Source of the DNA: a methanogenic archaeon mixed culture ISO4-G1
GTDB lineage: Archaea > Thermoplasmatota > Thermoplasmata > Methanomassiliicoccales > Methanomethylophilaceae
Assembly (NCBI GenBank): GCA_001563305.1
Contig: CP013703.1
Location: forward strand, 124,001-188,000
Direction of reading: 5' to 3'
Length of the DNA: 64,000 nt
In this document: piece by piece, positions 1-64,000 of the stretch
How the letters are laid out: each line of letters begins with the position of its first letter
Numbering within the stretch: position 1 is the first letter of the stretch
Position numbers and translations under genes: made by a program
The notes under the pieces: model-generated
Seen by the model: only the letters and a program-made list of their open reading frames with translations
Told to the model about the DNA's origin: nothing
Databases searched by the model: none

Positions 1-321
<321 letters not shown>

Positions 322-331
322 AACCTTTCAA

Positions 332-349
332 AGGTGCCTTCGGGCACCT
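332..349 (+). terminator. Hairpin with UUCG tetraloop after gdhA
   Basis: A perfect 7-bp inverted repeat (AGGTGCC / GGCACCT) encloses TTCG and is followed by a T-rich run. It sits 11 nt after the gdhA stop. It looks like an intrinsic terminator or a 3'-end stabilising hairpin. Confidence 0.6.
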
Positions 350-541
350 ATCCTTTCTTTTGATTCGGATATCAGCTATCGATATGTGCCATCAGTCATC
401 CCGATCCCGGGAGACGTCCATATCCTTCGCGATATCTTTTCGCCGAATGATAGGGCTGCAGGGCGGTTTTTTCCTTCAATTAATTTAACCAACCTGGGAT
501 AGCCTTATTATGTTGTTAGTGAATCCACAGAATGCTAGAAG

Positions 542-557
542 ACCCTGACACCAGGGT
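542..557. repeat. Small perfect hairpin in the gdhA-purH intergenic region
   Basis: ACCCTG and CAGGGT flank a four-base loop. It lies in the 607-bp gene-free stretch between gdhA and purH, in which I see no convincing open reading frame on either strand. Its role is unknown; it may belong to the RNA-like region that follows. Confidence 0.35.
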
Positions 558-663
558 GCGGATGGAAATTGGATGGGATGTGGCAAAGCATTACAATCGG
601 TTTGTACATTCGCTGGAATCTAAACCTTAACAGTTAAATACAATGGAAAACTAATGACCTTTC

Positions 664-815
664 AAGGATGTGCCTACTGGGTTAAGATGTCGATAGTAGG
701 TGTGTCTAACCCTAACAAACGATTTACCTGATCCGAGGAGGGATCCAAAGGTCGGGTACCCCTAATATCTATCCGGACCCCGGAGAAATCCGGAGTCCGG
801 ATCCCCTAATTTTTC
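664..815 (+). ncRNA. Candidate structured RNA upstream of purH
   Basis: A TATA-like TTAAATA lies at 634-640, about 25 nt before the proposed 5' end. Two interleaved helices follow: CCTACT 673-678 with AGTAGG 695-700, and GGGTTA 679-684 with TAACCC 707-712. This is the order of an H-type pseudoknot or of two mutually exclusive stems. A hairpin at 730-745 exposes GAGGAG in its loop. The region ends in a long hairpin with a GAAA loop and a T-run. A separate TATA box for purH follows, so this may be a stand-alone RNA; an attenuating leader of purH is the alternative. No known RNA family was recognised. Confidence 0.45.
771..815 (+). terminator. Strong GAAA-loop hairpin followed by T-run
   Basis: ATCCGGAC (771-778) pairs perfectly with GTCCGGAT (795-802), and CCGGA (780-784) pairs with TCCGG (789-793). 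One C/A mismatch separates the two helices, and the loop is the GNRA tetraloop GAAA. A TAATTTTT stretch follows. It has the form of an intrinsic terminator for the upstream candidate RNA. Confidence 0.6.
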
Positions 816-861
816 TCGGACTTGTGTTCTCTGGAGCGCTCACGTCTTGCGGTCTGTGTAA

Positions 862-872
862 CCGTTATATGT
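862..872 (+). promoter_or_regulatory. TATA box of purH
   Basis: GTTATATG lies about 40 nt before ATG 905 and 62 nt before GTG 929. Transcription starting about 25 nt downstream, near 892, would leave a short leader for either start. Confidence 0.45.
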
Positions 873-928
873 CTCGAATCTATTCATCTGATGCATACAG
901 AGTTATGCATTTCCTCAACAGAGGGGGT

Positions 929-2485
929 GTGCATCTGGCTAAGATCAAGAGGGCAGTCATCAGTGTCTCCGACAAGAGCGGAATCGTCGATTTCGCCAAG
1001 GAGCTCGCCGCCACAGGAGTGGACATCATCTCCACCGGCGGAACGTATAAGTTGTTGAAAGAGAACGGAATCAAGGTCACCGAGGTCTCCGACGTCACGG
1101 GATTCCCCGAGATGCTGGACGGACGCGTCAAGACGCTCCATCCCAAGATCCATGCAGGCATCCTGGCCCGCAGGGACATCCCGGAGCACATGAGCGCCAT
1201 CAAGGAAAAGGGCATCTGCCCCATCGACATGGTGGTCATCAACCTCTATCCGTTCAAGCAGACGGTCCTGAAACCCGGCGTGGAGTTCGAGGACATCGTC
1301 GAGAACATCGACATCGGCGGACCCAGCATGATCCGTGCCGCAGCGAAGAACTATCAGTCCGTCGCGGTCGTCACAGACCCCAAGCAGTATCCCGAGATCC
1401 TCGAGCAGCTCAAGACCAAGGGAGAGCTCGATCTGGCACTTCACGAGAAGCTCATGGCCGAGGCATTCGTCGCCACCGCCAACTACGATGCGATGATCGC
1501 CTCCCAGATGAAGGAGAGGTTCATCGGCAAGTTCCCCGACTCGTTCCCGATCCCGCTGGAGAAGGTGCAGGACCTCAGGTATGGGGAGAACCCCAACCAG
1601 TCTGCCGCATTCTACAAGGACCCGTTCACACCCGGCCCCACCGTCGCGAAGGCGGAGTGCCTGCACGGAAAGGAGCTGTCCTACAACAACATCCTGGACC
1701 TGGACAAGGCACTGGACATATGCATGGACTTCGAGAAGCCCACCGCGGTGGTAATGAAGCACACCAACCCCTGCGGTCTGGCATCCGCCGACACGATCTT
1801 CGAGGCATTCGAGACCGCCTACAACGTGGATCCCCTGTCCGCATTCGGCTGCGTCATCTGCCTCAACAGGCCCTGCGACAAGAAGTGCGCGGAGATGATT
1901 TCCAAGTACTTCGTCGAGGCCGTCATCTGCCCGGACTACGAGGAGGGCACCCTCGAGATCATGGAGGTCAAGAAGAACATCCGTCTGCTCAGGACCAACA
2001 GCCCCATCGGACCGTCCGAGAGGGTCAGGGAGTACAAGATGAAGAAGGTCCAGGGCGGAATGCTCGTGCAGACCGACGAGGACGTCGTCGTCGACCCCAA
2101 GAACCTCAAGGTCATCACCAAGCGCGCACCCACCGAGGAGGAGATCCACTCACTGCTTTTCGCATGGAAGCTGGCCAAGCACGTCACGTCCAACGCCGTC
2201 GTCTACGTCAAGGGCGAGCGCGCGGTCGGAATCGGTGCAGGTCAGATGAGCCGTGTGGATTCCGCGAAGATCGCCACCATGAAGGCCAACGAGCCCACCG
2301 AGGGCTGCGTCATGGCATCGGATGCGTTCTTCCCGTTCAGGGACGGTGTCGACGAGGCCGCCAAGGCCGGCGTCACGGCGATCATCCAGCCCGGAGGAAG
2401 CATCAGGGACCAGGAGGTCATCGATGCTGCCAACGAGCACAACATCGCCATGGTCTTCACCGGATGCCGTGTCTTCAGGCACTGA
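929..2485 (+). CDS. purH: Bifunctional AICAR formyltransferase / IMP cyclohydrolase
   Basis: This enzyme catalyses the last two steps of IMP synthesis: formyl transfer from 10-formyl-THF to AICAR, then ring closure. The N-terminal third is an MGS-like IMP cyclohydrolase domain (V-S-D-K-S-G near the start, G-R-V-K-T-L-H-P-K motif). The rest is the AICAR transformylase domain, with R-Y-G-E-N-P-N-Q near residue 215 and the catalytic K-H-T-N-P-C-G near 276. At 518 residues it is normal full length. I chose GTG 929, which follows a GAGGGGGT ribosome site and gives a short lead-in to the conserved core; in-frame ATG 905 is the alternative. It has its own promoter and is followed by a GNRA hairpin. 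Use of a folate enzyme rather than the archaeal PurP/PurO route fits the folD gene further on. Confidence 0.93.
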   Translation: MHLAKIKRAVISVSDKSGIVDFAKELAATGVDIISTGGTYKLLKENGIKVTEVSDVTGFPEMLDGRVKTLHPKIHAGILARRDIPEHMSAIKEKGICPIDMVVINLYPFKQTVLKPGVEFEDIVENIDIGGPSMIRAAAKNYQSVAVVTDPKQYPEILEQLKTKGELDLALHEKLMAEAFVATANYDAMIASQMKERFIGKFPDSFPIPLEKVQDLRYGENPNQSAAFYKDPFTPGPTVAKAECLHGKELSYNNILDLDKALDICMDFEKPTAVVMKHTNPCGLASADTIFEAFETAYNVDPLSAFGCVICLNRPCDKKCAEMISKYFVEAVICPDYEEGTLEIMEVKKNIRLLRTNSPIGPSERVREYKMKKVQGGMLVQTDEDVVVDPKNLKVITKRAPTEEEIHSLLFAWKLAKHVTSNAVVYVKGERAVGIGAGQMSRVDSAKIATMKANEPTEGCVMASDAFFPFRDGVDEAAKAGVTAIIQPGGSIRDQEVIDAANEHNIAMVFTGCRVFRH

Positions 2486-2493
2486 AAATAAAT

Positions 2494-2515
2494 GACGAGG
2501 GGGAGACCCCTCGTC
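2494..2515. terminator. Bidirectional terminator hairpin, GAGA loop
   Basis: GACGAGGGG and CCCCTCGTC form a perfect 9-bp stem around GAGA, a GNRA loop, between the convergent purH and zinc-ribbon genes. A-rich flanks on one strand are T-rich on the other, so it could serve both directions. Confidence 0.6.
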
Positions 2516-2530
2516 GAAAAACCCGTTGAT

Positions 2531-2746
2531 TTAGACTTTCTTGTTCTCCTCGATCACTGCTTCCAGATCCTCGGGGATTATGGGTTTCCCTTCGGCCTTC
2601 CTCTTCATGTGGCCTCCGGGTCCTCCGCGTGCTACCCTCGCCTTCTCGATGCATTCGGGGTTGTCGCAGACGAATGCAGCGTAGACGACGTTCTTGCAGG
2701 GCCCGCCGCAGAATTCGCAGGTGTAGTCTTCAAGGTTCAGGGACAT
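2531..2746 (-). CDS. Small zinc-ribbon protein, function unknown
   Basis: This is a 71-residue protein with two Cys pairs, C-x2-C near residue 10 and a second group near 28-33 (C-D-N-P-E-C), which look like a single zinc-binding ribbon. A Gly-Gly-His/Lys-rich stretch and an acidic C-terminal helix follow. I do not recognise a family. A TATA-like element (TTTATAC on the minus strand, near 2768-2776) lies only about 25 nt before the ATG, so the mRNA is probably leaderless. It lies between purH (convergent) and the aCPSF2 gene (same strand). A protein- or RNA-binding role is only a guess. Confidence 0.75.
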   Translation of the reverse strand: MSLNLEDYTCEFCGGPCKNVVYAAFVCDNPECIEKARVARGGPGGHMKRKAEGKPIIPEDLEAVIEENKKV

Positions 2747-2784
2747 GGTTCGCTGAATCGCGTAAAAAGTATAAAAGAGGAAGA

Positions 2785-2801
2785 CCGGGGACTGGCCCCG
2801 G
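2785..2801 (-). terminator. Hairpin after the aCPSF2 gene
   Basis: CCGGGG and CCCCGG pair around a five-base loop just past the minus-strand stop. It probably marks the 3' end of the nuclease mRNA. Confidence 0.45.
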
Positions 2802-2812
2802 GGTTTCTGACA

Positions 2813-4051
2813 TCACATGTCGAGCGTGAACTCCTGGCCGGTGGTCGGGAGTATCACGTTGTAGTCTCCTTCGAGGTCTGGGAGGAACGCCTCGCGGGAC
2901 TCGGAGTGCATGATGATGACGTTGTCAGGGTCGCACTTCCTGATGAAGTCGACGATCTGACCGTGGTCGGCGTGCGCGGAGAAGTCGTACTTCTTGAGCT
3001 CGCATGAGATCTTGACGATCTCGCCGTCGATCTTCACGCAGCCCTCTTCCAGCAGCATCCTTCCGTTGGTGTCCTCCGCCTGGTATCCTACCAGGAGGAT
3101 GGCGCTCTTCTCATCGTCCTTGATGGCGTTGAGGTATCCGAGGACGGGGCCTCCGTCGAGCATTCCGCCGGTGGTGACGATGATCTCGCCCTTGATGGCG
3201 GACGCCCTGGAGTTGGCGTTCCTGACCTCGTTGAACTTCCTCTTGGCCGCCTTGAGGTGCTTGACATCCCTGATGTACTCCGGGTAATCGAGGAACAGGC
3301 GTGTCACGGACCTTCCCATACCGTCGACCCACATCTCGTATCCGAGGTTCCTGAGCAGGAGCATGATCTCCTGCGTCCTTCCCACGGCGAAGCAGGGGAT
3401 GAGGACCTTTCCGCCGCGGTCGAGGACCTCCTCGATCTTGGCGATGAACGCCTCCTCCGTCTCCTTCCTGTCAGGGTGGTAGCGCCCTCCGTAGGTGCCC
3501 TCGATGAAGAGGTTGGTACAGTCGGCGGGCTTGGCGCCTCCGACGAGCCTCTGGGCCTCCGTGTGGATGTCTCCGGAGTAGATTGTGGAGACGTCCTTCT
3601 CGAACTGGAACATCGCTGCTCCGGGGATGTGGCCGGCGTCGAGCATCGTCACGTCGAAGTGGTTGATGCTGATCTGGTCCTCGTAGGTCATGGGCACTAC
3701 TGCCTTCATGGTCCTCTCGATGTCCCCGGACGTGTAGGGCTGTGGGTAGTCCTCCGCCTTCGCGATCTTCAGCGTGTCGTACATCATGAGCTCCGCTATC
3801 TCGGCGGAGAGCGGTGTGGTGAACAGGTCGCATTCGTTCTTCCCGCATATCTGCGGGATCATTCCGCAGTGATCCAGGTGCGAGTGCGTCAGGAAAGCAT
3901 AGTCTACACGTGGCGCAGGGAGAGGGTACTCTGGCGGTTTGGTAGGGCTCAGACCGTACTCGATGAGCGCGGTCATGCCGTCCCCTTCCAGGGTCATCCC
4001 CATGCGTCCGACCATGTCGGCACCGCCCAGGAATTTGCATTTCATTTCCAT
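2813..4051 (-). CDS. Beta-CASP metallo-beta-lactamase ribonuclease (aCPSF2-like)
   Basis: This 412-residue RNA-processing nuclease belongs to the metallo-beta-lactamase/beta-CASP group. The zinc motif H-S-H-L-D-H is at residues 56-61. Further metal-site signatures include G-H-I-P-G-A, Y-S-G-D-I-H and, near the C-terminus, S-A-H-A-D-H and the H-S-E-S-R motif. The protein lacks the N-terminal KH domains of aCPSF1/FttA, so it fits the shorter aCPSF2 class, whose members have exo- and/or endonuclease activity on RNA. The start is supported by AAGGAGC eight bases upstream. Two hairpins carrying Shine-Dalgarno-like and anti-Shine-Dalgarno sequences lie in the leader. RNase J or another aCPSF paralogue remains possible. 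Confidence 0.85.
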   Translation of the reverse strand: MEMKCKFLGGADMVGRMGMTLEGDGMTALIEYGLSPTKPPEYPLPAPRVDYAFLTHSHLDHCGMIPQICGKNECDLFTTPLSAEIAELMMYDTLKIAKAEDYPQPYTSGDIERTMKAVVPMTYEDQISINHFDVTMLDAGHIPGAAMFQFEKDVSTIYSGDIHTEAQRLVGGAKPADCTNLFIEGTYGGRYHPDRKETEEAFIAKIEEVLDRGGKVLIPCFAVGRTQEIMLLLRNLGYEMWVDGMGRSVTRLFLDYPEYIRDVKHLKAAKRKFNEVRNANSRASAIKGEIIVTTGGMLDGGPVLGYLNAIKDDEKSAILLVGYQAEDTNGRMLLEEGCVKIDGEIVKISCELKKYDFSAHADHGQIVDFIRKCDPDNVIIMHSESREAFLPDLEGDYNVILPTTGQEFTLDM

Positions 4052-4078
4052 TTACAAGGCTCCTTTTTCGTATTTTGC

Positions 4079-4121
4079 CTCCTTCTGGAGGACTTTGTGA
4101 AAGGAGGTCCACAACCTCCTT
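4079..4121 (-). promoter_or_regulatory. Two SD/anti-SD hairpins in the leader of the beta-CASP nuclease mRNA
   Basis: Read on the minus strand, AAGGAGGT and ACCTCCTT form a perfect 8-bp hairpin (4101-4121) with a five-base loop. CCTCC and GGAGG then form a second one (4079-4092) with a four-base loop. The genuine ribosome site AAGGAGC follows just before the ATG. Free CCTCC arms could pair with that site, so the arrangement could control translation or be a target of the nuclease itself. The function is inferred. Confidence 0.5.
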
Positions 4122-4265
4122 GACTGTGATGATGATACAGAGCGCTCCGGCCCCATATTATAAGGATAAGAAACCCTATCTTGGTCTAGTATTTAAAATC
4201 TTATTCGAATGCATCCGACGTTCTGACCGTTATTCTGATGTCTGGCACATCGATTTTGAATGTCT

Positions 4266-4302
4266 GGCTCATTTGACTTTTTGTGTCGATTTCATATGAG
4301 CC
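4266..4302. repeat. Interrupted inverted repeat before membrane protein gene
   Basis: GGCTCAT (4266-4272) and ATGAGCC (4296-4302) form a 7-bp inverted repeat with a 23-base gap, about 45 nt before the start of the next gene. TGTCTGGC also occurs twice nearby (4239 and 4261). Possibly an operator; no regulator is identified. Confidence 0.3.
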
Positions 4303-4345
4303 ACACACCTCAACCGTTAAATCCTCAGATGGAGATATTCCCCTT

Positions 4346-5656
4346 ATGGGAAAATCTGACAGTAAGATAGGAGTAATCGCAGGATACGCAGCAGCGATCC
4401 TGTTCATTGCCGTCGCTTTCATGATGGTCCTGATGAAGGATTCGGGAGAGTCCGGAACCCTGTCATCGACGAACGCGATCGTTCTGGCGATCGCTGGAAT
4501 CGTGGCAGTCATCGCCGCAATTCTCCTCATCGTTAGGGGAGCGAGGACAATCGAGAAAGTTAGCTATGTAATGATCCTGATCATGGGAGTCTTCGCCGTA
4601 GCGAGCTATGTGCTCATCGACGGTACGAAGTTCACATCCACCATGTTCTTCCAGCTGTTCGGATCCCTGGCATTCGCGGCCATGCTCATAGGAGCAGCGG
4701 CATGCGGAAGCAAGGGACTCAAGGGAGTCATGGCGATCAACGTGCTCTTCGCATTCGTCGAGATCGTCATGGTCATGCTGCTCTCAATGGGAATGTACGT
4801 TTCCATCGCCATCGCAGCAATCACCCTTGTCCTTGGATTCTGGATCCTGGCTGCCGCATCCTTCACCGGAGGTGAGCCCGAGCCCAAACACGAGATCGAC
4901 CCCAACAGGAAGTCCGCGAAGAGGGCAATGAAGCAGCAGGAGAAGGCCGACGAAGAGGCCAAGAAGGAGCAGGAGAGGGAAGAGAAGCTGGCCAGGATCG
5001 CCAAAGAGAGGGAGAAGGAAGAGGCCAAGGCAGCGAAGGAGGAGGCCAAGAAGGAAGCCTCCATCGCAGTCGCGGCCAAGGAAGAGGCCCCCGTCGAGGA
5101 GAAGAAGGAGAACGACTTCATGTCGAAGCTCGTCTCATCCAAGGATGCCGGCAAGGCAGCCGAGGAGGCCAAGGCCGCTCCCGCAGATGGTGCGGCCGCA
5201 GCAGCATCCTCTGATTCAGCAGCCGCAGGAGCGGCAGCGGCAGGCGCCGCAGCCGGTGTGGCAGTCGCAGCGGCAGTAGCCGATGACGACGATGATGAGG
5301 GCGACGACTTCGACGACGATGAGATCCTCGAGGACACCTTCACGGACTACTCACCGGAGGCGCTCGTAAGGAGGGCCGCCTGGAACAAGGGTCTCAGGTG
5401 CAGGAGGGACTACGGAGACTACCACGTGCCCGTCGCATTCGTGAAGGGTAAGGTCGCCGTTTACGTCGAGGAGCCCGGCTCCGCGGACACCAAGGCCGAG
5501 GAGGCCCTCAAGAAGGACGGATGGGTCGTCCTGAGGTTCGACATCAACAAGGTCACCGACGGACTCGACGAGGGTGCGCAGATCGCCGACGCGGTCAAGG
5601 CCAACATCCGTGCCATCAAGGCCGCCAAAAAGAAGAAGAAATCCGTTAAGAAGTGA
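4346..5656 (+). CDS. Membrane protein with coiled coil, acidic linker and nuclease-like C-terminal domain
   Basis: The roughly 170 N-terminal residues form about six hydrophobic segments. A charged K/E-rich coiled coil of about 90 residues follows, then an Ala-rich low-complexity stretch and a run of Asp/Glu. The last 100 residues form a compact domain: R-R-A-A-W-x-K-G-x-R, then D-Y-x-V-P-V-A-F-V, A-V-Y-V-E, then G-W-x-V-L-R-F. That order resembles the Vsr/DUF559 branch of the PD-(D/E)XK fold, but the usual D of the V-D-F motif is replaced, so catalysis is doubtful. It ends in a Lys-rich tail. I chose ATG 4346 because the upstream extension looks non-coding. Its function is unknown; a membrane-anchored nucleic-acid-binding protein is one possibility. 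Confidence 0.75.
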   Translation: MGKSDSKIGVIAGYAAAILFIAVAFMMVLMKDSGESGTLSSTNAIVLAIAGIVAVIAAILLIVRGARTIEKVSYVMILIMGVFAVASYVLIDGTKFTSTMFFQLFGSLAFAAMLIGAAACGSKGLKGVMAINVLFAFVEIVMVMLLSMGMYVSIAIAAITLVLGFWILAAASFTGGEPEPKHEIDPNRKSAKRAMKQQEKADEEAKKEQEREEKLARIAKEREKEEAKAAKEEAKKEASIAVAAKEEAPVEEKKENDFMSKLVSSKDAGKAAEEAKAAPADGAAAAASSDSAAAGAAAAGAAAGVAVAAAVADDDDDEGDDFDDDEILEDTFTDYSPEALVRRAAWNKGLRCRRDYGDYHVPVAFVKGKVAVYVEEPGSADTKAEEALKKDGWVVLRFDINKVTDGLDEGAQIADAVKANIRAIKAAKKKKKSVKK

Positions 5657-5664
5657 ATTTTTAA

Positions 5665-5685
5665 GGCGGGGCCACGTGCCCCGCC
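5665..5685 (+). terminator. GC-rich hairpin after the membrane protein gene
   Basis: GGCGGGGC and GCCCCGCC form a perfect 8-bp stem with a five-base loop, a few bases after the stop. Confidence 0.55.
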
Positions 5686-5709
5686 GACCCCTTATCGCCC
5701 GCGCGTCGT

Positions 5710-5724
5710 ATACCTTAAAATAAA
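5710..5724 (+). promoter_or_regulatory. TATA-like element of the TFS-PCNA-transketolase cluster
   Basis: CCTTAAAATAAAT lies about 40 nt before the GTG start of the TFS gene, just after the preceding terminator hairpin. Confidence 0.45.
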
Positions 5725-5757
5725 TCGAGACAATGCAGTCAGTAAGAGGCTGATTGC

Positions 5758-6054
5758 GTGTTTTGCTCATGTGGCTCGATGATGTTCCCCAAGGACGGGA
5801 AGTATGTTTGTAATTCGTGTGGCGCTGTCAAGGAGATTGGCGGCAAGGCTGAGGTCATAAAGACGGATTCCAAGGAGAGGGAGACGACCGTCATCACGGA
5901 GAACGTGGCGACCCTTCCCAAGACCCGTATCCCCTGTCCGGAGTGCGGACACACCGAGGCGTTCTTCGTAATCAGGCAGACCCGTGCGGCGGATGAACCT
6001 GAGACCAGGATCTACCGCTGCTGCAAGTGCAACCACTCATGGAGAGAGTACTGA
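5758..6054 (+). CDS. tfs: Transcription factor S (TFIIS-like, RPB9/RpoM family)
   Basis: This 98-residue protein has two zinc ribbons. The C-terminal ribbon (C-P-E-C ... C-C-K-C) carries the acidic D-E pair in the Q-T-R-A-A-D-E-P-E-T loop that TFIIS-type factors insert into RNA polymerase to stimulate transcript cleavage and rescue backtracked complexes. The N-terminal ribbon starts with C-S-C where relatives have C-x2-C, followed by C-N-S-C. The only start is GTG: an in-frame stop lies four codons upstream, and GAGG precedes it. It opens a cluster with PCNA and transketolase. Confidence 0.92.
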   Translation: MFCSCGSMMFPKDGKYVCNSCGAVKEIGGKAEVIKTDSKERETTVITENVATLPKTRIPCPECGHTEAFFVIRQTRAADEPETRIYRCCKCNHSWREY

Positions 6055-6063
6055 GGCGGTAAC

Positions 6064-6798
6064 ATGTTCTGCGCAGAACTCAAGTCCGATACCCTCAAGG
6101 GCCTCGTGACCATCATCTCCACCCTCATCGACGAGGTCAAATTCACAATTAAGCCGGAAGGGATGACGCTCAAGGCCGTTGACGCAGCACACGTCGCCAT
6201 GATCGAGATGGACATCGCCAAGGAGGCCTTCGAGTCCTATTCAGCCGAGGACACGGAGATCGGTCTCGACCTCGAGAAGGTCAAGGGAGTCATCAAGCTC
6301 GCCGGATCCGGCGAGATCATCCGCATGGAGCAGGACGATGCAACCGGAAAGCTCGTGTTCAAGGTCGGTAACATCACCAGGCGCATGAGCCTCATCGACA
6401 CCACCGGAATGAGCGACCCCAAGGTCCCGCAGCTCAAGCTCCTCGCCAACATCACGGTCCCCGTGGAGGAGCTCCAGAAGGGAATCCGCGCGGTCGAGTC
6501 CATATCCGACCACATCACGCTCAAGGCGAGTCCGGAATTCTTCGAGCTGTCCTGCGAGGGCGACACAGACTCTGTCAGCCTGAAGCTCGACAACAAATCT
6601 GCGACCATCTCAACGACCTCAGAGGTCTGCAGCATGTTCCCCCCGGACTACCTGGCCAACATCATCAAGGCCATCCCCGCCGGGACACAGGTCAACATCG
6701 AGCTCGACAACGACTACCCGGTCAAACTGGTCTTCGGCCTGGCCGGCGGAGCGGTGCAGGTCGACTACCTCCTCGCACCCAGGATCGAGAGCGAGTGA
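6064..6798 (+). CDS. pcn: DNA polymerase sliding clamp (PCNA)
   Basis: This is a 244-residue archaeal PCNA. The order of conserved elements matches the family: F-x-A-E-L-K-S at the N-terminus, the G-M-x-L-K-A-V-D-x-x-H-V motif, the interdomain connector region, and a C-terminal Y-L-L-A-P-R-I-E-S-E tail. As a homotrimeric ring it tethers replicative polymerase, ligase and FEN1 to DNA. The start follows GAGGCGG. It sits 9 nt after tfs and overlaps or abuts the transketolase gene, so the three are probably co-transcribed. Confidence 0.96.
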   Translation: MFCAELKSDTLKGLVTIISTLIDEVKFTIKPEGMTLKAVDAAHVAMIEMDIAKEAFESYSAEDTEIGLDLEKVKGVIKLAGSGEIIRMEQDDATGKLVFKVGNITRRMSLIDTTGMSDPKVPQLKLLANITVPVEELQKGIRAVESISDHITLKASPEFFELSCEGDTDSVSLKLDNKSATISTTSEVCSMFPPDYLANIIKAIPAGTQVNIELDNDYPVKLVFGLAGGAVQVDYLLAPRIESE

Positions 6799-6803
6799 GG
6801 ACG

Positions 6804-7631
6804 ATGGCATCGGACATCGCCGAACTGGAGAACATAGCGAACAAGCTGAGGCTCCACGTAGTGGAGATGACGTATGCGGCACGCTCCGGACACCCCGGAG
6901 GATCGCTGTCCGCCGCGGACATGATGGCCGCGCTCTACTTCAGTTTCATGAAGCACGACCCCAAGGACCCTTCCTGGGAGGACAGGGATAGGTTCGTGCT
7001 CTCCAAGGGCCACGTGGCCCCCGTGCTCTACGCCGCACTGGCGGAGAGCGGTTACTTCCCTGTGGAGGATCTCCTCACCCTGAGGCAGATCGGTTCCAAG
7101 CTCCAGGGCCACCCCGTGCGCGGGAAGGTACCGGGAGTTGAGATGTCCACCGGATCGCTGGGACAGGGACTCAGTATGGCCTGCGGAATCGCACTGGCCG
7201 GCAAGATGGACGGCAAGGATTACAAGACGATCTGCATGCTGGGCGACGGAGAGATGCAGGAGGGTCAGAACTGGGAGGCGGCGATGTTCGCGCGCCAGTA
7301 CGAGCTGACCAACCTGATCGCGATCGTGGACCGCAACAGGCTGCAGATCACCGGCGACACCGAATCCGCGGTGGGATTGGAGCCCCTCCCGGAGAAGTGG
7401 AAGTCGTTCGGATGGAACGTCATCATCATCGACGGCCACAACATGCGCCAGATCCTGGAGGCTCTGGACAAGGCCGCGGCTGCAAGGACCAGGCCCACGG
7501 TCATCATCATGAAGACAGTCAAGGGCAAGGGCGTCTCCTTCATGGAGAACAACGCCGGATTCCACGGAAGGGCCTGCAACGACGGAGAGCAGGCCAAGGC
7601 CATCGAGGAGCTCAAGGCGGTGATACAGTGA
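6804..7631 (+). CDS. Transketolase, N-terminal (TPP-binding) subunit
   Basis: This 275-residue protein is the first half of a split transketolase: R-S-G-H-P-G-G-S, then S-K-G-H near residue 68, and the TPP motif G-D-G-E-x-Q-E-G-Q-x-W-E-A followed by D-x-N. Paired with the next gene it transfers two-carbon ketol units among sugar phosphates in the non-oxidative pentose phosphate route. ATG 6804 is preferred, with GTG 6795 as alternative, since GTGAGG serves as a close ribosome site. The stop overlaps the start of the second subunit by GTGA. Confidence 0.93.
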   Translation: MASDIAELENIANKLRLHVVEMTYAARSGHPGGSLSAADMMAALYFSFMKHDPKDPSWEDRDRFVLSKGHVAPVLYAALAESGYFPVEDLLTLRQIGSKLQGHPVRGKVPGVEMSTGSLGQGLSMACGIALAGKMDGKDYKTICMLGDGEMQEGQNWEAAMFARQYELTNLIAIVDRNRLQITGDTESAVGLEPLPEKWKSFGWNVIIIDGHNMRQILEALDKAAAARTRPTVIIMKTVKGKGVSFMENNAGFHGRACNDGEQAKAIEELKAVIQ

Positions 7632-8572
7632 CCGGAGAGAAGCTGGCGCAGCGCAACTATTACGGAAAGGCACTGGCGGAGCTCGCCAAGGAGAATCCCA
7701 ACGTCGTCGTCATGGACGCCGACCTCGCGGGTTCCACCAAGACATCGGAGTTCCAGAAGGTCTGCCCCGAGAGGTTCGTGGAGGTCGGTATCGCGGAGCA
7801 GAACATGATCGGCATCGCGTCCGGACTGGCCGCGGCAGGGAAGGTCGTATTCGCATCGACCTTCGGAGTCTTCGCCACGGGGAGGTGCTGGGAGCAGATC
7901 AGGCTCGGAGTCGCCTATCCCAAACTCAACGTCAAGATCGTCGCCACCCACTGCGGAATCAGCGTGGGGGAGGACGGCGCGTCCCACCAGGCGCTGGAGG
8001 ACATCGCTATCATGCGCTCGCTCCCCAACATGGTGGTCGTGGCACCCGCCGACGCCTACGAGGCGTTCGCGGCGACGAAGGTACTGGCATCCTACGACGG
8101 ACCCGCCTACATGAGGATGGGCCGTGCGGACTTCCCCACGATCCTCGAGCCAGATGTGGAGTTCAGGATCGGCAAGGCCACCGTCCTGAGGGAGGGGGCC
8201 GATGTGACCATCATCGGATGCGGACAGATGGTATCGTCCTGCCTGGGGGCAGCGGCGGAGCTGGAGGCCGAGGGCGTCAGTGCCGAGGTCATCAACATGT
8301 CAACGATCAAACCCATCGACAGGGAGGCCATCGAGCAGTCGGTCGCGAAGACTGGCTGCTGCGTGACCGCGGAGGAGCACAGCATCATAGGAGGTCTGGG
8401 TTCGGCCGTGGCGGAGGTCCTCTGCGACGGAGCATGCGTGCCCCTGGAGAGGGTGGGTACCAAGGATACCTTCGGGGAATCCGGAAAACCTGACGACCTC
8501 ATGGTCAAATACGGCCTGACCACGGCGGACATCGTCGCGGCGGCAAAGAAATCGATTTCAAGGAAGGGCTGA
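7628..8572 (+). CDS. Transketolase, C-terminal subunit
   Basis: This 314-residue pyrimidine-binding and C-terminal half of transketolase contains D-A-D-L-A-G-S-T-K near the N-terminus, the E-V-G-I-A-E-Q-N-M motif with the cofactor-activating Glu, and G-E-D-G-A-S-H-Q. The GTG start overlaps the stop of the N-terminal subunit, which implies translational coupling and equal production. The split arrangement is usual in archaea and is shared with deoxyxylulose-phosphate-synthase-like paralogues, but the transaldolase next to it supports transketolase. Confidence 0.92.
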
Positions 8573-8574
8573 AC

Positions 8575-9222
8575 ATGAAGATATTCATAGACACTGCGAA
8601 TCTGGACATGATCAAGGAGATCAACAGCTGGGGGATCCTCGACGGGGTCACCACCAACCCCAGCCTCATCGCGAAGGAGGGAGTGGACGTCAGGACGCGC
8701 GTCAAGGAGATCGCCGCCATCGTCGACGGACCCATCTCCGCCGAGGCCATGTCCACCACATGCGACGAGATGGTCAAGGAGGGCCGCGAGCTCGCGAAGA
8801 TCCACCCCAACATCAACGTCAAGCTGCCCATGTGCGTCGAGACGCTGAAGGCGACCAAGATCCTCTCCTCGGAGGGAATCAAGGTCAACGTCACACTCAT
8901 CTTCTCGCCTCTGCAGGCACTGCTCGCGGCCAAGGCCGGAGCGGCGTTCGTCTCGCCCTTCATCGGACGTCTGGACGATATCGGCCAGTTCGGAGGCGAC
9001 CTCGTCGCCCAGATCATGACCATCCTGGAGAACTACGGTTACCCCACGGAGGTCATCGCAGCATCCATCCGCGGACCCACACACGTGCTCGAGGCGGCGC
9101 TCAACGGATGCGACATCGCCACGATCCCCTACGACACCCTCAAGAAGATGGTCGCGCACCCCAAGACCGACGAGGGCATCCAGAAGTTCATCGCCGATTA
9201 CGAGAAGTCGAAGAAGAACTGA
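8575..9222 (+). CDS. tal: Transaldolase (short TalC/FSA-type)
   Basis: This 215-residue enzyme of the small transaldolase/fructose-6-phosphate aldolase family opens with M-K-I-F-I-D-T-A-N and G-V-T-T-N-P-S-L. The Schiff-base lysine lies in N-I-N-V-K-L-P-M-C near residue 84. A-S-I-R-G-P-T-H-V matches the family phosphate site. It transfers three-carbon units and completes a non-oxidative pentose phosphate branch with the two upstream transketolase subunits, two bases away. Aldolase activity cannot be excluded from sequence alone. Confidence 0.92.
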
Positions 9223-9228
9223 GGTCCG

Positions 9229-10374
9229 ATGCACGACGTGATCGTCGTCGGCGGAGGTCCCGCCGGCAGTCTGGCGGCCAAGTCGTTGGCCAAGAGCGGT
9301 TATGACATCGCGGTGTTGGAGGAGCATCCCGAGGCCGGGACACCCCAGCACTGCACAGGATTGATCAGCGAGCAGACCGCGGAGATGTCCGGGATAAGGC
9401 CGGATAGGCTCAACACCCTCTACGGCGCGGAGTTCATATTCCCGGGCGGCCAGTCGATAACGATACGTTCCGACAAGCCCAAGGCAGTCATCGTGGACCG
9501 TGCGGACATGGACCGCAGGATGGCCGAGGCCGCCATGGACGCCGGAGCGGAGTACAAGTTCAGCGAGAAGTATCTCAGTCATTCACTGAAGGACGGGGTC
9601 ACCGTCGAGACCGACAGGGGGACGTACCGTTCCAAGGCCATCGTCGGGGCCGACGGCGCATCGTCCAAGGTCGCACTGTCCCTTGGGGACAACTGGCCCA
9701 AGGAGTTCGTCAGAGGGATCCAGGCGGATGTCAGGTACAGGTCGGACGACCAGGAGATATTCAAGGTGTACCTGGGCAACAAGATCGCGCCCGGTTTCTT
9801 CGCATGGGAGATCCCCTGCGGCGGTTTCACCCGCATAGGTCTGTGCACATCATGGTCAGTCGGTCCGCCATCCGAGTACCTCACGGACCTGCTGATCCGT
9901 CTGGGTCTGCAGGACAGGGTCATGAAGGTCTACAACGGGAAGATCCCTCTGGGAGGACGTCCCATCCTATATGGTGACAGATGCCTCCTGGCCGGGGATG
10001 CGGCGGGGTTCGTCAAACCGCTGTCCGGAGGGGGCCTGTATCCCACGTTCAAGGCCAACAGGCATCTGGTCGAGACGCTCACCAACGCGCTCCAGCTGGA
10101 CTCGTTCACCGACACGGACCTGGTGAAGTACGTCCTGGCCTGCAAGGAGGACTTCGGCAAGGAGCTCGAACGCTCGTACTATCTCAGGAAGAGGTTCAAG
10201 AGGCTCTCGGACTCCGATTTCAACAAGGTCTACGATTTCGTCATCAAGAACCAACTGGTGTCCGACCTCAACGATCTGGACATCGACCATCCCGCGGAGT
10301 CGGTGAGGAAGCTGGTGTCGAGTCCGAAGATTGCGATCTCAGCGATACCCATATTCCTGAGGTCCCTCAGATGA
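9229..10374 (+). CDS. Geranylgeranyl reductase family flavoprotein
   Basis: This 381-residue FAD protein has the dinucleotide motif G-G-G-P-A-G-S at residues 8-14, E-E-H-P-E-A-G near 36 and C-T-G at 48-50. G-A-D-G-A-S-S and G-D-A-A-G-F-V-K-P-L-S-G-G-G complete the flavin site. Archaeal members saturate the geranylgeranyl chains of membrane lipids (digeranylgeranylglycerophospholipid reductase). A second, different member lies beside the fpo operon at 35964, so the lipid role is most natural for this copy but is inferred. It overlaps the next gene by ATGA. Confidence 0.85.
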   Translation: MHDVIVVGGGPAGSLAAKSLAKSGYDIAVLEEHPEAGTPQHCTGLISEQTAEMSGIRPDRLNTLYGAEFIFPGGQSITIRSDKPKAVIVDRADMDRRMAEAAMDAGAEYKFSEKYLSHSLKDGVTVETDRGTYRSKAIVGADGASSKVALSLGDNWPKEFVRGIQADVRYRSDDQEIFKVYLGNKIAPGFFAWEIPCGGFTRIGLCTSWSVGPPSEYLTDLLIRLGLQDRVMKVYNGKIPLGGRPILYGDRCLLAGDAAGFVKPLSGGGLYPTFKANRHLVETLTNALQLDSFTDTDLVKYVLACKEDFGKELERSYYLRKRFKRLSDSDFNKVYDFVIKNQLVSDLNDLDIDHPAESVRKLVSSPKIAISAIPIFLRSLR

Positions 10375-11417
10375 AGAGGGTCGTCTTCGCTAGGCTGCCG
10401 TCGGAGGAGGCGGGGCCTATGATCCGCGAACTGATGGCCAAGGATTATGTGGACCTCCATGCGAAGATAGGCAAGGATCCCGACTACCGTTACGTCCCCA
10501 TCCTCCCTGAGCACGTGGACGACGTGAAGGCCATGGGGCTGGAGACCCAGGAGGGCGAGGCCCACACCCTGGACCGCAGGAGCCCCCAGGAGAAGATACG
10601 CGACATCCTGTGCTCCGTGGAAGGCTTGGCGGACATTGTGCCAGACAAGTGGGAGTACGTCGGTGATATCGTGATCGTGAGGATGGATCCGCGCTGCGGA
10701 CCGTACAAGGACCTCATAGGCAGGACGTACGCCGAGGTGCTCGGGGCCAAGACCGTCTGCGCGGATGTCAAGGGGGTCTCTGGGGAGTTCAGGCAGCCCA
10801 GCATGGAGATCATCTACGGCACGGAGACGGAATCCGTCCGTCTGGAGAATGGGATCTACTACGGGTTCGACGTCACGAAGGTCATGTTCGCATCCGGGAA
10901 CACCGACGAGAGGATGAGGATGAGGAACCTCGATTGCTCCGGGGAGACGGTCGTGGACATGTTCGCCGGAATAGGCTACTTCACGCTCCCTCTGGCCAAG
11001 TATTCCGGGGCCAGGAAGGTCTTCGCGTGCGAGAAGAATCCCGAATCCTACGAGTTCCTGTGCAGGAACATCCGCGACAACGAGCTCCAGGACAAGGTCA
11101 TACCGATCCTCTCGGACAACCGCAACCTGCTCGGGAAGCATTTCGCCGACCGCATTCTGATGGGATATGTTCAGACCACATCGGACTTCCTGCCGAAGGC
11201 CCTGACGATGATAAAGCCCGGCGGGATCATACACTATCACGATACTTTCTACGTCAACGAATACGAGGACAGGATAAGGTCCATATTCGACAGTGCCAGC
11301 GGTCCCGATGGTTATGAGATCCTGAGGATACACGAGGTCAAATCCTATGCTCCGTCGGTATCCCATTACGTGGCGGATGTCCGCATCAGACCTTCTCGCC
11401 TGAACCCGATGCAGTGA
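10371..11417 (+). CDS. taw2: tRNA wybutosine synthase Taw2 / Trm5-like class I methyltransferase fold
   Basis: This 348-residue protein has an N-terminal domain typical of the Trm5/TYW2 group and a Rossmann fold with V-D-M-F-A-G-I-G-Y-F near residue 193. D-N-R and A-D-R-I-L-M-G-Y replace the N-L-P motif of true Trm5. The G-G-I-I-H-Y-H-D segment is also TYW2-like. Taw2 transfers the aminocarboxypropyl group of SAM to 4-demethylwyosine at position 37 of tRNA-Phe. Start ATG overlaps the preceding stop; the 3' end overlaps the convergent unknown gene by 32 bases. A Trm5 paralogue is the alternative. Confidence 0.72.
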   Translation: MKRVVFARLPSEEAGPMIRELMAKDYVDLHAKIGKDPDYRYVPILPEHVDDVKAMGLETQEGEAHTLDRRSPQEKIRDILCSVEGLADIVPDKWEYVGDIVIVRMDPRCGPYKDLIGRTYAEVLGAKTVCADVKGVSGEFRQPSMEIIYGTETESVRLENGIYYGFDVTKVMFASGNTDERMRMRNLDCSGETVVDMFAGIGYFTLPLAKYSGARKVFACEKNPESYEFLCRNIRDNELQDKVIPILSDNRNLLGKHFADRILMGYVQTTSDFLPKALTMIKPGGIIHYHDTFYVNEYEDRIRSIFDSASGPDGYEILRIHEVKSYAPSVSHYVADVRIRPSRLNPMQ

Positions 11418-12891
11418 GCAGCGTGTTCATAGTGTCGCGGTACTTGTCGCCGTTCGCCTGGATGACAGCCTTCGCGAACGGCAGGAGGTAATCGGCGAAC
11501 TCCTTCTCCTCCCTGCTGAGCTTGATCGGGATGTCGGAGGCCCCTGTGGCCATGACGAACGATGCTGCGAGGCTGCGTGCCCTGTTGTTCTTGAGGCCTA
11601 CGGTCTGGATGGTCTTGACCACCATCGCCTCCCCGCCCACCTTGGCGGCCTTGGCCAGGCTGTCGGCGATGACGGTTATCGGACCGGGCTTGCTGAACAC
11701 GGGCAGCGAGTCGACCACGGATGCCGAGATGTAGATGTTGTGAGCGGCCTCCAGGACCTGGAGGGGCTGGTTCTTGGACTGGTCACCCATCTTGCCGGGG
11801 GTGCACGCATCGGTGTACATCGCGACGATGTCTGCCCAGTCGTTCTCCCAGATCACTCCGAGGATCTCGCTGAGCCTGTTTGTCTTCGTGATGATCGTCC
11901 TGGGGTTCTCCTCGAGGAACCTTTTGAGCGTGGCGACGATCTTCTCATCCCCGTCGACCTTCGCGATGAACGAATCGAGGTTGGAACCGTAGTTGTCGGT
12001 GTCGATGATGTAGGTGGCCGTGGCGTTGCTCCTGAGGTCCCCGAGCCTAGTCCTCTTGACCTCGCTGATGAGCGACGAGTCGGTCACCTTGCCGAACATG
12101 TACTCCTTCAGCCTGTCGTCGGTGATCTCCACGTAGTCCTTCTCGCCCTCCGCGTGGAACTTGTGCCTCACGCGGACGGAGATGTCCTTCAGCGGGTCGT
12201 TACCGGCGATCCTCGAGAGGATATATTGGACGGTCGAGACGTTTTTGGCGCAGTTCTCGCAGATGCGGATGGTCTCACCGAGGGATTTGACCTCGATCTC
12301 GAGGACGGCGGATGCGGAATGGCCACAGTCGAGGCCGTCGTCAGGGAACTCGTAGGGGGTCTCCCAGAATGTATCGTAAAGGTAGTCCTCGGGCATGTTG
12401 AAGTGGTCGCTGCAGACCAGCGTGTCCTCGAAGGAGTACAGCATCAGGTCGTTCTTCCTGATGAAGTGGTTGTACAGGAGCAGCCTGATCTTGGGATCGG
12501 TGTAGTACTGGCATCCGATGAGCTTGTCCGCCCCGACGGTCCCTCTGACCGCGTAGGAGACGACCTCGTCACCGAGCTTGGCGCTCGCCAGGAGCGGCAC
12601 AGAACCGGCAGCGGCGAGGGAGATGGTACCCGCGTAGGCCTTGCTGATGTCGTCGTTGAACATCTTCCCCGCCTCCTTCACGAGGGCATCGGGGTTGTTC
12701 TTGATCTTCTGGAACGAGTCTATCGTCTTGAAGGTCTTGTCGAAATAGCACTTCCTGCAGTTCCCTGCGCACTGAGGCCTGAGGACACCGGGATTGTCGG
12801 CGAGCGCCCTGGAACGGTCCAGGAGATCTTCCTCGAGTTTCTTGGAGGTGTGCTTCACACCTCTCATCCTCACGCGCTTCTTGGCGGGCAT
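11386..12891 (-). CDS. Conserved-looking protein of unknown function with two Cys clusters
   Basis: This 501-residue soluble protein has a basic N-terminus, a C-x3-C-x2-C group (C-A-G-N-C-R-K-C) near residue 42, and a second set near 190-217 (D-C-G-H ... C-E-N-C), so at least one metal site is likely. The first hundred residues also contain an Ala/Gly-rich stretch. The C-terminal half is mixed helix and strand without a motif I can name. No signal peptide is visible and no family was recognised. The codon use and GC content match the neighbours, so this is a genuine resident gene. It is convergent with taw2 (tail overlap) and divergent from the RNase III gene. Confidence 0.8.
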   Translation of the reverse strand: MPAKKRVRMRGVKHTSKKLEEDLLDRSRALADNPGVLRPQCAGNCRKCYFDKTFKTIDSFQKIKNNPDALVKEAGKMFNDDISKAYAGTISLAAAGSVPLLASAKLGDEVVSYAVRGTVGADKLIGCQYYTDPKIRLLLYNHFIRKNDLMLYSFEDTLVCSDHFNMPEDYLYDTFWETPYEFPDDGLDCGHSASAVLEIEVKSLGETIRICENCAKNVSTVQYILSRIAGNDPLKDISVRVRHKFHAEGEKDYVEITDDRLKEYMFGKVTDSSLISEVKRTRLGDLRSNATATYIIDTDNYGSNLDSFIAKVDGDEKIVATLKRFLEENPRTIITKTNRLSEILGVIWENDWADIVAMYTDACTPGKMGDQSKNQPLQVLEAAHNIYISASVVDSLPVFSKPGPITVIADSLAKAAKVGGEAMVVKTIQTVGLKNNRARSLAASFVMATGASDIPIKLSREEKEFADYLLPFAKAVIQANGDKYRDTMNTLLTASGSGEKV

Positions 12892-12950
12892 ATCCCTCTC
12901 AATGACTCTCTTTTAATTAAACCTACTTCCTGCGCGCGCGACCGTTTCAC

Positions 12951-12961
12951 AGTTTTATATC
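12951..12961 (+). promoter_or_regulatory. TATA box of the RNase III gene
   Basis: GTTTTATATCC ends 22 nt before the ATG, so transcription would begin almost at the start codon (leaderless mRNA). Confidence 0.5.
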
Positions 12962-12982
12962 CGTGAGTCATCGGGAGTACCG

Positions 12983-13456
12983 ATGGAGTCCGATTTCGAG
13001 ATGTCCGTGAGGGAGTTCCTGGCGAGGGAACCGTTCTGTTTCAGGAATGTGCCAGATGATGCACTTTCCCTTTTCTGCGCAGCCCTCACGCACGACAGTT
13101 ACTCCAACGAGGCGCTGCAGAGGGACCCGCCGGAGAGGGCGGAATCCTACGAACGCCTGGAGTTCCTCGGGGACGCCGTCCTGGAGTTCCTCGTATGCGA
13201 GCACGTCTTCAGGGAGACGGCGATCATCGAGGGTCCCATGACCGACTACAAGCAGGACAAGGTCTGCAACGGGAACATATCGCAGCGCATCCTCGACAAG
13301 GGCATCCAGATCGATTCGCTGATGAGGGTCGGGAAGGGTCAGAAGCAGATCGAGGAGAAGATGCGTGCGGACTGCTTCGAGGCGCTGGTCGCGGCCACGT
13401 ATCTGTCGTACGGTCTGGATGAGGCCCGCGATCTGGTTCACAGGGTTCTCCTTTGA
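12983..13456 (+). CDS. rnc: Single-domain ribonuclease III
   Basis: This 157-residue protein consists of an RNase III catalytic domain only. The signature helix E-R-L-E-F-L-G-D-A-V-L-E spans residues 57-68, preceded by A-L-T-H-D-S-Y. The second acidic pair is in R-A-D-C-F-E-A-L-V-A-A near 128-137. The four metal-binding carboxylates of the family are therefore present. There is no double-stranded-RNA-binding domain, as in bacterial Mini-III. RNase III cuts double-stranded RNA, classically in rRNA maturation, and is uncommon in archaea. The mRNA is probably leaderless. Pairing with structured RNAs in this genome is possible but unproven. Confidence 0.85.
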   Translation: MESDFEMSVREFLAREPFCFRNVPDDALSLFCAALTHDSYSNEALQRDPPERAESYERLEFLGDAVLEFLVCEHVFRETAIIEGPMTDYKQDKVCNGNISQRILDKGIQIDSLMRVGKGQKQIEEKMRADCFEALVAATYLSYGLDEARDLVHRVLL

Positions 13457-13465
13457 CCCGGTCCT

Positions 13466-13480
13466 GCGTATAATTATTAA
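13466..13480 (+). promoter_or_regulatory. TATA box of the AMP-salvage operon
   Basis: GCGTATAATTATTAA lies about 25-30 nt before the ATG of the isomerase gene and directly after the RNase III stop. Confidence 0.5.
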
Positions 13481-13503
13481 CGCGCCGGAACGATACCCCT
13501 TGC

Positions 13504-14430
13504 ATGGACCAGAACGTCGTAGAGATAGCCAAGGAGATCCGTGAGATGAAGATCCGCGGGGCCGGTAAGATCGCGAGGGCGGGTGCTGGAGCGCTCGCCA
13601 AGTTCGCCGAGGACTATCAGGGCAAGGAGATGTCGAAGTTCCTGTTCGACCTGGACAACGCCATGAAGGCGCTCCTCGATTCCAGACCTACAGCGGTATC
13701 GCTCTGGAACGGGGTGCAGGCGACCGTCAAGGGAGTCAGATATCTCGACGACGTCGATGATGCCAGAGGGCTCATCGTAAGGAACGCGGACCAGTTCATC
13801 AGGGATTCCAACGAGGCCGTGAGGGCGATAGCCAGCATCGGCGCCAAGAGGATCGAGGACGGCGACACGATCATGACCCACTGCAACAGCAACGTCGCGA
13901 TCGAGGTCATCGCCGAGGCCCACAGGCAGGGCAAGGACATCCACGTGTTCGCCACGGAATCCCGCCCGTGGAGGCAGGGGATCCTGACCGTCAAGGACCT
14001 GGCAGCGGAGGGCATCGACACCACGCTGATCATCGACAGCGCGGTCCGTCTGGTCATGAAGAAGGTCGACAAGGTCTTCGTGGGAGCGGACACCATTACG
14101 TCCCACGGAGCGCTTATCAACAAGATCGGAACGTCCCAGCTGGCACTTGCGGCCCATGAGGCCAGGGTGCAGTTCTACGTCTGCAGCGAGACCTACAAGT
14201 TTTCGCCGCTGACACTGGCGGGCGACCTGGTCAAGATCGAGCTGCGCGAGAACAGCGAGATCGTCAAGCCGGGGGAGATCCCGGATTCCGTCAAGGTGTT
14301 CAACCCGGTGTTCGACGTGACCCCGGCGCAGTACATCGACGGCATAGTCACCGAGCTGGGCCTGATATCGCCGGGCTCGGTATACGACATAATGGAGAGG
14401 AAGTTCGGTTCTGAACTGATGAAGGAGTGA
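13504..14430 (+). CDS. Ribose-1,5-bisphosphate isomerase
   Basis: This 308-residue protein of the eIF2B-alpha/MtnA superfamily carries T-H-C-N-S-N near residue 121, an E-S-R-P-x-x-Q-G motif, and G-A-D-T-I-x-x-x-G-A-L-I-N-K-I-G-T near 196. It converts ribose-1,5-bisphosphate to ribulose-1,5-bisphosphate. The assignment over a translation factor or MtnA comes from the neighbours: form III RuBisCO and AMP phosphorylase follow within a few bases, which together form the archaeal AMP pathway. It differs clearly from the MtnA paralogue at 57979. Leader length is probably near zero. Confidence 0.92.
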   Translation: MDQNVVEIAKEIREMKIRGAGKIARAGAGALAKFAEDYQGKEMSKFLFDLDNAMKALLDSRPTAVSLWNGVQATVKGVRYLDDVDDARGLIVRNADQFIRDSNEAVRAIASIGAKRIEDGDTIMTHCNSNVAIEVIAEAHRQGKDIHVFATESRPWRQGILTVKDLAAEGIDTTLIIDSAVRLVMKKVDKVFVGADTITSHGALINKIGTSQLALAAHEARVQFYVCSETYKFSPLTLAGDLVKIELRENSEIVKPGEIPDSVKVFNPVFDVTPAQYIDGIVTELGLISPGSVYDIMERKFGSELMKE

Positions 14431-14434
14431 TTGG

Positions 14435-15664
14435 ATGAGTTCATATCTGCATCTTGGAGAGCCGGAGGATCCGGACAAGTACGTGATTTGCAAGTACCGC
14501 GTCACGACGGACCTTCCGATGGAGAAGGCGGCCGAGGCCATCGCCGCGGAGCAGTCCACCGGCACATGGACCGGCATATCCACTCTGGACAATGACATAT
14601 TCAACTCGCTGGGCGCCCGCGTGACGGACATCTCCGGCGAATACATAACCGTGGAGTTCCCCACGGACGATTTCAGCATAGAGGTGGGAGCGGTCCCCCA
14701 GATCCTCAGCGTCATCGCCGGCAACCTGTTCGGGCTCGGCGCGCTGAAGGCAGTGAGGCTGGAGGACGTGACGTTCCCCAAGGACATCCTCAGGCAGTTC
14801 AAGGGACCCAAGTTCGGAGCGGAGGGCATCAGGAAGATGCTGGACCGTCCGGAGAAGCCCCTGGTCGGTACCATAGTCAAACCGAAGATCGGTCTCGATC
14901 CCAAGAGGACCGCCGAATACGTCTACGAGGCGGGGGCCGGAGGCCTCACCAACTCCAAGGACGACGAGACGCTGGTGGACCAGCCCTTCTGTCCCATCGA
15001 GGACAGGACCGTAGCGGTCGCGGAGGCCCTGGACAGGCTGGAGAGCGAGGGCCACAAGATGATGCACGCCATCAACGTCAGCACCCGCGGCGACAGGATC
15101 GTCGAACTGGCCGAGAAGGTCCAGGGATGGGGTGCCAGGGAGCTAATGGTCGACGTCATCACATGCGGGTTCGGAGCGGTGCAGGCGCTGGCCGAGGACC
15201 CGTCCATCAAGGTCCCGATCCACGTCCACAGGACCATGCACGGGGCGTTCACCAAGGATCCGCTCCACGGGGTGGCCATGCTGCCCCTGACGAAGCTCAC
15301 GAGGATGTGCGGCGGGGATGCGCTGCACATCGGTACCCTCGGCGTCGGCAAGATGGCCGGCAGCGCGAAGGAGGACAGCAACCTGACGGCATGCCTGGGG
15401 AACGACGTCCCGTACAAGGGCGTCATGCCGGTGTGCTCCGGAGGCGTCTATCCCGGGATCGTCGAGGACATCATCAAGAGGGCGGGATTCAACGTACAGA
15501 TACAGGCGGGCGGAGGCGTCGCCGGGCATCCCGGCGGTGTCAGGGCCGGAGCCATGGGAATGAGCCAGGCGGTGGATGCGGCATTCGCGGGGATCCCCAA
15601 GGAGGAGTACGCGAAGGACCACAAGGAGCTCGCCATTGCACTTGAGAAGTGGGGATCGAGATGA
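14435..15664 (+). CDS. rbcL: Ribulose-bisphosphate carboxylase, form III
   Basis: This 409-residue RuBisCO has the family's active-site residues. These are K-P-K near 149-151, the carbamylated lysine and metal ligands in S-K-D-D-E (Lys 175), H-R-T-M-H-G-A near 268, and loop 6 G-T-L-G-V-G-K-M. C-S-G-G and G-G-G-V phosphate-binding segments close the barrel. Form III enzymes fix CO2 onto RuBP derived from nucleotides and give two 3-phosphoglycerates. No small subunit or phosphoribulokinase is near, as expected for AMP salvage rather than a Calvin cycle. AAGGAG precedes the start; the stop overlaps the AMP phosphorylase start. Confidence 0.95.
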   Translation: MSSYLHLGEPEDPDKYVICKYRVTTDLPMEKAAEAIAAEQSTGTWTGISTLDNDIFNSLGARVTDISGEYITVEFPTDDFSIEVGAVPQILSVIAGNLFGLGALKAVRLEDVTFPKDILRQFKGPKFGAEGIRKMLDRPEKPLVGTIVKPKIGLDPKRTAEYVYEAGAGGLTNSKDDETLVDQPFCPIEDRTVAVAEALDRLESEGHKMMHAINVSTRGDRIVELAEKVQGWGARELMVDVITCGFGAVQALAEDPSIKVPIHVHRTMHGAFTKDPLHGVAMLPLTKLTRMCGGDALHIGTLGVGKMAGSAKEDSNLTACLGNDVPYKGVMPVCSGGVYPGIVEDIIKRAGFNVQIQAGGGVAGHPGGVRAGAMGMSQAVDAAFAGIPKEEYAKDHKELAIALEKWGSR

Positions 15665-17172
15665 AGTTCAAGGTGAAAGCACTCAATCTGATGGCCTCGG
15701 AGCCACAGGTCCTCCTCCACGACGAGGACTGTGTCGTCCTGGGGGTCAAGGACAACGACCGTGTGACGATTATCGGCAAGAGAACGACGATCGCATTGGT
15801 CGCCCATATGAACCAGACCATCGAGCCGGGCACGGCATACATCCCTGTCCAGCTGCTGAAACAGGTCGGGGCGAAAGACGGGGACACTGTCGACATCGCC
15901 TATACCCATAACCCGGATTCCACCAGGTTCATCCGCAAGAAGATGGACGGCAAGGAGCTGACCAAGGAGCAGATCGAGGCCATCGTCAGGGACATCCTGG
16001 ACAACAGGCTGTCCAAGATAGAGATCTCCGCATGGCTGACTGCTCTGTACATCAACGGTATGAACATCAGGGAGATCGCCGATTTCACCATGGCCATGGC
16101 CAACACCGGTGACATAATCAAGTTCTCCAGGTCGCCGGTCTTCGACTTCCACAGCCTGGGAGGCGTCCCCGGCAACAAGATCACGCCCATCGTGGTCTCC
16201 ATCGTGGCTGCGGCGGGTCTCATGATCCCGAAGACGTCGTCCCGTGCCATAAGCAGCGCATGCGGCACGTCGGACTTCGTGGAGACGTTCTGCGACGTGG
16301 AGCTGGACGCCGTCACGGTCAGGAGCATATCCGAGAACGTCGGCGGTGTTTTCGCATGGGGAGGTTCCATGAACCTTGCCCCCGTGGACGACATAGTGAT
16401 CAAGATCGAGCACCCCCTGGGCATCAACCCCAGGGCGCAGATGCTGGCATCCATCATGAGCAAGAAGGTGGCCATGGGTTCCACCCATCTCCTGGTGGAC
16501 ATCCCCACTGGACAGGGCACCAAGGTGCCCACCCTGGAGGCCGCCAAGGCGTATGCCCGCGACCTCATGGACCTGGGTGAGAAGATCGGCATGCACGTGG
16601 AGTGCGCCATCACATATGCGGACCAGCCCATCGGTAACGCGGTGGGACCAAACCTGGAGGCCAGGGAGTGCATCAGCATCCTCGAGGGCAGCGACCATCC
16701 GGCCAGTGTCATCGAGAAGGCCTGCGAGTGCGCGGGGATCATCCTGGAGATGGCGGGCATAGCGAACGGCGCGGACAGGGCCAGGGAGCTGCTGGATTCC
16801 GGCGACGCCCACAGGAAGTTCCTGGAGATCGTCGAGGCGCAGAACGGAAGGAAGGACCTGAAGTCCACCGACCTGGAGCCTGGGAAGTACTCCCACGACA
16901 TCGTTGCCAGCAATGCAGGTTACGTCCACGCCATCGGCAACAAGGAGGTCGTCAACATCGCTAAGGCAGCGGGTGCGCCGGCCGACAAGGGCGCCGGACT
17001 GCTGATCTTCAAGAAGAAGGGCCAGAGGGTCGAGAAGGGTGAGGTCCTGATGACCATCTACGCGGAGAGCGAGGCCAAGCTCCAGCGTGCCAGGGAGGTC
17101 GCCATAAGCAACAGCCCGTTCGACATCGAAGGCATGCTCCTCAAGAGAGTGGCCGACATGAAGCCGCTATGA
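15661..17172 (+). CDS. deoA: AMP phosphorylase
   Basis: This 503-residue member of the thymidine/pyrimidine phosphorylase family has the N-terminal extension typical of archaeal AMP phosphorylases. The S-L-G-G-V-P-G-N-K motif is near residue 165. S-S-R-A-I-S-S-A-C-G-T and K-K-V-A-M-G-S-T-H line the active site. It releases the base from AMP (and other NMPs) with phosphate to make ribose-1,5-bisphosphate, feeding the upstream isomerase and RuBisCO. ATG 15661 overlaps the rbcL stop (ATGA), which is why the earlier in-frame ATG 15649 is not used. Its own stop overlaps the next start. Confidence 0.94.
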   Translation: MKFKVKALNLMASEPQVLLHDEDCVVLGVKDNDRVTIIGKRTTIALVAHMNQTIEPGTAYIPVQLLKQVGAKDGDTVDIAYTHNPDSTRFIRKKMDGKELTKEQIEAIVRDILDNRLSKIEISAWLTALYINGMNIREIADFTMAMANTGDIIKFSRSPVFDFHSLGGVPGNKITPIVVSIVAAAGLMIPKTSSRAISSACGTSDFVETFCDVELDAVTVRSISENVGGVFAWGGSMNLAPVDDIVIKIEHPLGINPRAQMLASIMSKKVAMGSTHLLVDIPTGQGTKVPTLEAAKAYARDLMDLGEKIGMHVECAITYADQPIGNAVGPNLEARECISILEGSDHPASVIEKACECAGIILEMAGIANGADRARELLDSGDAHRKFLEIVEAQNGRKDLKSTDLEPGKYSHDIVASNAGYVHAIGNKEVVNIAKAAGAPADKGAGLLIFKKKGQRVEKGEVLMTIYAESEAKLQRAREVAISNSPFDIEGMLLKRVADMKPL

Positions 17173-17927
17173 CGCGCAGACTGCTGTTCACTGTTGACCT
17201 CGACAGGGACGTCAACACGGAGGTGGAGGGCAGCATCGCTGCCGGCTCCATCGACCGCGGCGAGGGCACGGCACCCAGATTCTCCTCTTCCGAGCGCGGT
17301 CTGGGGATACTGCTGGACATGCTCGACGACATCGGCATGAGGGCCACATTCTTCGTCGAGGGGCGCACCTCGGAGGTCATCGACTGCTCGTCCGCTTCGG
17401 GCCACTGCATCGGTCTCCACGGCTACGACCACGAGGACCTCACATCGGTGAGCGATCCGGCAGCGATCCTGGAAAGGGGATTCTCCGCTGTCTCCGACAG
17501 CATCTGCAGGCCGACCTGTTTCCGCGCCCCGTACATGAGGATCGACGACAGGGTCTACGGGGAACTGGAACGTCTGGGCATCAGGCACGATTCCTCGGTC
17601 TATTCCGGTCCGGAGACCCGTCCGTACAAGGTCGGGAACGTCACGGAGCATCCCGTCGTCAAAGGGAAGGACAGGGCAGGGAAGACTATAGCGGCATACC
17701 TTTGGCCGATGCACGAAGGCAAGCGCGTGCCGTCCGATTATATCGATCTGGCACATTCCTTGGGGGACAACGACATGGTCCTTGCGGACCATTCTTGGCA
17801 CATGGTGGAGAGGCGTTCGAAGGGCGTGATGGACCGGGAGTGGATAGCCCGCAACCTGTCCGATACAATCGAGATCCTTCAGGGGATAGCGGACCTGGGA
17901 TTCAGACCGTCGGTAATCGCGGAGTGA
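17169..17927 (+). CDS. Polysaccharide deacetylase (CE4/NodB-like) family protein
   Basis: This 252-residue protein with a NodB-type fold begins R-L-L-F-T-V-D-L-D-R-D. It has R-A-T-F-F-V-E-G, a G-L-H-G-Y-D-H-E motif near residue 82 that supplies the metal histidines, F-R-A-P-Y-M-R, and a late D-H-S-W-H. Such enzymes remove N-acetyl or other groups from sugars or related compounds using a divalent metal. No signal peptide is seen, so it acts inside the cell. It overlaps AMP phosphorylase by ATGA, placing it in that operon, yet the substrate is unknown. Confidence 0.78.
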   Translation: MTRRLLFTVDLDRDVNTEVEGSIAAGSIDRGEGTAPRFSSSERGLGILLDMLDDIGMRATFFVEGRTSEVIDCSSASGHCIGLHGYDHEDLTSVSDPAAILERGFSAVSDSICRPTCFRAPYMRIDDRVYGELERLGIRHDSSVYSGPETRPYKVGNVTEHPVVKGKDRAGKTIAAYLWPMHEGKRVPSDYIDLAHSLGDNDMVLADHSWHMVERRSKGVMDREWIARNLSDTIEILQGIADLGFRPSVIAE

Positions 17928-17931
17928 TACG

Positions 17932-18552
17932 ATGGAGGTTACGTTCAGGGACACGGTGGAATCCGACTTCGACATCCTGGAGAGGTTCACGGAGGACGAA
18001 TGGAAGTTCACCCTCTACTCGAAGGAGAACGGCCTCGCCATGTCACGTCACTATCTGATGCACTGCATCAACGGCTCCAACGTCGCCCGCACAGTGCTGG
18101 CGGACGGAAAGGTGAGCGGGATCATCGTCCTCAGGGACATGCCCGGCGATACCATCGACATCTCCGACGAGGAGGAGGCGCTGTTCGAGACCTTCAGGGA
18201 CGACAAGGGTTGCGAGGAGTACATGGCCGACATGGAGAGGCTGTACGGCGCCTATCGCGGATTCGCTGAAAAGTACAAGTGCCAGCGTCTGTCCGAACTG
18301 CGTCTCCTGATCATCTCGAGGGACTGCCGCGGCGCAGGCATCGGACGCCGTACATTCATGGAGGCCGAGAGGATCAGCGAGGAGCACGGCATGGACGGGA
18401 TGTTCTTCTACACGGACACCGACTGCAACGTGGACTTCTACGACCATATCGGCTGCGAACGCGTCGGGGAGTGCACCGTGATATGCTGCGGTGTGAATCT
18501 GGACATCTTCGGGTACCGCTACGTTCCGCACCCCTCGCAAAATAAGAGGTAA
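17932..18552 (+). CDS. GNAT-family N-acetyltransferase-like protein
   Basis: In this 206-residue protein the central region carries the acetyl-CoA loop: L-I-I-S-R-D-C-R-G-A-G-I-G-R-R-T-F-M, followed by an alpha helix and F-Y-T-D-T-D-C-N-V-D-F-Y-D-H-I-G-C, the usual final strand-helix of the fold. A long acidic insertion lies before it. It is five bases after the deacetylase gene, so an acetylation/deacetylation pair acting on one metabolite is plausible but not shown. It ends the operon. Confidence 0.78.
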   Translation: MEVTFRDTVESDFDILERFTEDEWKFTLYSKENGLAMSRHYLMHCINGSNVARTVLADGKVSGIIVLRDMPGDTIDISDEEEALFETFRDDKGCEEYMADMERLYGAYRGFAEKYKCQRLSELRLLIISRDCRGAGIGRRTFMEAERISEEHGMDGMFFYTDTDCNVDFYDHIGCERVGECTVICCGVNLDIFGYRYVPHPSQNKR

Positions 18553-18562
18553 ACGAACGCGT

Positions 18563-18574
18563 ACAATTATATAC
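18563..18574 (+). promoter_or_regulatory. TATA box of folD
   Basis: ACAATTATATAC is centred about 28 nt before GTG 18598 and 37 nt before ATG 18607, implying a leaderless or nearly leaderless mRNA. Confidence 0.55.
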
Positions 18575-18606
18575 GGTCGAATTTATCGAGCGTCGCTGTG
18601 AGTGCG

Positions 18607-19494
18607 ATGACCAAGCTCATTCTAGGAAAGGATGTATCGGCCGAGATCTACGCCGAACTCAGGACAAGGATAGAGGCCCTCAAGGCCAAAGGGACCGTGC
18701 CCGGACTGGCTGTAGTGCTGGTAGGAGAGGATCCCGCATCCCAGGTCTACGTCAGGAAGAAGGGCGAGATGTGCGAGGAGCTGGGGATGAAGTCCCTGAC
18801 CATCCGTCTGCCCGCCGACATCACCCAGGAGCAGCTCATGGATAAGGTCAGGGAGCTCAACGAGGACCCCTCGATCCACGGTTTCCTGGTGCAGCTGCCC
18901 CTCCCGTCCCATCTGGACGAGGAAGCGGTCATCAACGCGATCGACCCCAGGAAGGACGTCGATTGCTTCCATCCGAGCAACGTGGGACGCGTGCTCATAG
19001 GCAACCCGGATTTCCTCCCCGCCACGCCGGCAGGGGTCCAGCAGATGCTGGTGAGGTCCGGCATAGAGACGTCCGGCAAACATGTCGTAGTTATCGGACG
19101 CAGCAACATCGTCGGCAAACCCATGGCGGCCATGATGGTCCAGAAGGGTGCAGGAGCCGACTCAACAGTCACGATCGTCCACTCGAGGACGAAGGACCTG
19201 CCGTCCATCACCAGGCAGGCCGACATATTGATAGTGGCCATCGGAAAGCCCCGCTTCGTCACGGCTGACATGGTCAAGGAGGGCGCCGTCGTCATCGACG
19301 TCGGCACCAACAGGATAGACGACCCGACCCATCCCAAGGGCAGCAGGCTAGTGGGGGATGTGGACTTCGAGGCCGTCAAGGACAAGACATCGGCGATCTC
19401 CCCCGTGCCAGGCGGGGTCGGTCCGATGACGATTTGTATGCTCATGGCCAATGCGGTCAAGGCGGCCGAGAAGGCCTCAGGGGTGAAACCATGA
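18607..19494 (+). CDS. folD: Methylenetetrahydrofolate dehydrogenase / cyclohydrolase
   Basis: This is a 295-residue FolD. Family signatures are V-G-x-D-P-A-S-Q-x-Y-V-x-x-K near residue 40, V-Q-L-P-L-P near 93, D-V-D-C-F-H-P and the NADP loop G-R-S-N-I-V-G-K-P near 160, and P-V-P-G-G-V-G-P-M-T near the end. It interconverts methylene-, methenyl- and formyl-tetrahydrofolate. In this organism it would supply formyl-THF to PurH and methylene-THF for biosynthesis. GTG 18598 is an alternative start. The stop overlaps kptA by ATGA. Confidence 0.94.
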   Translation: MTKLILGKDVSAEIYAELRTRIEALKAKGTVPGLAVVLVGEDPASQVYVRKKGEMCEELGMKSLTIRLPADITQEQLMDKVRELNEDPSIHGFLVQLPLPSHLDEEAVINAIDPRKDVDCFHPSNVGRVLIGNPDFLPATPAGVQQMLVRSGIETSGKHVVVIGRSNIVGKPMAAMMVQKGAGADSTVTIVHSRTKDLPSITRQADILIVAIGKPRFVTADMVKEGAVVIDVGTNRIDDPTHPKGSRLVGDVDFEAVKDKTSAISPVPGGVGPMTICMLMANAVKAAEKASGVKP

Positions 19495-20147
19495 TAAGAG
19501 AATGCGAGGAGCACGGATACTATCGCAGCGAGAGGTGTCCGTTCTGCGGAGAGGAAGGAAAGTTCATCATGTCGGATTACGAGGTGGAGAGGATCGGAAG
19601 AACCCTCGCCGGTATCCTCAGGCACGGCAAGTACGGACTGAGGATGGACAGCCAGGGCAATGTCTCCACACGCGACGTGCTCGACAAGATCAGGGAGCGC
19701 AACCCGCGCATGGAATGGCTCAGGATCAGGCATCTGGAGGCCCTTGTGGACACCGATCCCAAGGGAAGGTACAGCATCTCCGGAGGGAAGATCAGGGCAA
19801 CATACGGACACACCATCGATCTGGACATCAGGCTCGACTGCGAGAACATACCGGAGGAGCTCTTCTACCCGACCAACGAGGACGAGGTCGAGGGACTCCT
19901 GGAGAACGGTATATTCCCCACGGACCGTTCCATGGTCCACCTGTCCAGGTCTTTCAGCGACGCGATGAGCGCCGGTCTCGTCCACACGGAGGACCCGATC
20001 ATCCTGGGCATCGACACGGACATCTGCATGGACCAGGGATCCGACATCGGTAAGGCCGCCCGCACGGTGTACCTGTGCAGGAGCGTGCCCCCGGAGGCGA
20101 TCTTCGTCGCCGACCCGGACGAGTACGAGTCCGAGGAAGAGGACTGA
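19491..20147 (+). CDS. kptA: RNA 2'-phosphotransferase (Tpt1/KptA) with N-terminal zinc finger
   Basis: This 218-residue protein starts with a small zinc ribbon (C-x3-H ... C-P-F-C-G) and continues with the KptA core: L-R-H-G-K-Y-G-L near residue 43, a Y-G-H-T segment, and M-V-H-L-S-R-S. KptA removes an internal 2'-phosphate from RNA using NAD. In archaea the RNA substrate is unclear because the tRNA ligation pathway that leaves 2'-phosphate is absent. Together with RtcA at 60437 it indicates RNA-end chemistry in this organism. Start overlaps the folD stop. Confidence 0.85.
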   Translation: MIRECEEHGYYRSERCPFCGEEGKFIMSDYEVERIGRTLAGILRHGKYGLRMDSQGNVSTRDVLDKIRERNPRMEWLRIRHLEALVDTDPKGRYSISGGKIRATYGHTIDLDIRLDCENIPEELFYPTNEDEVEGLLENGIFPTDRSMVHLSRSFSDAMSAGLVHTEDPIILGIDTDICMDQGSDIGKAARTVYLCRSVPPEAIFVADPDEYESEEED

Positions 20148-20162
20148 ACCGCAGGTGATAGA

Positions 20163-21116
20163 TTGGTCCAGGTTCTGACACCGGAGGAGGTCCAGGCGAG
20201 GACGGGCAGGATGTTCTGCAAGAGGTTCCTCACCATGGTGGACGAGAAGAACGGCAAGGTCCAGTTCATAGAGGTCTGCTCGTCGGTAGGCCCTGCAGAG
20301 TGGGATGCGGTCAACAGGCGCCGTACCGGAGGCGTGATCAGGAAGGTGGACCTCAAGTCCACGATGCTGATCACGGATGCCGTCATCGGGGATGCCGAAC
20401 TGAGGTTCGGACCGGTGTCCCAGCAGCTCGGAGCCATGGGTATCAGCTCGATCAAGGTCGAGGGAGACGAGGTCCGTTCCACATGGCACGGGATGGCAGG
20501 CGCATCCGTCGGGATCGGCGCGTGCATGCCCGCATGCCCGGACGTGCTCCGCACGGAATACCCAGGCGACTTCAAGATGGGCGGAGCGCACACAACCCAC
20601 GTGGACATAATCACACCTAAGCTGGTCCGCGTGATCATCGGTATCGACGACACGGACACCAAGGAGAAGGGAGCCACATGGGTGGCGGGACTCAAGCTCG
20701 GGATGCAGTGCCCCATAGGCAAGTTCATCGAGCACAAGATCGTCCAGCTGAACCCCGATGCCCCCAACAAGACGACCAACTGCTGCGGTACGGCGGTGTC
20801 GTTCGCAGTGAAGGAATCGGAGATTCCGGCGCTCATAGAGTTCGCCGTGGACTTCATCAGGAAGGAATCGTACTCCGAGGACGCCATAATGACGGTCTTC
20901 CAGGGATTGGAGATCCCCAAGGACCTGGCGGACTTCGGATGGAAGTGCAAGAGCATCCTGTTCAAACCCGAGGACGCCATCAGGGTGGCCGAGGAGAACG
21001 GGGTGCAGATAATCTCTCTGAACGGCGGGAAGAAAGGCGTCATCGGCGCCGTCGCGGCCGTAGGATGCTTCGATATGGGCGAGAAGGCCGCCGGTGTCCC
21101 CCAGGATTTCGAGTGA
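20163..21116 (+). CDS. Methanogenesis marker protein 11-like (TiaS-related)
   Basis: This 317-residue protein carries I-G-I-D-D-T-D-T-K-E-K-G-A-T near residue 160, the motif shared by the tRNA-Ile2 agmatinylcytidine synthetase (TiaS) N-terminal domain and methanogenesis marker 11. The A-C-M-P-A-C-P segment and the C-terminal half agree with marker 11 rather than with TiaS, which is longer. Marker 11 genes track with methanogens, and their biochemical role is not established. The start is TTG after AGGTGAT; an ATG 48 nt downstream is an alternative. Flanked by kptA and uppS in one operon. Confidence 0.65.
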   Translation: MVQVLTPEEVQARTGRMFCKRFLTMVDEKNGKVQFIEVCSSVGPAEWDAVNRRRTGGVIRKVDLKSTMLITDAVIGDAELRFGPVSQQLGAMGISSIKVEGDEVRSTWHGMAGASVGIGACMPACPDVLRTEYPGDFKMGGAHTTHVDIITPKLVRVIIGIDDTDTKEKGATWVAGLKLGMQCPIGKFIEHKIVQLNPDAPNKTTNCCGTAVSFAVKESEIPALIEFAVDFIRKESYSEDAIMTVFQGLEIPKDLADFGWKCKSILFKPEDAIRVAEENGVQIISLNGGKKGVIGAVAAVGCFDMGEKAAGVPQDFE

Positions 21117-21120
21117 TACC

Positions 21121-21903
21121 ATGAGCGGCGCGCAGAGTCAGAAAAGGGACGAAGCGTATGCCGCCTACGAGGCCGAGTTGGAGAAGGAGGTGCTCTCCGG
21201 GGAGATCCCCGGGCACATGGCCATAATCATGGACGGGAACCGCAGGTATGCGGAGGAGACCCTCCATATCGACGCCTTCGAGGGCCACAGGCTCGGGAAG
21301 GACAAGCTGGACCAGGTCATCCACTGGTGCCTCAGGATCGGGATCAGGAACCTCACGGTCTACGCGTTCTCCACCGAGAACTTCCACAGGGCCAAGAAGG
21401 AGGTCGGGATGCTGATGGACCTCATGGAGAAATCCCTCTACGAGCTGGCGGACGACGAAGAGGTGCACAAGCTGCAGGTCCGCGTCAAGGTCATCGGGGA
21501 CAGGTCGCTGCTCCCGGAGAACGTCCTGAAGGCCGTGGAGAACGTCGAGAATAGGACCGCTGGCTATAGCAATTACACATTCACCATGGCCATCGCTTAT
21601 GGTGGCAGGCAGGACATCGTGAACGCCGTCCGCGAGATAGCCTCGAAGGTGAAGTCCGAGGAACTGGACATCGAGGACATCGACGAGGATCTGATGAGAT
21701 CGTACATCTCCACGAAGGAGATGCCCGACCCGGACCTCGTGCTCCGCACCTCGGGCGAGATCAGGCTGTCGAACTTCCTGCTCTGGCAGATGGCGTACTC
21801 GGAACTGTATTTCACCGACGTCAACTGGCCCGGATTCGAATACGTTGACCTGCTGGAGGCCGTCAGGACCTATCAGCAGAGAAAGAGGCGCTACGGGGTC
21901 TGA
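21121..21903 (+). CDS. uppS: cis-Prenyltransferase (polyprenyl diphosphate synthase, UppS family)
   Basis: This 260-residue protein has the cis-prenyltransferase core: H-M-A-I-I-M-D-G-N-R-R-Y-A near residue 35, a G-H-R-L-G motif, Y-A-F-S-T-E-N-F near 82, and R-T-S-G-E-I-R-L-S-N-F-L-L-W-Q near 216. It condenses isopentenyl diphosphate into long Z-prenyl diphosphates used as glycan carrier lipids (dolichol-type in archaea). It starts four bases after the mmp11-like gene and is one base from the radical SAM gene. Confidence 0.93.
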   Translation: MSGAQSQKRDEAYAAYEAELEKEVLSGEIPGHMAIIMDGNRRYAEETLHIDAFEGHRLGKDKLDQVIHWCLRIGIRNLTVYAFSTENFHRAKKEVGMLMDLMEKSLYELADDEEVHKLQVRVKVIGDRSLLPENVLKAVENVENRTAGYSNYTFTMAIAYGGRQDIVNAVREIASKVKSEELDIEDIDEDLMRSYISTKEMPDPDLVLRTSGEIRLSNFLLWQMAYSELYFTDVNWPGFEYVDLLEAVRTYQQRKRRYGV

Positions 21904-21904
21904 C

Positions 21905-23641
21905 ATGAGATCGGACATCATATTCATGCACGCCCCGTCGGTGTATGATTTCCGCAAGAAGCCCATTTTCTACGGTCCGGTCAGCGATGTCATACCATCG
22001 TCGCCGGTGTTCGAGATGTACCCGATCGGGTTCATGACCATCTCGTCCCATCTGGAGGCGGCCGGTTTCAAGACCAGGATCGTCAACATCGCCGTCCAGA
22101 TGCTGAAGAGCGACAAGTTCGACGTCGAGAAGAGGATCAGGTCGCTGGATGCGAAGGTGTTCGCCATCGACCTGCACTGGATGCCCCACGCGCACGGGGC
22201 CATCGAGCTGGCGAAGATCGTCAAGAAGTACCATCCCAACGCGAAGGTCGAGTTCGGAGGGCTGACGTCCTCGTATTTCCACAGGGAGCTCATCGAGCGC
22301 CCGGAGATCGACCTGGTCATGCGCGGGGACACCACCGAGGTGCCCACCGTCATGATGATGGAGGCGCTGGAGAAGGGCAGGGACCTCTCGGAGGTGCCCA
22401 ACCTGACATGGAAGGACGCTGACGGGAAGGTACACGAGAATCTCCTCACCTACTCCCTGGAATCCCTGGACGAGGTCATGTTCGATTACGGGACCATGAT
22501 CAAGTGCGTCATGCGCAACATGGATGTCAACGGCGCCCTGCCGTGGTTCGGCTGGGACAAGCTCCCGCTGACATCCGTCTTCACGGTCAGGGGATGTAGC
22601 ATCAACTGCGCCGAATGCGGCGGATCGCACCATGCCAACGGCAAGGTCGTATGCAGGAAGGCCCCCGCGTTCAGGAGCCCGGAGAAGCTGGCGGAGGACA
22701 TGGACCTGATCCAGTCATACCTGGACACGCCGATATTCATCGTCGGGGACCTCAGGCAGCAGAGTATGGACTACGCGGACAGGTTCCTCAAGGCCTGCAA
22801 GGAGAGGCGCATCAGGAACCATGTCGTCGTGGAGCTGTTCAACGGCGCCACGCCGGAATACTTCAGGAAGCTGGACGAGACCTTCGAGGGAGGCTGGTCC
22901 ATAGAGTTCTCGCCGGATTCCCACGACGAGAAGGTGCGCTTCGCGCTCGGCAAGGGATACACCAACGAGGCCATCGAGAAGACTATCCCCGCGGCGTTCC
23001 GCAACGGATGCAACAGGTTCGATCTGTTCTATATGAACGGCCTGCCCTATCAAGACAGGGAATCCGCCCTGTACAGCGTCAGGGCCTCTGAGAGGCTGTG
23101 GGCGTCGGTCAACAGGGATGACGGGCTGTTCATCTACAACGCGCCCTTCGCGCCGTTCGTCGATCCCGGCAGCAGGATCTTCGAGGAGCCGGAGAAGTGG
23201 GGCTACAGACTCCGCGCACGCACCCTCGAGGACCACAGGAGACTATTGGACAACCCCTCGTGGAAGCACGTCCTGTCCTATGAGACGGATTGGATGACAA
23301 GGGACGACGTGGCCGAGGTCTCCTACGACGCAGCGACAGTGCTGGCACGTATGGAGATGGAGGCGGGACGCATTGATACCAGGACATTCGACGAGAGGTG
23401 CGAGAGGACCGAGATCGCACGGGACCTGATGCACAGGATCGATTCCATAATGGAGATCGAGGACCAGGCCGAGAGGGACTCGCGCCTCTGGGAGGTCAAG
23501 GACGAAGGCATACGCCTGATGGACTCCACGATCACCAACAAGAAGAACCTCGACTGGGACGCCGGATCCATATGGTCCAACGCCCCGAGGGTCGGAATAG
23601 GTTTGATGAAATCGCTTTTCAGGAAGAACTCTTTCGCCTGA
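21905..23641 (+). CDS. B12-binding-domain radical SAM protein (Ta0216-like)
   Basis: This 578-residue protein has an N-terminal cobalamin-binding-like Rossmann region. A radical SAM domain follows with the cluster motif C-S-I-N-C-A-E-C (C-x3-C-x2-C) near residue 233, after T-V-R-G. The overall length and the opening H-A-P-S-V-Y-D-F match the Ta0216 group named after a Thermoplasma protein, whose function is unknown. The usual D-x-H-x-x-G of B12 base-off binding is not obvious. It ends its operon, tail to tail with proC with no gap. Confidence 0.82.
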   Translation: MRSDIIFMHAPSVYDFRKKPIFYGPVSDVIPSSPVFEMYPIGFMTISSHLEAAGFKTRIVNIAVQMLKSDKFDVEKRIRSLDAKVFAIDLHWMPHAHGAIELAKIVKKYHPNAKVEFGGLTSSYFHRELIERPEIDLVMRGDTTEVPTVMMMEALEKGRDLSEVPNLTWKDADGKVHENLLTYSLESLDEVMFDYGTMIKCVMRNMDVNGALPWFGWDKLPLTSVFTVRGCSINCAECGGSHHANGKVVCRKAPAFRSPEKLAEDMDLIQSYLDTPIFIVGDLRQQSMDYADRFLKACKERRIRNHVVVELFNGATPEYFRKLDETFEGGWSIEFSPDSHDEKVRFALGKGYTNEAIEKTIPAAFRNGCNRFDLFYMNGLPYQDRESALYSVRASERLWASVNRDDGLFIYNAPFAPFVDPGSRIFEEPEKWGYRLRARTLEDHRRLLDNPSWKHVLSYETDWMTRDDVAEVSYDAATVLARMEMEAGRIDTRTFDERCERTEIARDLMHRIDSIMEIEDQAERDSRLWEVKDEGIRLMDSTITNKKNLDWDAGSIWSNAPRVGIGLMKSLFRKNSFA

Positions 23642-24448
23642 TCACTGTTGGCTCATCTGACGGGATTTCTCTATCGTGCCGTCGACGGCCGATGACATCG
23701 CGGAACGGAGCCCCAGGTCCTCAAGGATCTTGACCCCCACGATGGTCGTTCCGCCGGGCGAGCACACCTCGTCCCTGAGCTGGTCAGGGTGCTTACCGGT
23801 CTCGAGGACCATCTTCGCCGCTCCGAGCATGGACTGTGCCGCCAGCTGCACGGCCTGGTCGCGCTTGAGCCCGTTGAGGACCCCTGCGTCCGCCATGGCG
23901 TCGATGACCATGTACATGAAGGCGGGAGAGCTTCCCGCGATCCCGGTGACCGCATCCATCTGCGACTCCGGTACCTCGACCGCGAGTCCCACCGCGGAGA
24001 GGATCTTAGCGATCTTCTTCTTGTCGGAATCCTTCACCGTGGGGTCGCACGTGTAGCCCATCGCACCCTCCAATACCATGCAGCAGTGGTTGGGCATGAC
24101 CCTGATCTTTTTAGCATCTGGCACATAGGAATCCATCTTACTCAGGGTGAGCCCTGCTACTATGCTTATGACGGTCTTCCCCTCGCCTATGACCACGCCC
24201 TCCTCGGTGAACAGGCCGTCCACGTTCTTGGGCTTCACCGCAAGGACGATGAGGTCGGTCTTGCCTACGAGCTCCTTGGCGGTCTGGTACATCTCGATAC
24301 CGTATTCGGAGGCGATGTGCTTCCTCGTTTTCTCGCTCGGTGCGCAGGCGCAGATGTCTTCCTTGGCGAAGACGCCCTTGGCGATGAGGCCGCCGATCAG
24401 CGCCTCCGCCATCTTGCCTGCACCTATGAACCCGATGCTCTTGGACAT
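23642..24448 (-). CDS. proC: Pyrroline-5-carboxylate reductase
   Basis: This 268-residue enzyme performs the last step of proline synthesis, NAD(P)H reduction of pyrroline-5-carboxylate. The N-terminal G-F-I-G-A-G-K-M-A-E-A-L loop binds the cofactor. V-L-A-V-K-P, the V-M-P-N region and the C-terminal signature P-G-G-T-T-I follow. A GNRA-free short leader and a TACTAAAAT TATA-like element precede it. It is divergent from fpoA and convergent with the radical SAM gene. Confidence 0.94.
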   Translation of the reverse strand: MSKSIGFIGAGKMAEALIGGLIAKGVFAKEDICACAPSEKTRKHIASEYGIEMYQTAKELVGKTDLIVLAVKPKNVDGLFTEEGVVIGEGKTVISIVAGLTLSKMDSYVPDAKKIRVMPNHCCMVLEGAMGYTCDPTVKDSDKKKIAKILSAVGLAVEVPESQMDAVTGIAGSSPAFMYMVIDAMADAGVLNGLKRDQAVQLAAQSMLGAAKMVLETGKHPDQLRDEVCSPGGTTIVGVKILEDLGLRSAMSSAVDGTIEKSRQMSQQ

Positions 24449-24562
24449 GCTCCGTAAACCGTCATTTTAGTACAAAAAGCTGGCCAAAGAACCCTAATCC
24501 CCTTTATTATAGGAACGCGGGCGTGCTTATCTTTATGTACTACTAATCAATCCAACGCCTCA

Positions 24563-24925
24563 ATGTTACTAATTATGTACTACATGCCGTTGGCCTTTGT
24601 GGCGTTGCTGACGTTCGCATTCGGCCCGCTCGCATGGTTGGTTTCGAGGTTCTTGAGGCCTGAGAAACCCACTCAGTGGATGGAACAGACCTATGAGTGC
24701 GGTTCGGAACCTATCGGAGACGCACATGTGCAGTTCAGATTCCAGTACTACACATTCGCGCTGATTTTCGTGGTATTTGATCTGGTGGCGACATTCCTCC
24801 TGATGTGGGCAATCGCATTCGGCGGACTCTCGGCATCAGCTCAGCTCATGATGATCCTGTTCTTCGGTATCATGGTCTTAGGAGTCGCATACTCTCTCAA
24901 AAAGGAGGCGGAAGTATGGATATGA
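24563..24925 (+). CDS. fpoA: F420H2 dehydrogenase-like subunit A
   Basis: This 120-residue membrane protein with three hydrophobic helices is the NuoA/FpoA homologue: Y-E-C-G-S-E-P-I-G near residue 49 and the V-F-D-L-x-x-x-F-L motif in helix 2. It helps form the quinone-site end of the complex I-like membrane arm. Several in-frame ATGs (24563, 24575, 24584) make the exact start uncertain. It is the first gene of the fpoABCDHIJJKLMN operon, all in the same direction with overlaps or gaps of a few bases. Confidence 0.9.
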   Translation: MLLIMYYMPLAFVALLTFAFGPLAWLVSRFLRPEKPTQWMEQTYECGSEPIGDAHVQFRFQYYTFALIFVVFDLVATFLLMWAIAFGGLSASAQLMMILFFGIMVLGVAYSLKKEAEVWI

Positions 24926-25479
24926 GCCTATACCCCCATGCAGTAGCAATGAGCGCTGATGAGTTCATGACATGGTCGGACGCGATCATCAATGACCTCC
25001 TCAGCACCGGAACAAAGAAGACTGTCGACAAGCTGACCGGGCCGATCTGGGCATGGGGTATGAAGAACTCGATGCACCCTCTGCACTGGGGACTTGCCTG
25101 CTGTGCTCTGGAGATGGCGGCCGCGTCCGCTCCCAGGTACGATGCGGAGCGTTACGGTATGATCTACCGTTCGTCACCCAGGCAGACCGATATCCTTCTG
25201 GTCAACGGCTGGATCTCCAAGAAGATCCGTCCCGACCTCAGGCGTCTCTACGAGATGATCCCGAACCCCAAGTGGGTCGTGGCCATGGGAGAGTGCGCCA
25301 TCTCTGGAGGACCCTGGTACGACTCCTACAACTGCGTACAGGGACTGGACCAGATCGTCCCCGTGGACGTGTACATCCCCGGATGTCCCGCACGTCCCGA
25401 CGCGATGATCGACGGTTTCATGCTGCTCCAGAAGAAGATCGAGAACTACTTCCGCAGAGGAAACTTCATGGAGGACTGA
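24916..25479 (+). CDS. fpoB: Fpo complex subunit B (N2 iron-sulfur subunit)
   Basis: This 187-residue NuoB homologue has the four cysteines that bind cluster N2: the C-C-A-L-E pair near residue 67, then G-E-C-A-I-S-G-G and C-P-A-R-P-D. N2 passes electrons to the lipid-soluble carrier. A perfect AAAGGAGG lies eight bases before ATG 24916, inside the end of fpoA. That ribosome site is among the best matches in this window to the pyrimidine-rich loop of the RNA elements near 62 kb. Confidence 0.93.
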   Translation: MDMSLYPHAVAMSADEFMTWSDAIINDLLSTGTKKTVDKLTGPIWAWGMKNSMHPLHWGLACCALEMAAASAPRYDAERYGMIYRSSPRQTDILLVNGWISKKIRPDLRRLYEMIPNPKWVVAMGECAISGGPWYDSYNCVQGLDQIVPVDVYIPGCPARPDAMIDGFMLLQKKIENYFRRGNFMED

Positions 25480-25481
25480 GC

Positions 25482-25946
25482 ATGGCAGAAGTCATTCAGG
25501 CACCCACCATCGAGCAGATCACCTCTGCACTCACCAAAGAATTCTCCGGTGTCGAGATCATCTCGACGGAGGAGCGCAGGGTGAAGGCCAAATGTCCCAG
25601 GGAAATTTCCCACGACGTTTGCCAGTTCATCCACGACAACCTGACATTCGAGCACTGCTCGGTCGTCACAGCCGTGGACTACATCGACCACCTGATGGTC
25701 GTATACCTTCTCTCCAACTACTACACCGGAATCATGATCGACCTCGACGTCGACGTTCCGGCCGATGACCTGCACATCCCCTGTGTCACGGACATCTGGG
25801 AGGGAGCCAACTGGCACGAGAGGGAGACATGGGAGCTCTTCGGAATCGTGTTCGACAACCACCCGAGGCTTGAGAGACTGCTCACGCCCAGCACATACGA
25901 GTTCTTCCCCTTCAGGAAGTCCTACAAACTCAGGAGTCAGGAGTGA
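25482..25946 (+). CDS. fpoC: Fpo complex subunit C
   Basis: This 154-residue NuoC/30-kDa-type subunit has a C-terminal signature W-E-R-E-x-W-E-x-F-G-I-x-F-x-x-H-P-R-L-x-R-L-L, matched by H-E-R-E-T-W-E-L-F-G. It is a peripheral structural subunit at the base of the hydrophilic arm with FpoB, D and I. It starts two bases after fpoB, and its stop overlaps the fpoD region. Confidence 0.9.
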   Translation: MAEVIQAPTIEQITSALTKEFSGVEIISTEERRVKAKCPREISHDVCQFIHDNLTFEHCSVVTAVDYIDHLMVVYLLSNYYTGIMIDLDVDVPADDLHIPCVTDIWEGANWHERETWELFGIVFDNHPRLERLLTPSTYEFFPFRKSYKLRSQE

Positions 25947-25951
25947 GAGAC

Positions 25952-27106
25952 ATGGCAGATTCACTTGTACCGGTTTTGGAAGCACAAGAGAAGATGGACA
26001 CAGACAAGATGTGGGTCATCTGGGGACCTCAGCACCCCTTCTCCCACGGTCTCTGGACACTCAAGCTCAAGATCGACGGAGAGTTCTGTATCGACGCCGA
26101 CCCCATCGTGGGATACCTTCACCGCGGATGGGAGAAGGAGACCGAGAACAGGGACTACGCTAGGATCATCCCTATGACGGACCGTCTCTGTTACTGTGCG
26201 TCAATGACATATTCACATCTCTACTGCATGACAGTGGAGAAGGCACTGGGAATCGACATCCCCGAGAAGGCCAAGTACATCCGTATCGTGGCCGACGAGG
26301 TTTGCCGTATCCAGTCACACCTGATGTGGCTCGCCGCGGTCGGTACCGACATGGGTAACCTGACCGTCTTCCTGTGGGCCATGAGGGAGAGGGAGTACTT
26401 CCTCGATCTCAACGTCAAGCTCTGCGGTCAGAGGATGACCACCAACTTCCCCCGTATCGGAGGTGTCAGGAACGACACGACCGAGCTGTTCGACAGGGAT
26501 ATCCTGAGGACAGTCGACAGGTTCGAGAAGGCCATGTGGGACATCATCTACCTGATCGACGACTCGTCCGTCTTCGTATCAAGGATGAGGAAGATCAGCT
26601 ACCTGACACGCGAGCAGTGTGCCAACATGGGTCTTACGGGTCCCGCAATGAGGGGCTGCGGAGTCGATTTCGATATCCGCCGTGACGACCCCTACGACAA
26701 CTACGACAAGGTGGACTTCGAGGTCCCTGTCCTCAACAAGGAGAGCAAGGTCGGAGACACCTACGACAGGTACATGATCCGTATCGAGGAGATGTTCCAG
26801 TCCTGCGACATCATCAGGCAGGCGGTCCAGAAGATCAATGCTCTGGGTAAGAACGCACCCTACAGGATCAAGACCCCCACCAAGGTCCCCGCCGGAACCA
26901 CATTCGGAAGGCTCGAGGATCCCCGTGGAGAGTCCATCATGTATCTGGCATCGGACGGAACGGACAAGCCTTACAGGCTCAAGGTCCGCAGTCCGATCTT
27001 TACGAACGTTTCATGCTCCAAGGTCATGTGCCAAGGTGTCAGGATCGCCGATGTTCCGGCCGTCCTCGCACAGATCGACATGTGCCTCGGAGAGACGGAC
27101 AGGTGA
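25952..27106 (+). CDS. fpoD: Fpo complex subunit D (49-kDa type)
   Basis: This 384-residue homologue of NuoD and the hydrogenase large subunit contains G-P-Q-H-P-F-S-H-G near residue 28, H-R-G-W-E-K near 58, and the R-x-x-x-R-I pattern. It lacks the four Ni-Fe-binding cysteines, as expected for a complex I type subunit. With FpoB it shapes the carrier-reduction site. ATG 25952 follows GAGTGAGA; GTG 25943 is an upstream alternative. Confidence 0.93.
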   Translation: MADSLVPVLEAQEKMDTDKMWVIWGPQHPFSHGLWTLKLKIDGEFCIDADPIVGYLHRGWEKETENRDYARIIPMTDRLCYCASMTYSHLYCMTVEKALGIDIPEKAKYIRIVADEVCRIQSHLMWLAAVGTDMGNLTVFLWAMREREYFLDLNVKLCGQRMTTNFPRIGGVRNDTTELFDRDILRTVDRFEKAMWDIIYLIDDSSVFVSRMRKISYLTREQCANMGLTGPAMRGCGVDFDIRRDDPYDNYDKVDFEVPVLNKESKVGDTYDRYMIRIEEMFQSCDIIRQAVQKINALGKNAPYRIKTPTKVPAGTTFGRLEDPRGESIMYLASDGTDKPYRLKVRSPIFTNVSCSKVMCQGVRIADVPAVLAQIDMCLGETDR

Positions 27107-27111
27107 GATGA

Positions 27112-28275
27112 ATGGCAGATTATTCGTCAATATTGGACTGGATCAACTACTCCAACCCTTACGACAACCCGTTCACGCCGTTCCTCACGGACAACCTGCC
27201 CTACGACATATGCTACGGACTGTGGGAGATCCTGGGCGGAACCCTCGCCTGGCTCATCAACCTTCTGTTCCCCGACAACTGGCTCTCGAAGTGGCTGCTC
27301 TGTGACGAGGTCATGGTGCTGTTCTCTCTGCTTCTGTTCATGTTGGTCATATTCATCGTGGCATTCGTCGTCGTCCTGCTGAACCTATGGATGGAGCGTA
27401 AGGTCCTCGGAAGGCTCATGGACAGACGCGGAACCATGATAGGAATGAAAGGATTCCTGCAGTGTGTCGCCGACGGTCTGAAGACCTTCATGAAGGAGAA
27501 CACAATCCCCGCGAAGGTCGACAAGATGACATACATGTGGTGTGTCTCCCTTATCGTCGGTCTTTCATGTTTCGTCGCTTGTATGGTCCCCCTGTCCGAC
27601 AGGTGGTACGTCGTCAACTACGACTCAGGACTTCTTATCATCATGGCGTTCTACGCCCTCGCACCGTTCTTCATCCTGGTTTCCGGATGGGCACAGAACA
27701 ACAAGTACTCCCTTATCGGAGGACTGAGGGCAGCGGAACTGATGATCTCCTACGAGGTCCCGATGCTGATCATCATCGCGACGATCTCGCTCCTGGCCGG
27801 CAGCTTCAACATCGGAGAGATCGTCGCCGTTCAGGACACGGTCTGGTTCATCATCCCCCAGTTCCTCGGATTCATCGTCTTCTTCTTCTGCGCAATCGCA
27901 GAGTGTGAGAGGCCCCCCTTCGACATCGCGGAGGCAGAGACCGAGCTGGTCGAGGGATGGCAGACCGAATACGCAGGAATGAAATGGGGACTCATCATGC
28001 TCGCAGACTACCTCAGGGGATCCGTCTCCTGTGGAATGGTCGCGATCATGTTCCTCGGAGGATGGACCATCCCCTTCATCGGCGGAACGGCCCTTCCCGA
28101 GATCGTGTTCCTGATCAAGGCGTGGTTCGTCTTCTTCCTGATGATCCTCATCAGAGGAGCGATCGCCCGTGTCAGGCCCGACCAGATCCTGAACTTGGGA
28201 TGGAAGGTCTTCATGCCCCTGGCGGTATTCAACCTGGCTATTGCCGTTCTCCTTAAGATCGGAGGTGTGTACTGA
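27112..28275 (+). CDS. fpoH: Fpo complex subunit H
   Basis: This 387-residue membrane protein with about eight to nine hydrophobic helices matches NuoH/FpoH. Markers are W-M-E-R-K-V-L-G-R-L near residue 95, the C-E-R-P-P-F-D-I-A-E-A-E-x-E-L-V-E-G motif near 265, and R-x-R-P-D-Q near the end. It connects the hydrophilic arm to the membrane arm and lines the carrier channel. The N-terminus is about 60 residues longer than in many relatives. Its stop overlaps the fpoI start. Confidence 0.93.
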   Translation: MADYSSILDWINYSNPYDNPFTPFLTDNLPYDICYGLWEILGGTLAWLINLLFPDNWLSKWLLCDEVMVLFSLLLFMLVIFIVAFVVVLLNLWMERKVLGRLMDRRGTMIGMKGFLQCVADGLKTFMKENTIPAKVDKMTYMWCVSLIVGLSCFVACMVPLSDRWYVVNYDSGLLIIMAFYALAPFFILVSGWAQNNKYSLIGGLRAAELMISYEVPMLIIIATISLLAGSFNIGEIVAVQDTVWFIIPQFLGFIVFFFCAIAECERPPFDIAEAETELVEGWQTEYAGMKWGLIMLADYLRGSVSCGMVAIMFLGGWTIPFIGGTALPEIVFLIKAWFVFFLMILIRGAIARVRPDQILNLGWKVFMPLAVFNLAIAVLLKIGGVY

Positions 28276-29015
28276 TGGCGATGAAATATCTTGACAAGTA
28301 TCCTAAGAACCTCGCCAAGAGCCTTTGGATCATGAAGCCCGTGGTCACCGCCTTCAAGCTTTTCTGCAAGACGGTCGTCCACAGACCCGTCACCGTCCTG
28401 TACCCCTACGAGAAGGAGTGGATCCCGGAGAACTACCGTGGACGCCCCGGACTCAGGTTCGACAAGTGCGTTGGATGCGGAATGTGCGCACGCATGTGCG
28501 TCACGCAGGCCATCAAGCTCATCGAGGTCGACGACGACAACGGCAACAAGGTCATGAGGCCCCAGATCAACATCGGAAGGTGCGCATTCTGCGGATACTG
28601 CGCAGAGTACTGCCCCGTCGACGCCATGACGGTCACGCCGATCTACGAGCTCGCGGAGTACACCAGGTACGATCTGATCTACGGACCCAGAAGGCTCAAT
28701 TATGAGAACACGACCCCCGGAATGGAGGTCAAACTTGAGGTGACCCTCCCCTCGGACATCGCCAACGGCAATCCCGAGAGGCGCGTGCACATCTTCGATG
28801 TGGACAAGCCGGAGCTCACCGACAGCAAGTGCATCGGATGTAAGAAGTGCTCCAAGGTCTGCCCCGTCGAGGCCATCACGATGGTCGAGAAGGGTGTCAA
28901 CGACAAGGGAAGGCCTATCGTTCGTCCGGAATTCGACAACAGCAAGTGCATCTCATGCAAGAACTGCGTGGACGCCTGTCCTAAGGATGCGCTTCAGATC
29001 AAGGAGGTGCTCTGA
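28275..29015 (+). CDS. fpoI: Fpo complex subunit I with four [4Fe-4S] motifs
   Basis: This 246-residue ferredoxin-like subunit has two typical NuoI/FpoI cluster motifs, near residues 65 (C-x2-C-x2-C-x3-C-V) and 103 (C-x2-C-x2-C-x3-C-P). They are followed by a second ferredoxin module with two more, near 186 and 225. Ordinary FpoI/NuoI carries two clusters in roughly 130-180 residues, so this protein has an added two-cluster C-terminal domain. In a complex without FpoF the extra clusters could accept electrons from ferredoxin or from heterodisulfide-reductase-type partners. Overlapping TGATG joins it to fpoH and fpoJ. Confidence 0.92.
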   Translation: MAMKYLDKYPKNLAKSLWIMKPVVTAFKLFCKTVVHRPVTVLYPYEKEWIPENYRGRPGLRFDKCVGCGMCARMCVTQAIKLIEVDDDNGNKVMRPQINIGRCAFCGYCAEYCPVDAMTVTPIYELAEYTRYDLIYGPRRLNYENTTPGMEVKLEVTLPSDIANGNPERRVHIFDVDKPELTDSKCIGCKKCSKVCPVEAITMVEKGVNDKGRPIVRPEFDNSKCISCKNCVDACPKDALQIKEVL

Positions 29016-29356
29016 TGGGTGTCATTTGGGATGCTCTCACGTGGCTCTGGAACGGACTCGTGGATTTCGCGGATTACACATACTACAATCTCGATCTCCT
29101 CGCATTCCTGATCCTGGCCGCTGTGACAATACTGGCGGCTCTGTATGTCGTACATGACAAGGAGGTCATGCACAGCGCGTTCTACCTGGCATTGGTGTTC
29201 TTCTGCGTGGGACTCTTCTACTTCTTCCTTGAAGCGGAGTTCCTCGGAGTCATCCAGATGCTGGTGTACGTCGGTGCGATCACCATCCTGTTCGCATTCA
29301 GCGTCATGCTTACTAGAAGATATATCGTAACAAAGGAGGATGAGTCCGATGAGTAA
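29015..29356 (+). CDS. fpoJ: Fpo complex subunit J, N-terminal half
   Basis: This 113-residue protein with three hydrophobic helices matches the first half of NuoJ: H-S-A-F-Y-L-A-L-V-F, F-L-E-A-E-F-L-G-V-I-Q-M-L-V-Y-V-G-A-I near residue 70. The gene is split in two, as in Methanosarcina fpo operons. The last codons overlap the second J gene's ribosome site. Confidence 0.9.
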   Translation: MGVIWDALTWLWNGLVDFADYTYYNLDLLAFLILAAVTILAALYVVHDKEVMHSAFYLALVFFCVGLFYFFLEAEFLGVIQMLVYVGAITILFAFSVMLTRRYIVTKEDESDE

Positions 29357-29627
29357 GAGGACAACAACCGGTCTGCTCGTCGCGGGCCTCATGCTCGTTG
29401 TGCTGGTCGGAGGAATCATGACCGCCAACATGGAGACGGCCTCTGACGTTCCCGTTGAGCTGGAGACATTCAGCGACAACATCTGGGACGGGGACGAGCT
29501 CTCCCAGAACAGCCTTCCGTACGTCATATTCGAGCAGTACGGATTCGTGCTCATACCCCTGGCCATACTGATGTTCGGTGCAATGGTCGGCGGTGTGGTC
29601 ATTTCGAAAGAGGAGGTCGAAGAATGA
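29349..29627 (+). CDS. fpoJ: Fpo complex subunit J, C-terminal half
   Basis: This 92-residue protein has two hydrophobic helices joined by an acidic loop, ending in a short charged tail. It corresponds to the second half of NuoJ by position and topology more than by motif. ATG 29349 is chosen because AAAGGAGG ends immediately before the earlier ATG 29340, too close to serve it. Start of fpoK overlaps the stop. Confidence 0.82.
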   Translation: MSKRTTTGLLVAGLMLVVLVGGIMTANMETASDVPVELETFSDNIWDGDELSQNSLPYVIFEQYGFVLIPLAILMFGAMVGGVVISKEEVEE

Positions 29628-29932
29628 TCCCGATGGAGTATTTCCTCGTCCTCTCGGCGATCCTGTTCGTCATCGGTGCGTACGGGGTCCTCACAAAGAG
29701 CAACGCGATCGTCGTCCTGATGTGTATCGAGCTCATGCTCAACGCCGCGAACATCAACTTCGTGACGTTCGCAGCATACAACGTGGACATCATCGGACAG
29801 GCGTTCGTCATCATGTCGATCTCCGTGGCAGCCGCAGAGGTGGCCGTCGGTATCGCCATCCTGCTCAACGCATACAAGCACAGGAAGACAACCGAGCTCG
29901 ACGATGCCGAGCTCACGACGATGAGGTGGTAA
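29624..29932 (+). CDS. fpoK: Fpo complex subunit K
   Basis: This 102-residue NuoK homologue has three membrane helices, including G-A-Y-G-V-L-T-K-S-N and the conserved glutamates in M-C-I-E-L-M-L-N-A-A-N-I-N and V-A-A-A-E-V-A-V-G. These buried Glu residues belong to the proton-translocation path. The first codon overlaps the preceding stop. Confidence 0.93.
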   Translation: MIPMEYFLVLSAILFVIGAYGVLTKSNAIVVLMCIELMLNAANINFVTFAAYNVDIIGQAFVIMSISVAAAEVAVGIAILLNAYKHRKTTELDDAELTTMRW

Positions 29933-29933
29933 G

Positions 29934-31940
29934 ATGATCGTTGAATTCACATGGTTAGTACCCTTCATCCCGATGATGTGCTTCCTGATCATAGGAATAA
30001 TCGGAAGGAAGACCCCCGAGAAGGGAGGTTACATCGCGATCGGCGGAGCGCTCGCAGCGTTCCTCGTCGCGGTAGGAGTCTCCTACGAGTACCTCACCAG
30101 CGACGCCTACGCGGCCGGACAGCCCATCTACGAGTCCATCCGCTGGTTCGCGATCGGTGACTACACCCTCAACCTCGGATACTACGTCGACGGCCTCACA
30201 TGCGCTATGATGCTGTTCTCGTCCTTCATCTCCACACTGATCTTCATCTATTCGATCGGATACATGCACGACCAGGGAGAGAGGAAGAACAGGTACTATG
30301 CAGAGGTCTCGCTGTTCCTTACCGGAATGCTCGGACTGATCGTCTCAAGCAACTTCCTCGAGCTGTTCATCTTCTGGGAAGTCATGGGACTCTGTTCCTA
30401 CCTGCTGATCGGATTCTGGTCCTTCAGGCACGACCTGGGAGACGAGGCATCCGCCAACGCAGCTTCCGCAGCGAAGAAGGCATTCCTCGTCACCCGTATG
30501 GGAGACGTGTGCCTGATGGGAGGACTGTTCGTCTTCCTCAACCTGTTCCACAGCCTCGACTACACGACCCTCTTCGAGTCAGCAGAGGCTGTCGCAGCCG
30601 CGAACCCCGAGATGATGACCCTTGGTCTCCTCCTCATGTTCGGAGGAGTCATCGGTAAGAGCGCTCAGTTCCCGCTGCACGACTGGCTCCCCGACGCGAT
30701 GGCCGGTCCTACCACCGTATCGTCACTCATCCACGCCGCGACAATGGTCAAGGCCGGAGTGTACCTTGTGGCAAGGGGCTTCCCGCTGTACGTCATGGAC
30801 GCCAACGTAATGCTCTTCGTCGGAATCATCGGAGGACTCACCGCATTCATCGCGGCCACGATGGCTCTGAACAACATGAACATCAAGAAGGTCCTCGCAT
30901 ACTCCACCGTCTCACAGCTCGGATACATGATCCTCGCTCTCGGAGCCGGCGGATACCTCTGGGCACTCGGATACGAGGAGCTCGGAGCGCTCGGATTCTT
31001 CGCAGGATGCTTCCACATGATCAACCACGCCTTCTTCAAGGCCCTCCTGTTCATGGGCTCCGGTTCCGTCATCCACGGATGCGGAACAGAGGACATGAGG
31101 CTCATGGGCGGCCTGTTCAAGAAGATGAAGATCACGGCAACGACAATGCTCTTTGGATGTCTGTCCATCGCCGGAATCCCCATATTCAGCGGATTCTGGT
31201 CCAAGGATCTCGTCATCGATGTGGCAATGGCGGCGTTCAACAACGGCACCGGAGACGCGGCGACCTGGTTCATCGTCCTCTGGATCCTGGCGGTCATCAC
31301 AGCCTTCATGACTGCGTTCTACATGTTCCGCATGTGGTTCATGACCTTCCTCGGAGAGCCCCGCGAGAACGCGCTGCACTGCCACGGTGAGTCACCCAAG
31401 ACGATGACCATGCCCCTCGTGATCCTGGCGGTATTCGCTCTCATCAGCGGTCTGTTCATGTTCTTCGGACTTGACGGAATGCTCGCATTCCAGGGAGTCC
31501 AGATCGACGGAGTCGAGCATGGAATCGAACTCTTCACGAACCCGTTCACATACCTCACCCTCGCGCTCGCGGCGGTCGGTATCGGAATCGCATACCTCAT
31601 GTACGTGAAGAAGACACTCAACCCCGGAAAGTTCAACAAGAACGGAGAGTCATGGCTCTACAAGGCACTCGCCAAGAGATGGTGGTTCCCCGACATGTAC
31701 AACCAGATCTCATGGAAGGTCGGTTATGGTGTCGCCAAGGGAGTCAACTACATCGACAGGCAGATCGTCGACGGAACCGTCAACGGTCTCTCCGGAGCGG
31801 TCGTCGGAGGCGGAGACGTCATGAGCAAGGTCCAGACCGGACACGTTCAGGACTACTCCTCCATCGTCATGCTCGGAGTCTCGGTGCTTTCAGTGCTCTT
31901 CCTTGTACTCGTTCTGGTATTAGGAGGTGCATTGGCATGA
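29934..31940 (+). CDS. fpoL: Fpo complex subunit L (antiporter-like)
   Basis: This 668-residue protein with about 16 hydrophobic helices is the NuoL/FpoL homologue. It has the F-W-E-x-M-G-L-C-S-Y-L-L-I-G-F-W glutamate helix, G-K-S-A-Q-F-P-L-H-D-W-L-P-D-A-M-A-G-P-T near residue 240, and the long C-terminal lateral-helix region. It is one of three antiporter-like proton channels. Overlaps fpoM by ATGA. Confidence 0.95.
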   Translation: MIVEFTWLVPFIPMMCFLIIGIIGRKTPEKGGYIAIGGALAAFLVAVGVSYEYLTSDAYAAGQPIYESIRWFAIGDYTLNLGYYVDGLTCAMMLFSSFISTLIFIYSIGYMHDQGERKNRYYAEVSLFLTGMLGLIVSSNFLELFIFWEVMGLCSYLLIGFWSFRHDLGDEASANAASAAKKAFLVTRMGDVCLMGGLFVFLNLFHSLDYTTLFESAEAVAAANPEMMTLGLLLMFGGVIGKSAQFPLHDWLPDAMAGPTTVSSLIHAATMVKAGVYLVARGFPLYVMDANVMLFVGIIGGLTAFIAATMALNNMNIKKVLAYSTVSQLGYMILALGAGGYLWALGYEELGALGFFAGCFHMINHAFFKALLFMGSGSVIHGCGTEDMRLMGGLFKKMKITATTMLFGCLSIAGIPIFSGFWSKDLVIDVAMAAFNNGTGDAATWFIVLWILAVITAFMTAFYMFRMWFMTFLGEPRENALHCHGESPKTMTMPLVILAVFALISGLFMFFGLDGMLAFQGVQIDGVEHGIELFTNPFTYLTLALAAVGIGIAYLMYVKKTLNPGKFNKNGESWLYKALAKRWWFPDMYNQISWKVGYGVAKGVNYIDRQIVDGTVNGLSGAVVGGGDVMSKVQTGHVQDYSSIVMLGVSVLSVLFLVLVLVLGGALA

Positions 31941-33427
31941 TACTATCAGCTCTGATCATCGTACCCCTGATAGGTGCAATTCTGTCCCTGCTCATGGGCG
32001 GATCCAGGGAGAAGCTCGCGAAATACGTCGCGATCGCCTTCTCCGCGATCACGCTCGTCATGGCGGTGCTGCTCACCTTCGGAATGTTCGGTGACTTCGC
32101 GGACCTTTCGGAATCCTTCGTATGGATCTCCAACGATGCATTCGTCATCAACTACGCCCTCGCAGTGGACGGTCTCAGCATCCTCATGGTGTTCCTGACC
32201 GCACTGCTCGTGCTCCTCGTCAACATATTCTCGTTGGACGAGCACAGGGAGAACAACAACTACTTCTACGCCCTGATCATGGCGATGGAGGTCGGACTCC
32301 TCGGCGTCTACATGGCCGCGGACTACTTCCTCTTCTACATCATGTGGGAGGTCACCCTCATCCCGATGTACTTCATGATCTCATGGTACGGAGGACCTCG
32401 CAGGCACTACTCTGCGATCAAGTTCTTCATCTACACTCACGTGGCGTCCCTGGTCATGCTCATCGGTATCTTCGCGATGGGATACATGTCCGTAGCGCCC
32501 GGAGAGGCAGTCGACATGTCCTTCGAGGCAGTCAAGGCCGGAATCGGTTCGGCATCGCTCGGACTCCAGTCCCTGGTGTTCGCCCTGCTGTTCTTCGGAT
32601 TCATGGTCAAGATGCCGTCCGTTCCCTTCCACACATGGCTTCCGGATGCCCACACAGAGGCACCCACCGAGGGATCCGTCCTTCTGGCCGGAGTCATGCT
32701 TAAGATGGGATCCTACGGTATCATACGCATCTGTGTCGAGGCACTGCCCGACGCTGCCGCATACTGGCAGTGGGTGATCATCGCGATCGCCATCATATCC
32801 ATAATCTACGGAGCCTACGGATGTATCGCTCAGACCGACCTGAAGAAGATGGTCGCATTCTCGTCCATCAGCCACATGGGAATGGTCATGCTCGGTATCG
32901 GATGCCTTTCCGACGCCGGAATAACATTCGCGGTCTTCCAGATGTTCGCACACGGTCTCATCACCGCCATGCTGTTTATGGTGTGCGGTATGACCGGACA
33001 CAAGGTAGGAACCAGAGAGATCCCCCTCCTGGGAGGTCTCGCAGGAAGGATGCCCGTCTACGCGACCTTCATGATGATCGCGTTCATGGCGTCCCTCGGA
33101 CTGCCCGGACTCGTAGGATTCTGGGGAGAGTTCCCTGTCATCATGGCGTTCTACGAGTTCATCCTCGCGAACGACGTGCTCTGGATGCTCCTGTTCTGTA
33201 TGCTGTCCCTCATGCTGACCGCAGGATACTACCTGTGGGCAATGCAGAGGACCCTGTTCGGACCCGAGACAACCAAGATCGACCTCAGCAAGGCACACGA
33301 CGTCGGACACTTCGAGTTCGCCGCACTGCTGATCCTCTCGATCCTGGTCGCATTCTTCGGAGTCTGGCCTGACGCAGCACTGCAGTTCATCGAACCATAC
33401 ACCGACCTGTTGATGGGGGTGATCTGA
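31937..33427 (+). CDS. fpoM: Fpo complex subunit M (antiporter-like)
   Basis: This 496-residue NuoM homologue has about 14 helices. It contains the W-E-V-T-L-I-P-M-Y-F helix with the conserved Glu, K-M-P-S-V-P-F-H-T-W-L-P-D-A-H-T-E-A-P-T near residue 225, and the S-S-I-S-H-M-G motif. ATG 31937 is the first codon overlapping the fpoL stop, and hydrophobic helix 1 begins at once. It translocates protons in the membrane arm. Confidence 0.95.
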   Translation: MILSALIIVPLIGAILSLLMGGSREKLAKYVAIAFSAITLVMAVLLTFGMFGDFADLSESFVWISNDAFVINYALAVDGLSILMVFLTALLVLLVNIFSLDEHRENNNYFYALIMAMEVGLLGVYMAADYFLFYIMWEVTLIPMYFMISWYGGPRRHYSAIKFFIYTHVASLVMLIGIFAMGYMSVAPGEAVDMSFEAVKAGIGSASLGLQSLVFALLFFGFMVKMPSVPFHTWLPDAHTEAPTEGSVLLAGVMLKMGSYGIIRICVEALPDAAAYWQWVIIAIAIISIIYGAYGCIAQTDLKKMVAFSSISHMGMVMLGIGCLSDAGITFAVFQMFAHGLITAMLFMVCGMTGHKVGTREIPLLGGLAGRMPVYATFMMIAFMASLGLPGLVGFWGEFPVIMAFYEFILANDVLWMLLFCMLSLMLTAGYYLWAMQRTLFGPETTKIDLSKAHDVGHFEFAALLILSILVAFFGVWPDAALQFIEPYTDLLMGVI

Positions 33428-33428
33428 A

Positions 33429-34916
33429 ATGGTAGCTGAAATAATCGAATCCATATTCGGCGATCTCACGCCGCTGGCGACGATGATCATCATCGGTATC
33501 GCCGCACTCGCCCTCCCCGGAATACAGATGTTCGGAAAGAGGCACACCGCAACTTGGGCATTCACCCTGATCATGGTCCTCGTGGCCATGATCATCGACA
33601 TGTGCCTGCTGGTCGACGGCTACGCCGGAGAGTACATGGGTGTCAGGTTCACCGGATACTCCTCGCTGCTCGGTCTCCTGTTCCTCATCGTGCTGTTCAT
33701 GACCATCCTGGTCTCCAACAGCAGCGTTGAGACGACGAGGAACCACGCAGGAGCGTACTACTCCCTGCTGTGCGGTGCATCGCTCGGTATGCTGTTCGTC
33801 GCAAGCTCCACCAACCTCCTGACGATCTTCGTCGGAGTCGAGCTCACCAGTATCTCGTCCTACGCGCTCGTCGCACTGAAGAGGAAGGACGGAAGGGCCT
33901 CCGAGGCCGCGGTCAAGTACGCCATCATCGGCGGAATGTCTACTGCCCTGACCCTCTACGGTATCTCCATGCTCTACGGAATCACCGGTTCCGTCGACAT
34001 CGCGGAGATCGCGGCGTTCCTCGCAGGCTATGATGTGACCTGGATGGTCGGAATCGCGTTCATCTGCATGATCGCAGGTTACGGATTCAAGATTGCAGCG
34101 GTGCCCTTCCACATGTGGGCACCCGATGTGTACGAGGGAGCGGCCACACCTGTCTCGATGTTCCTCGCGACCGGATCCAAGAAGATGGGTCTGTCCGTGT
34201 TCATCCAGGTGTTCATGGTCATGCTCATCGCGCTGACGGTCTCCGAGAACGTTCTCGCAGAGGCCACGCAGTACCTCTTCGCAATCATCGCGGCCTTCAC
34301 GATGACCGTCGGAAACGTCGTCGCCATCGCGCAGACCAACATCAAGAGGATGCTCGCGTACTCGTCCATCGCGCAGGCAGGATACATCATGATCATCCTG
34401 GCGGTCATGACACCCCAGGCAGAGGCAGCCGGAGTCTTCCACATGTTCACCCACGTGTTCATGAAGGGAGGAGCCTTCCTCATAGTCGGTGCACTCATCT
34501 GTGCCGGACTCGGAGAGAAGATCTCGGACTACAAGGGACTCGCAAAGAGGGCTCCCTTCCTGGCAGCCGCCATGATGCTGTTCCTGTTCTCACTGGCAGG
34601 AATCCCGCCCCTCGCAGGATTCACCTCCAAGTTCTTCCTGTTCGCCTCGGCGATCGGAGAGCCCGGAGCCGCCAACGGAACATGGGTATGGCTCGCATTC
34701 GTCGCGATCCTCAACTCGGCCATCTCACTGTACTACTACGCAAGGGTAGTCAAGGCGATGTACATCGAGAAGGGAGCGACCACAGAGAAGATCAAGATCC
34801 CCAAGCCGTTCCTGGCAGCGATCCTGATCTGTCTGGTATTCGTCATCGTGCTCGGAGTCTACCCCGACCTGATCTTCGGATACTGCGAGGCCTCGTTCGC
34901 CGGACTGTTCATCTGA
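33429..34916 (+). CDS. fpoN: Fpo complex subunit N (antiporter-like)
   Basis: This 495-residue NuoN homologue carries F-V-G-V-E-L-T-S-I-S-S-Y-A-L-V near residue 138, A-A-V-P-F-H-M-W-A-P-D-V-Y-E-G-A near 227, and the Y-S-S-I-A-Q-A-G segment. It is the last fpo gene. No fpoO or fpoF follows, so the complex is a headless form like that described for Methanomassiliicoccales. A short pyrimidine-rich intergenic stretch then separates the prenyl genes. Confidence 0.95.
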   Translation: MVAEIIESIFGDLTPLATMIIIGIAALALPGIQMFGKRHTATWAFTLIMVLVAMIIDMCLLVDGYAGEYMGVRFTGYSSLLGLLFLIVLFMTILVSNSSVETTRNHAGAYYSLLCGASLGMLFVASSTNLLTIFVGVELTSISSYALVALKRKDGRASEAAVKYAIIGGMSTALTLYGISMLYGITGSVDIAEIAAFLAGYDVTWMVGIAFICMIAGYGFKIAAVPFHMWAPDVYEGAATPVSMFLATGSKKMGLSVFIQVFMVMLIALTVSENVLAEATQYLFAIIAAFTMTVGNVVAIAQTNIKRMLAYSSIAQAGYIMIILAVMTPQAEAAGVFHMFTHVFMKGGAFLIVGALICAGLGEKISDYKGLAKRAPFLAAAMMLFLFSLAGIPPLAGFTSKFFLFASAIGEPGAANGTWVWLAFVAILNSAISLYYYARVVKAMYIEKGATTEKIKIPKPFLAAILICLVFVIVLGVYPDLIFGYCEASFAGLFI

Positions 34917-35008
34917 GAAACGATCCAACAAACCCCTTACCAAACCTCTTACATCTTCTATCCAGTGCATCTGAAAAGCATTAAGTACGCCACGCCGATA
35001 CATCGACA

Positions 35009-35959
35009 ATGGCTCAGAACTGGTATTCTTCGGTGGAGGCTGAGATGTCATCCGCCGACGACAACGTGGTCAAGGAGATCAGCTTGGCGTATCCCGAGCT
35101 GTACAAGATGTGCTCCTCCACGTTGGAATCCAACCAGCACAGGATCAGGTCGGCGGTCTCCATGCTGACCTACCATGCCCTCGGAGGCACCGACAAGGGC
35201 ACCGCAATTTCCCTCGGTATGAGCCTGGAGCCTGTCATCATCGGTCTGGAGACCCATGACAGGATCGACGGGGACGGGAAGGTCATCGAATCCAGGAAGA
35301 AGCTGTTCTCCAAGGGATCATCGACAACGAAGGTCATCGTCTCCGGAGATTACATGTACATCGTGGGCATCCGCAACGCCTACAATTATGCACCGAAGGT
35401 CGTCAAGTACATCATAAAGGCGTCCTCGGTGAGGGCCAACGCGATCTTCGCCATCCAGGACAATCTGAAGAATTCCTCCGTCACGGAGGATGAATGCAAG
35501 CGTCTGGTGAGGTCCCTGGTCGCAGTGGATTTCCTGACGCTCATGGAGTCAGCGGCGGATCTTGCGGATGCGGACCAGGCCACCATCGAGAGGATGGGCG
35601 AGTGCGGCACGTACATAGGCATGGCAGTGAAGGTGCAGGAGGACCTCCTGGACCTCGTGGGTGCCGGCAAGGACAGGCCCGCCATGCAGGCCTTCGTAGA
35701 GGGAAGGGTGAGCCTCCCCATAGTTTATTCCATTCAGGGCAGCGGGCAGGTTCGCGAGGCGTTCGCAAAGGCAGATCTGACCCAGAAGGAGGCCCAGGCG
35801 CTCCTTCCGCTCATCAGATCCACGGACTGCGAGTCCAGATGCAAGGAGTTCATCGCCGAATGCATGTCCAAGGCCAGGTCCATCATCGAGGGCCTGAAGG
35901 AATCAGAGTACAAGGACGCGCTTCTGTCCTACATCGGGAGCAAGGATCTGCTGGCCTGA
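35009..35959 (+). CDS. Polyprenyl-synthase-like protein with altered first Asp motif
   Basis: This 316-residue all-helical protein resembles trans-polyprenyl diphosphate synthases. The second aspartate-rich region is recognisable (V-Q-E-D-L-L-D-L near residue 213, then E-G-R-V-S-L-P-I-V). The first, normally H-D-D-x-x-D with a following R-R-G, reads H-D-R-I-D-G-D near residue 83 with R-K-K after it. The chain-elongation site may therefore be weak or changed. An A-rich upstream element and a TTAAGTA box suggest its own, near-leaderless promoter. Position between fpoN and a GGR-family gene suggests work on a prenyl tail or an electron carrier. Confidence 0.72.
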   Translation: MAQNWYSSVEAEMSSADDNVVKEISLAYPELYKMCSSTLESNQHRIRSAVSMLTYHALGGTDKGTAISLGMSLEPVIIGLETHDRIDGDGKVIESRKKLFSKGSSTTKVIVSGDYMYIVGIRNAYNYAPKVVKYIIKASSVRANAIFAIQDNLKNSSVTEDECKRLVRSLVAVDFLTLMESAADLADADQATIERMGECGTYIGMAVKVQEDLLDLVGAGKDRPAMQAFVEGRVSLPIVYSIQGSGQVREAFAKADLTQKEAQALLPLIRSTDCESRCKEFIAECMSKARSIIEGLKESEYKDALLSYIGSKDLLA

Positions 35960-35963
35960 TAAC

Positions 35964-37049
35964 ATGGACAGTGTGGACGTCCTCATCGTCGGTTCCGGTC
36001 CCGCAGGGAGCGTCGCGGCGAGGTTCGCCGCACAGGCAGGTTGCAGCGTCATGATCCTGGAGAGGCGCCCCAAGGTGGGCTATCCGGTCCGCTGCGGCGA
36101 GTTCATGCCCTCCGACAAGGAGATCATGGACATGTTCCCCAAGCTCAAGGACGAGCAGGAGATCTTCGATATCCCCCAAGAGCTCCGCTGTCTCGACACC
36201 GTCGGCATCGACCTCATAGACCCGGAGGACAGGGTAACGGTCCTCGACTTCAAAGGTTACACCACGGACAGGGACAGGTTCGACCAGTACCTTGCGGATC
36301 TGGCCTGCGAGGCGGGTGCGGATCTCAGTCTGGCACATGCGTTCGACCGTGCCAAGGACAACGTCGCGTACACCGACAAGGGAGAGATAGGGTACAAGGT
36401 CCTGATAGGCGCCGACGGGCCCGGTTCGAGAGTGGCGCAGTCCCTCGGTCTTCAGAAGAACAGGAACCCGTACCCCGCCGTGACGGCACAGGTCAAAGGG
36501 GACTTCGGCAACCACACCAGGATGTTCTTCGGCGGCATAGCGCCCGGTGCCTACGGGTGGATCATCCCCAAGGACGGACGCGCCAACGTCGGAGTGGGAT
36601 TCTCGCCCAGGTTCGCAAACGGTTCCCTCTCGTCATATTTCGACAAGTTCATGGACAGGCACGGATTCACCTCGGAGACCAAGGTCTACGGGAAGTACGT
36701 GCCCAGCGAGGGCCCGATACCCAAGACGGTCTCCGGGAACGGTATGGTCGTGGGCGATGCCGCAGGGCAGGTCATCTCCGTCAACGGCGGAGGCATACCC
36801 CTCGCGATGATCGCCGGTCGCATCTGCGGGAAGACCGCGGCCGAGAGCATAAAGAACGGCACATCGCTGGAGAATTACGAGACCCAGTGGAGGGACATCA
36901 TGGGCAAGCCGCTGAAGACCGCCGCATTCAACAAGAAGCTGGCGGACTTCTTCGCGTTCAGGTCGGATTCCACCACGAAGATGTGCATGAGAATCCTGGG
37001 ACAGCGCAGGATGGGCAACCTCATCAGATGCAAGCGCATCTTCCCGTGA
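35964..37049 (+). CDS. Geranylgeranyl reductase family flavoprotein, fpo-linked
   Basis: This 361-residue FAD enzyme has G-S-G-P-A-G-S at residues 9-15, L-E-R-R-P-K-V-G-Y-P-V-R-C-G-E with the family's R-C-G, G-A-D-G-P-G-S and G-D-A-A-G-Q-V-I-S-V-N-G-G-G near 265. It would reduce isoprenoid double bonds. It sits four bases after the polyprenyl-synthase-like gene downstream of the fpo operon, unlike the paralogue at 9229. A role in saturating the side chain of a membrane electron carrier is therefore attractive, though ordinary lipid saturation is equally compatible. Confidence 0.82.
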   Translation: MDSVDVLIVGSGPAGSVAARFAAQAGCSVMILERRPKVGYPVRCGEFMPSDKEIMDMFPKLKDEQEIFDIPQELRCLDTVGIDLIDPEDRVTVLDFKGYTTDRDRFDQYLADLACEAGADLSLAHAFDRAKDNVAYTDKGEIGYKVLIGADGPGSRVAQSLGLQKNRNPYPAVTAQVKGDFGNHTRMFFGGIAPGAYGWIIPKDGRANVGVGFSPRFANGSLSSYFDKFMDRHGFTSETKVYGKYVPSEGPIPKTVSGNGMVVGDAAGQVISVNGGGIPLAMIAGRICGKTAAESIKNGTSLENYETQWRDIMGKPLKTAAFNKKLADFFAFRSDSTTKMCMRILGQRRMGNLIRCKRIFP

Positions 37050-37051
37050 TA

Positions 37052-37510
37052 TCATTTCTTCCTGTAGGATTTCATCGGGGAACCGCAGATCGGGCATTCG
37101 GATGCCTTCTCCTTGAACCATTTGCCGCATCCTATGCACCTGTAGTTCCACTTGACCACCTTCTCGATGCCCTTCATGCCCACGGGCTTGAAGCCGATGC
37201 CCATGATCCTCGCGACATTCTGTATGGAGTAGTCGTCGGACCATATGGTGCCGTTGACATCGATAGCAAGTGCCAGCACGGTCATGTCCACCGGAGAGAG
37301 CCTGCCCAGGTCGCCGCTCTTCTTGGCGGCCTCCTCGACCTTCGCCAGTGATTCCTTGGAGCAGTCCGAGACACGGATCATGCTCTCCCAGAGGGACAGG
37401 CGGGGATCCTCGTATTTCTCCAGCTCCCTGATGACACCGGAGGGGCATATGTGGTCCTCCTCAGGGAGGGAGTCCATTGAGAAGAAGGCGGAACTGTCGA
37501 GCACGATCAT
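37052..37510 (-). CDS. nob1: Nob1-like endonuclease (PIN domain plus zinc ribbon)
   Basis: This 152-residue protein has an N-terminal PIN domain, with acidic residues in V-L-D-S-S-A-F-F near residue 5 and L-S-P-V-D-M-T-V-L-A-L-A, and W-S-D-D-Y-S near 96. A C-terminal zinc ribbon follows (C-I-G-C ... C-P-I-C). Archaeal Nob1 cuts the 3' end of 16S rRNA precursor. ATG at 37510 is preferred: the upstream extension is Ser-rich and non-conserved, and it overlaps the preceding duplicated fragment. It meets the GGR gene tail to tail. Confidence 0.9.
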   Translation of the reverse strand: MIVLDSSAFFSMDSLPEEDHICPSGVIRELEKYEDPRLSLWESMIRVSDCSKESLAKVEEAAKKSGDLGRLSPVDMTVLALAIDVNGTIWSDDYSIQNVARIMGIGFKPVGMKGIEKVVKWNYRCIGCGKWFKEKASECPICGSPMKSYRKK

Positions 37511-37514
37511 CCTA

Positions 37515-37709
37515 TCACTCGGCGCCTCTGATGATTCCGATGACGATCTCACGTTTCTCTTCGGAGAGATCAAAATCTTCCAGGGCCTGTTCGAGGGAGA
37601 TGTTCTTCTTCGTCATGTACTTCTGAATAACCTCTGCCTGGCCCCTCTCGTACGCTTCCCTTTCCCGCTCTTCGATTTCAGCCTGGACCCATTCATCGTA
37701 ACTGAGCAT
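37515..37709 (-). pseudogene. Tandem copy of the nuclease-gene tail (64 codons)
   Basis: The 64 codons start M-L-S-Y-D-E-W-V and end with I-I-R-G-A-E. They copy the last 64 codons and stop of the Rpn-type gene just upstream; both copies are exactly 195 bases long. Identity is high at both ends (positions 37524-37555 and 37668-37709 against 37768-37799 and 37912-37953) and lower in the middle. A weak GGTGA site precedes the ATG, so a small protein could be made, but it lacks the catalytic domain. It is most simply a decaying or newly shortened duplication product. Confidence 0.75.
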
Positions 37710-37953
37710 TCTTCACCCTTCTGTTCGTATTATCAGCGGATTTGAGATTGTGAACTGATTACTCTGAGCCTCTGATGATTCCGATGACGATCTCACGTTC
37801 CTCTTCGGAGAGACCGTGATCTTCCAGGGCCTGTTCGAGGGAGACGTTCATCTTGGCCATATAACCACGAATCATTTCTGCTATCGTTTCACAACGTGTT
37901 TCCTTTTTTTGCTCTTCGATTTCAGCCTGGACCCATTCATCGTAACTGAGCAT
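37515..37953. repeat. 195-bp tandem direct duplication, 49-bp spacer
   Basis: Unit 1 is 37515-37709 and unit 2 is 37759-37953. Both encode M-L-S-Y-D-E-W-V through I-I-R-G-(A/S)-E plus a stop, with no length difference. The ends are almost identical and the centre diverged. Confidence 0.8.
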
Positions 37954-38703
37954 CTGCCTTATGTCCTCCAAACTCTGGTTTAATCCATCGTTGTACGGGA
38001 TATTATAGAGTTGTTCTATCTCGTCAGTCTTCTCCCTGTCGCTAAGGCGGTTGTCGAAGAAGACCTCCAGCATCCTCTTCGTCTTCGCAATCGGATCGTC
38101 CGAGGCGGGCGAGGGGTCCTTCTCGGCATTCCCGAGACCTATCATGACGATCTCCAGGAAGTCGCAGTCGTTCAGCGGCGATCTCCCTTCGAAACCGCCG
38201 AGATACCTTCCCTGCATGGAATAGGATGCGATGGTGTCCTTGCGGTCGCTCTGTGGCCTGAGTATGCACCATATGGAGTAGACCTTCCTCAGGCTGCCAT
38301 AGTCCATGTTCCGGAAGCCCCTGCCCTTCTGCTGGGCTATAAGCGAGGAGCCGTAGTACATCGCCCTTGCGCCCAGATCCTTATGGTCAAGGGTCTGGCC
38401 TTCGAGATTGACGATAACCCCGACCCTTTCACTCCCGTTCGGCAGCCTGACCTCGAAAACGGAGTCCATGACTATCCTCCCGCCGTTCTCCGAATCGTAC
38501 TCGTTGCTGTTCCCCTTCACCCTGTCGGTGCCCTCATCCACATCCAGGCATCCTATGATCTCCTCGATGTCGGAATCCCTGAACTCCCTAACGCATCCTT
38601 TCAGCACCGCGGACAGGATGTACTTGTTGCTCACGAATCTCTTGAAGGCGGCATCCATGTACCTGTTCCTGTTGACGGTCCCGTAATCCAAAGATTGAGT
38701 CAT
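37759..38703 (-). CDS. Rpn/transposase_31-like PD-(D/E)XK nuclease family protein
   Basis: This 314-residue protein has a core that fits the Rpn (recombination-promoting nuclease, PDDEXK family transposase-like) group. D-A-A-F-K-R-F lies near the N-terminus, V-M-D-S-V-F-E-V near residue 80, and the V-N-L-E-G-Q strand carries the E-x-Q form of the active-site motif. A helical C-terminal third follows. Such proteins nick or cut DNA and spread within genomes, but no terminal repeats or target duplications are visible here. The last 64 codons are duplicated downstream. Confidence 0.8.
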   Translation of the reverse strand: MTQSLDYGTVNRNRYMDAAFKRFVSNKYILSAVLKGCVREFRDSDIEEIIGCLDVDEGTDRVKGNSNEYDSENGGRIVMDSVFEVRLPNGSERVGVIVNLEGQTLDHKDLGARAMYYGSSLIAQQKGRGFRNMDYGSLRKVYSIWCILRPQSDRKDTIASYSMQGRYLGGFEGRSPLNDCDFLEIVMIGLGNAEKDPSPASDDPIAKTKRMLEVFFDNRLSDREKTDEIEQLYNIPYNDGLNQSLEDIRQMLSYDEWVQAEIEEQKKETRCETIAEMIRGYMAKMNVSLEQALEDHGLSEEEREIVIGIIRGSE

Positions 38704-38831
38704 GGAGGTGCTGTCGCCTTGTACCTAATTTAAGCGAGCACTGCATGTAATATGCATCTCGGAAACCGACGGCGGAGGCGGAGACGAACAACAATAAATG
38801 ATGACCCCCATATACCGCCAAAGGTGCTCTG

Positions 38832-39404
38832 ATGGAGATTCTGGATGTCCTCGCGATAATGATCGTCGGTCTGTGGCTCTTCCTGCCGGCGATGGTCCCG
38901 AATTCCGCCGCGGTCATATTCGGCGGCAAGACCAAGATGGACTTCGGCAAGTCCTGGAGGGGCAAGAGGATATTCGGCGACGGCAAGTCCTGGAGGGGAT
39001 TCTTCGGAGGAGCGTTCTCGGGGATTGTCGTCGGTGTGATCCTGATGTACATCGGGTTGTTCCTGGGGATAGGGAACGAGGGCGGATACGGCCCCTACTG
39101 GACGAATATAGGCATCCTGGCATGCCTGTCATTCGGATCGATCACAGGGGACCTCTGCGGAGCGTTCATCAAGAGGAGGCTTGGAATGGAGAGGGGCCAG
39201 AAGGCACCGATCCTGGACCAGTACGACTTCGTAATCGGGGCATTCTGCATAACCGCACTGTTCTTCCCCGACTGGGTCTACAGCACCTATATAGAAGGCT
39301 GGCACATAGCCGCATTGATATTCATTCTGGTGATTATGTTCGTGATACACCGTTCGGTGAACATCGTCGCCTACAAGATGGGATTGAAGAAAGAACCATG
39401 GTGA
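38832..39404 (+). CDS. carS: CDP-archaeol synthase
   Basis: This 190-residue membrane protein has four to five helices. It contains P-N-S-A-A-V-I-F-G-G near residue 23, the repeated G-K-S-W-R-G and R-I-F-G-D-G-K-S-W-R-G motif near 39-56, and D-Q-Y-D-F-V near 128. These are hallmarks of CarS, which transfers CMP from CTP to unsaturated archaetidic acid in membrane lipid synthesis. AATAAAT lies about 30 nt upstream as a TATA candidate. pyrE follows four bases later. Confidence 0.93.
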   Translation: MEILDVLAIMIVGLWLFLPAMVPNSAAVIFGGKTKMDFGKSWRGKRIFGDGKSWRGFFGGAFSGIVVGVILMYIGLFLGIGNEGGYGPYWTNIGILACLSFGSITGDLCGAFIKRRLGMERGQKAPILDQYDFVIGAFCITALFFPDWVYSTYIEGWHIAALIFILVIMFVIHRSVNIVAYKMGLKKEPW

Positions 39405-39408
39405 TCCA

Positions 39409-39939
39409 ATGAGCGAATTGACGAAGGCATTGAAGGACTGCGGCGCACTGCAGTTCGGGGATTTCACGCTGGCATCTGGTGCCAAGAGCGAATACTACAT
39501 AGACATCAAGAAGGCCAGCACGAACCCCAAGGTCCTGTATATGATATCGGTCCTCATGGCGGAGAAGCTCCAGGACGAGAACATCCGTCCGGACAGGATC
39601 GCCGGGGTGGTCCTGGGATCCGTCCCCCTCGCGGCGGCGCTGTCGCTGGCCACAGGGATACCGTATGTGATGGTCCGCAAGGAGAAGAAGGACCACGGTA
39701 CGGGGAAGTTGATCGAGGGCGACCTGAACCCAGGCGACAAGGTGCTCGTCGTGGAGGACGTGGTCACCACAGCAGGTTCGAGCATCGCGGCGATCAAGAC
39801 GCTCCGCGAGAGCGGTGCGGTCGTCGACACGGCGCTGTCGGTCATCGACCGCGAGAGCGGCGGAGAGAAGAACTACGCCGAGATCGGCGTGAAGTTCTAC
39901 TCCCTGGTCAAGGCTTCGGAGATCGTCAAGGAGAAGTGA
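39409..39939 (+). CDS. pyrE: Orotate phosphoribosyltransferase
   Basis: This 176-residue type I phosphoribosyltransferase has the PRPP loop V-L-V-V-E-D-V-V-T-T-A-G-S-S near residue 118. An R-K-E-K-K-D-H-G-T-G-K segment with the flexible-loop lysines lies near 85, and F-T-L-A-S-G near the N-terminus is typical of PyrE. It makes orotidine monophosphate in pyrimidine synthesis. A general PyrE-like transferase is the fallback. Its stop overlaps the next start by TGATG. Confidence 0.9.
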   Translation: MSELTKALKDCGALQFGDFTLASGAKSEYYIDIKKASTNPKVLYMISVLMAEKLQDENIRPDRIAGVVLGSVPLAAALSLATGIPYVMVRKEKKDHGTGKLIEGDLNPGDKVLVVEDVVTTAGSSIAAIKTLRESGAVVDTALSVIDRESGGEKNYAEIGVKFYSLVKASEIVKEK

Positions 39940-40466
39940 TGAGGCCGGACGCCGACTGTAGGCTCTGCGGGCTGTGCGAGGGCCGCACGAGCATCGTCCT
40001 CCCAGACGGGAATGTTACGTCAGGAATAGTGCTGGTGGGCGAGGCCCCGGGCGAGAACGAGGATCTGGAGGGAAGGCCGTTCGTGGGCCGTTCCGGGAAG
40101 ATCCTGGAGGGCATGATGAAGGATGCGGGATTCTCCCGCGCAGACGTCCTGATCACCAACACGGTCAAATGCAGGCCGCCGAAGAACCGCGACCCCACGG
40201 AGGATGAGATGAGAGCGTGCAGGCCGTTCCTGGAGTCGGAGCTGCACGACGCGAGGCTCGTCGTCGGGCTGGGGAAATCGGCATGCAGGGACCTGATGGG
40301 ATACGACGGCAGGATGGATACCATCGTGAACGTCATGACCACCATCCGCATAGGCGACAGGGACGTTGATTTCATACCGACCTACCATCCCGCGGCGACT
40401 ATCTACAACAAGATGTCCAGGGAAGAGCTCAGAAGGACCATGGAGATCATAGGTGACATGCTATGA
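39939..40466 (+). CDS. Uracil-DNA glycosylase, family 4
   Basis: This 175-residue protein has four cysteines for a [4Fe-4S] cluster (C-R-L-C near residue 6-9, V-K-C-R-P-P near 70 and A-C-R-P near 88). It also has the family 4 motif G-E-A-P-G-E-N-E-D near 34 and the late Y-H-P-A motif. It removes uracil arising by cytosine deamination. ATG 39939 overlaps the pyrE stop; GTG 39936 is the alternative. Confidence 0.92.
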   Translation: MRPDADCRLCGLCEGRTSIVLPDGNVTSGIVLVGEAPGENEDLEGRPFVGRSGKILEGMMKDAGFSRADVLITNTVKCRPPKNRDPTEDEMRACRPFLESELHDARLVVGLGKSACRDLMGYDGRMDTIVNVMTTIRIGDRDVDFIPTYHPAATIYNKMSREELRRTMEIIGDML

Positions 40467-41230
40467 GGCCCACAGGATTCATGATAGATATGGACGGCAC
40501 TGTCTACAAGGGCGGGGACCTGATTCCGGGCGCGACGGATTTCATCGCGGCGCTGAAGGCGAAGGGGATACCGTTCGTGTTCCTCACCAACAACTCTTCC
40601 CATTCTCGCTCGTACTACTATGAGAAGCTGAGGCGCATGGGTTTCGATGTGACGATCGACAACGTCCTGACGTCCAACATAGCCACATCCAGATTCGTGC
40701 TCAGCGAGCGTCCCGGGAAGAGGGTCTACGTGGTCGGTTCCCCCGATGTCACGGAGGAGGTCAGGGCCGCCGGCGTGGATGTAGTGGAGGACGATCCGGA
40801 TATCGTGTATCTGACATTCGACCGCACGATCACGTATGAGAAGATCAACAGGGCGTTCAAGGCCCTTAGGAACGGGGCGGAGCTCATCGCGACGCACCCT
40901 GACGACGTGTGTCCCACGGAGACCGATTACGATATCGACATAGGGCCGTTCATAAGGATGTTCGAACAGATGTGCCAGACCACCGCCGTGGTCATAGGGA
41001 AGCCCAACCGTCTGATGCTCGAGATGGCCGCCTTGGAGATGGGCGTCGACCCCAACGGGACGGTCATGGTCGGCGACCGCCTGTACACGGACATGAGGAT
41101 GGGCGTGGACGCCGGCACGGACACGATCCTCGTTCTCTCGGGGGAGACCAGCAGGGAGGACCTTGAGGCATCCGACATCAGGCCCACGTACGTTTTGGAT
41201 TCCGTTGCGGATATACCAGGTCTACTGTGA
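40463..41230 (+). CDS. HAD-superfamily phosphatase (NagD/IIA type)
   Basis: This 255-residue protein has motif I D-M-D-G-T-V-Y at residues 9-15, motif II T-N-N-S-S near 43, a C2-type cap, then G-K-P-N motif III and V-G-D-R-L-Y-T-D motif IV near 200. Family members dephosphorylate small molecules such as nitrophenyl phosphate, glycerol phosphate or 2-phosphoglycolate. The substrate is not predictable from position, as the neighbours are DNA repair and SMC genes. It overlaps the glycosylase gene by four bases. Confidence 0.85.
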   Translation: MRPTGFMIDMDGTVYKGGDLIPGATDFIAALKAKGIPFVFLTNNSSHSRSYYYEKLRRMGFDVTIDNVLTSNIATSRFVLSERPGKRVYVVGSPDVTEEVRAAGVDVVEDDPDIVYLTFDRTITYEKINRAFKALRNGAELIATHPDDVCPTETDYDIDIGPFIRMFEQMCQTTAVVIGKPNRLMLEMAALEMGVDPNGTVMVGDRLYTDMRMGVDAGTDTILVLSGETSREDLEASDIRPTYVLDSVADIPGLL

Positions 41231-41291
41231 GCCTGGCCATAGACGGTCACATTTTCCCGGTACGGGATAGCCAAGTGCTCCGTCAATCGAC

Positions 41292-41307
41292 GTTTATTTA
41301 TATATTA
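41292..41307 (+). promoter_or_regulatory. TATA box of the smc-scpAB operon
   Basis: TTTATTTATATATTA lies about 95 nt before the GTG start. The resulting leader of about 65-70 nt contains a CACGC/GCGTG hairpin near 41331-41342. Confidence 0.5.
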
Positions 41308-41397
41308 CGACGCGCATCCAATATTATCACGCGCGTAAGCGTGTGGTATGGGATGCAAGGGACCGTCAGGTCAATTGCCCTCTGCGGAGGGAATCGG

Positions 41398-44300
41398 GTG
41401 CACTTAAAACAAGTCGAAATGGAGAATTTCAAATCGTTCGGCGGTAAGGTCACTGTACCGCTGATGGAAGGTTACACGGCAGTCACGGGACCAAACGGTT
41501 CCGGTAAGTCGAACATAACCGACGCCATCCTCTTCGTCCTGGGACCCAAGAGCCCCAAGGCCGTCCGTGCGGGAAGGCTCACCGACCTGATCTTCGACGG
41601 AGGCAAGAGCAAGAACAAGGCCTCGTTCATGAAGGTCTCCCTCGTGTTCGACAACGCGGACAGGATCATGCCGTGGGACGCCGACGAGGTCAAGCTCACC
41701 CGTTACATCAAGATGTCCGACAACGGACAGGACTACAGCTCATACTTTTACATCAACGACCAGAAGTCCACCCTCACCGAGTTCGACAACCTCCTCACGA
41801 AGGCGAGGATCAGCGCGGAGGGATACAACCTGGTCCAGCAGGGGGACGTCACTCACATTGTCCAGATGGGGAACACCCAGAGGAGGGGAATCCTCGACGG
41901 CATATCCGGTATCGCCAGCTTCGACGCGGACATCGACAAAGCCGAGGGCGAGAAGGCAGAGGCCGGGGCGAACCTGGACAGGATCAATATCGTCGTCACC
42001 GAGCTATCCCAGACGGTAAAGAAACTGGAGAAGGACCGCGAGGCGGCCCAGAGATACGTCGAGCTTAAGGACACGCTCGACATGGCCAAGGCGCAGTACT
42101 CCCACAGGAAGCTGCAGATGAGCGAGGCGGCCAGGGACGCCCAGGCACAGCAGATAGAGAGGATCGAGAAGGAGATCCAGGAGGTCCTCGCTAAGAAGGC
42201 GGAACTCCAGACGGCACTGCACGACAAGGACCTGGAGATCGAGGCCAAGGTCGACGAGATCGCCGCGAAGGCCGGTCCCGAGTACAAGGAGCTCAAGAAG
42301 AAGATCGAGGACACCCTCGTGGAATACGCCACGAGCAAGGACAGGAAGGAGAGTGCGGAGAGCGATCTGGAGGAGCAGGGCACGTTCAAGGCCAAGTTCG
42401 AGGAGTCGATGAACGACAACGTGAACCAGATCAGCGCGCTCGAGGAGACCAGGGTCGCCCTGAAGATCGACCTGGACGCAGCGGAGGAGGAGAGGAAGGC
42501 GCAGACCGCCGAGGAGGCGAGGGTCTCCGACCTCATATCCAACACCGGCGGGGAGCAGAAGGAGCTCCAGGAGAGGCTGGAGAAGCTGGAGGCCGATTCC
42601 ACCGAGTGCTCCGGCAAGCTGCTGACGGCGCAGGGCAGGTTCTCCAAAGCGGAATCCGCATCGGACGAGGCGCACGGGAGCTGCGCAACCATCGACGAGA
42701 GGATCCAGAACATCGATTTCGAGATCAAGGACGCCAAGTGGACCCTGGACCAGATGAAGTCCGAGGCCGGCCCCAGCGTCGAGGACTACACCGCCAAGGT
42801 CATGGAGCTGAGGAAGAAGGAGTCCGAGCTGGAGAAGCAGGAGGTCGACCTCAACGGCGCCTACCGTAAGATAGACGAGGAGTACAAGGCCCTCCAGGCG
42901 GAGAAGAAGGTGTCCGACAGGATGAACCAGAGCAGCATGGCGGTGGATGCCATACTGGCACTGAGGAACAGGGGCGAGATGCCCGGAATACACGGCACGA
43001 TCCAGGAGCTGGCAACGGTCGACGAAGGTTATGAGACTGCTCTGTCCGTCGCCGCCGGAAACAAGATGCAGGCCGTGGTCGTCGACGACGACCAGGTGGC
43101 CGCGGACGCGATAGCGTACCTCAAGAAGGAGAAGCTGGGAAGGGTCACCTTCCTGCCGCTCACCAAGATGATGGGCGGGAAGCCCAGGGCCAAGGCCATC
43201 ATGAGCGAGAAGGAGTCCGAGGGATACGCGATCGACCTCATCGATTTCAACCAGAAGTACTACAACGCATTTTGGTACGTGCTCGGCGATACCCTCGTGG
43301 TCAAGGACATGGACACCGCCCGCCGCATAATGGGCGGAATAAGGATCGTGACCAAGGCGGGAGAGCTCATAGAGGCCTCCGGTGCCATGGTGGGAGGTAC
43401 CATCAACCAGCAGAAGATGCTGAAGTTCGGTGCGGCCTCCGAGGACAAGCTCACTGATCTGGGCGAGAAGCTCAGGAAGGCATCGGACGCCTTGGATAAC
43501 CTAAGGCAGGAGCTCAGGAACGTCCGCGACCAGATCCGCAACGTGGACGATCAGATGAGGAACAGCGCCTCGTCCGGAATGGAGCAGAGGGAGAAGGTCG
43601 CCGCGCTGAAGGCGCAGATAGGCGAGCTGGAGAAATCCAAGAAGGGTGCCCAGCAGTCCCTCCAGGACGCCAGGGAGAGGATGAAGGCCGCCGACGAGGA
43701 ACTGGCCGAGGCCAGGAAGGAGTTCACATCCCTCTCCGACAGGATGTCCTCCTTGACCGAGGAGAAGAACAAGGTCAAGGACCGCATAGCGGAGATAGCT
43801 CCGGCGGACCTGCAGGCCAGGATCCAGAAGGTCCGCGGGGACATATACAACCTGAACAACACGATCTCGGACCTCAACAACCAGATCCGCGGTGCGGAGA
43901 CCGAGATCCAGGGTCTCAAGAAGCAGAACGAGTCCTTGCAGATGCAGCTGGACTCCGTCATGAAGGCCATCGACGAGGACAACACCGCCATAGCGTCCAA
44001 CACCGAGCAGATGCAGCGTTTGAAGATCGACCTCGACGCGCTGCGCGCGATCGAGGCTGAGATGGAGAGCGGAATCGACGACCTCCGCACCCAGAAGGAT
44101 GCGCTCACCGCCGAGAAGTACCAGATCGAGAACGACATCAGGGAGGCGACGACGAAGGTCGAGAACGACCAGGCCTCCAAGCAGACGTTCATGGCCCAGC
44201 TGGAGATCATCAAGCAGCAGATTGTCCAGTTCAGGGAGGAGGTCGACGCCATCACATTCGAGGTGGCCCAGCCCATACCCTCCGAGGAGGAGATCAAGCG

Positions 44301-44979
44301 CACCATCAGGTCCTGCGAGAACACCATCGCGCAGTTAGGGAACGTGAACCTGCGCGCGATCGAGGACTACGACGAGAACAAGGCCCGTCTGGACGCCCTC
44401 AACGAGCAGGTGGACGCGCTCAACAAGAACATAGCGGAGCTCACCGCCCTCACCGACTCCCTGAAAGGGAAGAAGAAGGGGCTGTTCATGGAAGCCTACA
44501 CGGCGGTGGACGAGAACTTCAAGAAGATCTACGCCCAGCTCTCAGGAGGAGGGGAGGCGTACATGGCGCTGGAGGATGAGGAGGACCCGTTCAACGGCGG
44601 TCTCATAATCAACGCGAAGCCCAGGAACGGGAAGCTCCTGAGGCTGGAGGCGCTCTCCGGAGGGGAGAAGTCCCTCACGGCATTGTCCTTCATATTCGCG
44701 ATACAGGAATACCAGCCCTCGCCCTTCTACGTGCTGGACGAGGTCGACATGTTCCTTGATTCGGTCAACTCGGAGATGGTGGCCCACAGGGTCAAGGAGA
44801 GCTCCGGAAAGGCACAGTTCATTCAGGTGTCCCTGAGGAAGGTCGCATTGGCGGTCGCGGACCAGCTGATCGGCGTCACCAGGCCGCCTTCAGGCATCAG
44901 CAAGATCATAATACAGCCCGATCTGGCTGAGGTCTCGAAATACGAGGAAGAGGCTGTAGAGAACAAAGAGGCGATCTGA
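41398..44979 (+). CDS. smc: Chromosome segregation ATPase SMC
   Basis: This 1193-residue SMC protein has Walker A G-P-N-G-S-G-K-S-N near residue 32. Two long coiled coils flank a hinge at about 515-660 (G-I-H-G-T-I near its start, V-V-V-D-D-D-Q inside). The C-terminal ATPase head carries L-S-G-G-E-K-S and V-L-D-E-V-D. It forms ring-shaped condensin-like complexes with the two following proteins. GTG 41398 follows GGAGGG and gives the usual H-L-K-Q-V-E-M-E-N-F-K-S-F opening; the frame is open further upstream but the encoded residues are unlike SMC. Confidence 0.96.
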   Translation: MHLKQVEMENFKSFGGKVTVPLMEGYTAVTGPNGSGKSNITDAILFVLGPKSPKAVRAGRLTDLIFDGGKSKNKASFMKVSLVFDNADRIMPWDADEVKLTRYIKMSDNGQDYSSYFYINDQKSTLTEFDNLLTKARISAEGYNLVQQGDVTHIVQMGNTQRRGILDGISGIASFDADIDKAEGEKAEAGANLDRINIVVTELSQTVKKLEKDREAAQRYVELKDTLDMAKAQYSHRKLQMSEAARDAQAQQIERIEKEIQEVLAKKAELQTALHDKDLEIEAKVDEIAAKAGPEYKELKKKIEDTLVEYATSKDRKESAESDLEEQGTFKAKFEESMNDNVNQISALEETRVALKIDLDAAEEERKAQTAEEARVSDLISNTGGEQKELQERLEKLEADSTECSGKLLTAQGRFSKAESASDEAHGSCATIDERIQNIDFEIKDAKWTLDQMKSEAGPSVEDYTAKVMELRKKESELEKQEVDLNGAYRKIDEEYKALQAEKKVSDRMNQSSMAVDAILALRNRGEMPGIHGTIQELATVDEGYETALSVAAGNKMQAVVVDDDQVAADAIAYLKKEKLGRVTFLPLTKMMGGKPRAKAIMSEKESEGYAIDLIDFNQKYYNAFWYVLGDTLVVKDMDTARRIMGGIRIVTKAGELIEASGAMVGGTINQQKMLKFGAASEDKLTDLGEKLRKASDALDNLRQELRNVRDQIRNVDDQMRNSASSGMEQREKVAALKAQIGELEKSKKGAQQSLQDARERMKAADEELAEARKEFTSLSDRMSSLTEEKNKVKDRIAEIAPADLQARIQKVRGDIYNLNNTISDLNNQIRGAETEIQGLKKQNESLQMQLDSVMKAIDEDNTAIASNTEQMQRLKIDLDALRAIEAEMESGIDDLRTQKDALTAEKYQIENDIREATTKVENDQASKQTFMAQLEIIKQQIVQFREEVDAITFEVAQPIPSEEEIKRTIRSCENTIAQLGNVNLRAIEDYDENKARLDALNEQVDALNKNIAELTALTDSLKGKKKGLFMEAYTAVDENFKKIYAQLSGGGEAYMALEDEEDPFNGGLIINAKPRNGKLLRLEALSGGEKSLTALSFIFAIQEYQPSPFYVLDEVDMFLDSVNSEMVAHRVKESSGKAQFIQVSLRKVALAVADQLIGVTRPPSGISKIIIQPDLAEVSKYEEEAVENKEAI

Positions 44980-44980
44980 T

Positions 44981-45850
44981 ATGGATGGGAACATAAGGAT
45001 TGAGGATCTGGAGCAGCACCTGCTGTTCCACAAGGCTATGACGGAGAACACGGAGACCTATCAGAGGATAGGCGGATACATGGACATCCTGGCGAAGGCC
45101 GAGTCCGGGGAGAGGCTCAACGACCCCGTGGACGAGGCCATCAGATCGGTGTTCAGCCTGGTCCTGGAGAACGGGATTGACCCCTGGGAGATAGACCTCT
45201 CCGAGTTCGTGAGACTGTACAACTCCAAGGTGGTGAACGACACCTTCGACATGATCGTCGCCGGGAAGCTGATGCTGATGGCGTGGAAGATCCTGAGGAT
45301 GCAGTCGGACTCCACCAGGAACCTGTCGGAGCCCCCGGTCGAGGAGGTCGAGGAGTTCGTGGATGACGGGTTCTTCTACGAGGACGAGGAGACCATGGTG
45401 GTCCCCGAGGTCATGCTGACGGGAGCGTTCAGGAGGGAACCCATGCGCCCGGTCACCATGTACGAGCTGATCGACGCCTTCGAGGAAGCGAGGGTGGAGA
45501 TCGAGATCCAGCAGGAGAGGGAGCGCGTAAGGTCCCAGCTGAAGGACAAGATCCCGACGAAGTTCGACAACAAGGCCCACGAGGAGGACGACCAGAGGGA
45601 CGTCGAGGAGGTATGGGAGAGAATCCAGAGGCTCGGTACCGGACAGATCTGTATTGAAGATTTGTACACGACAGACCTGAAGGAGAACCTGAAGACCTTC
45701 GTGTCCGTTCTGCACCTGGTCAGGCTGGGACGCCTGGACGTCTGGCAGGAATCCCTCCCCTACGGGGACATCTACGTGGAGATCATGACCGAGGGCGTGT
45801 CCGGAACGATAGAGGACAACCCCGGCGGACGCATCGAAGCGGTGATGTGA
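44981..45850 (+). CDS. scpA: Segregation and condensation protein A (kleisin)
   Basis: This 289-residue protein has G-I-D-P-W-E-I-D-L near residue 65, the kleisin N-terminal helix, an acidic middle and a C-terminal winged-helix region. It bridges the SMC heads. It starts one base after smc and overlaps scpB, the standard smc-scpA-scpB order. Confidence 0.9.
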   Translation: MDGNIRIEDLEQHLLFHKAMTENTETYQRIGGYMDILAKAESGERLNDPVDEAIRSVFSLVLENGIDPWEIDLSEFVRLYNSKVVNDTFDMIVAGKLMLMAWKILRMQSDSTRNLSEPPVEEVEEFVDDGFFYEDEETMVVPEVMLTGAFRREPMRPVTMYELIDAFEEARVEIEIQQERERVRSQLKDKIPTKFDNKAHEEDDQRDVEEVWERIQRLGTGQICIEDLYTTDLKENLKTFVSVLHLVRLGRLDVWQESLPYGDIYVEIMTEGVSGTIEDNPGGRIEAVM

Positions 45851-46368
45851 TGGACCCCAAGGGTGCGGTGGAGGCGGCGCTGTTCTCGGCATCCGAGAAC
45901 CTGTCCGTCTCGGACATCGCGGAGAAGACCGGGATCCCGGTGGAGGAGGTCCGCACCGCGGTGATGGATCTGCGCAGGGAGTACGAGGCGCGCGATTCCG
46001 CAATACAGATCGCCAGGATCGGCACCGAGTACAGGATGATGCTCAGGCCGGAGTTCTCCGAGTGCACCTCGACGTTCTCCAAGGCGGAGCTTACCGGAGG
46101 GGCGCTCAGAACATTGACCACAATCGCCTATTACCAGCCGGTGATGCAGTCGAAGCTGTTCGATCTGAGAGGTCCGAGGGTGTACGATGACGTGCATACC
46201 CTGGTGGACATGGATTTCGTGTCCAGGAAGAGGGCGGGCAACACCTGGGAATTGACCACCACCAGGAAGTTCGCCGATTACTTCGGTATCGGCAGCACGA
46301 GGATCAAGGACATCCAGGCGTGGATCGAGAAGAACGCCAAGAACCTCGGGTCCGAGAAGAAGCAGTGA
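45850..46368 (+). CDS. scpB: Segregation and condensation protein B
   Basis: This 172-residue protein is predicted to consist of two winged-helix units: A-A-L-F-S-A-S-E near the N-terminus, then L-R-T-L-T-T-I-A-Y-Y-Q-P near 96, R-G-P-R-V-Y and F-G-I near the end, all ScpB features. It dimerises and clamps ScpA. ATG 45850 overlaps the scpA stop. A hairpin terminator follows directly. Confidence 0.92.
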   Translation: MDPKGAVEAALFSASENLSVSDIAEKTGIPVEEVRTAVMDLRREYEARDSAIQIARIGTEYRMMLRPEFSECTSTFSKAELTGGALRTLTTIAYYQPVMQSKLFDLRGPRVYDDVHTLVDMDFVSRKRAGNTWELTTTRKFADYFGIGSTRIKDIQAWIEKNAKNLGSEKKQ

Positions 46369-46371
46369 GGG

Positions 46372-46387
46372 TGCCGCCCTGGCGGCA
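46372..46387 (+). terminator. Hairpin after scpB
   Basis: TGCCGCC and GGCGGCA pair closely with a tiny loop, extended by flanking GG/CC, and are followed by TTCTAATCT. Confidence 0.5.
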
Positions 46388-46402
46388 TCCTTCTAATCTC
46401 CT

Positions 46403-46428
46403 TATATGTAATATATTCAGAACATATA
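46403..46428. repeat. AT-rich inverted repeat upstream of winged-helix gene
   Basis: TATATGT (46403-46409) and ACATATA (46422-46428) form a 7-bp inverted repeat in the 173-bp gap between scpB and the winged-helix gene. It could be an operator; the rest of the gap is AT-rich with a TATAAAA box at 46512-46518. Confidence 0.35.
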
Positions 46429-46541
46429 GCCAGACATTTTTTGTGTTAATGAAAGGCAATTACTTAACATTAAGTCAATCAATGAAAACCATTTTGAGAT
46501 TTTTTTGAACGTATAAAACCGCGCTGAACATGGAATGTAAC

Positions 46542-46967
46542 ATGAGCGATGAAGTGAGGACCACGATACCTCTCTCCAAAAGTTTGCGCAACGGCGCCGA
46601 AAAGGACGAGAGGGGGGGGGGGGCCGAGGTCTCGTACGAGGACCTTCCGGAGGACGTGAAGGCCTTCCTGAAGGAACGCAGGTCCGGATCGTCCGGAAAA
46701 GATGTGCTGGGACTCATCCAGAGCAAGCACATGCTGTCCCTCATAGATTACATCGACAAGCATTCCCCTGTGATCAAGACGGACATCTACGCGAACGTCT
46801 CCAGATGCTCCAACATGAACACCAAGATCCAGAACCTCATCGACATGGGGATCATCAAGGTCTACAACACCGCCTACACGAACACCAATGTGGTGGTCAT
46901 CACCGAGAAGGGCCGCAGGGCAGCAGGGATCATCCACGAGCTGGTCAGTGTAATCGAATCCGATTGA
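46542..46967 (+). CDS. Winged-helix transcriptional regulator-like protein with a 12-G coding tract
   Basis: This protein of about 141 residues has a flexible N-terminus containing R-G-G-G-A encoded by twelve consecutive G. A winged-helix domain follows (L-I-D-Y-I-D-K-H-S-P-V-I-K-T-D-I-Y-A, then N-L-I-D-M-G-I-I-K-V-Y near residue 105 and an I-T-E-K-G-R-R wing). It resembles small archaeal MarR/ArsR-like regulators; the targets are unknown. The TATA box at 46512 implies a leaderless start at ATG 46542 (ATG 46530 is possible). Any gain or loss of one G would shift the frame before the DNA-binding domain. Confidence 0.75.
   Translation: MSDEVRTTIPLSKSLRNGAEKDERGGGAEVSYEDLPEDVKAFLKERRSGSSGKDVLGLIQSKHMLSLIDYIDKHSPVIKTDIYANVSRCSNMNTKIQNLIDMGIIKVYNTAYTNTNVVVITEKGRRAAGIIHELVSVIESD
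46612..46623 (+). repeat. Homopolymeric tract of 12 G
   Basis: Twelve G lie in the coding region of the winged-helix gene. Such tracts slip during replication and are classic phase-variation sites in bacteria. A sequencing error in run length is also possible. Confidence 0.85.
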
Positions 46968-47028
46968 ACCTGTTCATCTTTTGTGTATGCGGTACGCTGA
47001 TGCCATGCGCATCGGCGTGCATGATTTG

Positions 47029-47048
47029 TTTATGGCTCCATAAATATT
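47029..47048 (+). promoter_or_regulatory. TATA region and palindrome upstream of the surface-protein gene
   Basis: TTTATGG and CCATAAA (47029-47044) form a palindrome with a two-base centre. It runs into the AT-rich CATAAATATT that I take as the TATA box of the giant gene. Transcription near 47070 would leave a leader of about 190 nt. Confidence 0.4.
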
Positions 47049-47126
47049 CTCCTTTCCTACCTTTTTTAGACCACCCTATGGACGGACGGGAATTTAGGGG
47101 CCCGTATGATGGAAGTGGAGAGGTCG

Positions 47127-47216
47127 GTACGGTAAAAGGCCCGCAGGACCCTTGTTAGGGAGAAGGTCCTGTAGGAGCTGACCGAGGATTTTCGACATCG
47201 ACCGCGAAAGCGATCA
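47127..47216 (+). promoter_or_regulatory. Structured leader of the surface-protein mRNA
   Basis: The leader holds nested helices: TCGGT with ACCGA outside, CAGGACC (47144-47150) with GGTCCTG (47165-47171) inside. A small CGC-GAAA-GCG hairpin with a GNRA loop follows near 47200-47211. AAAAGGAG precedes the ATG. The 293-bp gene-free stretch holds no convincing small gene. This could be a cis-acting regulatory RNA or an mRNA stabiliser; no known class was recognised. Confidence 0.4.
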
Positions 47217-47260
47217 ACCCGATTCAGTGGCTGAGTAGCCGTGAAAAGGAGAATTGAAAT

Positions 47261-50200
47261 ATGAATACAAAAGGAACAAAATTCCTTGCAGTCTTGGCTG
47301 TTCTGGCTATGGCGTTCGCTGCGTGCGCAGTAATTTCCTCTGTTGAGGAGAACGATGCGGTCGCATTGGACCCCAGTTTGGCCTTTATTCCAACAGTCAA
47401 TGAGGAAAAGGATCCGTTCATTGCTACAGCAGGCGCGACATATACCCTGTCTGCAGATGGAAAGATCGTTAATGACGCCGATGATACAGACAAAGGTGTC
47501 TGGACTAACGGAATTTATCTTGGGGACGGAGATTTGACCCTGAACGTCAAGAACGGAGATACCATCAATATGAAGACAGATTATTATGGAATCTTCGTCA
47601 GCGGAGCACTCACTATCGGATCCACCGCAGGAGATAGCAAGACAACCAAACTCTCAATTGAGATTTCCAAAGAAATCACACCTGTGAGGATGAGCGCTTT
47701 TGCTATTGCTTCGTATGGAGCGATGACAATTTCCAATGTCAATCTCGATCTTAAGACGAATGCAACATCCACAACTGCAAGTGGAAACCAGAGTACAGGA
47801 ATTTACTCCTGGAACACACTTGCGATTACTCTCGATTCAACCCAGAAAGCGGACATCTATGGTGGAAACCGCGGAATTATGGTTGTCGGAGCAATCACTT
47901 TGAATGGTGGAACATTCAATGTCGGTGGATATGAGGTCGCTATCGTCGGACAGGCAACACTGACCATTGGAAACACTGCTGCAACAACTGTTAATGCAAA
48001 GCTGCTGACTGGAAATGGACTTAATGGAAACGGCGACGAAGTAAGGTTTGCTACAAAAGTCAAATATGCAGGTGGACAAGTTACCGTTGGTAATGGAACC
48101 CTCGCAAACACGGTCAATACACAGGGACTATGGGCAAAACTTGAGTCAGACGTTACTGCGAACTCCAAACTTATCGTTACCGGTGGATATGAGCAGACCA
48201 CCAACAGCAATGGAATTACCACTGCTGGGCTGTACATCGAAGGCGCAGAGAACCCTGCTGCTGCGAAGGTTGCAGTTGTCAACTCAGCATCTGCCGCTGC
48301 TGCTGGAATAACCAGTGTGGTTAAGGGTGCAGACATCTACAAGTACATTGTAGAAGGTTATTCCGCAGAGGCAGCAGCCTCAGCATCTGGAACAGCGTTG
48401 CAGGAAGCTATCAATACAGCAGCGACAGCTTCAACAGAGGTCGTCTACGCAACAACAACGGCAACGGACTTCTCCAGTGCTAACAAGGTTGTAATCCCTG
48501 ATAACAAGACTGTCATACTCACCCTCCCCGCAGAGAATGTTTCTGGAGAGATTGATGTCAGTAAGGCAGCTGAGTTGACTGTTAACTCATTCCAGTCATC
48601 TGCTGGAGTTACCTTTGTTGGAAAAGATGGAGCGAAAGCAACCATCAAGGCAACGGGTCCTGCAACATTTACTGTAGAGAAGGGTTCAGTCATCATCAAG
48701 GATATCACAACGGATGCAGCTCTTACTGTTGCAGTTGATGGAGATTTCAAGATTGAAGGAGTCGTTTCTGGAGCTGGAACCGTTACACTTAACAAGGCTG
48801 CCGGAGCGACCGGAGCAAAGATCACTATCGCAGACAAGCTCATCAACAACGGATCTATCGCAGTAAACGGACTTCCAGTATTCATTACCGGTGATCTGAA
48901 CATTGGAAATGGAAAGACATTCACTACCGATGCAACTGCAACCGTAGAGATCACTGGAAACGTTGCTGGATTGGGAACGATCGTCAATGCCGGTACTGTT
49001 GACATCAAATCCGGAGCAGTTGTATCATCCAAGATCACCCCTACCGGATTGGTATCGATATACACTGGATCCGACGTCAACAAAATGACCGTAACCGCTG
49101 GATGGGCAAACATCATCGGAAAGGATGATGCTTCTGGAAAGTGGACATTTGATGACAGTGCAGCAAAGACCCTCACACTTGACAACTACAATGGAACTTA
49201 CAACTTCAAGCCCCTTGCTGATGTTGTGAAAGAGATCGTCCTCATCGGAACCAATGTCGTCTCCTACGAGGCAGCGGCAGATTACGTAGCAGGATCGCTC
49301 TTCGGAACAGCTCTGGTCAACATCACCACCGATGCGACAGCAGGATCCCTCGAGATGAATGTTGACCTTTCCAAGGCAACAGGCGCTGCACTCATTGCAG
49401 CCAAGTCGTCCGTGTTCAACTCTGCGACAACTCTGGGAATCGATGAGGTTTACCTGACGGTTACCATCACTGGAAGCAACAATGCATGGACCGCAGATCA
49501 GAAGGCAGCATTCCAGATCGTCGCAATCAATGCGGCAGCCGGAATTAACATGCTGAACTCCGCCGTTATTATCGACAACATGTCGAACCTGACAGCAGTC
49601 GGCCTCTCTGATATTTCTGCATTAGATGTGACACAGAAGGCAACATTCGTCGAAGCAGCCGGAAACATCAGCGCAACAACATCCTACGCAGTGTCCAACA
49701 GTTCATCACTAGAAGTGGCCGGACTCATGTACGCTGGCGGTTTCTCCAATAAACAGGAGTCGTCCGTTACTGTTAACAAACTGATTCTTGCTGGAGATTC
49801 ATCCAACAACGCAGAGTTGACTGTAAACGGAGACTCATACGTTACTGGCGGATTCACCAACAACGCGACATTCACCAACAACGGAACCATGACGGTCATT
49901 GGAGCAACTGGAATTATCCAGAAGGCTGGAACGTTCACCAACAACGGAACCATAAAGGTCCCGGCAAAGTACGTCCCCGTCGGATTCGATGGACAGGCAA
50001 TCACAATCACCAACAACGATATGCCCGACACCGAGAAGGTCGTCAAACTGAAATCCATCACCATCGACTCCACCGCTCTGATTCAGGCCGGTGTGAACGA
50101 TGTGAAGGCCAACGTTACTGCAACCGTAGTATTCGAGGCATATAATGCAGGTGCTGGTAACAGAGCACTTGCAGGAGATGCAACATACACCGGAACACTC

Positions 50201-53200
50201 GCAGTCAACCAGACCGGAACCGGATACACGCTCTCCATCACAAGCACAGCAAACCCCACTGCAGAGATCACTGTGACCTACGACTCTACCAAGACTGGTT
50301 CAAAGATCGGAGGACAGTATGCGGTTACCGTTAAGGGTTCCGTCATCGATGCGGGTGACGGGGACAAGTCTAAGACCGTTGCTGTAGTCACCCCCAAGGC
50401 TGATGCAGAAGACGGAGACGTCGCTGCAGACACAGTCCTTGAAAAGATCACCGCATCGGGAGCAAACGCTGCGTCGCTCTCAGTGACCGGTGGAAAGTTC
50501 GCTAACACCTCTGATGTCATCGTATCCTCAGGTGCAGCTGCAATTCTCGCAGCAGATGCAGAGTATGAGGGTAACCTCACAACCGATATCGCTAATGTCA
50601 CACTCGCAGGAACTTTCAATGGAGACCTGACCGCTAACGGAGCAGGACTCGTCACCATCAGCGGAACCATGGATGGTAGCGTCGTCGCAAAGGGCGATGT
50701 CACCATCAGCGGAACCATGGAAGGAAATGTTACCTCGACCAAGACCGCAGCCGACCAGACTGTTACAGTTAGTGCTGATGGAACTCTCAAAGGAGATATC
50801 ATCACCAACGGAAACATCGCTATCGGAAAGAAGTTCGCCGGAAACATCACGATGAACAACTCGGCAACTACCAAGTCCATCACAGTTACCGGTGAGATTG
50901 ATGCTACTGTAACCTACAACACCCTGTACAAAGCAACCAAGGATGCTACTGAAAAGACCGCCTATTCTGCATCAGCAAAGATTGTAGGAAAGGCAGTAAG
51001 CGTCATTGTGAATGCCCACGTAGGACAGGACGCTGTCGATGAGATCCCCGTCAAGGCAGGATACTTCTCGTTCAACAGCGTGTTCGAAGACCAGGGAACG
51101 AAGGAGATTGCAGTCACTGCACTCACCGGAACTTTCGGAGTCATCGATGAGAACATCACCCTCAAGGCTGGAATCGCACTCTATGTTGAGCCTGGAGCCA
51201 CCCTCGAGGTCGAGAAGACAAAGGTGTTCGATGTCCAGAAGGGAGCACTCAAAGTTTCAAAGGACGCAGTCAGGAACTACGAGGATGCCGAAGCAGATGT
51301 CTACGGTCTCGTGACATATGTCATGAAGTTCGACACCAACGACAACTACACCGTCTACTCCAACATCGCATTCGCACTCAGCAATGTCGATGAAGGAAAG
51401 GATCTTACTGTGGGAGTCGCAGCCGAGATCGAGCAGAATGTTGTTGTGAAGAAGGGAGTTAACATCATCGTCGATGACGTTCTCCTCAACTTCGGTGCAT
51501 TCGCACTCGAGATGGGAGAGGGTGCAAAGATCACTCTCCTCAAGGCAGGAAACCTCAACTTCGACATCACCCCCGAGGGTAAGTACATCAACGGTACCAT
51601 CGTCTACGATGGAAACACCATCGTACTCGACAAGGTCGGATTCTCTGTGGCAGGAAATGTTGTTGCGGGAATCGAGCCTCTTGATGATGAGCCTTCGAAG
51701 ATCAACGCTGTATTCACATATGATGAGGGAACAGTTACAGTTAAGGCAGGAGTCCTTGCAGGTTCCTTGACCCTTACCAACGTTTCCTACGGAGAGCCCG
51801 CTGTCAAGTACAGTGCATCACTTGTTATCGACGCGGACACCGTATGTGAGGCAGTTGTTGATGATACCGCTTACACCGGAGCAGCCAACAACAAGACCGC
51901 ACTGGAGACCAACGTCACAGTCAACGGAACCCTGAAGGTCGCAGCAGCTCTGACGATCGATGGAAAATACACTGGTGACGGAGCAATCGTTCTCGCCAAC
52001 GATGCTTCCGTATCAGTTTCCGTCGACAAGGCAGTCGCGTCTGTTAAGATCGTCGATGTTGCAGGAAACGGATACGTCCTTGATACGATCACTCCTGACA
52101 CAAATGCAATCGTTGTGACTGCAAAGAAGGTCGGAGATGTTCTGTACGTTGTCATCGGCGGACAGTACGAGAAGGGAACCATCACCGCAATCGGTGAAGC
52201 CAACCTCGATGATTTCATAGTGATGGCCGGAGCAACATTCGTTGCGGATTCTGCAAAGATCGCAACCACAGCGGTTGCGAACGGACTGCTCAAAGTCAAG
52301 ACGCCCATCGAGGATACTGCAGGACTCACCTTCGAGGCCACTTTCGTCGATGGAGATTACACGGTGTACACGACCCTTGCATACATCAACGCCAACATCG
52401 AGGAACTCGGAATCACCGAGCTCAAACTCGACAACGGATTGAATGTTGCGGATGCTGCACTTGATTATTCGAAGATCACTGCAGACATCACCATCCCTGC
52501 TGGAAAGTCGATCACGGTTAACAATGGAAAGCTCATCCTCGGAGCACCTGCAACTTCACTCGGAGCATCTCAGGTTCTCAAGGGAGACATCATCATCACT
52601 GGAAACGGTTACGTGATTGTATATGCAACTGTGGACAACCAGGCAAACTTCTACGGAATTGCTGACAAGTCCAAGGCGGCAACGTACTCCACTTTCGACA
52701 TCGAGGGAACGGCCTACGCAACAGTGTATGGATCTAACCCCGCTGCAGACAACAAGCTTGATGATGCAGCAGCCGACATTGTACCTAGCATCACTGGATA
52801 CACATTCACAAGATGGGAAGCGTACAACAACCCTGGAGAACCTCTCGAGAATGTTAATATCGGAAGCACCAATGTCACCGCTTCGCTCGTTGCTGGTAAG
52901 GTTACCATCACCATCAAGGGAGTCGAGGGAGTCACCTACTACCTCGATGGAGTCGAGTACCTGACAACCGACCTTGCAACCAAGGTCACGGTCGGTTCAG
53001 TCGTCACCATGAAGATCTCCGATACCTCCAAGTATCAGGGAACACCCAAGATCGACGGCAAGACCAACTACGTCGTCTCCGGAGACTCAGATGGAAAGAC
53101 CATCACCGCAACCGGAGTCTCACCCGTTGAGCCCGAGCCCGCACCCGCACCGGCAGGAATGTCCCTGACCGAGATCCTCCTGATCGTCCTCGTCGTCCTG

Positions 53201-53248
53201 ATCGCCATCATGGTGGTCATCATCGCGCTGAGGCTCAACAGGAGCTGA
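47261..53248 (+). CDS. Very large secreted, membrane-anchored surface protein (adhesin-like)
   Basis: This 1995-residue protein starts with a signal peptide (charged start, hydrophobic L-A-V-L-A-V-L-A-M-A-F-A-A, small residues before the likely cut near 35). It ends with a Pro/Glu/Ala linker (P-E-P-E-P-A-P-A-P), one strongly hydrophobic helix and R-L-N-R-S, so the body is outside and held by the C-terminal helix. The body is Thr/Asn/Ala/Gly/Val-rich, with many short I-x-G/N-G-T strand repeats suggesting a beta-helix. Near 1850 a G-Y-T-F-T-R-W-E unit resembles Listeria-Bacteroides repeats. It is much less GC-rich than its neighbours, as surface proteins often are. Adhesion or cell-envelope roles are likely; the ligand is unknown. 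Confidence 0.85.
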   Translation: MNTKGTKFLAVLAVLAMAFAACAVISSVEENDAVALDPSLAFIPTVNEEKDPFIATAGATYTLSADGKIVNDADDTDKGVWTNGIYLGDGDLTLNVKNGDTINMKTDYYGIFVSGALTIGSTAGDSKTTKLSIEISKEITPVRMSAFAIASYGAMTISNVNLDLKTNATSTTASGNQSTGIYSWNTLAITLDSTQKADIYGGNRGIMVVGAITLNGGTFNVGGYEVAIVGQATLTIGNTAATTVNAKLLTGNGLNGNGDEVRFATKVKYAGGQVTVGNGTLANTVNTQGLWAKLESDVTANSKLIVTGGYEQTTNSNGITTAGLYIEGAENPAAAKVAVVNSASAAAAGITSVVKGADIYKYIVEGYSAEAAASASGTALQEAINTAATASTEVVYATTTATDFSSANKVVIPDNKTVILTLPAENVSGEIDVSKAAELTVNSFQSSAGVTFVGKDGAKATIKATGPATFTVEKGSVIIKDITTDAALTVAVDGDFKIEGVVSGAGTVTLNKAAGATGAKITIADKLINNGSIAVNGLPVFITGDLNIGNGKTFTTDATATVEITGNVAGLGTIVNAGTVDIKSGAVVSSKITPTGLVSIYTGSDVNKMTVTAGWANIIGKDDASGKWTFDDSAAKTLTLDNYNGTYNFKPLADVVKEIVLIGTNVVSYEAAADYVAGSLFGTALVNITTDATAGSLEMNVDLSKATGAALIAAKSSVFNSATTLGIDEVYLTVTITGSNNAWTADQKAAFQIVAINAAAGINMLNSAVIIDNMSNLTAVGLSDISALDVTQKATFVEAAGNISATTSYAVSNSSSLEVAGLMYAGGFSNKQESSVTVNKLILAGDSSNNAELTVNGDSYVTGGFTNNATFTNNGTMTVIGATGIIQKAGTFTNNGTIKVPAKYVPVGFDGQAITITNNDMPDTEKVVKLKSITIDSTALIQAGVNDVKANVTATVVFEAYNAGAGNRALAGDATYTGTLAVNQTGTGYTLSITSTANPTAEITVTYDSTKTGSKIGGQYAVTVKGSVIDAGDGDKSKTVAVVTPKADAEDGDVAADTVLEKITASGANAASLSVTGGKFANTSDVIVSSGAAAILAADAEYEGNLTTDIANVTLAGTFNGDLTANGAGLVTISGTMDGSVVAKGDVTISGTMEGNVTSTKTAADQTVTVSADGTLKGDIITNGNIAIGKKFAGNITMNNSATTKSITVTGEIDATVTYNTLYKATKDATEKTAYSASAKIVGKAVSVIVNAHVGQDAVDEIPVKAGYFSFNSVFEDQGTKEIAVTALTGTFGVIDENITLKAGIALYVEPGATLEVEKTKVFDVQKGALKVSKDAVRNYEDAEADVYGLVTYVMKFDTNDNYTVYSNIAFALSNVDEGKDLTVGVAAEIEQNVVVKKGVNIIVDDVLLNFGAFALEMGEGAKITLLKAGNLNFDITPEGKYINGTIVYDGNTIVLDKVGFSVAGNVVAGIEPLDDEPSKINAVFTYDEGTVTVKAGVLAGSLTLTNVSYGEPAVKYSASLVIDADTVCEAVVDDTAYTGAANNKTALETNVTVNGTLKVAAALTIDGKYTGDGAIVLANDASVSVSVDKAVASVKIVDVAGNGYVLDTITPDTNAIVVTAKKVGDVLYVVIGGQYEKGTITAIGEANLDDFIVMAGATFVADSAKIATTAVANGLLKVKTPIEDTAGLTFEATFVDGDYTVYTTLAYINANIEELGITELKLDNGLNVADAALDYSKITADITIPAGKSITVNNGKLILGAPATSLGASQVLKGDIIITGNGYVIVYATVDNQANFYGIADKSKAATYSTFDIEGTAYATVYGSNPAADNKLDDAAADIVPSITGYTFTRWEAYNNPGEPLENVNIGSTNVTASLVAGKVTITIKGVEGVTYYLDGVEYLTTDLATKVTVGSVVTMKISDTSKYQGTPKIDGKTNYVVSGDSDGKTITATGVSPVEPEPAPAPAGMSLTEILLIVLVVLIAIMVVIIALRLNRS

Positions 53249-53278
53249 TCCGGTAACCGAAACCTAAAAACCTAAACC

Positions 53279-53296
53279 GGTCCCCGAAAGGGGACC
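53279..53296 (+). terminator. GAAA-loop hairpin after the surface-protein gene
   Basis: GGTCCCC and GGGGACC form a perfect 7-bp stem around GAAA, followed by ATTACCCTTTCC. A second overlapping repeat (CCGGT/ACCGG) lies just before. Confidence 0.55.
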
Positions 53297-53368
53297 ATTA
53301 CCCTTTCCTAACTCGATGGCCATCCCACCGTCTAATAATCGGTTTCATTTTCCATCCAGTCCCCTAAA

Positions 53369-53378
53369 CCTATAAATC
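53369..53378 (+). promoter_or_regulatory. TATA box of the phosphohexomutase-like gene
   Basis: CCTATAAATC lies about 75 nt before the preferred start. The leader contains several ATGs (53408 onward), so the start is not certain. Confidence 0.5.
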
Positions 53379-53449
53379 GACCTACCGTCAATTAGGCGAT
53401 TGTGCAATGCATCGTTCTGTGATGCATATGCCAGATGAAAGGTCAGAAC

Positions 53450-54760
53450 ATGATGCTGCTCGCCGGAAGTAACACCGTCAAAGGAACCATCAACGACGGG
53501 ATGGATGTGGAGTTCGCCCTCAGGCTCGGGAAGTTCCTGGGGAAGCACTACGGGTCCCCCCTGGCAATAGCGATGGACGGCAGGACTTCCAACATAATGC
53601 TGAAGTCCGCCATATCCGCGGGGATCATGGCCGTCGGTTGCAACGTGCTCGACCTCGGCGCGGTGCCCACACCGCTCATCCAGTACTACATGTCGAAGCA
53701 TCCGGAGGTGAAGGGTGCTCTGACGATCACGGCATCCTTCGCCGGCCAGGAGATCAACGGGATCAGGCTGATGAAGGAGCTGGGCATCGAAGATCCAATC
53801 TTCGAGGAGCACACGATCGACGAGATCACGGCCATGAATGACCAAGTGCCAGCATCGCAGGTCGGCGAGATGATCAAGGTCGAGGACATCATCGAAGGAT
53901 ATCTCGACACGATCCTCTCGGGGATAGACGTGGAGGCGATCCGCAAGGCCAAGCTGAAGGTCTGCCTCGACTGCCGCAACAACGCCGTCGCTTCGATAGT
54001 CTCCAACATGTTCAACAGGCTCTCCGTGGATACGATCATCCTCGGAGGGGACACGTCCGTCCTGGACAGCGACAGGGTCGCCAAGCTCGGCCACGTGGTC
54101 AAGAGCCAGAAGTTCAATCTGGGTGTGGCATTGGAGATGGACGCGGACCACTGTCTCTTCGCGACAGCGAAGGGAGAGGCGGTGCCCGGGGACAAGAGCT
54201 TCGCCGTGTTCGCTAAAGCTCTCCTTGCAGAGAAGAGGGGCAAGGTCGTCATCCCGATCAATTCCTCCACGCTGATGGAGGACGTCATCAACGAGAACGG
54301 CGGGATAGTGCTGCATTGCACCATAGGTGAGCAGAGCGTGGTCAAGAAGACCAAGGAGAACTTCGCCGTGCTGGGAGGGGACATCTTCGGCTGCATGGTG
54401 CTCCCCAACGAGCTCACCACATGCGACGCGATATACGCCACGGCCAAGATGCTAGAATTGGTGGTCAAGAACGGCCCCCTGCACAAGCAGATCGCCGACA
54501 TGCCTTCTTACTTCATATCAAGGGGTTCCAAGCCCTTCCCCGAGAACAGGATCCAGGACGAGCTCGACAGGTTCAAGAACGCCCATTCCGATTAGGAGAT
54601 GGACCTCATAGACGGGGTCAAGGTGTTCTGCGAGAACGGCTGGGTCATGATGCGCCACTCCAACGTCAGGAGTGTCATAAAGGTGTACGTCCAGGCCGAT
54701 TCCAAGAAGCAGGCCGACCAGTGGGTCCAGGAGACCCTGGACGGCATCGGTCAGGAATGA
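53450..54760 (+). CDS. Phosphohexomutase-like protein with in-frame UAG (putative pyrrolysine) before its last domain
   Basis: Read through TAG at 54593-54595, the frame gives about 436 residues, normal for phosphomannomutase/phosphoglucosamine mutases. Domains 1-3 lie before the TAG. The C-terminal domain 4 lies in the same frame after it (D-G-V-K-V-F, G-W-V-M-M-R-H-S, V-Y-V-Q-A) and ends in TGA. Every other complete gene I support here stops with TGA or TAA, as expected where UAG encodes pyrrolysine. Residue 382 would be Pyl. The active-site loop reads T-A-S-F-A-G instead of T-A-S-H-N-P, the metal loop is E-M-D-A-D-H, and the phosphate loop is altered, so mutase activity is doubtful. If UAG stops, the product loses domain 4. 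Confidence 0.65.
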
Positions 54761-54761
54761 T

Positions 54762-55637
54762 TCATTCCCTGTTCTTGCCGTATACGGCGATGGCCTCGTT
54801 TATCAGCCTAGCCGCGAGTATGGATGTTATCCCAGACGGGTCCGCCGGAGGGCACACCTCGCAGACGTCGAATCCGACCAATCTGTCGCCTACGGCGTTG
54901 ATGACCTTCTTGACATCGTAGGGCGTGAGCCCGAAGGGCTCGGGAGTACCCGTTCCCGGCGCGTACGCCGGGTCTATGCCGTCGATATCGATCGTCAGAT
55001 AGATGTGCTCGTTCTGAACGGAATCTAGCGCCTTCTTTATCGCCCAGTCTATGCCGTTGTCGAAGACGTCGTAGGAGCTCACAAAGGGGATGACATCGTC
55101 CCTGTCAAGCTCCTCCTCGCCTATGGCGCGGCAGCCGATCACGAACGTGTTCTCTATGCCTACGTGCTCCGCGGCCCTCCTCATGATGCACGCGTGGCTC
55201 AGAGGGGTGCCGATGTACTCGTCCCTGGAATCCAGGTGGGCGTCTATCGAGATCACTGCGATATCATTGGCATCGAAGTTCCTTATCACCGGGATGTTGA
55301 CGGAATGTTCCCCGCCGATGGTGATCGGGAACTTCCCGTCCCTTATCGCGGGTCCTACGGCGAAATCGACCTCCTGGATCATGTCCTCGGGAAGCACGAA
55401 GTCATCAACGTTCCCGTAGTCGTAGATCGCAGGCAGATCCTGGTGGATGCCGTGCTCGAAGTGTATCTCCTCAAAATTATAGGAGGCCCGCCTTACGGCG
55501 GTGGGTCCCTCCCTAGCGCCTGCCTTAAAGCAGGCGGTATGGTCATACTGGACTCCGAATATGACGACCTCCGACTCCTCGTATTCAGAGTCAGCACCAG
55601 CATATCCGAGTCCGTATGAGATTTTACCAGTCCTCAC
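54762..55637 (-). CDS. speB: Agmatinase-family ureohydrolase
   Basis: This 291-residue arginase/agmatinase family protein has metal motifs G-G-E-H-S near residue 108, D-A-H-L-D near 132 and D-I-D-G-I-D-P-A-Y-A-P-G-T-G near 214. These are the positions of the Mn ligands (the first motif has E where D is usual). It removes urea from agmatine or an agmatine-modified substrate. Its start overlaps the end of the aIF5A gene by four bases. In archaea such as Haloferax an agmatinase linked to aIF5A takes part in deoxyhypusine formation, so that role is likely here too. Confidence 0.88.
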   Translation of the reverse strand: MRTGKISYGLGYAGADSEYEESEVVIFGVQYDHTACFKAGAREGPTAVRRASYNFEEIHFEHGIHQDLPAIYDYGNVDDFVLPEDMIQEVDFAVGPAIRDGKFPITIGGEHSVNIPVIRNFDANDIAVISIDAHLDSRDEYIGTPLSHACIMRRAAEHVGIENTFVIGCRAIGEEELDRDDVIPFVSSYDVFDNGIDWAIKKALDSVQNEHIYLTIDIDGIDPAYAPGTGTPEPFGLTPYDVKKVINAVGDRLVGFDVCEVCPPADPSGITSILAARLINEAIAVYGKNRE

Positions 55638-56011
55638 ATGAACTTGTATCTGCCCATGGCGTTGATGTACAGGACTTCGGCTCCCTCCTCAATCTTCTGC
55701 TCGGCGTCGTCGTTGATGACGATGGAGAGGTTCTCGAAGGTTTCGAGGTCCATGACGAGGGCCTCCTCGCCTGTGATGGACAGGATCTGTCCTTTCCTCT
55801 TGTCGATGATGGGGACCTGGACTTTTGTACTGACAGGTCCAACGATGGATTTCTTTGCTCCGGTGAAGATGCTGACCGCATCGATGTTCGCCTTTGCGGA
55901 TCCGTGCTTTCCGGGCTTGGATGTCGTGATCTTGACGATCTTACAGGGTTCCTCGTCAACGTTGACATACCTTCCCTCTTTCAGCTCTCTGATCTCTTTC
56001 ATTTCCCACAT
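55634..56011 (-). CDS. eif5a: Translation initiation factor aIF5A
   Basis: This 125-residue protein has an N-terminal SH3-like domain bearing the hypusination loop S-K-P-G-K-H-G-S-A-K near residue 32-41, where the central Lys is modified, and a C-terminal OB fold. aIF5A relieves stalled ribosomes. ATG 56011 gives the usual W-E-M-K-E start and sits about ten bases after AAAGGAT; GTG 56020 is possible. The agmatinase gene follows with overlap. A TATA-rich region near 56132-56148 suggests a leader of about 100 nt. Confidence 0.95.
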   Translation of the reverse strand: MWEMKEIRELKEGRYVNVDEEPCKIVKITTSKPGKHGSAKANIDAVSIFTGAKKSIVGPVSTKVQVPIIDKRKGQILSITGEEALVMDLETFENLSIVINDDAEQKIEEGAEVLYINAMGRYKFM

Positions 56012-56210
56012 TGGTTTCACTATCCTTTGGATTATTCGATCCAGCTCATGGCCGGTTGTTCACATCGTTGATTGATGCGAGCACATGCAAGCCGTATGAT
56101 TCTACTGACCTCATGTTATCTGGCTACGCTATCGTCTATAATAATTATAATAGTATTGGACGCGCGCGTCTCATCTCGTACAGTTTGTCATCATCGGATG
56201 ACCGTCTTTT

Positions 56211-56290
56211 CTTACCATTTTTCAGAACGGATGGTAGGAAAAAAGCCGCGTTTCAAGAATACTTACTATTTTTCAGGAAAAACGGTAGGT
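56211..56290. repeat. Two imperfect 28-bp direct repeats between aIF5A and nop5
   Basis: The 278-bp gene-free gap contains CTTACCATTTTTCAG ... GGTAGG near 56211-56237 and CTTACTATTTTTCAG ... GGTAGG near 56263-56290. Each is partly self-complementary (TACCAT with ATGGTA in the first). Also present are a TATA-rich block and a short run of CG repeats at 56161-56168. Possibly 3'-end elements of nop5 or operator sites; nothing else is seen. Confidence 0.3.
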
Positions 56291-57372
56291 CAGTGCTTCC
56301 TGTTCTTCCCCCTGTTGCGGGGCTTGTTCTTCTTGACCGGTTTCTTCGGCGCCTCGGGATACCTGCGCTTGATATCCTCGACCCTGGCCATGAACTCCTC
56401 GTTCAGCCTGTCGCCGCAGAACTCCCCGCGGTACTGGTCCACCTTGGCAGCGATGAGGATCTTACCGGCCAGCGCACGTGCGATGTTCCCCCTCTGCCAG
56501 TAGGGCGCCTTGTGGACCTCCGGGTGCTGGTAGATGACACCGTGCTTTGGAGGCCTCTTCCCGGACTTCAGGTGCCTGAACATGGCCTTCTCCGCTCCCA
56601 GGAGCTGCACGGTGGAGGAGGGCAGCGACGAGAGTCTCTCCAATCCTCCGGACAGCGATATCAGTCTCGCGGCCAGCGGTCCGCCGACCAATGCGCACAT
56701 GTTGGGGCAGGTCTCCTCGACGATCCCCTGGATGTACTCCTCGGTCCTCTCCTTGTCCTCGTAGAGACGGTAGAGGGTGTCCGCCAGGTCCATGACCGCA
56801 CGCATGTCCGTGTCGTCGAAGTCGGAACCTATTGATTCGATATCGACTCCCAGCTCCTCGATGATGGAATCCCTGTCGCCGTATCTGGCGATTAGGTCGG
56901 CATATCTGGAATCCTTGGCGTAGTCCGCAAGCTCAGGGAAATGCATCCCATACCACTCGTGGAGCCTCTCGTTGTACAGATTGACGGTGGCGATCACATC
57001 GTCCAGGTTCCTGATGGCCTGCACCAGGTTCCTGTCCCTCGGGACGGGTTCGGATGTCCTGAGCTTCCCGAGCCCGAGCATGACCTCGTGCATGAACGCA
57101 TCGTTGAAGCCGAACTTCTGCGGGGTGAGGAACGACGAATCGAAGAGTTCCGGTTTCCCAAGCTCGGACTGCCTCCTGTCACCGACCATGAGCTTCTCCG
57201 GCACCTTCGCCGCTAGTTCTCTCTCCTCATCGAGGATGCCCCCTCTCTGCACATGTGCCAGCTTCTCAGAAACGGCCTTTGCGTCCATGGGCATGAGCCT
57301 CTTGTCCACTATGCTGTGGGACTTCTCGTCTATGAGGAATGTTCCGAACCATTTGGTGACAAGGATCGTCAT
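56290..57372 (-). CDS. nop5: Nop5 (NOP56/58-like) C/D box RNP core protein
   Basis: This 360-residue protein has an N-terminal fibrillarin-binding domain, a coiled coil near 120-190, and the Nop domain with C-P-N-M-C-A-L-V-G-G-P-L-A-A-R-L near 226. K-H-G-V-I-Y-Q-H-P near 283 and a Lys/Arg-rich tail follow. It joins L7Ae-bound guide RNA to fibrillarin for 2'-O-methylation of rRNA and tRNA. The fibrillarin gene, usually adjacent, is not in this window. It follows the aldolase gene by four bases and may be co-transcribed with mtnA and that gene. Confidence 0.93.
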   Translation of the reverse strand: MTILVTKWFGTFLIDEKSHSIVDKRLMPMDAKAVSEKLAHVQRGGILDEERELAAKVPEKLMVGDRRQSELGKPELFDSSFLTPQKFGFNDAFMHEVMLGLGKLRTSEPVPRDRNLVQAIRNLDDVIATVNLYNERLHEWYGMHFPELADYAKDSRYADLIARYGDRDSIIEELGVDIESIGSDFDDTDMRAVMDLADTLYRLYEDKERTEEYIQGIVEETCPNMCALVGGPLAARLISLSGGLERLSSLPSSTVQLLGAEKAMFRHLKSGKRPPKHGVIYQHPEVHKAPYWQRGNIARALAGKILIAAKVDQYRGEFCGDRLNEEFMARVEDIKRRYPEAPKKPVKKNKPRNRGKNRKH

Positions 57373-57376
57373 GTGA

Positions 57377-57982
57377 TCACATCTTGGAAAGTTTCTTGAT
57401 CTCCGCCTTGGGGAGGTCCGTGACGTCGCCGCACATCAGCTGCAGCTTGGCCTGGAATTCCAGTTCCTCCATCCTGTTGTAGGCCTCCTCCAAGGTGCGC
57501 CCCTGTGTGATGGCCCCGTGGCGCTCCATCAGGATCGCCTTGTGGTCCCCGACCGCAGCCACCGCAGCCACCAGCTTCTTGGATCCGGGTGTGTAGTAGC
57601 CGATCATCGGCACCTCTCCCAGCAGGAGCACCCCTTCCGGAGTGATGTTGCTCTTGATGTTCTCCGCTTTGACCGCGAGGGTCACGCAGTGGAGGGGGTG
57701 GCAGTGGACTACGGCGTTGGTGTCGTAGTTCATATTGTACAGTGCTAGATGGAATTTGTGCTCGATGGACGGCTTACCATCTGAGAGCACCTTCCCCTTG
57801 GAATCTATAAGGACAAGGTCCTCTGGTTCCAGCAGGCCCTTGTTCCTTCCGGAAGGTGTGATGAGGATCTCGGAGTCGTTGATCCTGACGCTCATGTTGC
57901 CTCCGGCCGAGACGGTCAGTTGACGGTCGTAGAGCATCTTGCAGATCTTGACCAGTTCTCCCCTGGCGTACCTCTCGTTCAT
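57377..57982 (-). CDS. Class II aldolase (fuculose-phosphate / 5-deoxyribulose-phosphate aldolase type)
   Basis: This 201-residue zinc aldolase has G-G-N-M-S-V-R near residue 27, P-S-G near 43, the metal histidines in V-V-H-C-H-P near 91, and R-H-G near 155. It cleaves sugar-1-phosphates to DHAP and an aldehyde. The start overlaps the mtnA stop by ATGA, so the pair probably forms the salvage route from 5-deoxyribose- or methylthioribose-1-phosphate (DHAP shunt). Methylthioribulose-phosphate dehydratase (MtnB), a close relative, is the main alternative. Confidence 0.85.
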   Translation of the reverse strand: MNERYARGELVKICKMLYDRQLTVSAGGNMSVRINDSEILITPSGRNKGLLEPEDLVLIDSKGKVLSDGKPSIEHKFHLALYNMNYDTNAVVHCHPLHCVTLAVKAENIKSNITPEGVLLLGEVPMIGYYTPGSKKLVAAVAAVGDHKAILMERHGAITQGRTLEEAYNRMEELEFQAKLQLMCGDVTDLPKAEIKKLSKM

Positions 57983-58980
57983 TGCTTCACCTTGTGTATC
58001 TCGCTGGGCTTCAGGATGCCCTTCTCGGTGATGAAACCGCCGGTCACCAGCTCCGCCGGCGTAACGTCGAACGCGGGGTTCAGGGCCTTGGATCCCACAG
58101 GGGCGATCCTGTAGTCCTTCACCATCGTGACCTCTTCCTCGGAGCGCTGCTCGATGACGATGTCCTTGCCGGTCTTCGTGTTGAAATCGAATGTGGAGAT
58201 GGGCGCCGCGACGTAGAACGGGATTCCGAAGTGCTTCGCGACTATCGCCTTGTCGAAGGTACCGATCTTGTTGGCGAAGTCACCGTTCTCGGCGATCCTG
58301 TCCGCGCCTGTGATGATCATGTCGACTCCCTGGGACATGTAGTATGCCGATGCCCCGTCGGGGATGATCGCATGGTCTATTCCCTCCTGGTTGAGCTCCC
58401 ATGCCGTGAGCTGCATTCCCTGGAGACGGGGTCTGGTTTCCGAGGCGTAGACGAAGAACTTCTTGCCCTGTGCCTGGGCCGCTCTCATGGGGGCCAGAGC
58501 GGTACCGACATCCACCGTGGCGAGCGCGCCTGCGTTGCAATGGGTCATGAGCTTCATGTCGTCCTTGATGAGGGCGGAACCGTACTCGCCGATCTTGGTG
58601 CACTTGTCGACCATCATCTGCGCGTAGGCGTCAGCCGCCTCGACGGGATCCCTGCCCTTGCCGAGCTCCTCTGTCATATAATCCACCGCGTAGAACAGGT
58701 CGTTGGCGGTGGGCCTCGCGGCCTTGATGTCCTTGGCAGCCTTCACGAGGTCGCATGATTTCAGCGCCGCCATGCACATGGCGTAAGCGGCGGTGGCACC
58801 TATGGACGGTGCTCCGCGTGTTGTCATGTTGCGTATGGCCTCCGCTATGTCCAGGTAGTCGTCGAAATCGACCAGGACGATCTTCGCGGGGAGCTCCCTC
58901 TGATCGATCATCCTCACCTTTCCGTTCTCGAACCATACTGCCCTGATGTCGCACTTCTTTCCGTCCACTGTAGCTTTCAT
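57979..58980 (-). CDS. mtnA: Methylthioribose-1-phosphate (or 5-deoxyribose-1-phosphate) isomerase
   Basis: This 333-residue enzyme has T-T-R-G-A-P-S-I-G-A near residue 52, T-H-C-N-A-G-A-L near 144, E-T-R-P-R-L-Q-G near 182, and the catalytic acid in G-A-D-R-I near 226 with N-K-I-G-T. It converts an aldose-1-phosphate to the ketose, recycling by-products of SAM chemistry, of which methanogens make much. It is distinct from the ribose-1,5-bisphosphate isomerase at 13504. It is transcribed away from the HTH-V4R gene across a 93-bp region with an operator-like palindrome. Confidence 0.92.
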   Translation of the reverse strand: MKATVDGKKCDIRAVWFENGKVRMIDQRELPAKIVLVDFDDYLDIAEAIRNMTTRGAPSIGATAAYAMCMAALKSCDLVKAAKDIKAARPTANDLFYAVDYMTEELGKGRDPVEAADAYAQMMVDKCTKIGEYGSALIKDDMKLMTHCNAGALATVDVGTALAPMRAAQAQGKKFFVYASETRPRLQGMQLTAWELNQEGIDHAIIPDGASAYYMSQGVDMIITGADRIAENGDFANKIGTFDKAIVAKHFGIPFYVAAPISTFDFNTKTGKDIVIEQRSEEEVTMVKDYRIAPVGSKALNPAFDVTPAELVTGGFITEKGILKPSEIHKVKQ

Positions 58981-58996
58981 CTTTGGTACCTTCGTG

Positions 58997-59028
58997 ATTA
59001 TCTTTCAGATAATATACAAACATTATCT
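58997..59028. promoter_or_regulatory. Palindromic operator candidate between mtnA and the HTH-V4R gene
   Basis: ATTATCT (58997-59003) and AGATAAT (59007-59013) form a perfect inverted repeat with a three-base centre, and a third ATTATCT lies at 59022-59028. It overlaps the mtnA promoter region (GTATATTATC on the minus strand). CTTATATATACG at 59043-59054 is the TATA box of the regulator gene. Likely the binding site of the divergent regulator. Confidence 0.55.
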
Positions 59029-59073
59029 AAGTGTAGACGAAACTTATATATACGAACCGCATACGCACCCGAC

Positions 59074-59856
59074 ATGGCAGAGGATTCTTCGAAGAACTTC
59101 GAACTATACATCACACCATCGGGCACCGTCCAGGTGTCCAGCGAGGTGAAGCTGAGGATCCTCCATGAACTGGAGGAGAATGACCTATCGCTCACCGAGA
59201 TCGCCAAGAAGGTGTCGAAGGCGCAGTCCACAATATCGGTCCATCTCGATTCGATGGTCCAGGACAGGCTCATCACGGTCCATGACGACCTCCAGGACAG
59301 CCGTAAGAAGTACTACACGCTCACGGCCATTCCTTTCGGTAAATCAGTCAACTCATCGGACGAGTCCAGGGACCTGGCTTTCAGCATCCTCGCGAAGGTC
59401 GCTCAGGATCCTGAGAAGATGATCAAGAGCCTCCCGAGGTTCATATTCCTCGGATTCGACGGAATGGGACTGAACGTGGATCCCATGGCCAGCATCCTCG
59501 GGTTCATCCACGGCGCCGCATTGTCCGGCTCCCTTTCTGGGAAGACCCTGGAGGACACCATCGACAACGTCCGCAACTACTTCAAGGACATGGGGATGGG
59601 AGAGGTCAGCGTGTATTCCACCAAGCCTCTGACGATAATCATCAAGGACAGCCTCCCGCTTACCGAGGGTTCGGCGAAGTGCCTGATCCAGTACGCATCA
59701 GGATTCTTCTCCAGGATCCTCGAGGACTTCTCGGGCAAGCCGTACAACATGGTCAGCAGTGAGGTCTTCGGAACGGACTTCAACTACATCCGTTTCGTGA
59801 TGGAGCCGAAGGAACACAAGGTGCCCTTACTCGTAGAAAGGCTTGAAAGTGAGTAA
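59074..59856 (+). CDS. HTH-V4R regulator (MsvR-like)
   Basis: This 260-residue protein has a winged-helix ArsR-like domain at residues 15-85 (L-R-I-L-H-E-L-E-E-N-D, S-L-T-E-I-A-K-K-V, S-T-I-S-V-H-L). A C-terminal domain matching the 4-vinyl-reductase (V4R) fold follows: G-F-I-H-G-A near 148, then K-P-L-T-I-I-I, A-S-G-F-F-S-R-I-L-E-D, and F-V-M at the end. Methanogen MsvR proteins share this layout and respond to redox through cysteines; here the usual C-terminal Cys positions are not Cys, so the signal may differ. Leaderless transcription is likely. It probably controls mtnA and itself. Confidence 0.72.
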   Translation: MAEDSSKNFELYITPSGTVQVSSEVKLRILHELEENDLSLTEIAKKVSKAQSTISVHLDSMVQDRLITVHDDLQDSRKKYYTLTAIPFGKSVNSSDESRDLAFSILAKVAQDPEKMIKSLPRFIFLGFDGMGLNVDPMASILGFIHGAALSGSLSGKTLEDTIDNVRNYFKDMGMGEVSVYSTKPLTIIIKDSLPLTEGSAKCLIQYASGFFSRILEDFSGKPYNMVSSEVFGTDFNYIRFVMEPKEHKVPLLVERLESE

Positions 59857-60459
59857 GGCCCCGTTGCCGAGCATCTCGCAGTCCTCGAGCGTAAGCTTTA
59901 TGCCGTTCTCGGCGACCCAGCCGTCTCCGTCGCATGGCGTGGGGGCATCCTTGCCGCCTATGACGAGGCCTCCCACGAACACGGTGTAACGGTCGACCAT
60001 CCTCGCCCTGAACAGCGAGGAGATCGTCTTTCCACCACCCTCCACGAGGATGTTCTCGATGCCCAAATCGGCGAGCTGCTGCATGACGGACTCCAGGTCT
60101 AATGTCTCCTTCCCGGCGCGGATTATCTCATCGCAATCCCATGATCTGGCACATCCTTCAAGGGTGACCATCACCGTGGGTGCGCGGTCGTTGAGGACCT
60201 GCGCATTATCAGGGGTCTTCCCATGTGGGTCAAGGACTATGCGGACAGGATTCGTATCGTAATCCCTGTCCTTCAGGGTGAGGTGCGGATCGTCCGCCAG
60301 AACGGTGCCCACACCCACCAGGATCGAATCGTACTGCTTCCTCAGGCCTTTCACGCGGGTCTTGTCCTCGTCCGACGAGATCCTGACCTGCGTGCGGTCG
60401 TCGCCAGCGATCTTCCCGTCGGCGGACATGGCGCAATTAACGTGGATAAAGGGCCTCAT
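59827..60459 (-). CDS. arfC: Diaminohydroxyphosphoribosylamino-pyrimidine reductase (ArfC / RibD C-terminal type)
   Basis: This 210-residue member of the RibD reductase domain family has N-C-A-M-S-A-D-G-K-I at the start, I-L-V-G-V-G-T-V-L-A-D-D-P near residue 50, and I-L-V-E-G-G-G-K near 140. It reduces the ribosyl group of the pyrimidine intermediate on the way to riboflavin and F420, both important for methanogens. ATG 60459 begins the conserved sequence. It overlaps the end of rtcA by 23 bases and converges on the HTH-V4R gene with a 30-base tail overlap. Confidence 0.9.
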   Translation of the reverse strand: MRPFIHVNCAMSADGKIAGDDRTQVRISSDEDKTRVKGLRKQYDSILVGVGTVLADDPHLTLKDRDYDTNPVRIVLDPHGKTPDNAQVLNDRAPTVMVTLEGCARSWDCDEIIRAGKETLDLESVMQQLADLGIENILVEGGGKTISSLFRARMVDRYTVFVGGLVIGGKDAPTPCDGDGWVAENGIKLTLEDCEMLGNGALLTFKPFYE

Positions 60460-61492
60460 TGTTCTCACCGGGGGTGACAGTGAACCTGTAGACGTTGTCC
60501 TTCCTCTCGACGCCGAACTTGACGTCCAGGAACGACTCCAGCGTGTCCATCTGGCTGAGCAGGTGCTTGCTGATCCTCGATACGGAGAACCCGCTCTTGC
60601 CCTGCGCCATGGCCATGTAGGGCAGGACCTGGTCGGCGGTATGCACGTCCATGGTCGCGCCGCTGGTCATCTCCCTGATGAGGTCCATCGCGGCGTCCTC
60701 TCCGGCCTTGTCCGCGGTGTGCCCCCTGGATGTCAGGGCGTTGGATCCCAGCATACCGTTTTCGTATTCCGCCGTGAGGACGATACCAGCCCCGCGGGAG
60801 TCCCCGTCGGTTTTCTGGATGTCGAACTCGACCTCGGCGTATGGTTCCAGGGTCTTCCTGCAGCTGTTGATCATGTCGTTGTTGATCCAGTCCGGCAGGC
60901 GCTGGCTGAAGCAAATCCCCTTGATGCACTTGAGCTCTCCGAGCTCCTCGATGTCCAGGGGTTTGATGGTCCCGATGGGGTCCAGCGTGGTGATGACGCG
61001 GCCTCCGCCCTGGGGGTAGAACCCGCGGTCGATGATCTTGACGTTCGCCTCGATCCCCATCCTCCTCATGAGCGGGAACAGGAGCGTCTGGTAGGAATCT
61101 ATAGGGGGAGCCCACATGACGTTGGTGCCGCCGCTGATGTCGACGGTGAGCCTCTTCCTGTGGTTCCTTCCGGCCAGCATCATGGCCTGCAGCACGAGGC
61201 TTAGGCTCCCTGCCGTACCGATGTTCATCTCGATGTCGTATCTCTGCTCGTTCCCGGGTGTGAAAAGGAGCTCCCTGGAACCGATGGTGTTACCCTCCAC
61301 GGTGGATCCGGCCATCTGGGCGACGGCCTCGACCGCAGCGCAGTGCTGCTTGGACAGCCCGTTGGTGGGCCTGTTCTCCCTGATACGGGTGAGACGGGTG
61401 GTGATCCCGGTGACGGTAGCCATGGCTACAGAGGTGCGGACCATCTGTCCTCCGCCCTCGCCCCTCGAACCGTCGATCTCCAGGATTTCCAT
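60437..61492 (-). CDS. rtcA: RNA 3'-terminal phosphate cyclase
   Basis: This 351-residue RtcA opens I-D-G-S-R-G-E-G-G-G-Q and has R-P-x-N-G-L-S near residue 42. It contains the central G-F-Y-P-Q-G-G-G motif near 156 and the late H-T-A-D-Q-V-L-P-Y motif with the histidine nucleotidylated in the family. It converts RNA 3'-phosphate ends to 2',3'-cyclic phosphates with ATP. TTTATAAT lies about 25 nt before ATG 61492, so the mRNA is probably leaderless; GTG 61510 is unlikely. arfC follows in the same transcript. Confidence 0.93.
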   Translation of the reverse strand: MEILEIDGSRGEGGGQMVRTSVAMATVTGITTRLTRIRENRPTNGLSKQHCAAVEAVAQMAGSTVEGNTIGSRELLFTPGNEQRYDIEMNIGTAGSLSLVLQAMMLAGRNHRKRLTVDISGGTNVMWAPPIDSYQTLLFPLMRRMGIEANVKIIDRGFYPQGGGRVITTLDPIGTIKPLDIEELGELKCIKGICFSQRLPDWINNDMINSCRKTLEPYAEVEFDIQKTDGDSRGAGIVLTAEYENGMLGSNALTSRGHTADKAGEDAAMDLIREMTSGATMDVHTADQVLPYMAMAQGKSGFSVSRISKHLLSQMDTLESFLDVKFGVERKDNVYRFTVTPGENNEALYPR

Positions 61493-61553
61493 GGTCTCCC
61501 CTATGCGCACATTATAAAAAAAAGAGTGCGGAAGCGTGAGGAGACAAAATGAG

Positions 61554-61625
61554 TGCGATAGCCGGGATTCGAACCCGGGTCAGAGGCTTGGGAAGCATCC
61601 GTCCTAACCGCTGGACTACTATCGC
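61554..61625 (-). tRNA. tRNA-Gly (CCC)
   Basis: On the minus strand the acceptor stem GCGATAG/CTATCGC has 7 bp, the D stem is GTCC/GGAC, and the T arm is CCGGG-TTCGAAT-CCCGG. The anticodon loop TTCCCAA gives CCC, reading GGG. One mismatch is seen in the anticodon stem. The discriminator is A and CCA is not encoded. TTTTTATAGAC near 61648-61658 is its TATA box. Confidence 0.88.
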
Positions 61626-61668
61626 AGCAACCTACCGATTGAGAGAGGTCTATAAAAAAGCCTTGATG

Positions 61669-61678
61669 TTAAATACCA
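61669..61678 (+). promoter_or_regulatory. TATA box of tRNA-Val (UAC)
   Basis: TGTTAAATAC ends 23 nt before the tRNA, the usual archaeal spacing. Confidence 0.55.
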
Positions 61679-61700
61679 AATGCCCATTAGGTGGGATTGC

Positions 61701-61776
61701 GGACTCGTGGTCTAGGGGTTATGACGTCGCCCTTACAAGGCGAAGGTCGCCGGTTCAATTCCGGCCGGGTCCACCA
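61701..61776 (+). tRNA. tRNA-Val (UAC) with encoded CCA
   Basis: The acceptor stem is GGACTCG/CGGGTCC with one G-T pair. The anticodon stem TCGCC/GGCGA surrounds CTTACAA (anticodon TAC), and the T arm is GCCGG-TTCAATT-CCGGC. The discriminator A at 61773 is followed by genome-encoded CCA. Confidence 0.92.
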
Positions 61777-61855
61777 TCTACTTTTTAAGCATGTTGGATA
61801 TCCAACCCTGGATAATACTCACAACTATACATTATTTTTCGATCTCGACAGATTG

Positions 61856-61865
61856 TATTAAATAG
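61856..61865 (+). promoter_or_regulatory. TATA box of RNA element 1
   Basis: TATTAAATAG ends about 25 nt before the conserved CATCCATCCAT that I take as the 5' end of the element. The second element has the same spacing. Confidence 0.5.
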
Positions 61866-61887
61866 AGTGTACACATATGTTGGAGCA

Positions 61888-61968
61888 AGCATCCATCCAT
61901 TGCAAAATGGACGGGTGATAGATCACGGGCGGTTTATTCCTCCTTTCCTTACAACCTTCCGCCCGTGA
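61888..61968 (+). ncRNA. Candidate structured RNA element 1 with pyrimidine-rich loop
   Basis: The element begins CATCCATCCAT. The first hairpin is CCATCCATT with AATGGACGG around a GCAA (GNRA) loop. A perfect 10-bp stem follows (61923-61932 with 61959-61968) that closes a 26-base loop containing ATTCCTCCTTTCCTTAC (61936-61952). The same 17-base loop sequence recurs in element 2 on a different stem, which is what selection on RNA structure would leave. The loop is complementary to strong Shine-Dalgarno sites. The 3' end is not defined; a T-run lies at 62009-62014. Strand is inferred from the TATA box. Confidence 0.6.
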
Positions 61969-62064
61969 ATCTCTGACTTCTTTGAGTTCTTGAGTACATA
62001 TCATCCATATTTTTTACCTAATAATGTATAAAAATATACATCACTATAGGAGGTTTAGAGAATT

Positions 62065-62077
62065 TTTTAAATATTTA
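62065..62077 (+). promoter_or_regulatory. TATA box of RNA element 2
   Basis: TTTTAAATATTTA lies about 25 nt before the conserved CATCCATCCAT of element 2. Confidence 0.5.
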
Positions 62078-62097
62078 CTCAATCTTACTAGGATTAT

Positions 62098-62192
62098 ACA
62101 TCCATCCATCATAGTTTCCGATAGAACTCCGATGAGATGTAGGGGCGGCGGACAATATTCCTCCTTTCCTTACCACTCCTGTCCGCCACCCC
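62098..62192 (+). ncRNA. Candidate structured RNA element 2, homologue of element 1
   Basis: It starts with the same CATCCATCCAT. ACATC can pair with GATGT further on. The main stem is GGCGGACA (62147-62154) with TGTCCGCC (62180-62187), extended past one mismatch by GGGG/CCCC. The 25-base loop contains the identical 17-base ATTCCTCCTTTCCTTAC (62157-62173). Stem sequences differ from element 1 while pairing is kept. Together with element 1 it fills the 544-bp gap between the two tRNA-Val genes, in which no protein gene is seen. Confidence 0.6.
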
Positions 62193-62283
62193 ATTCCTTC
62201 ATACTTTGCCATCACTCAGATATGCTGGCACTATCGAATTCCTGCCTCTTTTCATACACGGGCAACTGTGTCCACTCACACTG

Positions 62284-62296
62284 AATCGTTAAATAT
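62284..62296 (+). promoter_or_regulatory. TATA box of tRNA-Val (CAC)
   Basis: AATCGTTAAATAT lies about 25-30 nt before the tRNA. Confidence 0.5.
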
Positions 62297-62320
62297 CGCA
62301 ATCTGTTCCACATCCATAAC

Positions 62321-62396
62321 GGACTCGTGGTCTAGGGGTTATGACGTCGCCTTCACACGGCGGAGGTCGCCGGTTCAAATCCGGCCGGGTCCACCA
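62321..62396 (+). tRNA. tRNA-Val (CAC) with encoded CCA
   Basis: Nearly identical to the tRNA-Val (UAC) gene 620 bp upstream: same acceptor, D and T arms apart from single bases. The anticodon arm is TCGCC-TTCACAC-GGCGG, giving CAC for GUG codons. CCA at 62394-62396 is encoded. A T-rich stretch follows as a likely terminator. Confidence 0.92.
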
Positions 62397-62544
62397 TTTT
62401 TTCCGATCTTTTCCGTCGATTCTCATTGTTTTTTCAGCTCCACTAGTGGTAACAGTTGCCTGGGTAGGAAAGTATGACCACCGCCTGAATCCATCCATTC
62501 AGACCAACAACCTTTATTGGTCGGCCAACATATCATCACCCATC

Positions 62545-63936
62545 ATGGCAGAAGAACCCGATTTCCAGACGACCGAAGAAGGAAGGAAGTACGAGCAGGA
62601 GATCATGCTCGTCCTCACCGGAGAGAAGAAGGACTATCCCAATTATTTCGGGGGCCTCAAGATCGCCTCCGGACACGAGTTCAGGATCTGCAGTCCCATC
62701 GACCCCTCCATCCAGTACGGTATCTTCCAGGAGCCCGAGGAGGGCACGATGGCCGAGGCCGTCGGAGCGGCCCTGAAGGCTTTCGAGAAATGGGGAACAC
62801 TGCCGATAGAGGAGAGGGCGAAGTACTTCCAGGCCCTGCCGGGAGTCCTCAAGGCCAGGAGGATGCATTACGCCGCATCCATAACAGTGTCTTCAGGAAT
62901 GGTCCGCGAGGAGGCCCTGGCCGAGGTGGATGCCACGATCGAGAACCTCGAGAGGATACTCGAGGAGGCCAAGACCATCGGCAGGAAGAGGCCGACAGGG
63001 GTCTGGGCGATCATCTCTGCGCACAACTCCCCGTTCGCCTCGCCGATCTCTTTCGCCGTGGCGGCCATGATCGCGGGAAATACCATTGTCATGAATCCCT
63101 CGAAATACTGTCCCATGCCTGCCCATCTGTTCTACAACCTGATGGAGAAGTACGGGCTTCCCGACGGGGTGTTGAACCTCATAGTCGACAGGAAGGAGTA
63201 CACCACCGAGGACCTCGCCAACGACATGCGCGTGTCCGGCGTGGTCGCGACCGGATCCGGCGACAGGCTCGAGGACCTCATGTTCCTGCAGGTCGACGAC
63301 GAGATGAAGTTCATCAACGAGATCAAGGGGATGAACCCCGCGATCGTCTACAGACCGTCGGACATGAAGGCGGCCGCCAAGAACATCGCCGATTCCGCAT
63401 TCGCGTTCAGCGGACAGAGCCTGTTCTCGTGCTCCAAGGTCATCATCACACACGACGATCAGGCCAAGTTCACCTCCGCACTCACCGAGTACATGAAGGA
63501 CATCAAGATCGACGACCCGGTCAACGATACCGCCTATTCGGGACCTCTCATAAACGAGGTCAATGCGGTGAAATTCAAGAATCTGGCACTTGAGCTCATG
63601 CCCTTCACGGTGGCCAAGGCGATGCCCGTTTCCAAGGAGCTTCCCGAGAACTATGTGGCACCCATCGCGGTGTCCGGTCTGGATTTCGACAACGACCTGA
63701 ACTTCATGGATTCCGGGTTCCCGATCCTGAACATCGTCGTGGTCGATTCCGTGGATGCGATCTTCGAGGAGATGGACAATACCGAGTGCGGACTCAGCGC
63801 GGGACTGTTCTCCAAGGATGCGAAGGTCATCGAGCGCTTCGAGAACGAGGTGGACGTCCCGATGAGGTACGTCAACTGCAGCAGCCGCACCCTGAAGCCC
63901 GCATTCGCCGCGAAGCTCGAGAACTTCGTAAGATGA
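62545..63936 (+). CDS. Aldehyde dehydrogenase family protein with displaced catalytic Cys
   Basis: This 463-residue protein has the ALDH fold: A-H-N-S-P-F-A-S-P near residue 159, N-P-S-K cofactor lysine near 183, V-A-T-G-S-G-D near 235, and E-I-K-G-M-N-P near 258 holding the usual general-base Glu. The catalytic motif, normally G-Q-x-C, reads G-Q-S-L-F-S-C here, so Leu occupies the nucleophile position and the nearest Cys is three residues later. Activity may be altered or lost. TTTATT about 30 nt upstream suggests a leaderless start at ATG 62545. The substrate is unknown; lactaldehyde is one candidate given the mtnA/aldolase pair. Confidence 0.82.
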   Translation: MAEEPDFQTTEEGRKYEQEIMLVLTGEKKDYPNYFGGLKIASGHEFRICSPIDPSIQYGIFQEPEEGTMAEAVGAALKAFEKWGTLPIEERAKYFQALPGVLKARRMHYAASITVSSGMVREEALAEVDATIENLERILEEAKTIGRKRPTGVWAIISAHNSPFASPISFAVAAMIAGNTIVMNPSKYCPMPAHLFYNLMEKYGLPDGVLNLIVDRKEYTTEDLANDMRVSGVVATGSGDRLEDLMFLQVDDEMKFINEIKGMNPAIVYRPSDMKAAAKNIADSAFAFSGQSLFSCSKVIITHDDQAKFTSALTEYMKDIKIDDPVNDTAYSGPLINEVNAVKFKNLALELMPFTVAKAMPVSKELPENYVAPIAVSGLDFDNDLNFMDSGFPILNIVVVDSVDAIFEEMDNTECGLSAGLFSKDAKVIERFENEVDVPMRYVNCSSRTLKPAFAAKLENFVR

Positions 63937-64000
63937 TCATATCGTCTTGATGTTCCATGTGCAGGCCTTGGCGGCCTTCATCAGCGGTTTCATCTCCTCT
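63937..64000 (-). CDS. C-terminal end of an unidentified protein (start outside window)
   Basis: On the minus strand an open frame enters from the window edge and ends with TGA immediately beside the aldehyde dehydrogenase stop. The last 20 codons encode E-E-M-K-P-L-M-K-A-A-K followed by A-C-T-W-N-I-K-T-I. Codon choice matches local genes. Too short to identify. Confidence 0.5.
   Translation of the reverse strand, partial: EEMKPLMKAAKACTWNIKTI

Follow-up and report, generated by a model that had tools for sequence, protein, structure and literature searches.

In Escherichia coli, rpn genes yield, besides the long toxic protein RpnL, a C-terminal tail, RpnS, which is made from an internal start and blocks RpnL (Zhong et al. 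2023, PMC10327210). RpnS was found to inhibit its own RpnL in the case of RpnA and of RpnB, and RpnP2 and RpnC behaved similarly; tests of the gene-within-gene layout cover E. coli and C. difficile (PMC10327210). RpnS is sometimes also made from a separate downstream gene; the protein from ypaA was detected, and rpnC has a downstream copy in some E. coli strains (PMC10327210). The unit of tail variation described by Zhong et al. is a four-residue repeat, and one extra repeat abolished inhibition in E. coli (PMC10327210).

The window analysed here, a stretch of 64,000 nucleotides from the methanogenic archaeon mixed culture ISO4-G1, carries on its minus strand a long Rpn gene that contains an in-frame ATG behind a candidate ribosome site and, just downstream on the same strand, a small gene, which is the layout of E. 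coli rpnE and ypaA. In strain MG1655, the start codon of ypaA is the ATG that corresponds to codon 244 inside rpnE and lies 12 nt past the rpnE stop; ypaA and the internal rpnE start have the same ribosome site (-5.4 kcal/mol each), and in RefSeq rpnE is given as inactive and ypaA as a pseudogene. In the E. coli pair, ypaA is longer by four residues, inserted in the early part of the tail, whereas the window's tails are of equal length and differ by substitutions. The window locus is further set apart by its archaeal host, by the Nob1-like gene that comes next and by its intact frames.

With RpnA-L and RpnA-S (structure 7th0), the window pair shares the catalytic residue pattern and the probable internal start, and a three-helix tail with a long first helix, solved for RpnA-S, is predicted for the window tail. 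No separate downstream copy of the rpnA tail is described in the main text of Zhong et al. (PMC10327210), whereas the window has one. Activity has been shown for RpnA-L and RpnA-S, whereas for the window pair we infer it. Loose C-terminal cassettes are also known from contact-dependent inhibition (CDI) and Rhs loci, where orphan toxin-tail/immunity modules lie downstream and can recombine into the full gene; the loose piece in the window, unlike these, resembles an antitoxin tail and not a toxin domain, and no homology is claimed. A literature search, thin on subscription journals, showed among the papers listed none on archaeal rpnS copies, of which the supplements of Zhong et al. may list cases.

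The nuclease gene and its two tail units

The initial annotation, made from the sequence alone, had taken the larger gene (37759..38703, minus strand; 314 aa) for an Rpn-type nuclease gene, and profile searches pointed the same way. TIGR01784 matched the protein with an E-value of 1.7e-5 over profile positions 45-269 of 273, at 24.8 bits and hence below the cut-off of 52.1 bits, and PF12784 gave a weak match (E 2.5e-4; 21.3 bits, cut-off 27.4). The PF12784 cut-off was passed by one of the four other archaeal nucleases scanned with Pfam, the paralogue L011, about 50% identical to the window nuclease (30.8 vs 27.4 bits). Alignment of the window nuclease with 26 relatives, 10 of these 27 members being matched by TIGR01784 at E 0.001, revealed D80, E101, Q103, R113 and W145 to be invariant and D17 to be conserved in at least 90%. 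The catalytic-type residues D17, D80, E101, Q103 and R113 follow RpnA D11, D63, E82, Q84 and R94 in the same order and at near-equal spacing. According to Kingston et al. (PMC5350276), the RpnA exchanges D11A, D63A, E82A and Q84K led to loss of all three phenotypes, and with Q84A and R94A recombination was no longer promoted and viability was still reduced; D165 was likewise mutated, and the residue comparison made here covers the other five positions. From the sequence, we conclude that the larger gene probably encodes an Rpn-type PD-(D/E)XK nuclease, a probable DNA-cutting enzyme. A Foldseek search with the nuclease yielded nothing at E 0.001 or better, the top match being McrBC with E 0.038. 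NCBIfam FliH matches of the nucleases were taken as helical-repeat look-alikes.

Two units of 195 bp, each of 64 codons and a stop and separated by a spacer of 49 bp, had been described at this site and were found again on the minus strand at 37515-37709, the stand-alone tail gene (64 aa), and at 37759-37953, the C-terminal tail of rpn. The open frame of the former has 70% amino acid identity to the rpn tail, and over their 195 bases the two units agree at 153. The near-identical ends and diverged middle noted before were recovered when the 42 differences were assigned to zones. Codons 1-14 of the stand-alone tail (37668..37709, identical to 37912-37953) hold none, codons 15-37 (37599..37667), most of which fall into predicted helix 1, hold 34, and codons 38-65 hold eight; if differences were spread evenly, zero in the first 42 bases would be expected with a probability of 9e-6. 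Homology between the units runs from ATG to stop. Outside, ungapped identity drops to 11/60 and 12/60, and gapped similarity upstream of the small ATG was no better than that of shuffled sequences, 1488 of 2000 of which reached its score. A search for a donor of the diverged middle was negative: within the own genome, the best match beyond the locus has 36% identity. A search of the genus with the 64-aa protein alone gave no match beyond the own genome (1 of 31 genomes), so that nuclease profiles were needed for finding relatives.

It had also been stated that the reading frame was kept through divergence. Both frames are indeed open; at the same time, 17% of 20,000 neutral simulations (41 substitutions, no indels) likewise stayed open. 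An open frame in the window alone was therefore weak evidence, and relatives were surveyed.

In a predicted monomer of the stand-alone tail (mean pLDDT 87.9), helices span residues 4-35, 39-45 and 50-63, the first being long. A profile of tails matched the RpnA tail structure 7th0 with E 1.1e-4 at rank four, behind two designed proteins and 2x48. Foldseek with the tail returned nothing with an E-value of 0.001 or below, and 7th0 was not among its matches, and VIA-align over the 31 chains from Foldseek did not have 7th0 in its list either. The two window tails are of equal length and without the 4-aa repeats; Pfam Yae1_N matches of repeat-rich tails elsewhere were taken as helical-repeat look-alikes.

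Internal starts and loose tails in relatives

An in-frame ATG at 37951-37953, 64 codons before the end of rpn and absent from the initial annotation, is preceded by GGAGG (37965..37969, minus strand), a candidate internal Shine-Dalgarno sequence with a duplex energy of -8.1 kcal/mol. The possible ribosome site that had been proposed for the small unit corresponds to GGGTGA (37713..37718, minus strand), a candidate Shine-Dalgarno sequence, which ends 3 nt before the small ATG and pairs with -8.0 kcal/mol. All duplex energies were calculated with an assumed anti-Shine-Dalgarno sequence, not one taken from this genome.

In 67 archaeal rpn genes, a strong internal Shine-Dalgarno sequence with an in-frame ATG was found in the tail zone of 33, against 9 and 7 in control zones, and the strong sites peaked at 60-99 codons from the rpn end. 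Shine-Dalgarno pairing was stronger at the 213 in-frame ATGs lying 55-125 codons from the end than at the 348 in the rest of the gene (p = 9e-6) and than at 133 out-of-frame ATGs in the same zone (p = 5e-6); these p-values are optimistic, as related genes are not independent. The 67 genes were drawn from 86, leaving out near-identical genes, very long or odd frames and those whose profile match fell short of the C-terminal end. A first set of 31 genes, from which 11 of 42 archaeal loci had been excluded as truncated, very long or redundant, gave p = 4e-4 with ATG only, and in this set the signal was gone once GTG and TTG were joined to ATG (p = 0.13 and 0.23). The internal ATG, its ribosome site and the enrichment in the family together suggest that the last 64 codons of rpn (37759..37953), the RpnS-like tail, are probably also translated alone.

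The initial annotation had proposed a search for stand-alone tails beside other Rpn genes, and this search proved productive. A frame-blind DNA search of the available flanks of 86 archaeal rpn frames (230 aa or longer), located in 85 of the 116 loci used, revealed 30 tail copies behind 25 of the frames, every copy being downstream and on the same strand. One distant opposite-strand match, at L223, coincided with another rpn gene in the search list. The frame is intact in 28 of the 30 copies, two of which (L214 and L240) were scored on stop-free tblastn matches alone; the broken ones are those of L212 and L221. L198 was excluded from the tail-bearing genes, its second piece resembling the remainder of a broken rpn. 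Redundant loci had been removed by hand before the survey, and no fully identical archaeal pair was among the pairs listed afterwards. In at least two of the 25 loci (L064 and L233), the nuclease was seen to be split over two frames, with the downstream loose tail open.

The own genome of the window holds a second rpn gene (L010) with two loose tails behind it that differ in their number of repeats, whereby a one-off odd duplication was rejected, and a third (L011) without a loose tail. An orphan, repeat-rich Rpn-like tail was observed in the same genome on contig C1 near 319.6 kb (L247, 2143-2535, minus strand) as a 130-aa frame, with a short nuclease remnant upstream by eye; it is perhaps a tail kept after loss of its nuclease.

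Of 102 genomes of the family, 24 were matched by profile A5, built for the nuclease type of the window, and 13 by the stock profile TIGR01784; in a sample of 389 genomes across the phylum, profile A2 matched 10. PADLOC gave weak matches only, and the one viral-contig scan showed no relative. Among bacterial relatives in the first survey, 13 small tail-like frames were located near 67 rpn frames, eight of them downstream on the same strand and five upstream or on the opposite strand. The rpn subfamily of the window was seen to be common to many gut and rumen bacteria (L072 to L142), mostly Firmicutes, with loose tails at L072, L090/L093, L112, L114 and L139. This distribution suggests cross-domain transfer of the subfamily.

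To its own neighbour, the window's loose tail scored 88.6 bits, vs 35.0 bits. The first survey covered 42 archaeal rpn frames and 15 loose tails, 13 of which had their own neighbour as best match when compared with 109 archaeal and bacterial rpn tails, the other two belonging to the loci of the L053/L055 exchange described below; with bacterial tails added, the own parent was the best match for 16 of 23. The tails had been chosen by likeness to the neighbour, hence it is the margin that counts, and gene conversion could also keep neighbours alike. Values of dN/dS between tail and parent were 0.13-0.64 in the 13 measurable of these 15 archaeal pairs, to which the calculation was restricted, and 0.47 for the window; they also reflect constraint on the parent gene. 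The comparison of dN/dS between copies that had been proposed was carried out across loci.

Tail and parent are of equal length in three of 26 intact pairs, the window's included, the broken tails of L212 and L221 being left out of the length counts. The net difference is a multiple of four residues in 13 of the 23 unequal pairs (p = 0.0012). As some net lengths are sums of gaps (at least those of L064 and L223), the gaps were recounted singly, after the fact, and 19 of 26 inner gaps were found to be divisible by 4 aa (p = 4e-7), or 19 of 36 when gaps at the ends are counted too (p = 3e-4).

Ribosome sites of the loose tails were mostly weak. At the first start codon, pairing of -6 kcal/mol or better was present in 10 of 26 tails and weaker in 16. 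Among the 348 ATGs in other parts of rpn genes, 62 reached this strength (p = 0.015 for the comparison); two of the 26 tails had no ATG in the part scanned.

The nob1 site and upstream elements

The gene following the stand-alone tail (37052..37507, minus strand) is Nob1-like, with a PIN domain (PF17146, E 3e-13) and a weak zinc-ribbon match (PF08772, E 0.01), and has a match in 31 of 31 genomes of the genus. The stop of the tail was observed to lie 7 nt before the Nob1-like start (37505-37517, minus strand). Thirty nob1 loci of the genus were compared, that of the window included. In 19 of the 29 others, carS adjoins nob1 with a gap of 80-162 bp in 17 and of 538 and 990 bp in two, and the rpn gene of the window had no match at these 19 loci; in the remaining 10, carS was not found within the stretch examined. 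The carS-nob1 gap in the window amounts to 1324 bp. Among the 30 loci compared, rpn and tail are present at this nob1 site only in the window genome. Since the insert replaces the usual upstream region of the Nob1-like gene, expression of this gene may now depend on the rpn unit.

Upstream of rpn, the element GCATATTNNNTGCAG (38741..38755, minus strand) is common to the genome's two other rpn genes. It occurs nine times in the genome, whereas the reversed control pattern occurs zero times. Sites were noted at the window rpn, at L010 (2446) and L011 (2547), and at L174, L176 and L177, whose genes appear by eye to encode short membrane-anchored or pilin-like proteins; a TATA-like box mostly comes after the element. 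Possibly, GCATATTNNNTGCAG marks a shared regulon.

Further sequence features were noted in passing. Within rpn, CTATAATATC at 37999-38008 (minus strand; codons Y-N-I) is perhaps an internal promoter. The flanks upstream of the two loose tails (B and C) at L053 resemble altered rpn coding sequence with TATA-like boxes, and CTATAATATC stands at the corresponding site of rpn. An element TCCGC(A/G)GGA was seen by eye shortly before the rpn starts of L010, L048, L049, L050 and L065, and an apparent 5S rRNA gene, again by eye, directly after the third rpn gene (L011, about 3670-3790).

Tail exchange and the probable role of the stand-alone tail

One locus is represented in two congeneric species (genomes G004 and G005) by L053, with the order rpn-tail A, loose B, loose C, and by L055, with the order rpn-tail B, loose C. 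The rpn bodies are equal at 699 of 702 bases. The rpn tail of L055 matches loose B of L053 at 235 of 237 bases and rpn tail A of L053 at 179 of 249, and its flanks are those of rpn upstream (75/75) and of B downstream (120/120). A and B start with a common block of about 83 bases, one mismatch allowed. These data fit a crossover inside the shared 5' block by which loose tail B would have become the nuclease's own tail. As the upstream flank of B in L053 is only 57% like rpn, the loose state probably came first, L055 being the fusion. In 13 rpn protein pairs with bodies at least 94% identical, the tails are 61-72% identical in four (L053/L055, L216/L222, the L108 pair and L094/L096) and 77-100% identical in nine. 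The type of event is already known, since a fusion of an N-terminal domain with an rpnS region is mentioned for E. coli (Zhong et al., PMC10327210).

The small unit of the window would be an archaeal case of the already known RpnS kind. Judging from its sequence and that of its relatives, it is rather probably translated into an RpnS-type protein with an Rpn nuclease as its target, and the locus would then be a toxin-antitoxin unit of the Rpn type in an archaeon, supplemented by a separate gene of antitoxin type; our confidence was lowered by the weak ribosome sites of most loose tails. The regulatory small protein that the initial annotation had offered as one of two explanations is thereby favoured in part: the RpnS precedent and the sequence evidence speak for it, and the two broken copies, together with a clear Shine-Dalgarno sequence in only 10 of 26 loose tails, speak against it.

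The long gene would make the Rpn DNA endonuclease RpnL, which would cut DNA, and RpnS from the internal ATG of rpn would keep RpnL in check. The small downstream gene, with its own ribosome site, would supply a second, diverged inhibitor. The tail protein would be small, helical and, by analogy with RpnA-S, dimeric, would pair with the same part of RpnL and would thereby block the nuclease; any virus-defence role is likewise one that we infer. With most of its changes in helix 1, the copy is likely to have an altered affinity or to block a different Rpn variant. That the lengths are equal and the ends nearly identical speaks for binding to the neighbouring RpnL. Conversely, the loss of inhibition by one extra repeat in E. 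coli favours altered specificity, so that the copy, having diverged, may leave its neighbour unaffected. The target could be the neighbouring RpnL or another Rpn protein, and we make no firm choice.

Another explanation, which we consider unlikely, takes the small unit chiefly for a recombination cassette, a donor tail for crossover in the shared 5' block whose protein is of little importance. Such a donor would account for the near-identity of the L055 rpn tail to loose B, for the four tail-diverged pairs, for the identical 42-bp 5' block of the window units and for the weaker pairing at 16 of 26 loose-tail starts. A silent donor, however, need not keep an open frame or a low dN/dS; moreover, the loose tail of the window has a good ribosome site, and the E. 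coli counterpart ypaA is translated (Zhong et al., PMC10327210).

Lower still do we place the decayed duplication that had been the other explanation of the initial annotation, according to which the unit is a functionless, decaying remnant of a partial tandem duplication. While the share of neutral simulations that keep the frame open and the two broken archaeal copies would agree with decay, it is disfavoured by the 28 intact copies of 30, by the best match of tails to their own neighbour at many loci and by dN/dS below 1 in all 13 measurable pairs of 15. It is very improbable that the small protein, instead of inhibiting the nuclease, assists it as a positive partner in the manner of Cas11d in a CRISPR complex: products of internal starts can serve as subunits, of which Zhong et al. 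(PMC10327210) cite an example, but the RpnS proteins tested in the same study inhibit (PMC10327210).

Going beyond the reading as an RpnS-type inhibitor, loose tails might form a bank of alternative antitoxin or specificity modules, an idea that we put forward tentatively and with more doubt than conviction. They would be joined to the nuclease by homologous recombination via the shared start block, swapping tail and antitoxin in one step, with loose copies preserving protection against former or rival versions; the window would hold one such tail, its helix 1 having diverged between ends that stayed nearly identical.

The locus and its relatives extend the gene-within-gene Rpn toxin-antitoxin layout, at the level of sequence, to methanogenic archaea, where internal ATG starts are supported statistically and loose tails are many. 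The tail exchange between two species, resolved to the base, makes the diversification of Rpn tails directly testable.

Follow-up and report, generated by a model that had tools for sequence, protein, structure and literature searches.

The methanogenic archaeon ISO4-G1 belongs to the Methanomassiliicoccales, comes from the sheep rumen, and has a single-contig genome of 1,593,503 bp (PMC4824259). One of its genes, a member of the phosphohexomutase family, carries an in-frame TAG ahead of its last domain. Does this codon end the protein, or is it decoded as an amino acid? We analyzed the locus within a 64,000-nucleotide stretch of the genome, referred to below as the window; a preliminary description of that stretch had suggested that the UAG is read as pyrrolysine. 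TAG usage was surveyed in ~30% of the genome (the window, the pyl locus L039, and 20 further stretches; sampled by stretches, not tiled), and orthologues were sought in 102 genomes of the family.

The interrupted gene and the protein it encodes

The frame that opens at the ATG of the mutase-like gene is uninterrupted up to the TAG and runs on from there to a TGA at 54758-54760 (Table 1). The continuation to TGA had been reported before with 53 sense codons; the correct count is 54. The 54-residue piece after the TAG, searched alone, matched PF00408, the PGM/PMM domain IV of Pfam (E 1.6e-7), and the Arch_GlmM score of the protein rose from 252 bits up to the TAG to 304.5 bits with read-through. 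Frame reading, domain match, and score gain together confirmed that a C-terminal domain follows the TAG in the same frame, and such homology continuing in frame across a UAG is what is expected of pyrrolysine-containing proteins. The complete protein has the four-domain order I-II-III-IV of the alpha-D-phosphohexomutase superfamily. Of the three domains previously placed before the TAG, I and III exceed their Pfam cut-offs and II lies only just below its own (26.4 bits against 29.3).

A long open frame beyond a stop codon is common in itself: 28% of the genes ending in TAA or TGA are followed by at least 53 open codons, and for 8.5% of these genes the open frame has a coding score of at least 20, probably mostly from neighboring genes. 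What lifts the mutase-like gene above chance is thus its match to domain IV, together with an alignment to the orthologues that needs no gap. None of the remaining called genes in the window ends with TAG, as the preliminary description had also observed.

Table 1. The mutase-like gene, its parts, and its neighbors, in window positions
Feature	Position	Strand	Basis or remark
Gene of the phosphohexomutase family; 436-residue product if UAG 382 is decoded	53450..54760	+	Translation with TAG as a residue; Pfam and NCBIfam matches; end-to-end orthologue alignment
Domains I-III, codons 1-381	53450..54592	+	PF02878 E 1e-19 and PF02880 E 1.7e-13 (both above cut-off); PF02879 E 1.1e-5 (slightly below cut-off)
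In-frame TAG, codon 382, probable pyrrolysine codon	54593..54595	+	Variable linker between domains III and IV; sense codons in orthologues
Domain IV, 54 post-TAG codons	54596..54757	+	PF00408 match of the piece alone; GC3; divergence as in intact orthologues
ATG right after the TAG, rejected as an independent start	54599..54601	+	Abutting AGGAG; an intact orthologue has the motif within its coding sequence
SMC-like gene, ahead of scpA/scpB	41227-44979		Window ORFs
scpA and scpB, recognized from their proteins	44981..46368	+	Window ORFs; conserved upstream neighbors in orthologous loci
1,995-aa adhesin-like repeat ORF, between scpB and the mutase-like gene	47261..53248	+	Window ORF
Agmatinase/arginase-family gene, convergent	54762..55637	-	Conserved downstream neighbor
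aIF5A-like gene	55634..56020	-	Conserved downstream neighbor

The protein resembles archaeal GlmM and other alpha-D-phosphohexomutases (TIGR03990; PDB 1WQA, 9DU5, 2F7L) in its domain order and aligns with them end to end. It differs from archaeal GlmM in its read-through score, which falls short of the 439-bit equivalog cut-off of TIGR03990, and in all four active-site loops; the normal GlmM of the genome (L008) scored 531.5 bits, above the cut-off. Where working mutases have TASHNPP, DGDADR, GEENG, and RPSGTEPIFR, the protein and its clade have TASFAGQ, EMDADH, GDIFG, and RHSNVRSVIK, so that none of the loops that mark an active GlmM (TASHNP for phosphoserine, DGDxDR for metal, GEENG for sugar, RPSGTEPxxR for phosphate) is retained. 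The degeneracy of the loops had been pointed out earlier, and it holds for the whole orthologous clade, whose members share the altered loops with small variations. The loop changes thus precede the TAG. The protein is probably not a working mutase but a relative of archaeal GlmM that has been repurposed and is either altered in its catalysis or inactive; our own reading is that of a repurposed sugar-phosphate-binding or pseudo-mutase protein.

In most orthologous loci with enough flanking sequence, the mutase-like gene lies between scpB and genes for an agmatinase-family protein and aIF5A. A two-gene insertion at window positions 46530-53248, which includes the adhesin-like ORF, parts it from scpB in ISO4-G1. 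This insertion is absent at the orthologous locus L040, where scpB is immediately ahead of the mutase-like gene. In this genus, the altered-loop GlmM-like clade (window 53450-54760; L010-L017) adjoins SMC-ScpAB, which is a small puzzle separate from that of the TAG.

Pyrrolysine machinery and TAG usage in ISO4-G1

A single locus (L039, genome 655000-664000) carries tRNA-Pyl(CUA), pylS, pylB, pylC, and pylD, and the profile matches of PylS, PylB, PylC, and PylD all exceed curated cut-offs. The search for pyl genes suggested in the preliminary description hence returned a complete set (pylT, pylS, pylB, pylC, and pylD). The pylS at this locus corresponds to the C-terminal domain only, and its product matches PDB 8IFJ, the ISO4-G1 enzyme, with 100% identity across 273 residues; this enzyme is in use with tRNA-Pyl as a pair for genetic code expansion. 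Directly upstream of the pyl genes lies a methylamine methyltransferase gene that itself has an in-frame TAG. The genome also contains one full aRF1 gene, which makes partial termination at UAG probable.

UAG was rare as a terminator in the sampled part of the genome, as is expected of an organism that makes pyrrolysine proteins. The 367 ORFs called in the sample ended with TGA (326), TAA (29), or TAG (12); these counts are approximate, as the simple gene caller yielded some spurious ORFs and some 5' TAGs upstream of true starts. In 9 of the 12 TAG-ending ORFs, the frame goes on for at least 48 codons, and at most ~2 TAGs are credible terminators among ~340-370 called genes in ~30% of the genome. 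With TAG treated as a sense codon, ~10 genes in the sample had coding sequence on both sides of it, and Pfam domains span the TAG in MttB, MtbB, an amidohydrolase, and a UvrD-like helicase. TAG cases in L047 and L058 look like wrong-frame ORFs. The sampled numbers are in agreement with the ISO4-G1 genome paper (PMC4824259), which counts 25 pyrrolysine proteins and assigns 9 of these to the methylamine methyltransferases.

The amidohydrolase (L043:13079-14368; genome C1:233079-234368), a gene of 429 codons, offers the clearest comparison: its codon 131 is TAG, and orthologues with 87-93% identity use CAG or CAA in that place. It is a stronger pyrrolysine case than the mutase-like gene. The UvrD-like helicase (L049:16111-19068; genome C1:716111-719068) has two in-frame TAGs, at codons 689 and 763, and a second copy in ISO4-G1 (C1:813250-816087) has one; in three further genomes of the genus, homologues are likewise interrupted by TAG and never by TAA or TGA. 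A GlmM from a different genus of the family (L075; G017:C26:6037 onward), with its active-site loops intact, carries an in-frame TAG at residue 76, a position occupied by tyrosine in most homologues. These three cases indicate that in-frame TAG is tolerated widely in the family.

Further in-frame TAGs were seen in an S15 peptidase gene (L053:17533-19842), in a gene for an uncharacterized protein that weakly matches a zinc ribbon (L051:11508-12344), and, twice, in a gene for a repeat-containing, probably surface protein (L046:1523-3370). A phosphomannomutase-like gene (L076; G083:C16:12359 onward) has an apparent TAA at codon 6, possibly due to a start called too early or to an assembly error.

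The TAG site in orthologues and competing readings

Close orthologues were found in eight genomes of the same genus; they share 53-63% identity with the ISO4-G1 protein (closest ~62%) and align end to end. They represent seven distinct sequences, those of L011 and L013 being nearly identical. None of them has an in-frame stop, and at the position of the TAG they carry AAG, GAG, TTC, AGC, or GTG. In the tree, the nine sequences form one fully supported clade, with TAG on the ISO4-G1 branch alone. The homologue alignment that the preliminary description had called for thus gave a sense codon at the site and a domain IV that is neither lost nor frameshifted. Alignment with 1WQA placed position 382 in a hypervariable linker between the last helix of domain III and the first strand of domain IV; it was used in place of an AlphaFold2 model built from a two-sequence alignment, which had a pLDDT of 34. 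The UAG is hence neither conserved among the homologues nor at a functional residue, and neither property is required of sporadic pyrrolysine proteins. A scan of genome contigs yielded the L010 orthologue alone and hence no second strain of the species. On this alignment and tree, the change to TAG is specific to the lineage and lies at a site that tolerates substitution.

Domain IV has diverged no faster in the ISO4-G1 gene than in the orthologues and shows no sign of decay. Relative to domains I-III, its divergence at first and second codon positions is 1.33 for the ISO4-G1 gene and 1.17-1.44 for the intact orthologues, and GC3 goes from 0.85 ahead of the TAG to 0.89 beyond it. A nonsense mutation of very recent origin would give the same picture. 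A true stop at UAG, leaving only a 381-residue protein of domains I-III and a recently orphaned remnant of domain IV, would fit the restriction of the TAG to the ISO4-G1 lineage and the presence of one full aRF1. With its mutase loops lost, the protein might do without domain IV, the source of the phosphate loop in active mutases, and truncation could be harmless because a normal GlmM is encoded elsewhere in the genome. We nevertheless regard this reading as unlikely: TAG is nearly unused as a terminator in the sample while in-frame TAGs are common, and domain IV has undergone no acceleration, frameshift, or loss of GC3. A split gene, in which translation stops at the UAG and restarts at ATG 54599 to make a separate 53-residue domain IV that assembles with domains I-III, draws on the position of this ATG one codon past the TAG with an AGGAG ahead of it. 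The AGGAG touches the ATG with zero spacing, and the surrounding AGGAGATGGA recurs as coding sequence (Lys-Glu-Met-Asp) in the intact orthologue L010/L040, so that the motif descends from ordinary coding sequence, did not evolve as a ribosome site, and was not selected as a start. As UAG is also not normally a stop in ISO4-G1, restart is very unlikely, in line with the doubt expressed about it from the outset.

The presence of the TAG in one assembly only, against seven distinct orthologues that lack it, might raise the suspicion of an error in sequencing or assembly, or of a variant that is transient in the strain. Errors of 454 sequencing are mostly insertions and deletions. Reads from 454, MiSeq, and Sanger sequencing went into the finished genome (PMC4824259), and an exact substitution to TAG in a genome rich in TAG-containing frames is more simply explained as biological; an artifact or transient variant is extremely improbable. 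Pyrrolysine supply, which is tied to methylamines, could instead make the UAG a regulatory switch that sets the ratio of short to full-length protein, as pyrrolysine insertion needs running synthesis and partial termination is plausible. Such a switch has a very small likelihood, given that TAG occurs in no orthologue although a full PylS is encoded in seven of the eight genomes (and a PylS fragment, lying at a contig end, in the remaining one) and that no RNA element was detected downstream of the UAG (fold z = -0.24). A recoding element is reported not to be obligatory for pyrrolysine insertion (PMC4153887). The broader idea that pyrrolysine supply sets the amount of a domain-IV-containing repurposed mutase near SMC-ScpAB, and so couples methylamine availability to the function of this protein, is just as improbable.

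UAG 382 is very probably read as pyrrolysine, a decoding to which the sequence evidence points. The whole is most likely, with high confidence, explained by pyrrolysine insertion at UAG 382 to give a 436-residue protein, with some termination, at a tolerated lineage-specific codon in a repurposed mutase relative. PylS would charge tRNA-Pyl(CUA), and insertion at the UAG would yield a four-domain protein of the phosphohexomutase fold; some chains probably end at the UAG, owing to the one full aRF1, as a minor 381-residue product. The TAG probably arose by point mutation of a sense codon in the ISO4-G1 lineage, in a hypervariable linker where almost any residue would be tolerated, and probably persisted as UAG hardly serves as a terminator there. 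It is very probably a tolerated lineage-specific substitution and not a functional innovation. Of the earlier proposal of a pyrrolysine-containing or UAG-controlled protein, the first part is supported by the pyl set and by the sense codons of the orthologues; UAG control or a special role of pyrrolysine finds no support at a site in a hypervariable linker.

Comparison with known pyrrolysine proteins

In MtmB, MtbB, and MttB, which are present in ISO4-G1, an in-frame UAG is read as pyrrolysine, as is predicted for the mutase-like gene. Pyrrolysine in the methylamine methyltransferases is a conserved catalytic residue, whereas residue 382 of the mutase-like protein is a non-conserved linker position. 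No published pyrrolysine-containing phosphomannomutase was found in the literature searched. With the mutase-like gene, a cultured rumen methanogen gains a well-supported, predicted member of its pyrrolysine proteome. The gene illustrates how such codons may originate, when a point mutation hits a tolerant site and the genome has nearly abandoned UAG as a stop, and standard gene calling truncates the proteins concerned.

Pyrrolysine outside methylamine metabolism, which we also infer here, had been presented in the preliminary description as more surprising than it is: it has been reported for ISO4-G1 itself (PMC4824259) and for relatives (PMC4153887, PMC5011839). The mutase-like gene is a sound but ordinary further case of what is already known for ISO4-G1 and its order. 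It shares with the other ISO4-G1 pyrrolysine proteins of this kind the genome, the pyl machinery, and an in-frame UAG in an unrelated gene; it is not named in the consulted text of the genome paper and may be among the 25 proteins counted there (PMC4824259). The sporadic pyrrolysine proteins of 'Ca. Methanomethylophilus alvus' (Cas1, MtxX, and digeranylgeranylglyceryl phosphate synthase; PMC4153887) and those of ISO4-H5 (PMC5011839) are alike in having UAG in one species against sense codons in homologues, in genomes where UAG is rarely a terminator. They belong to other protein families, the ISO4-G1 case being a GlmM-like alpha-phosphohexomutase paralogue; the 46 pyrrolysine genes of ISO4-H5 include a bifunctional phosphoglucose/phosphomannose isomerase (PMC5011839). 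The same logic was proposed for 'Ca. M. alvus' by Borrel and colleagues, in whose view a constantly active pyrrolysine system makes an in-frame amber codon a stable mutation (PMC4153887).
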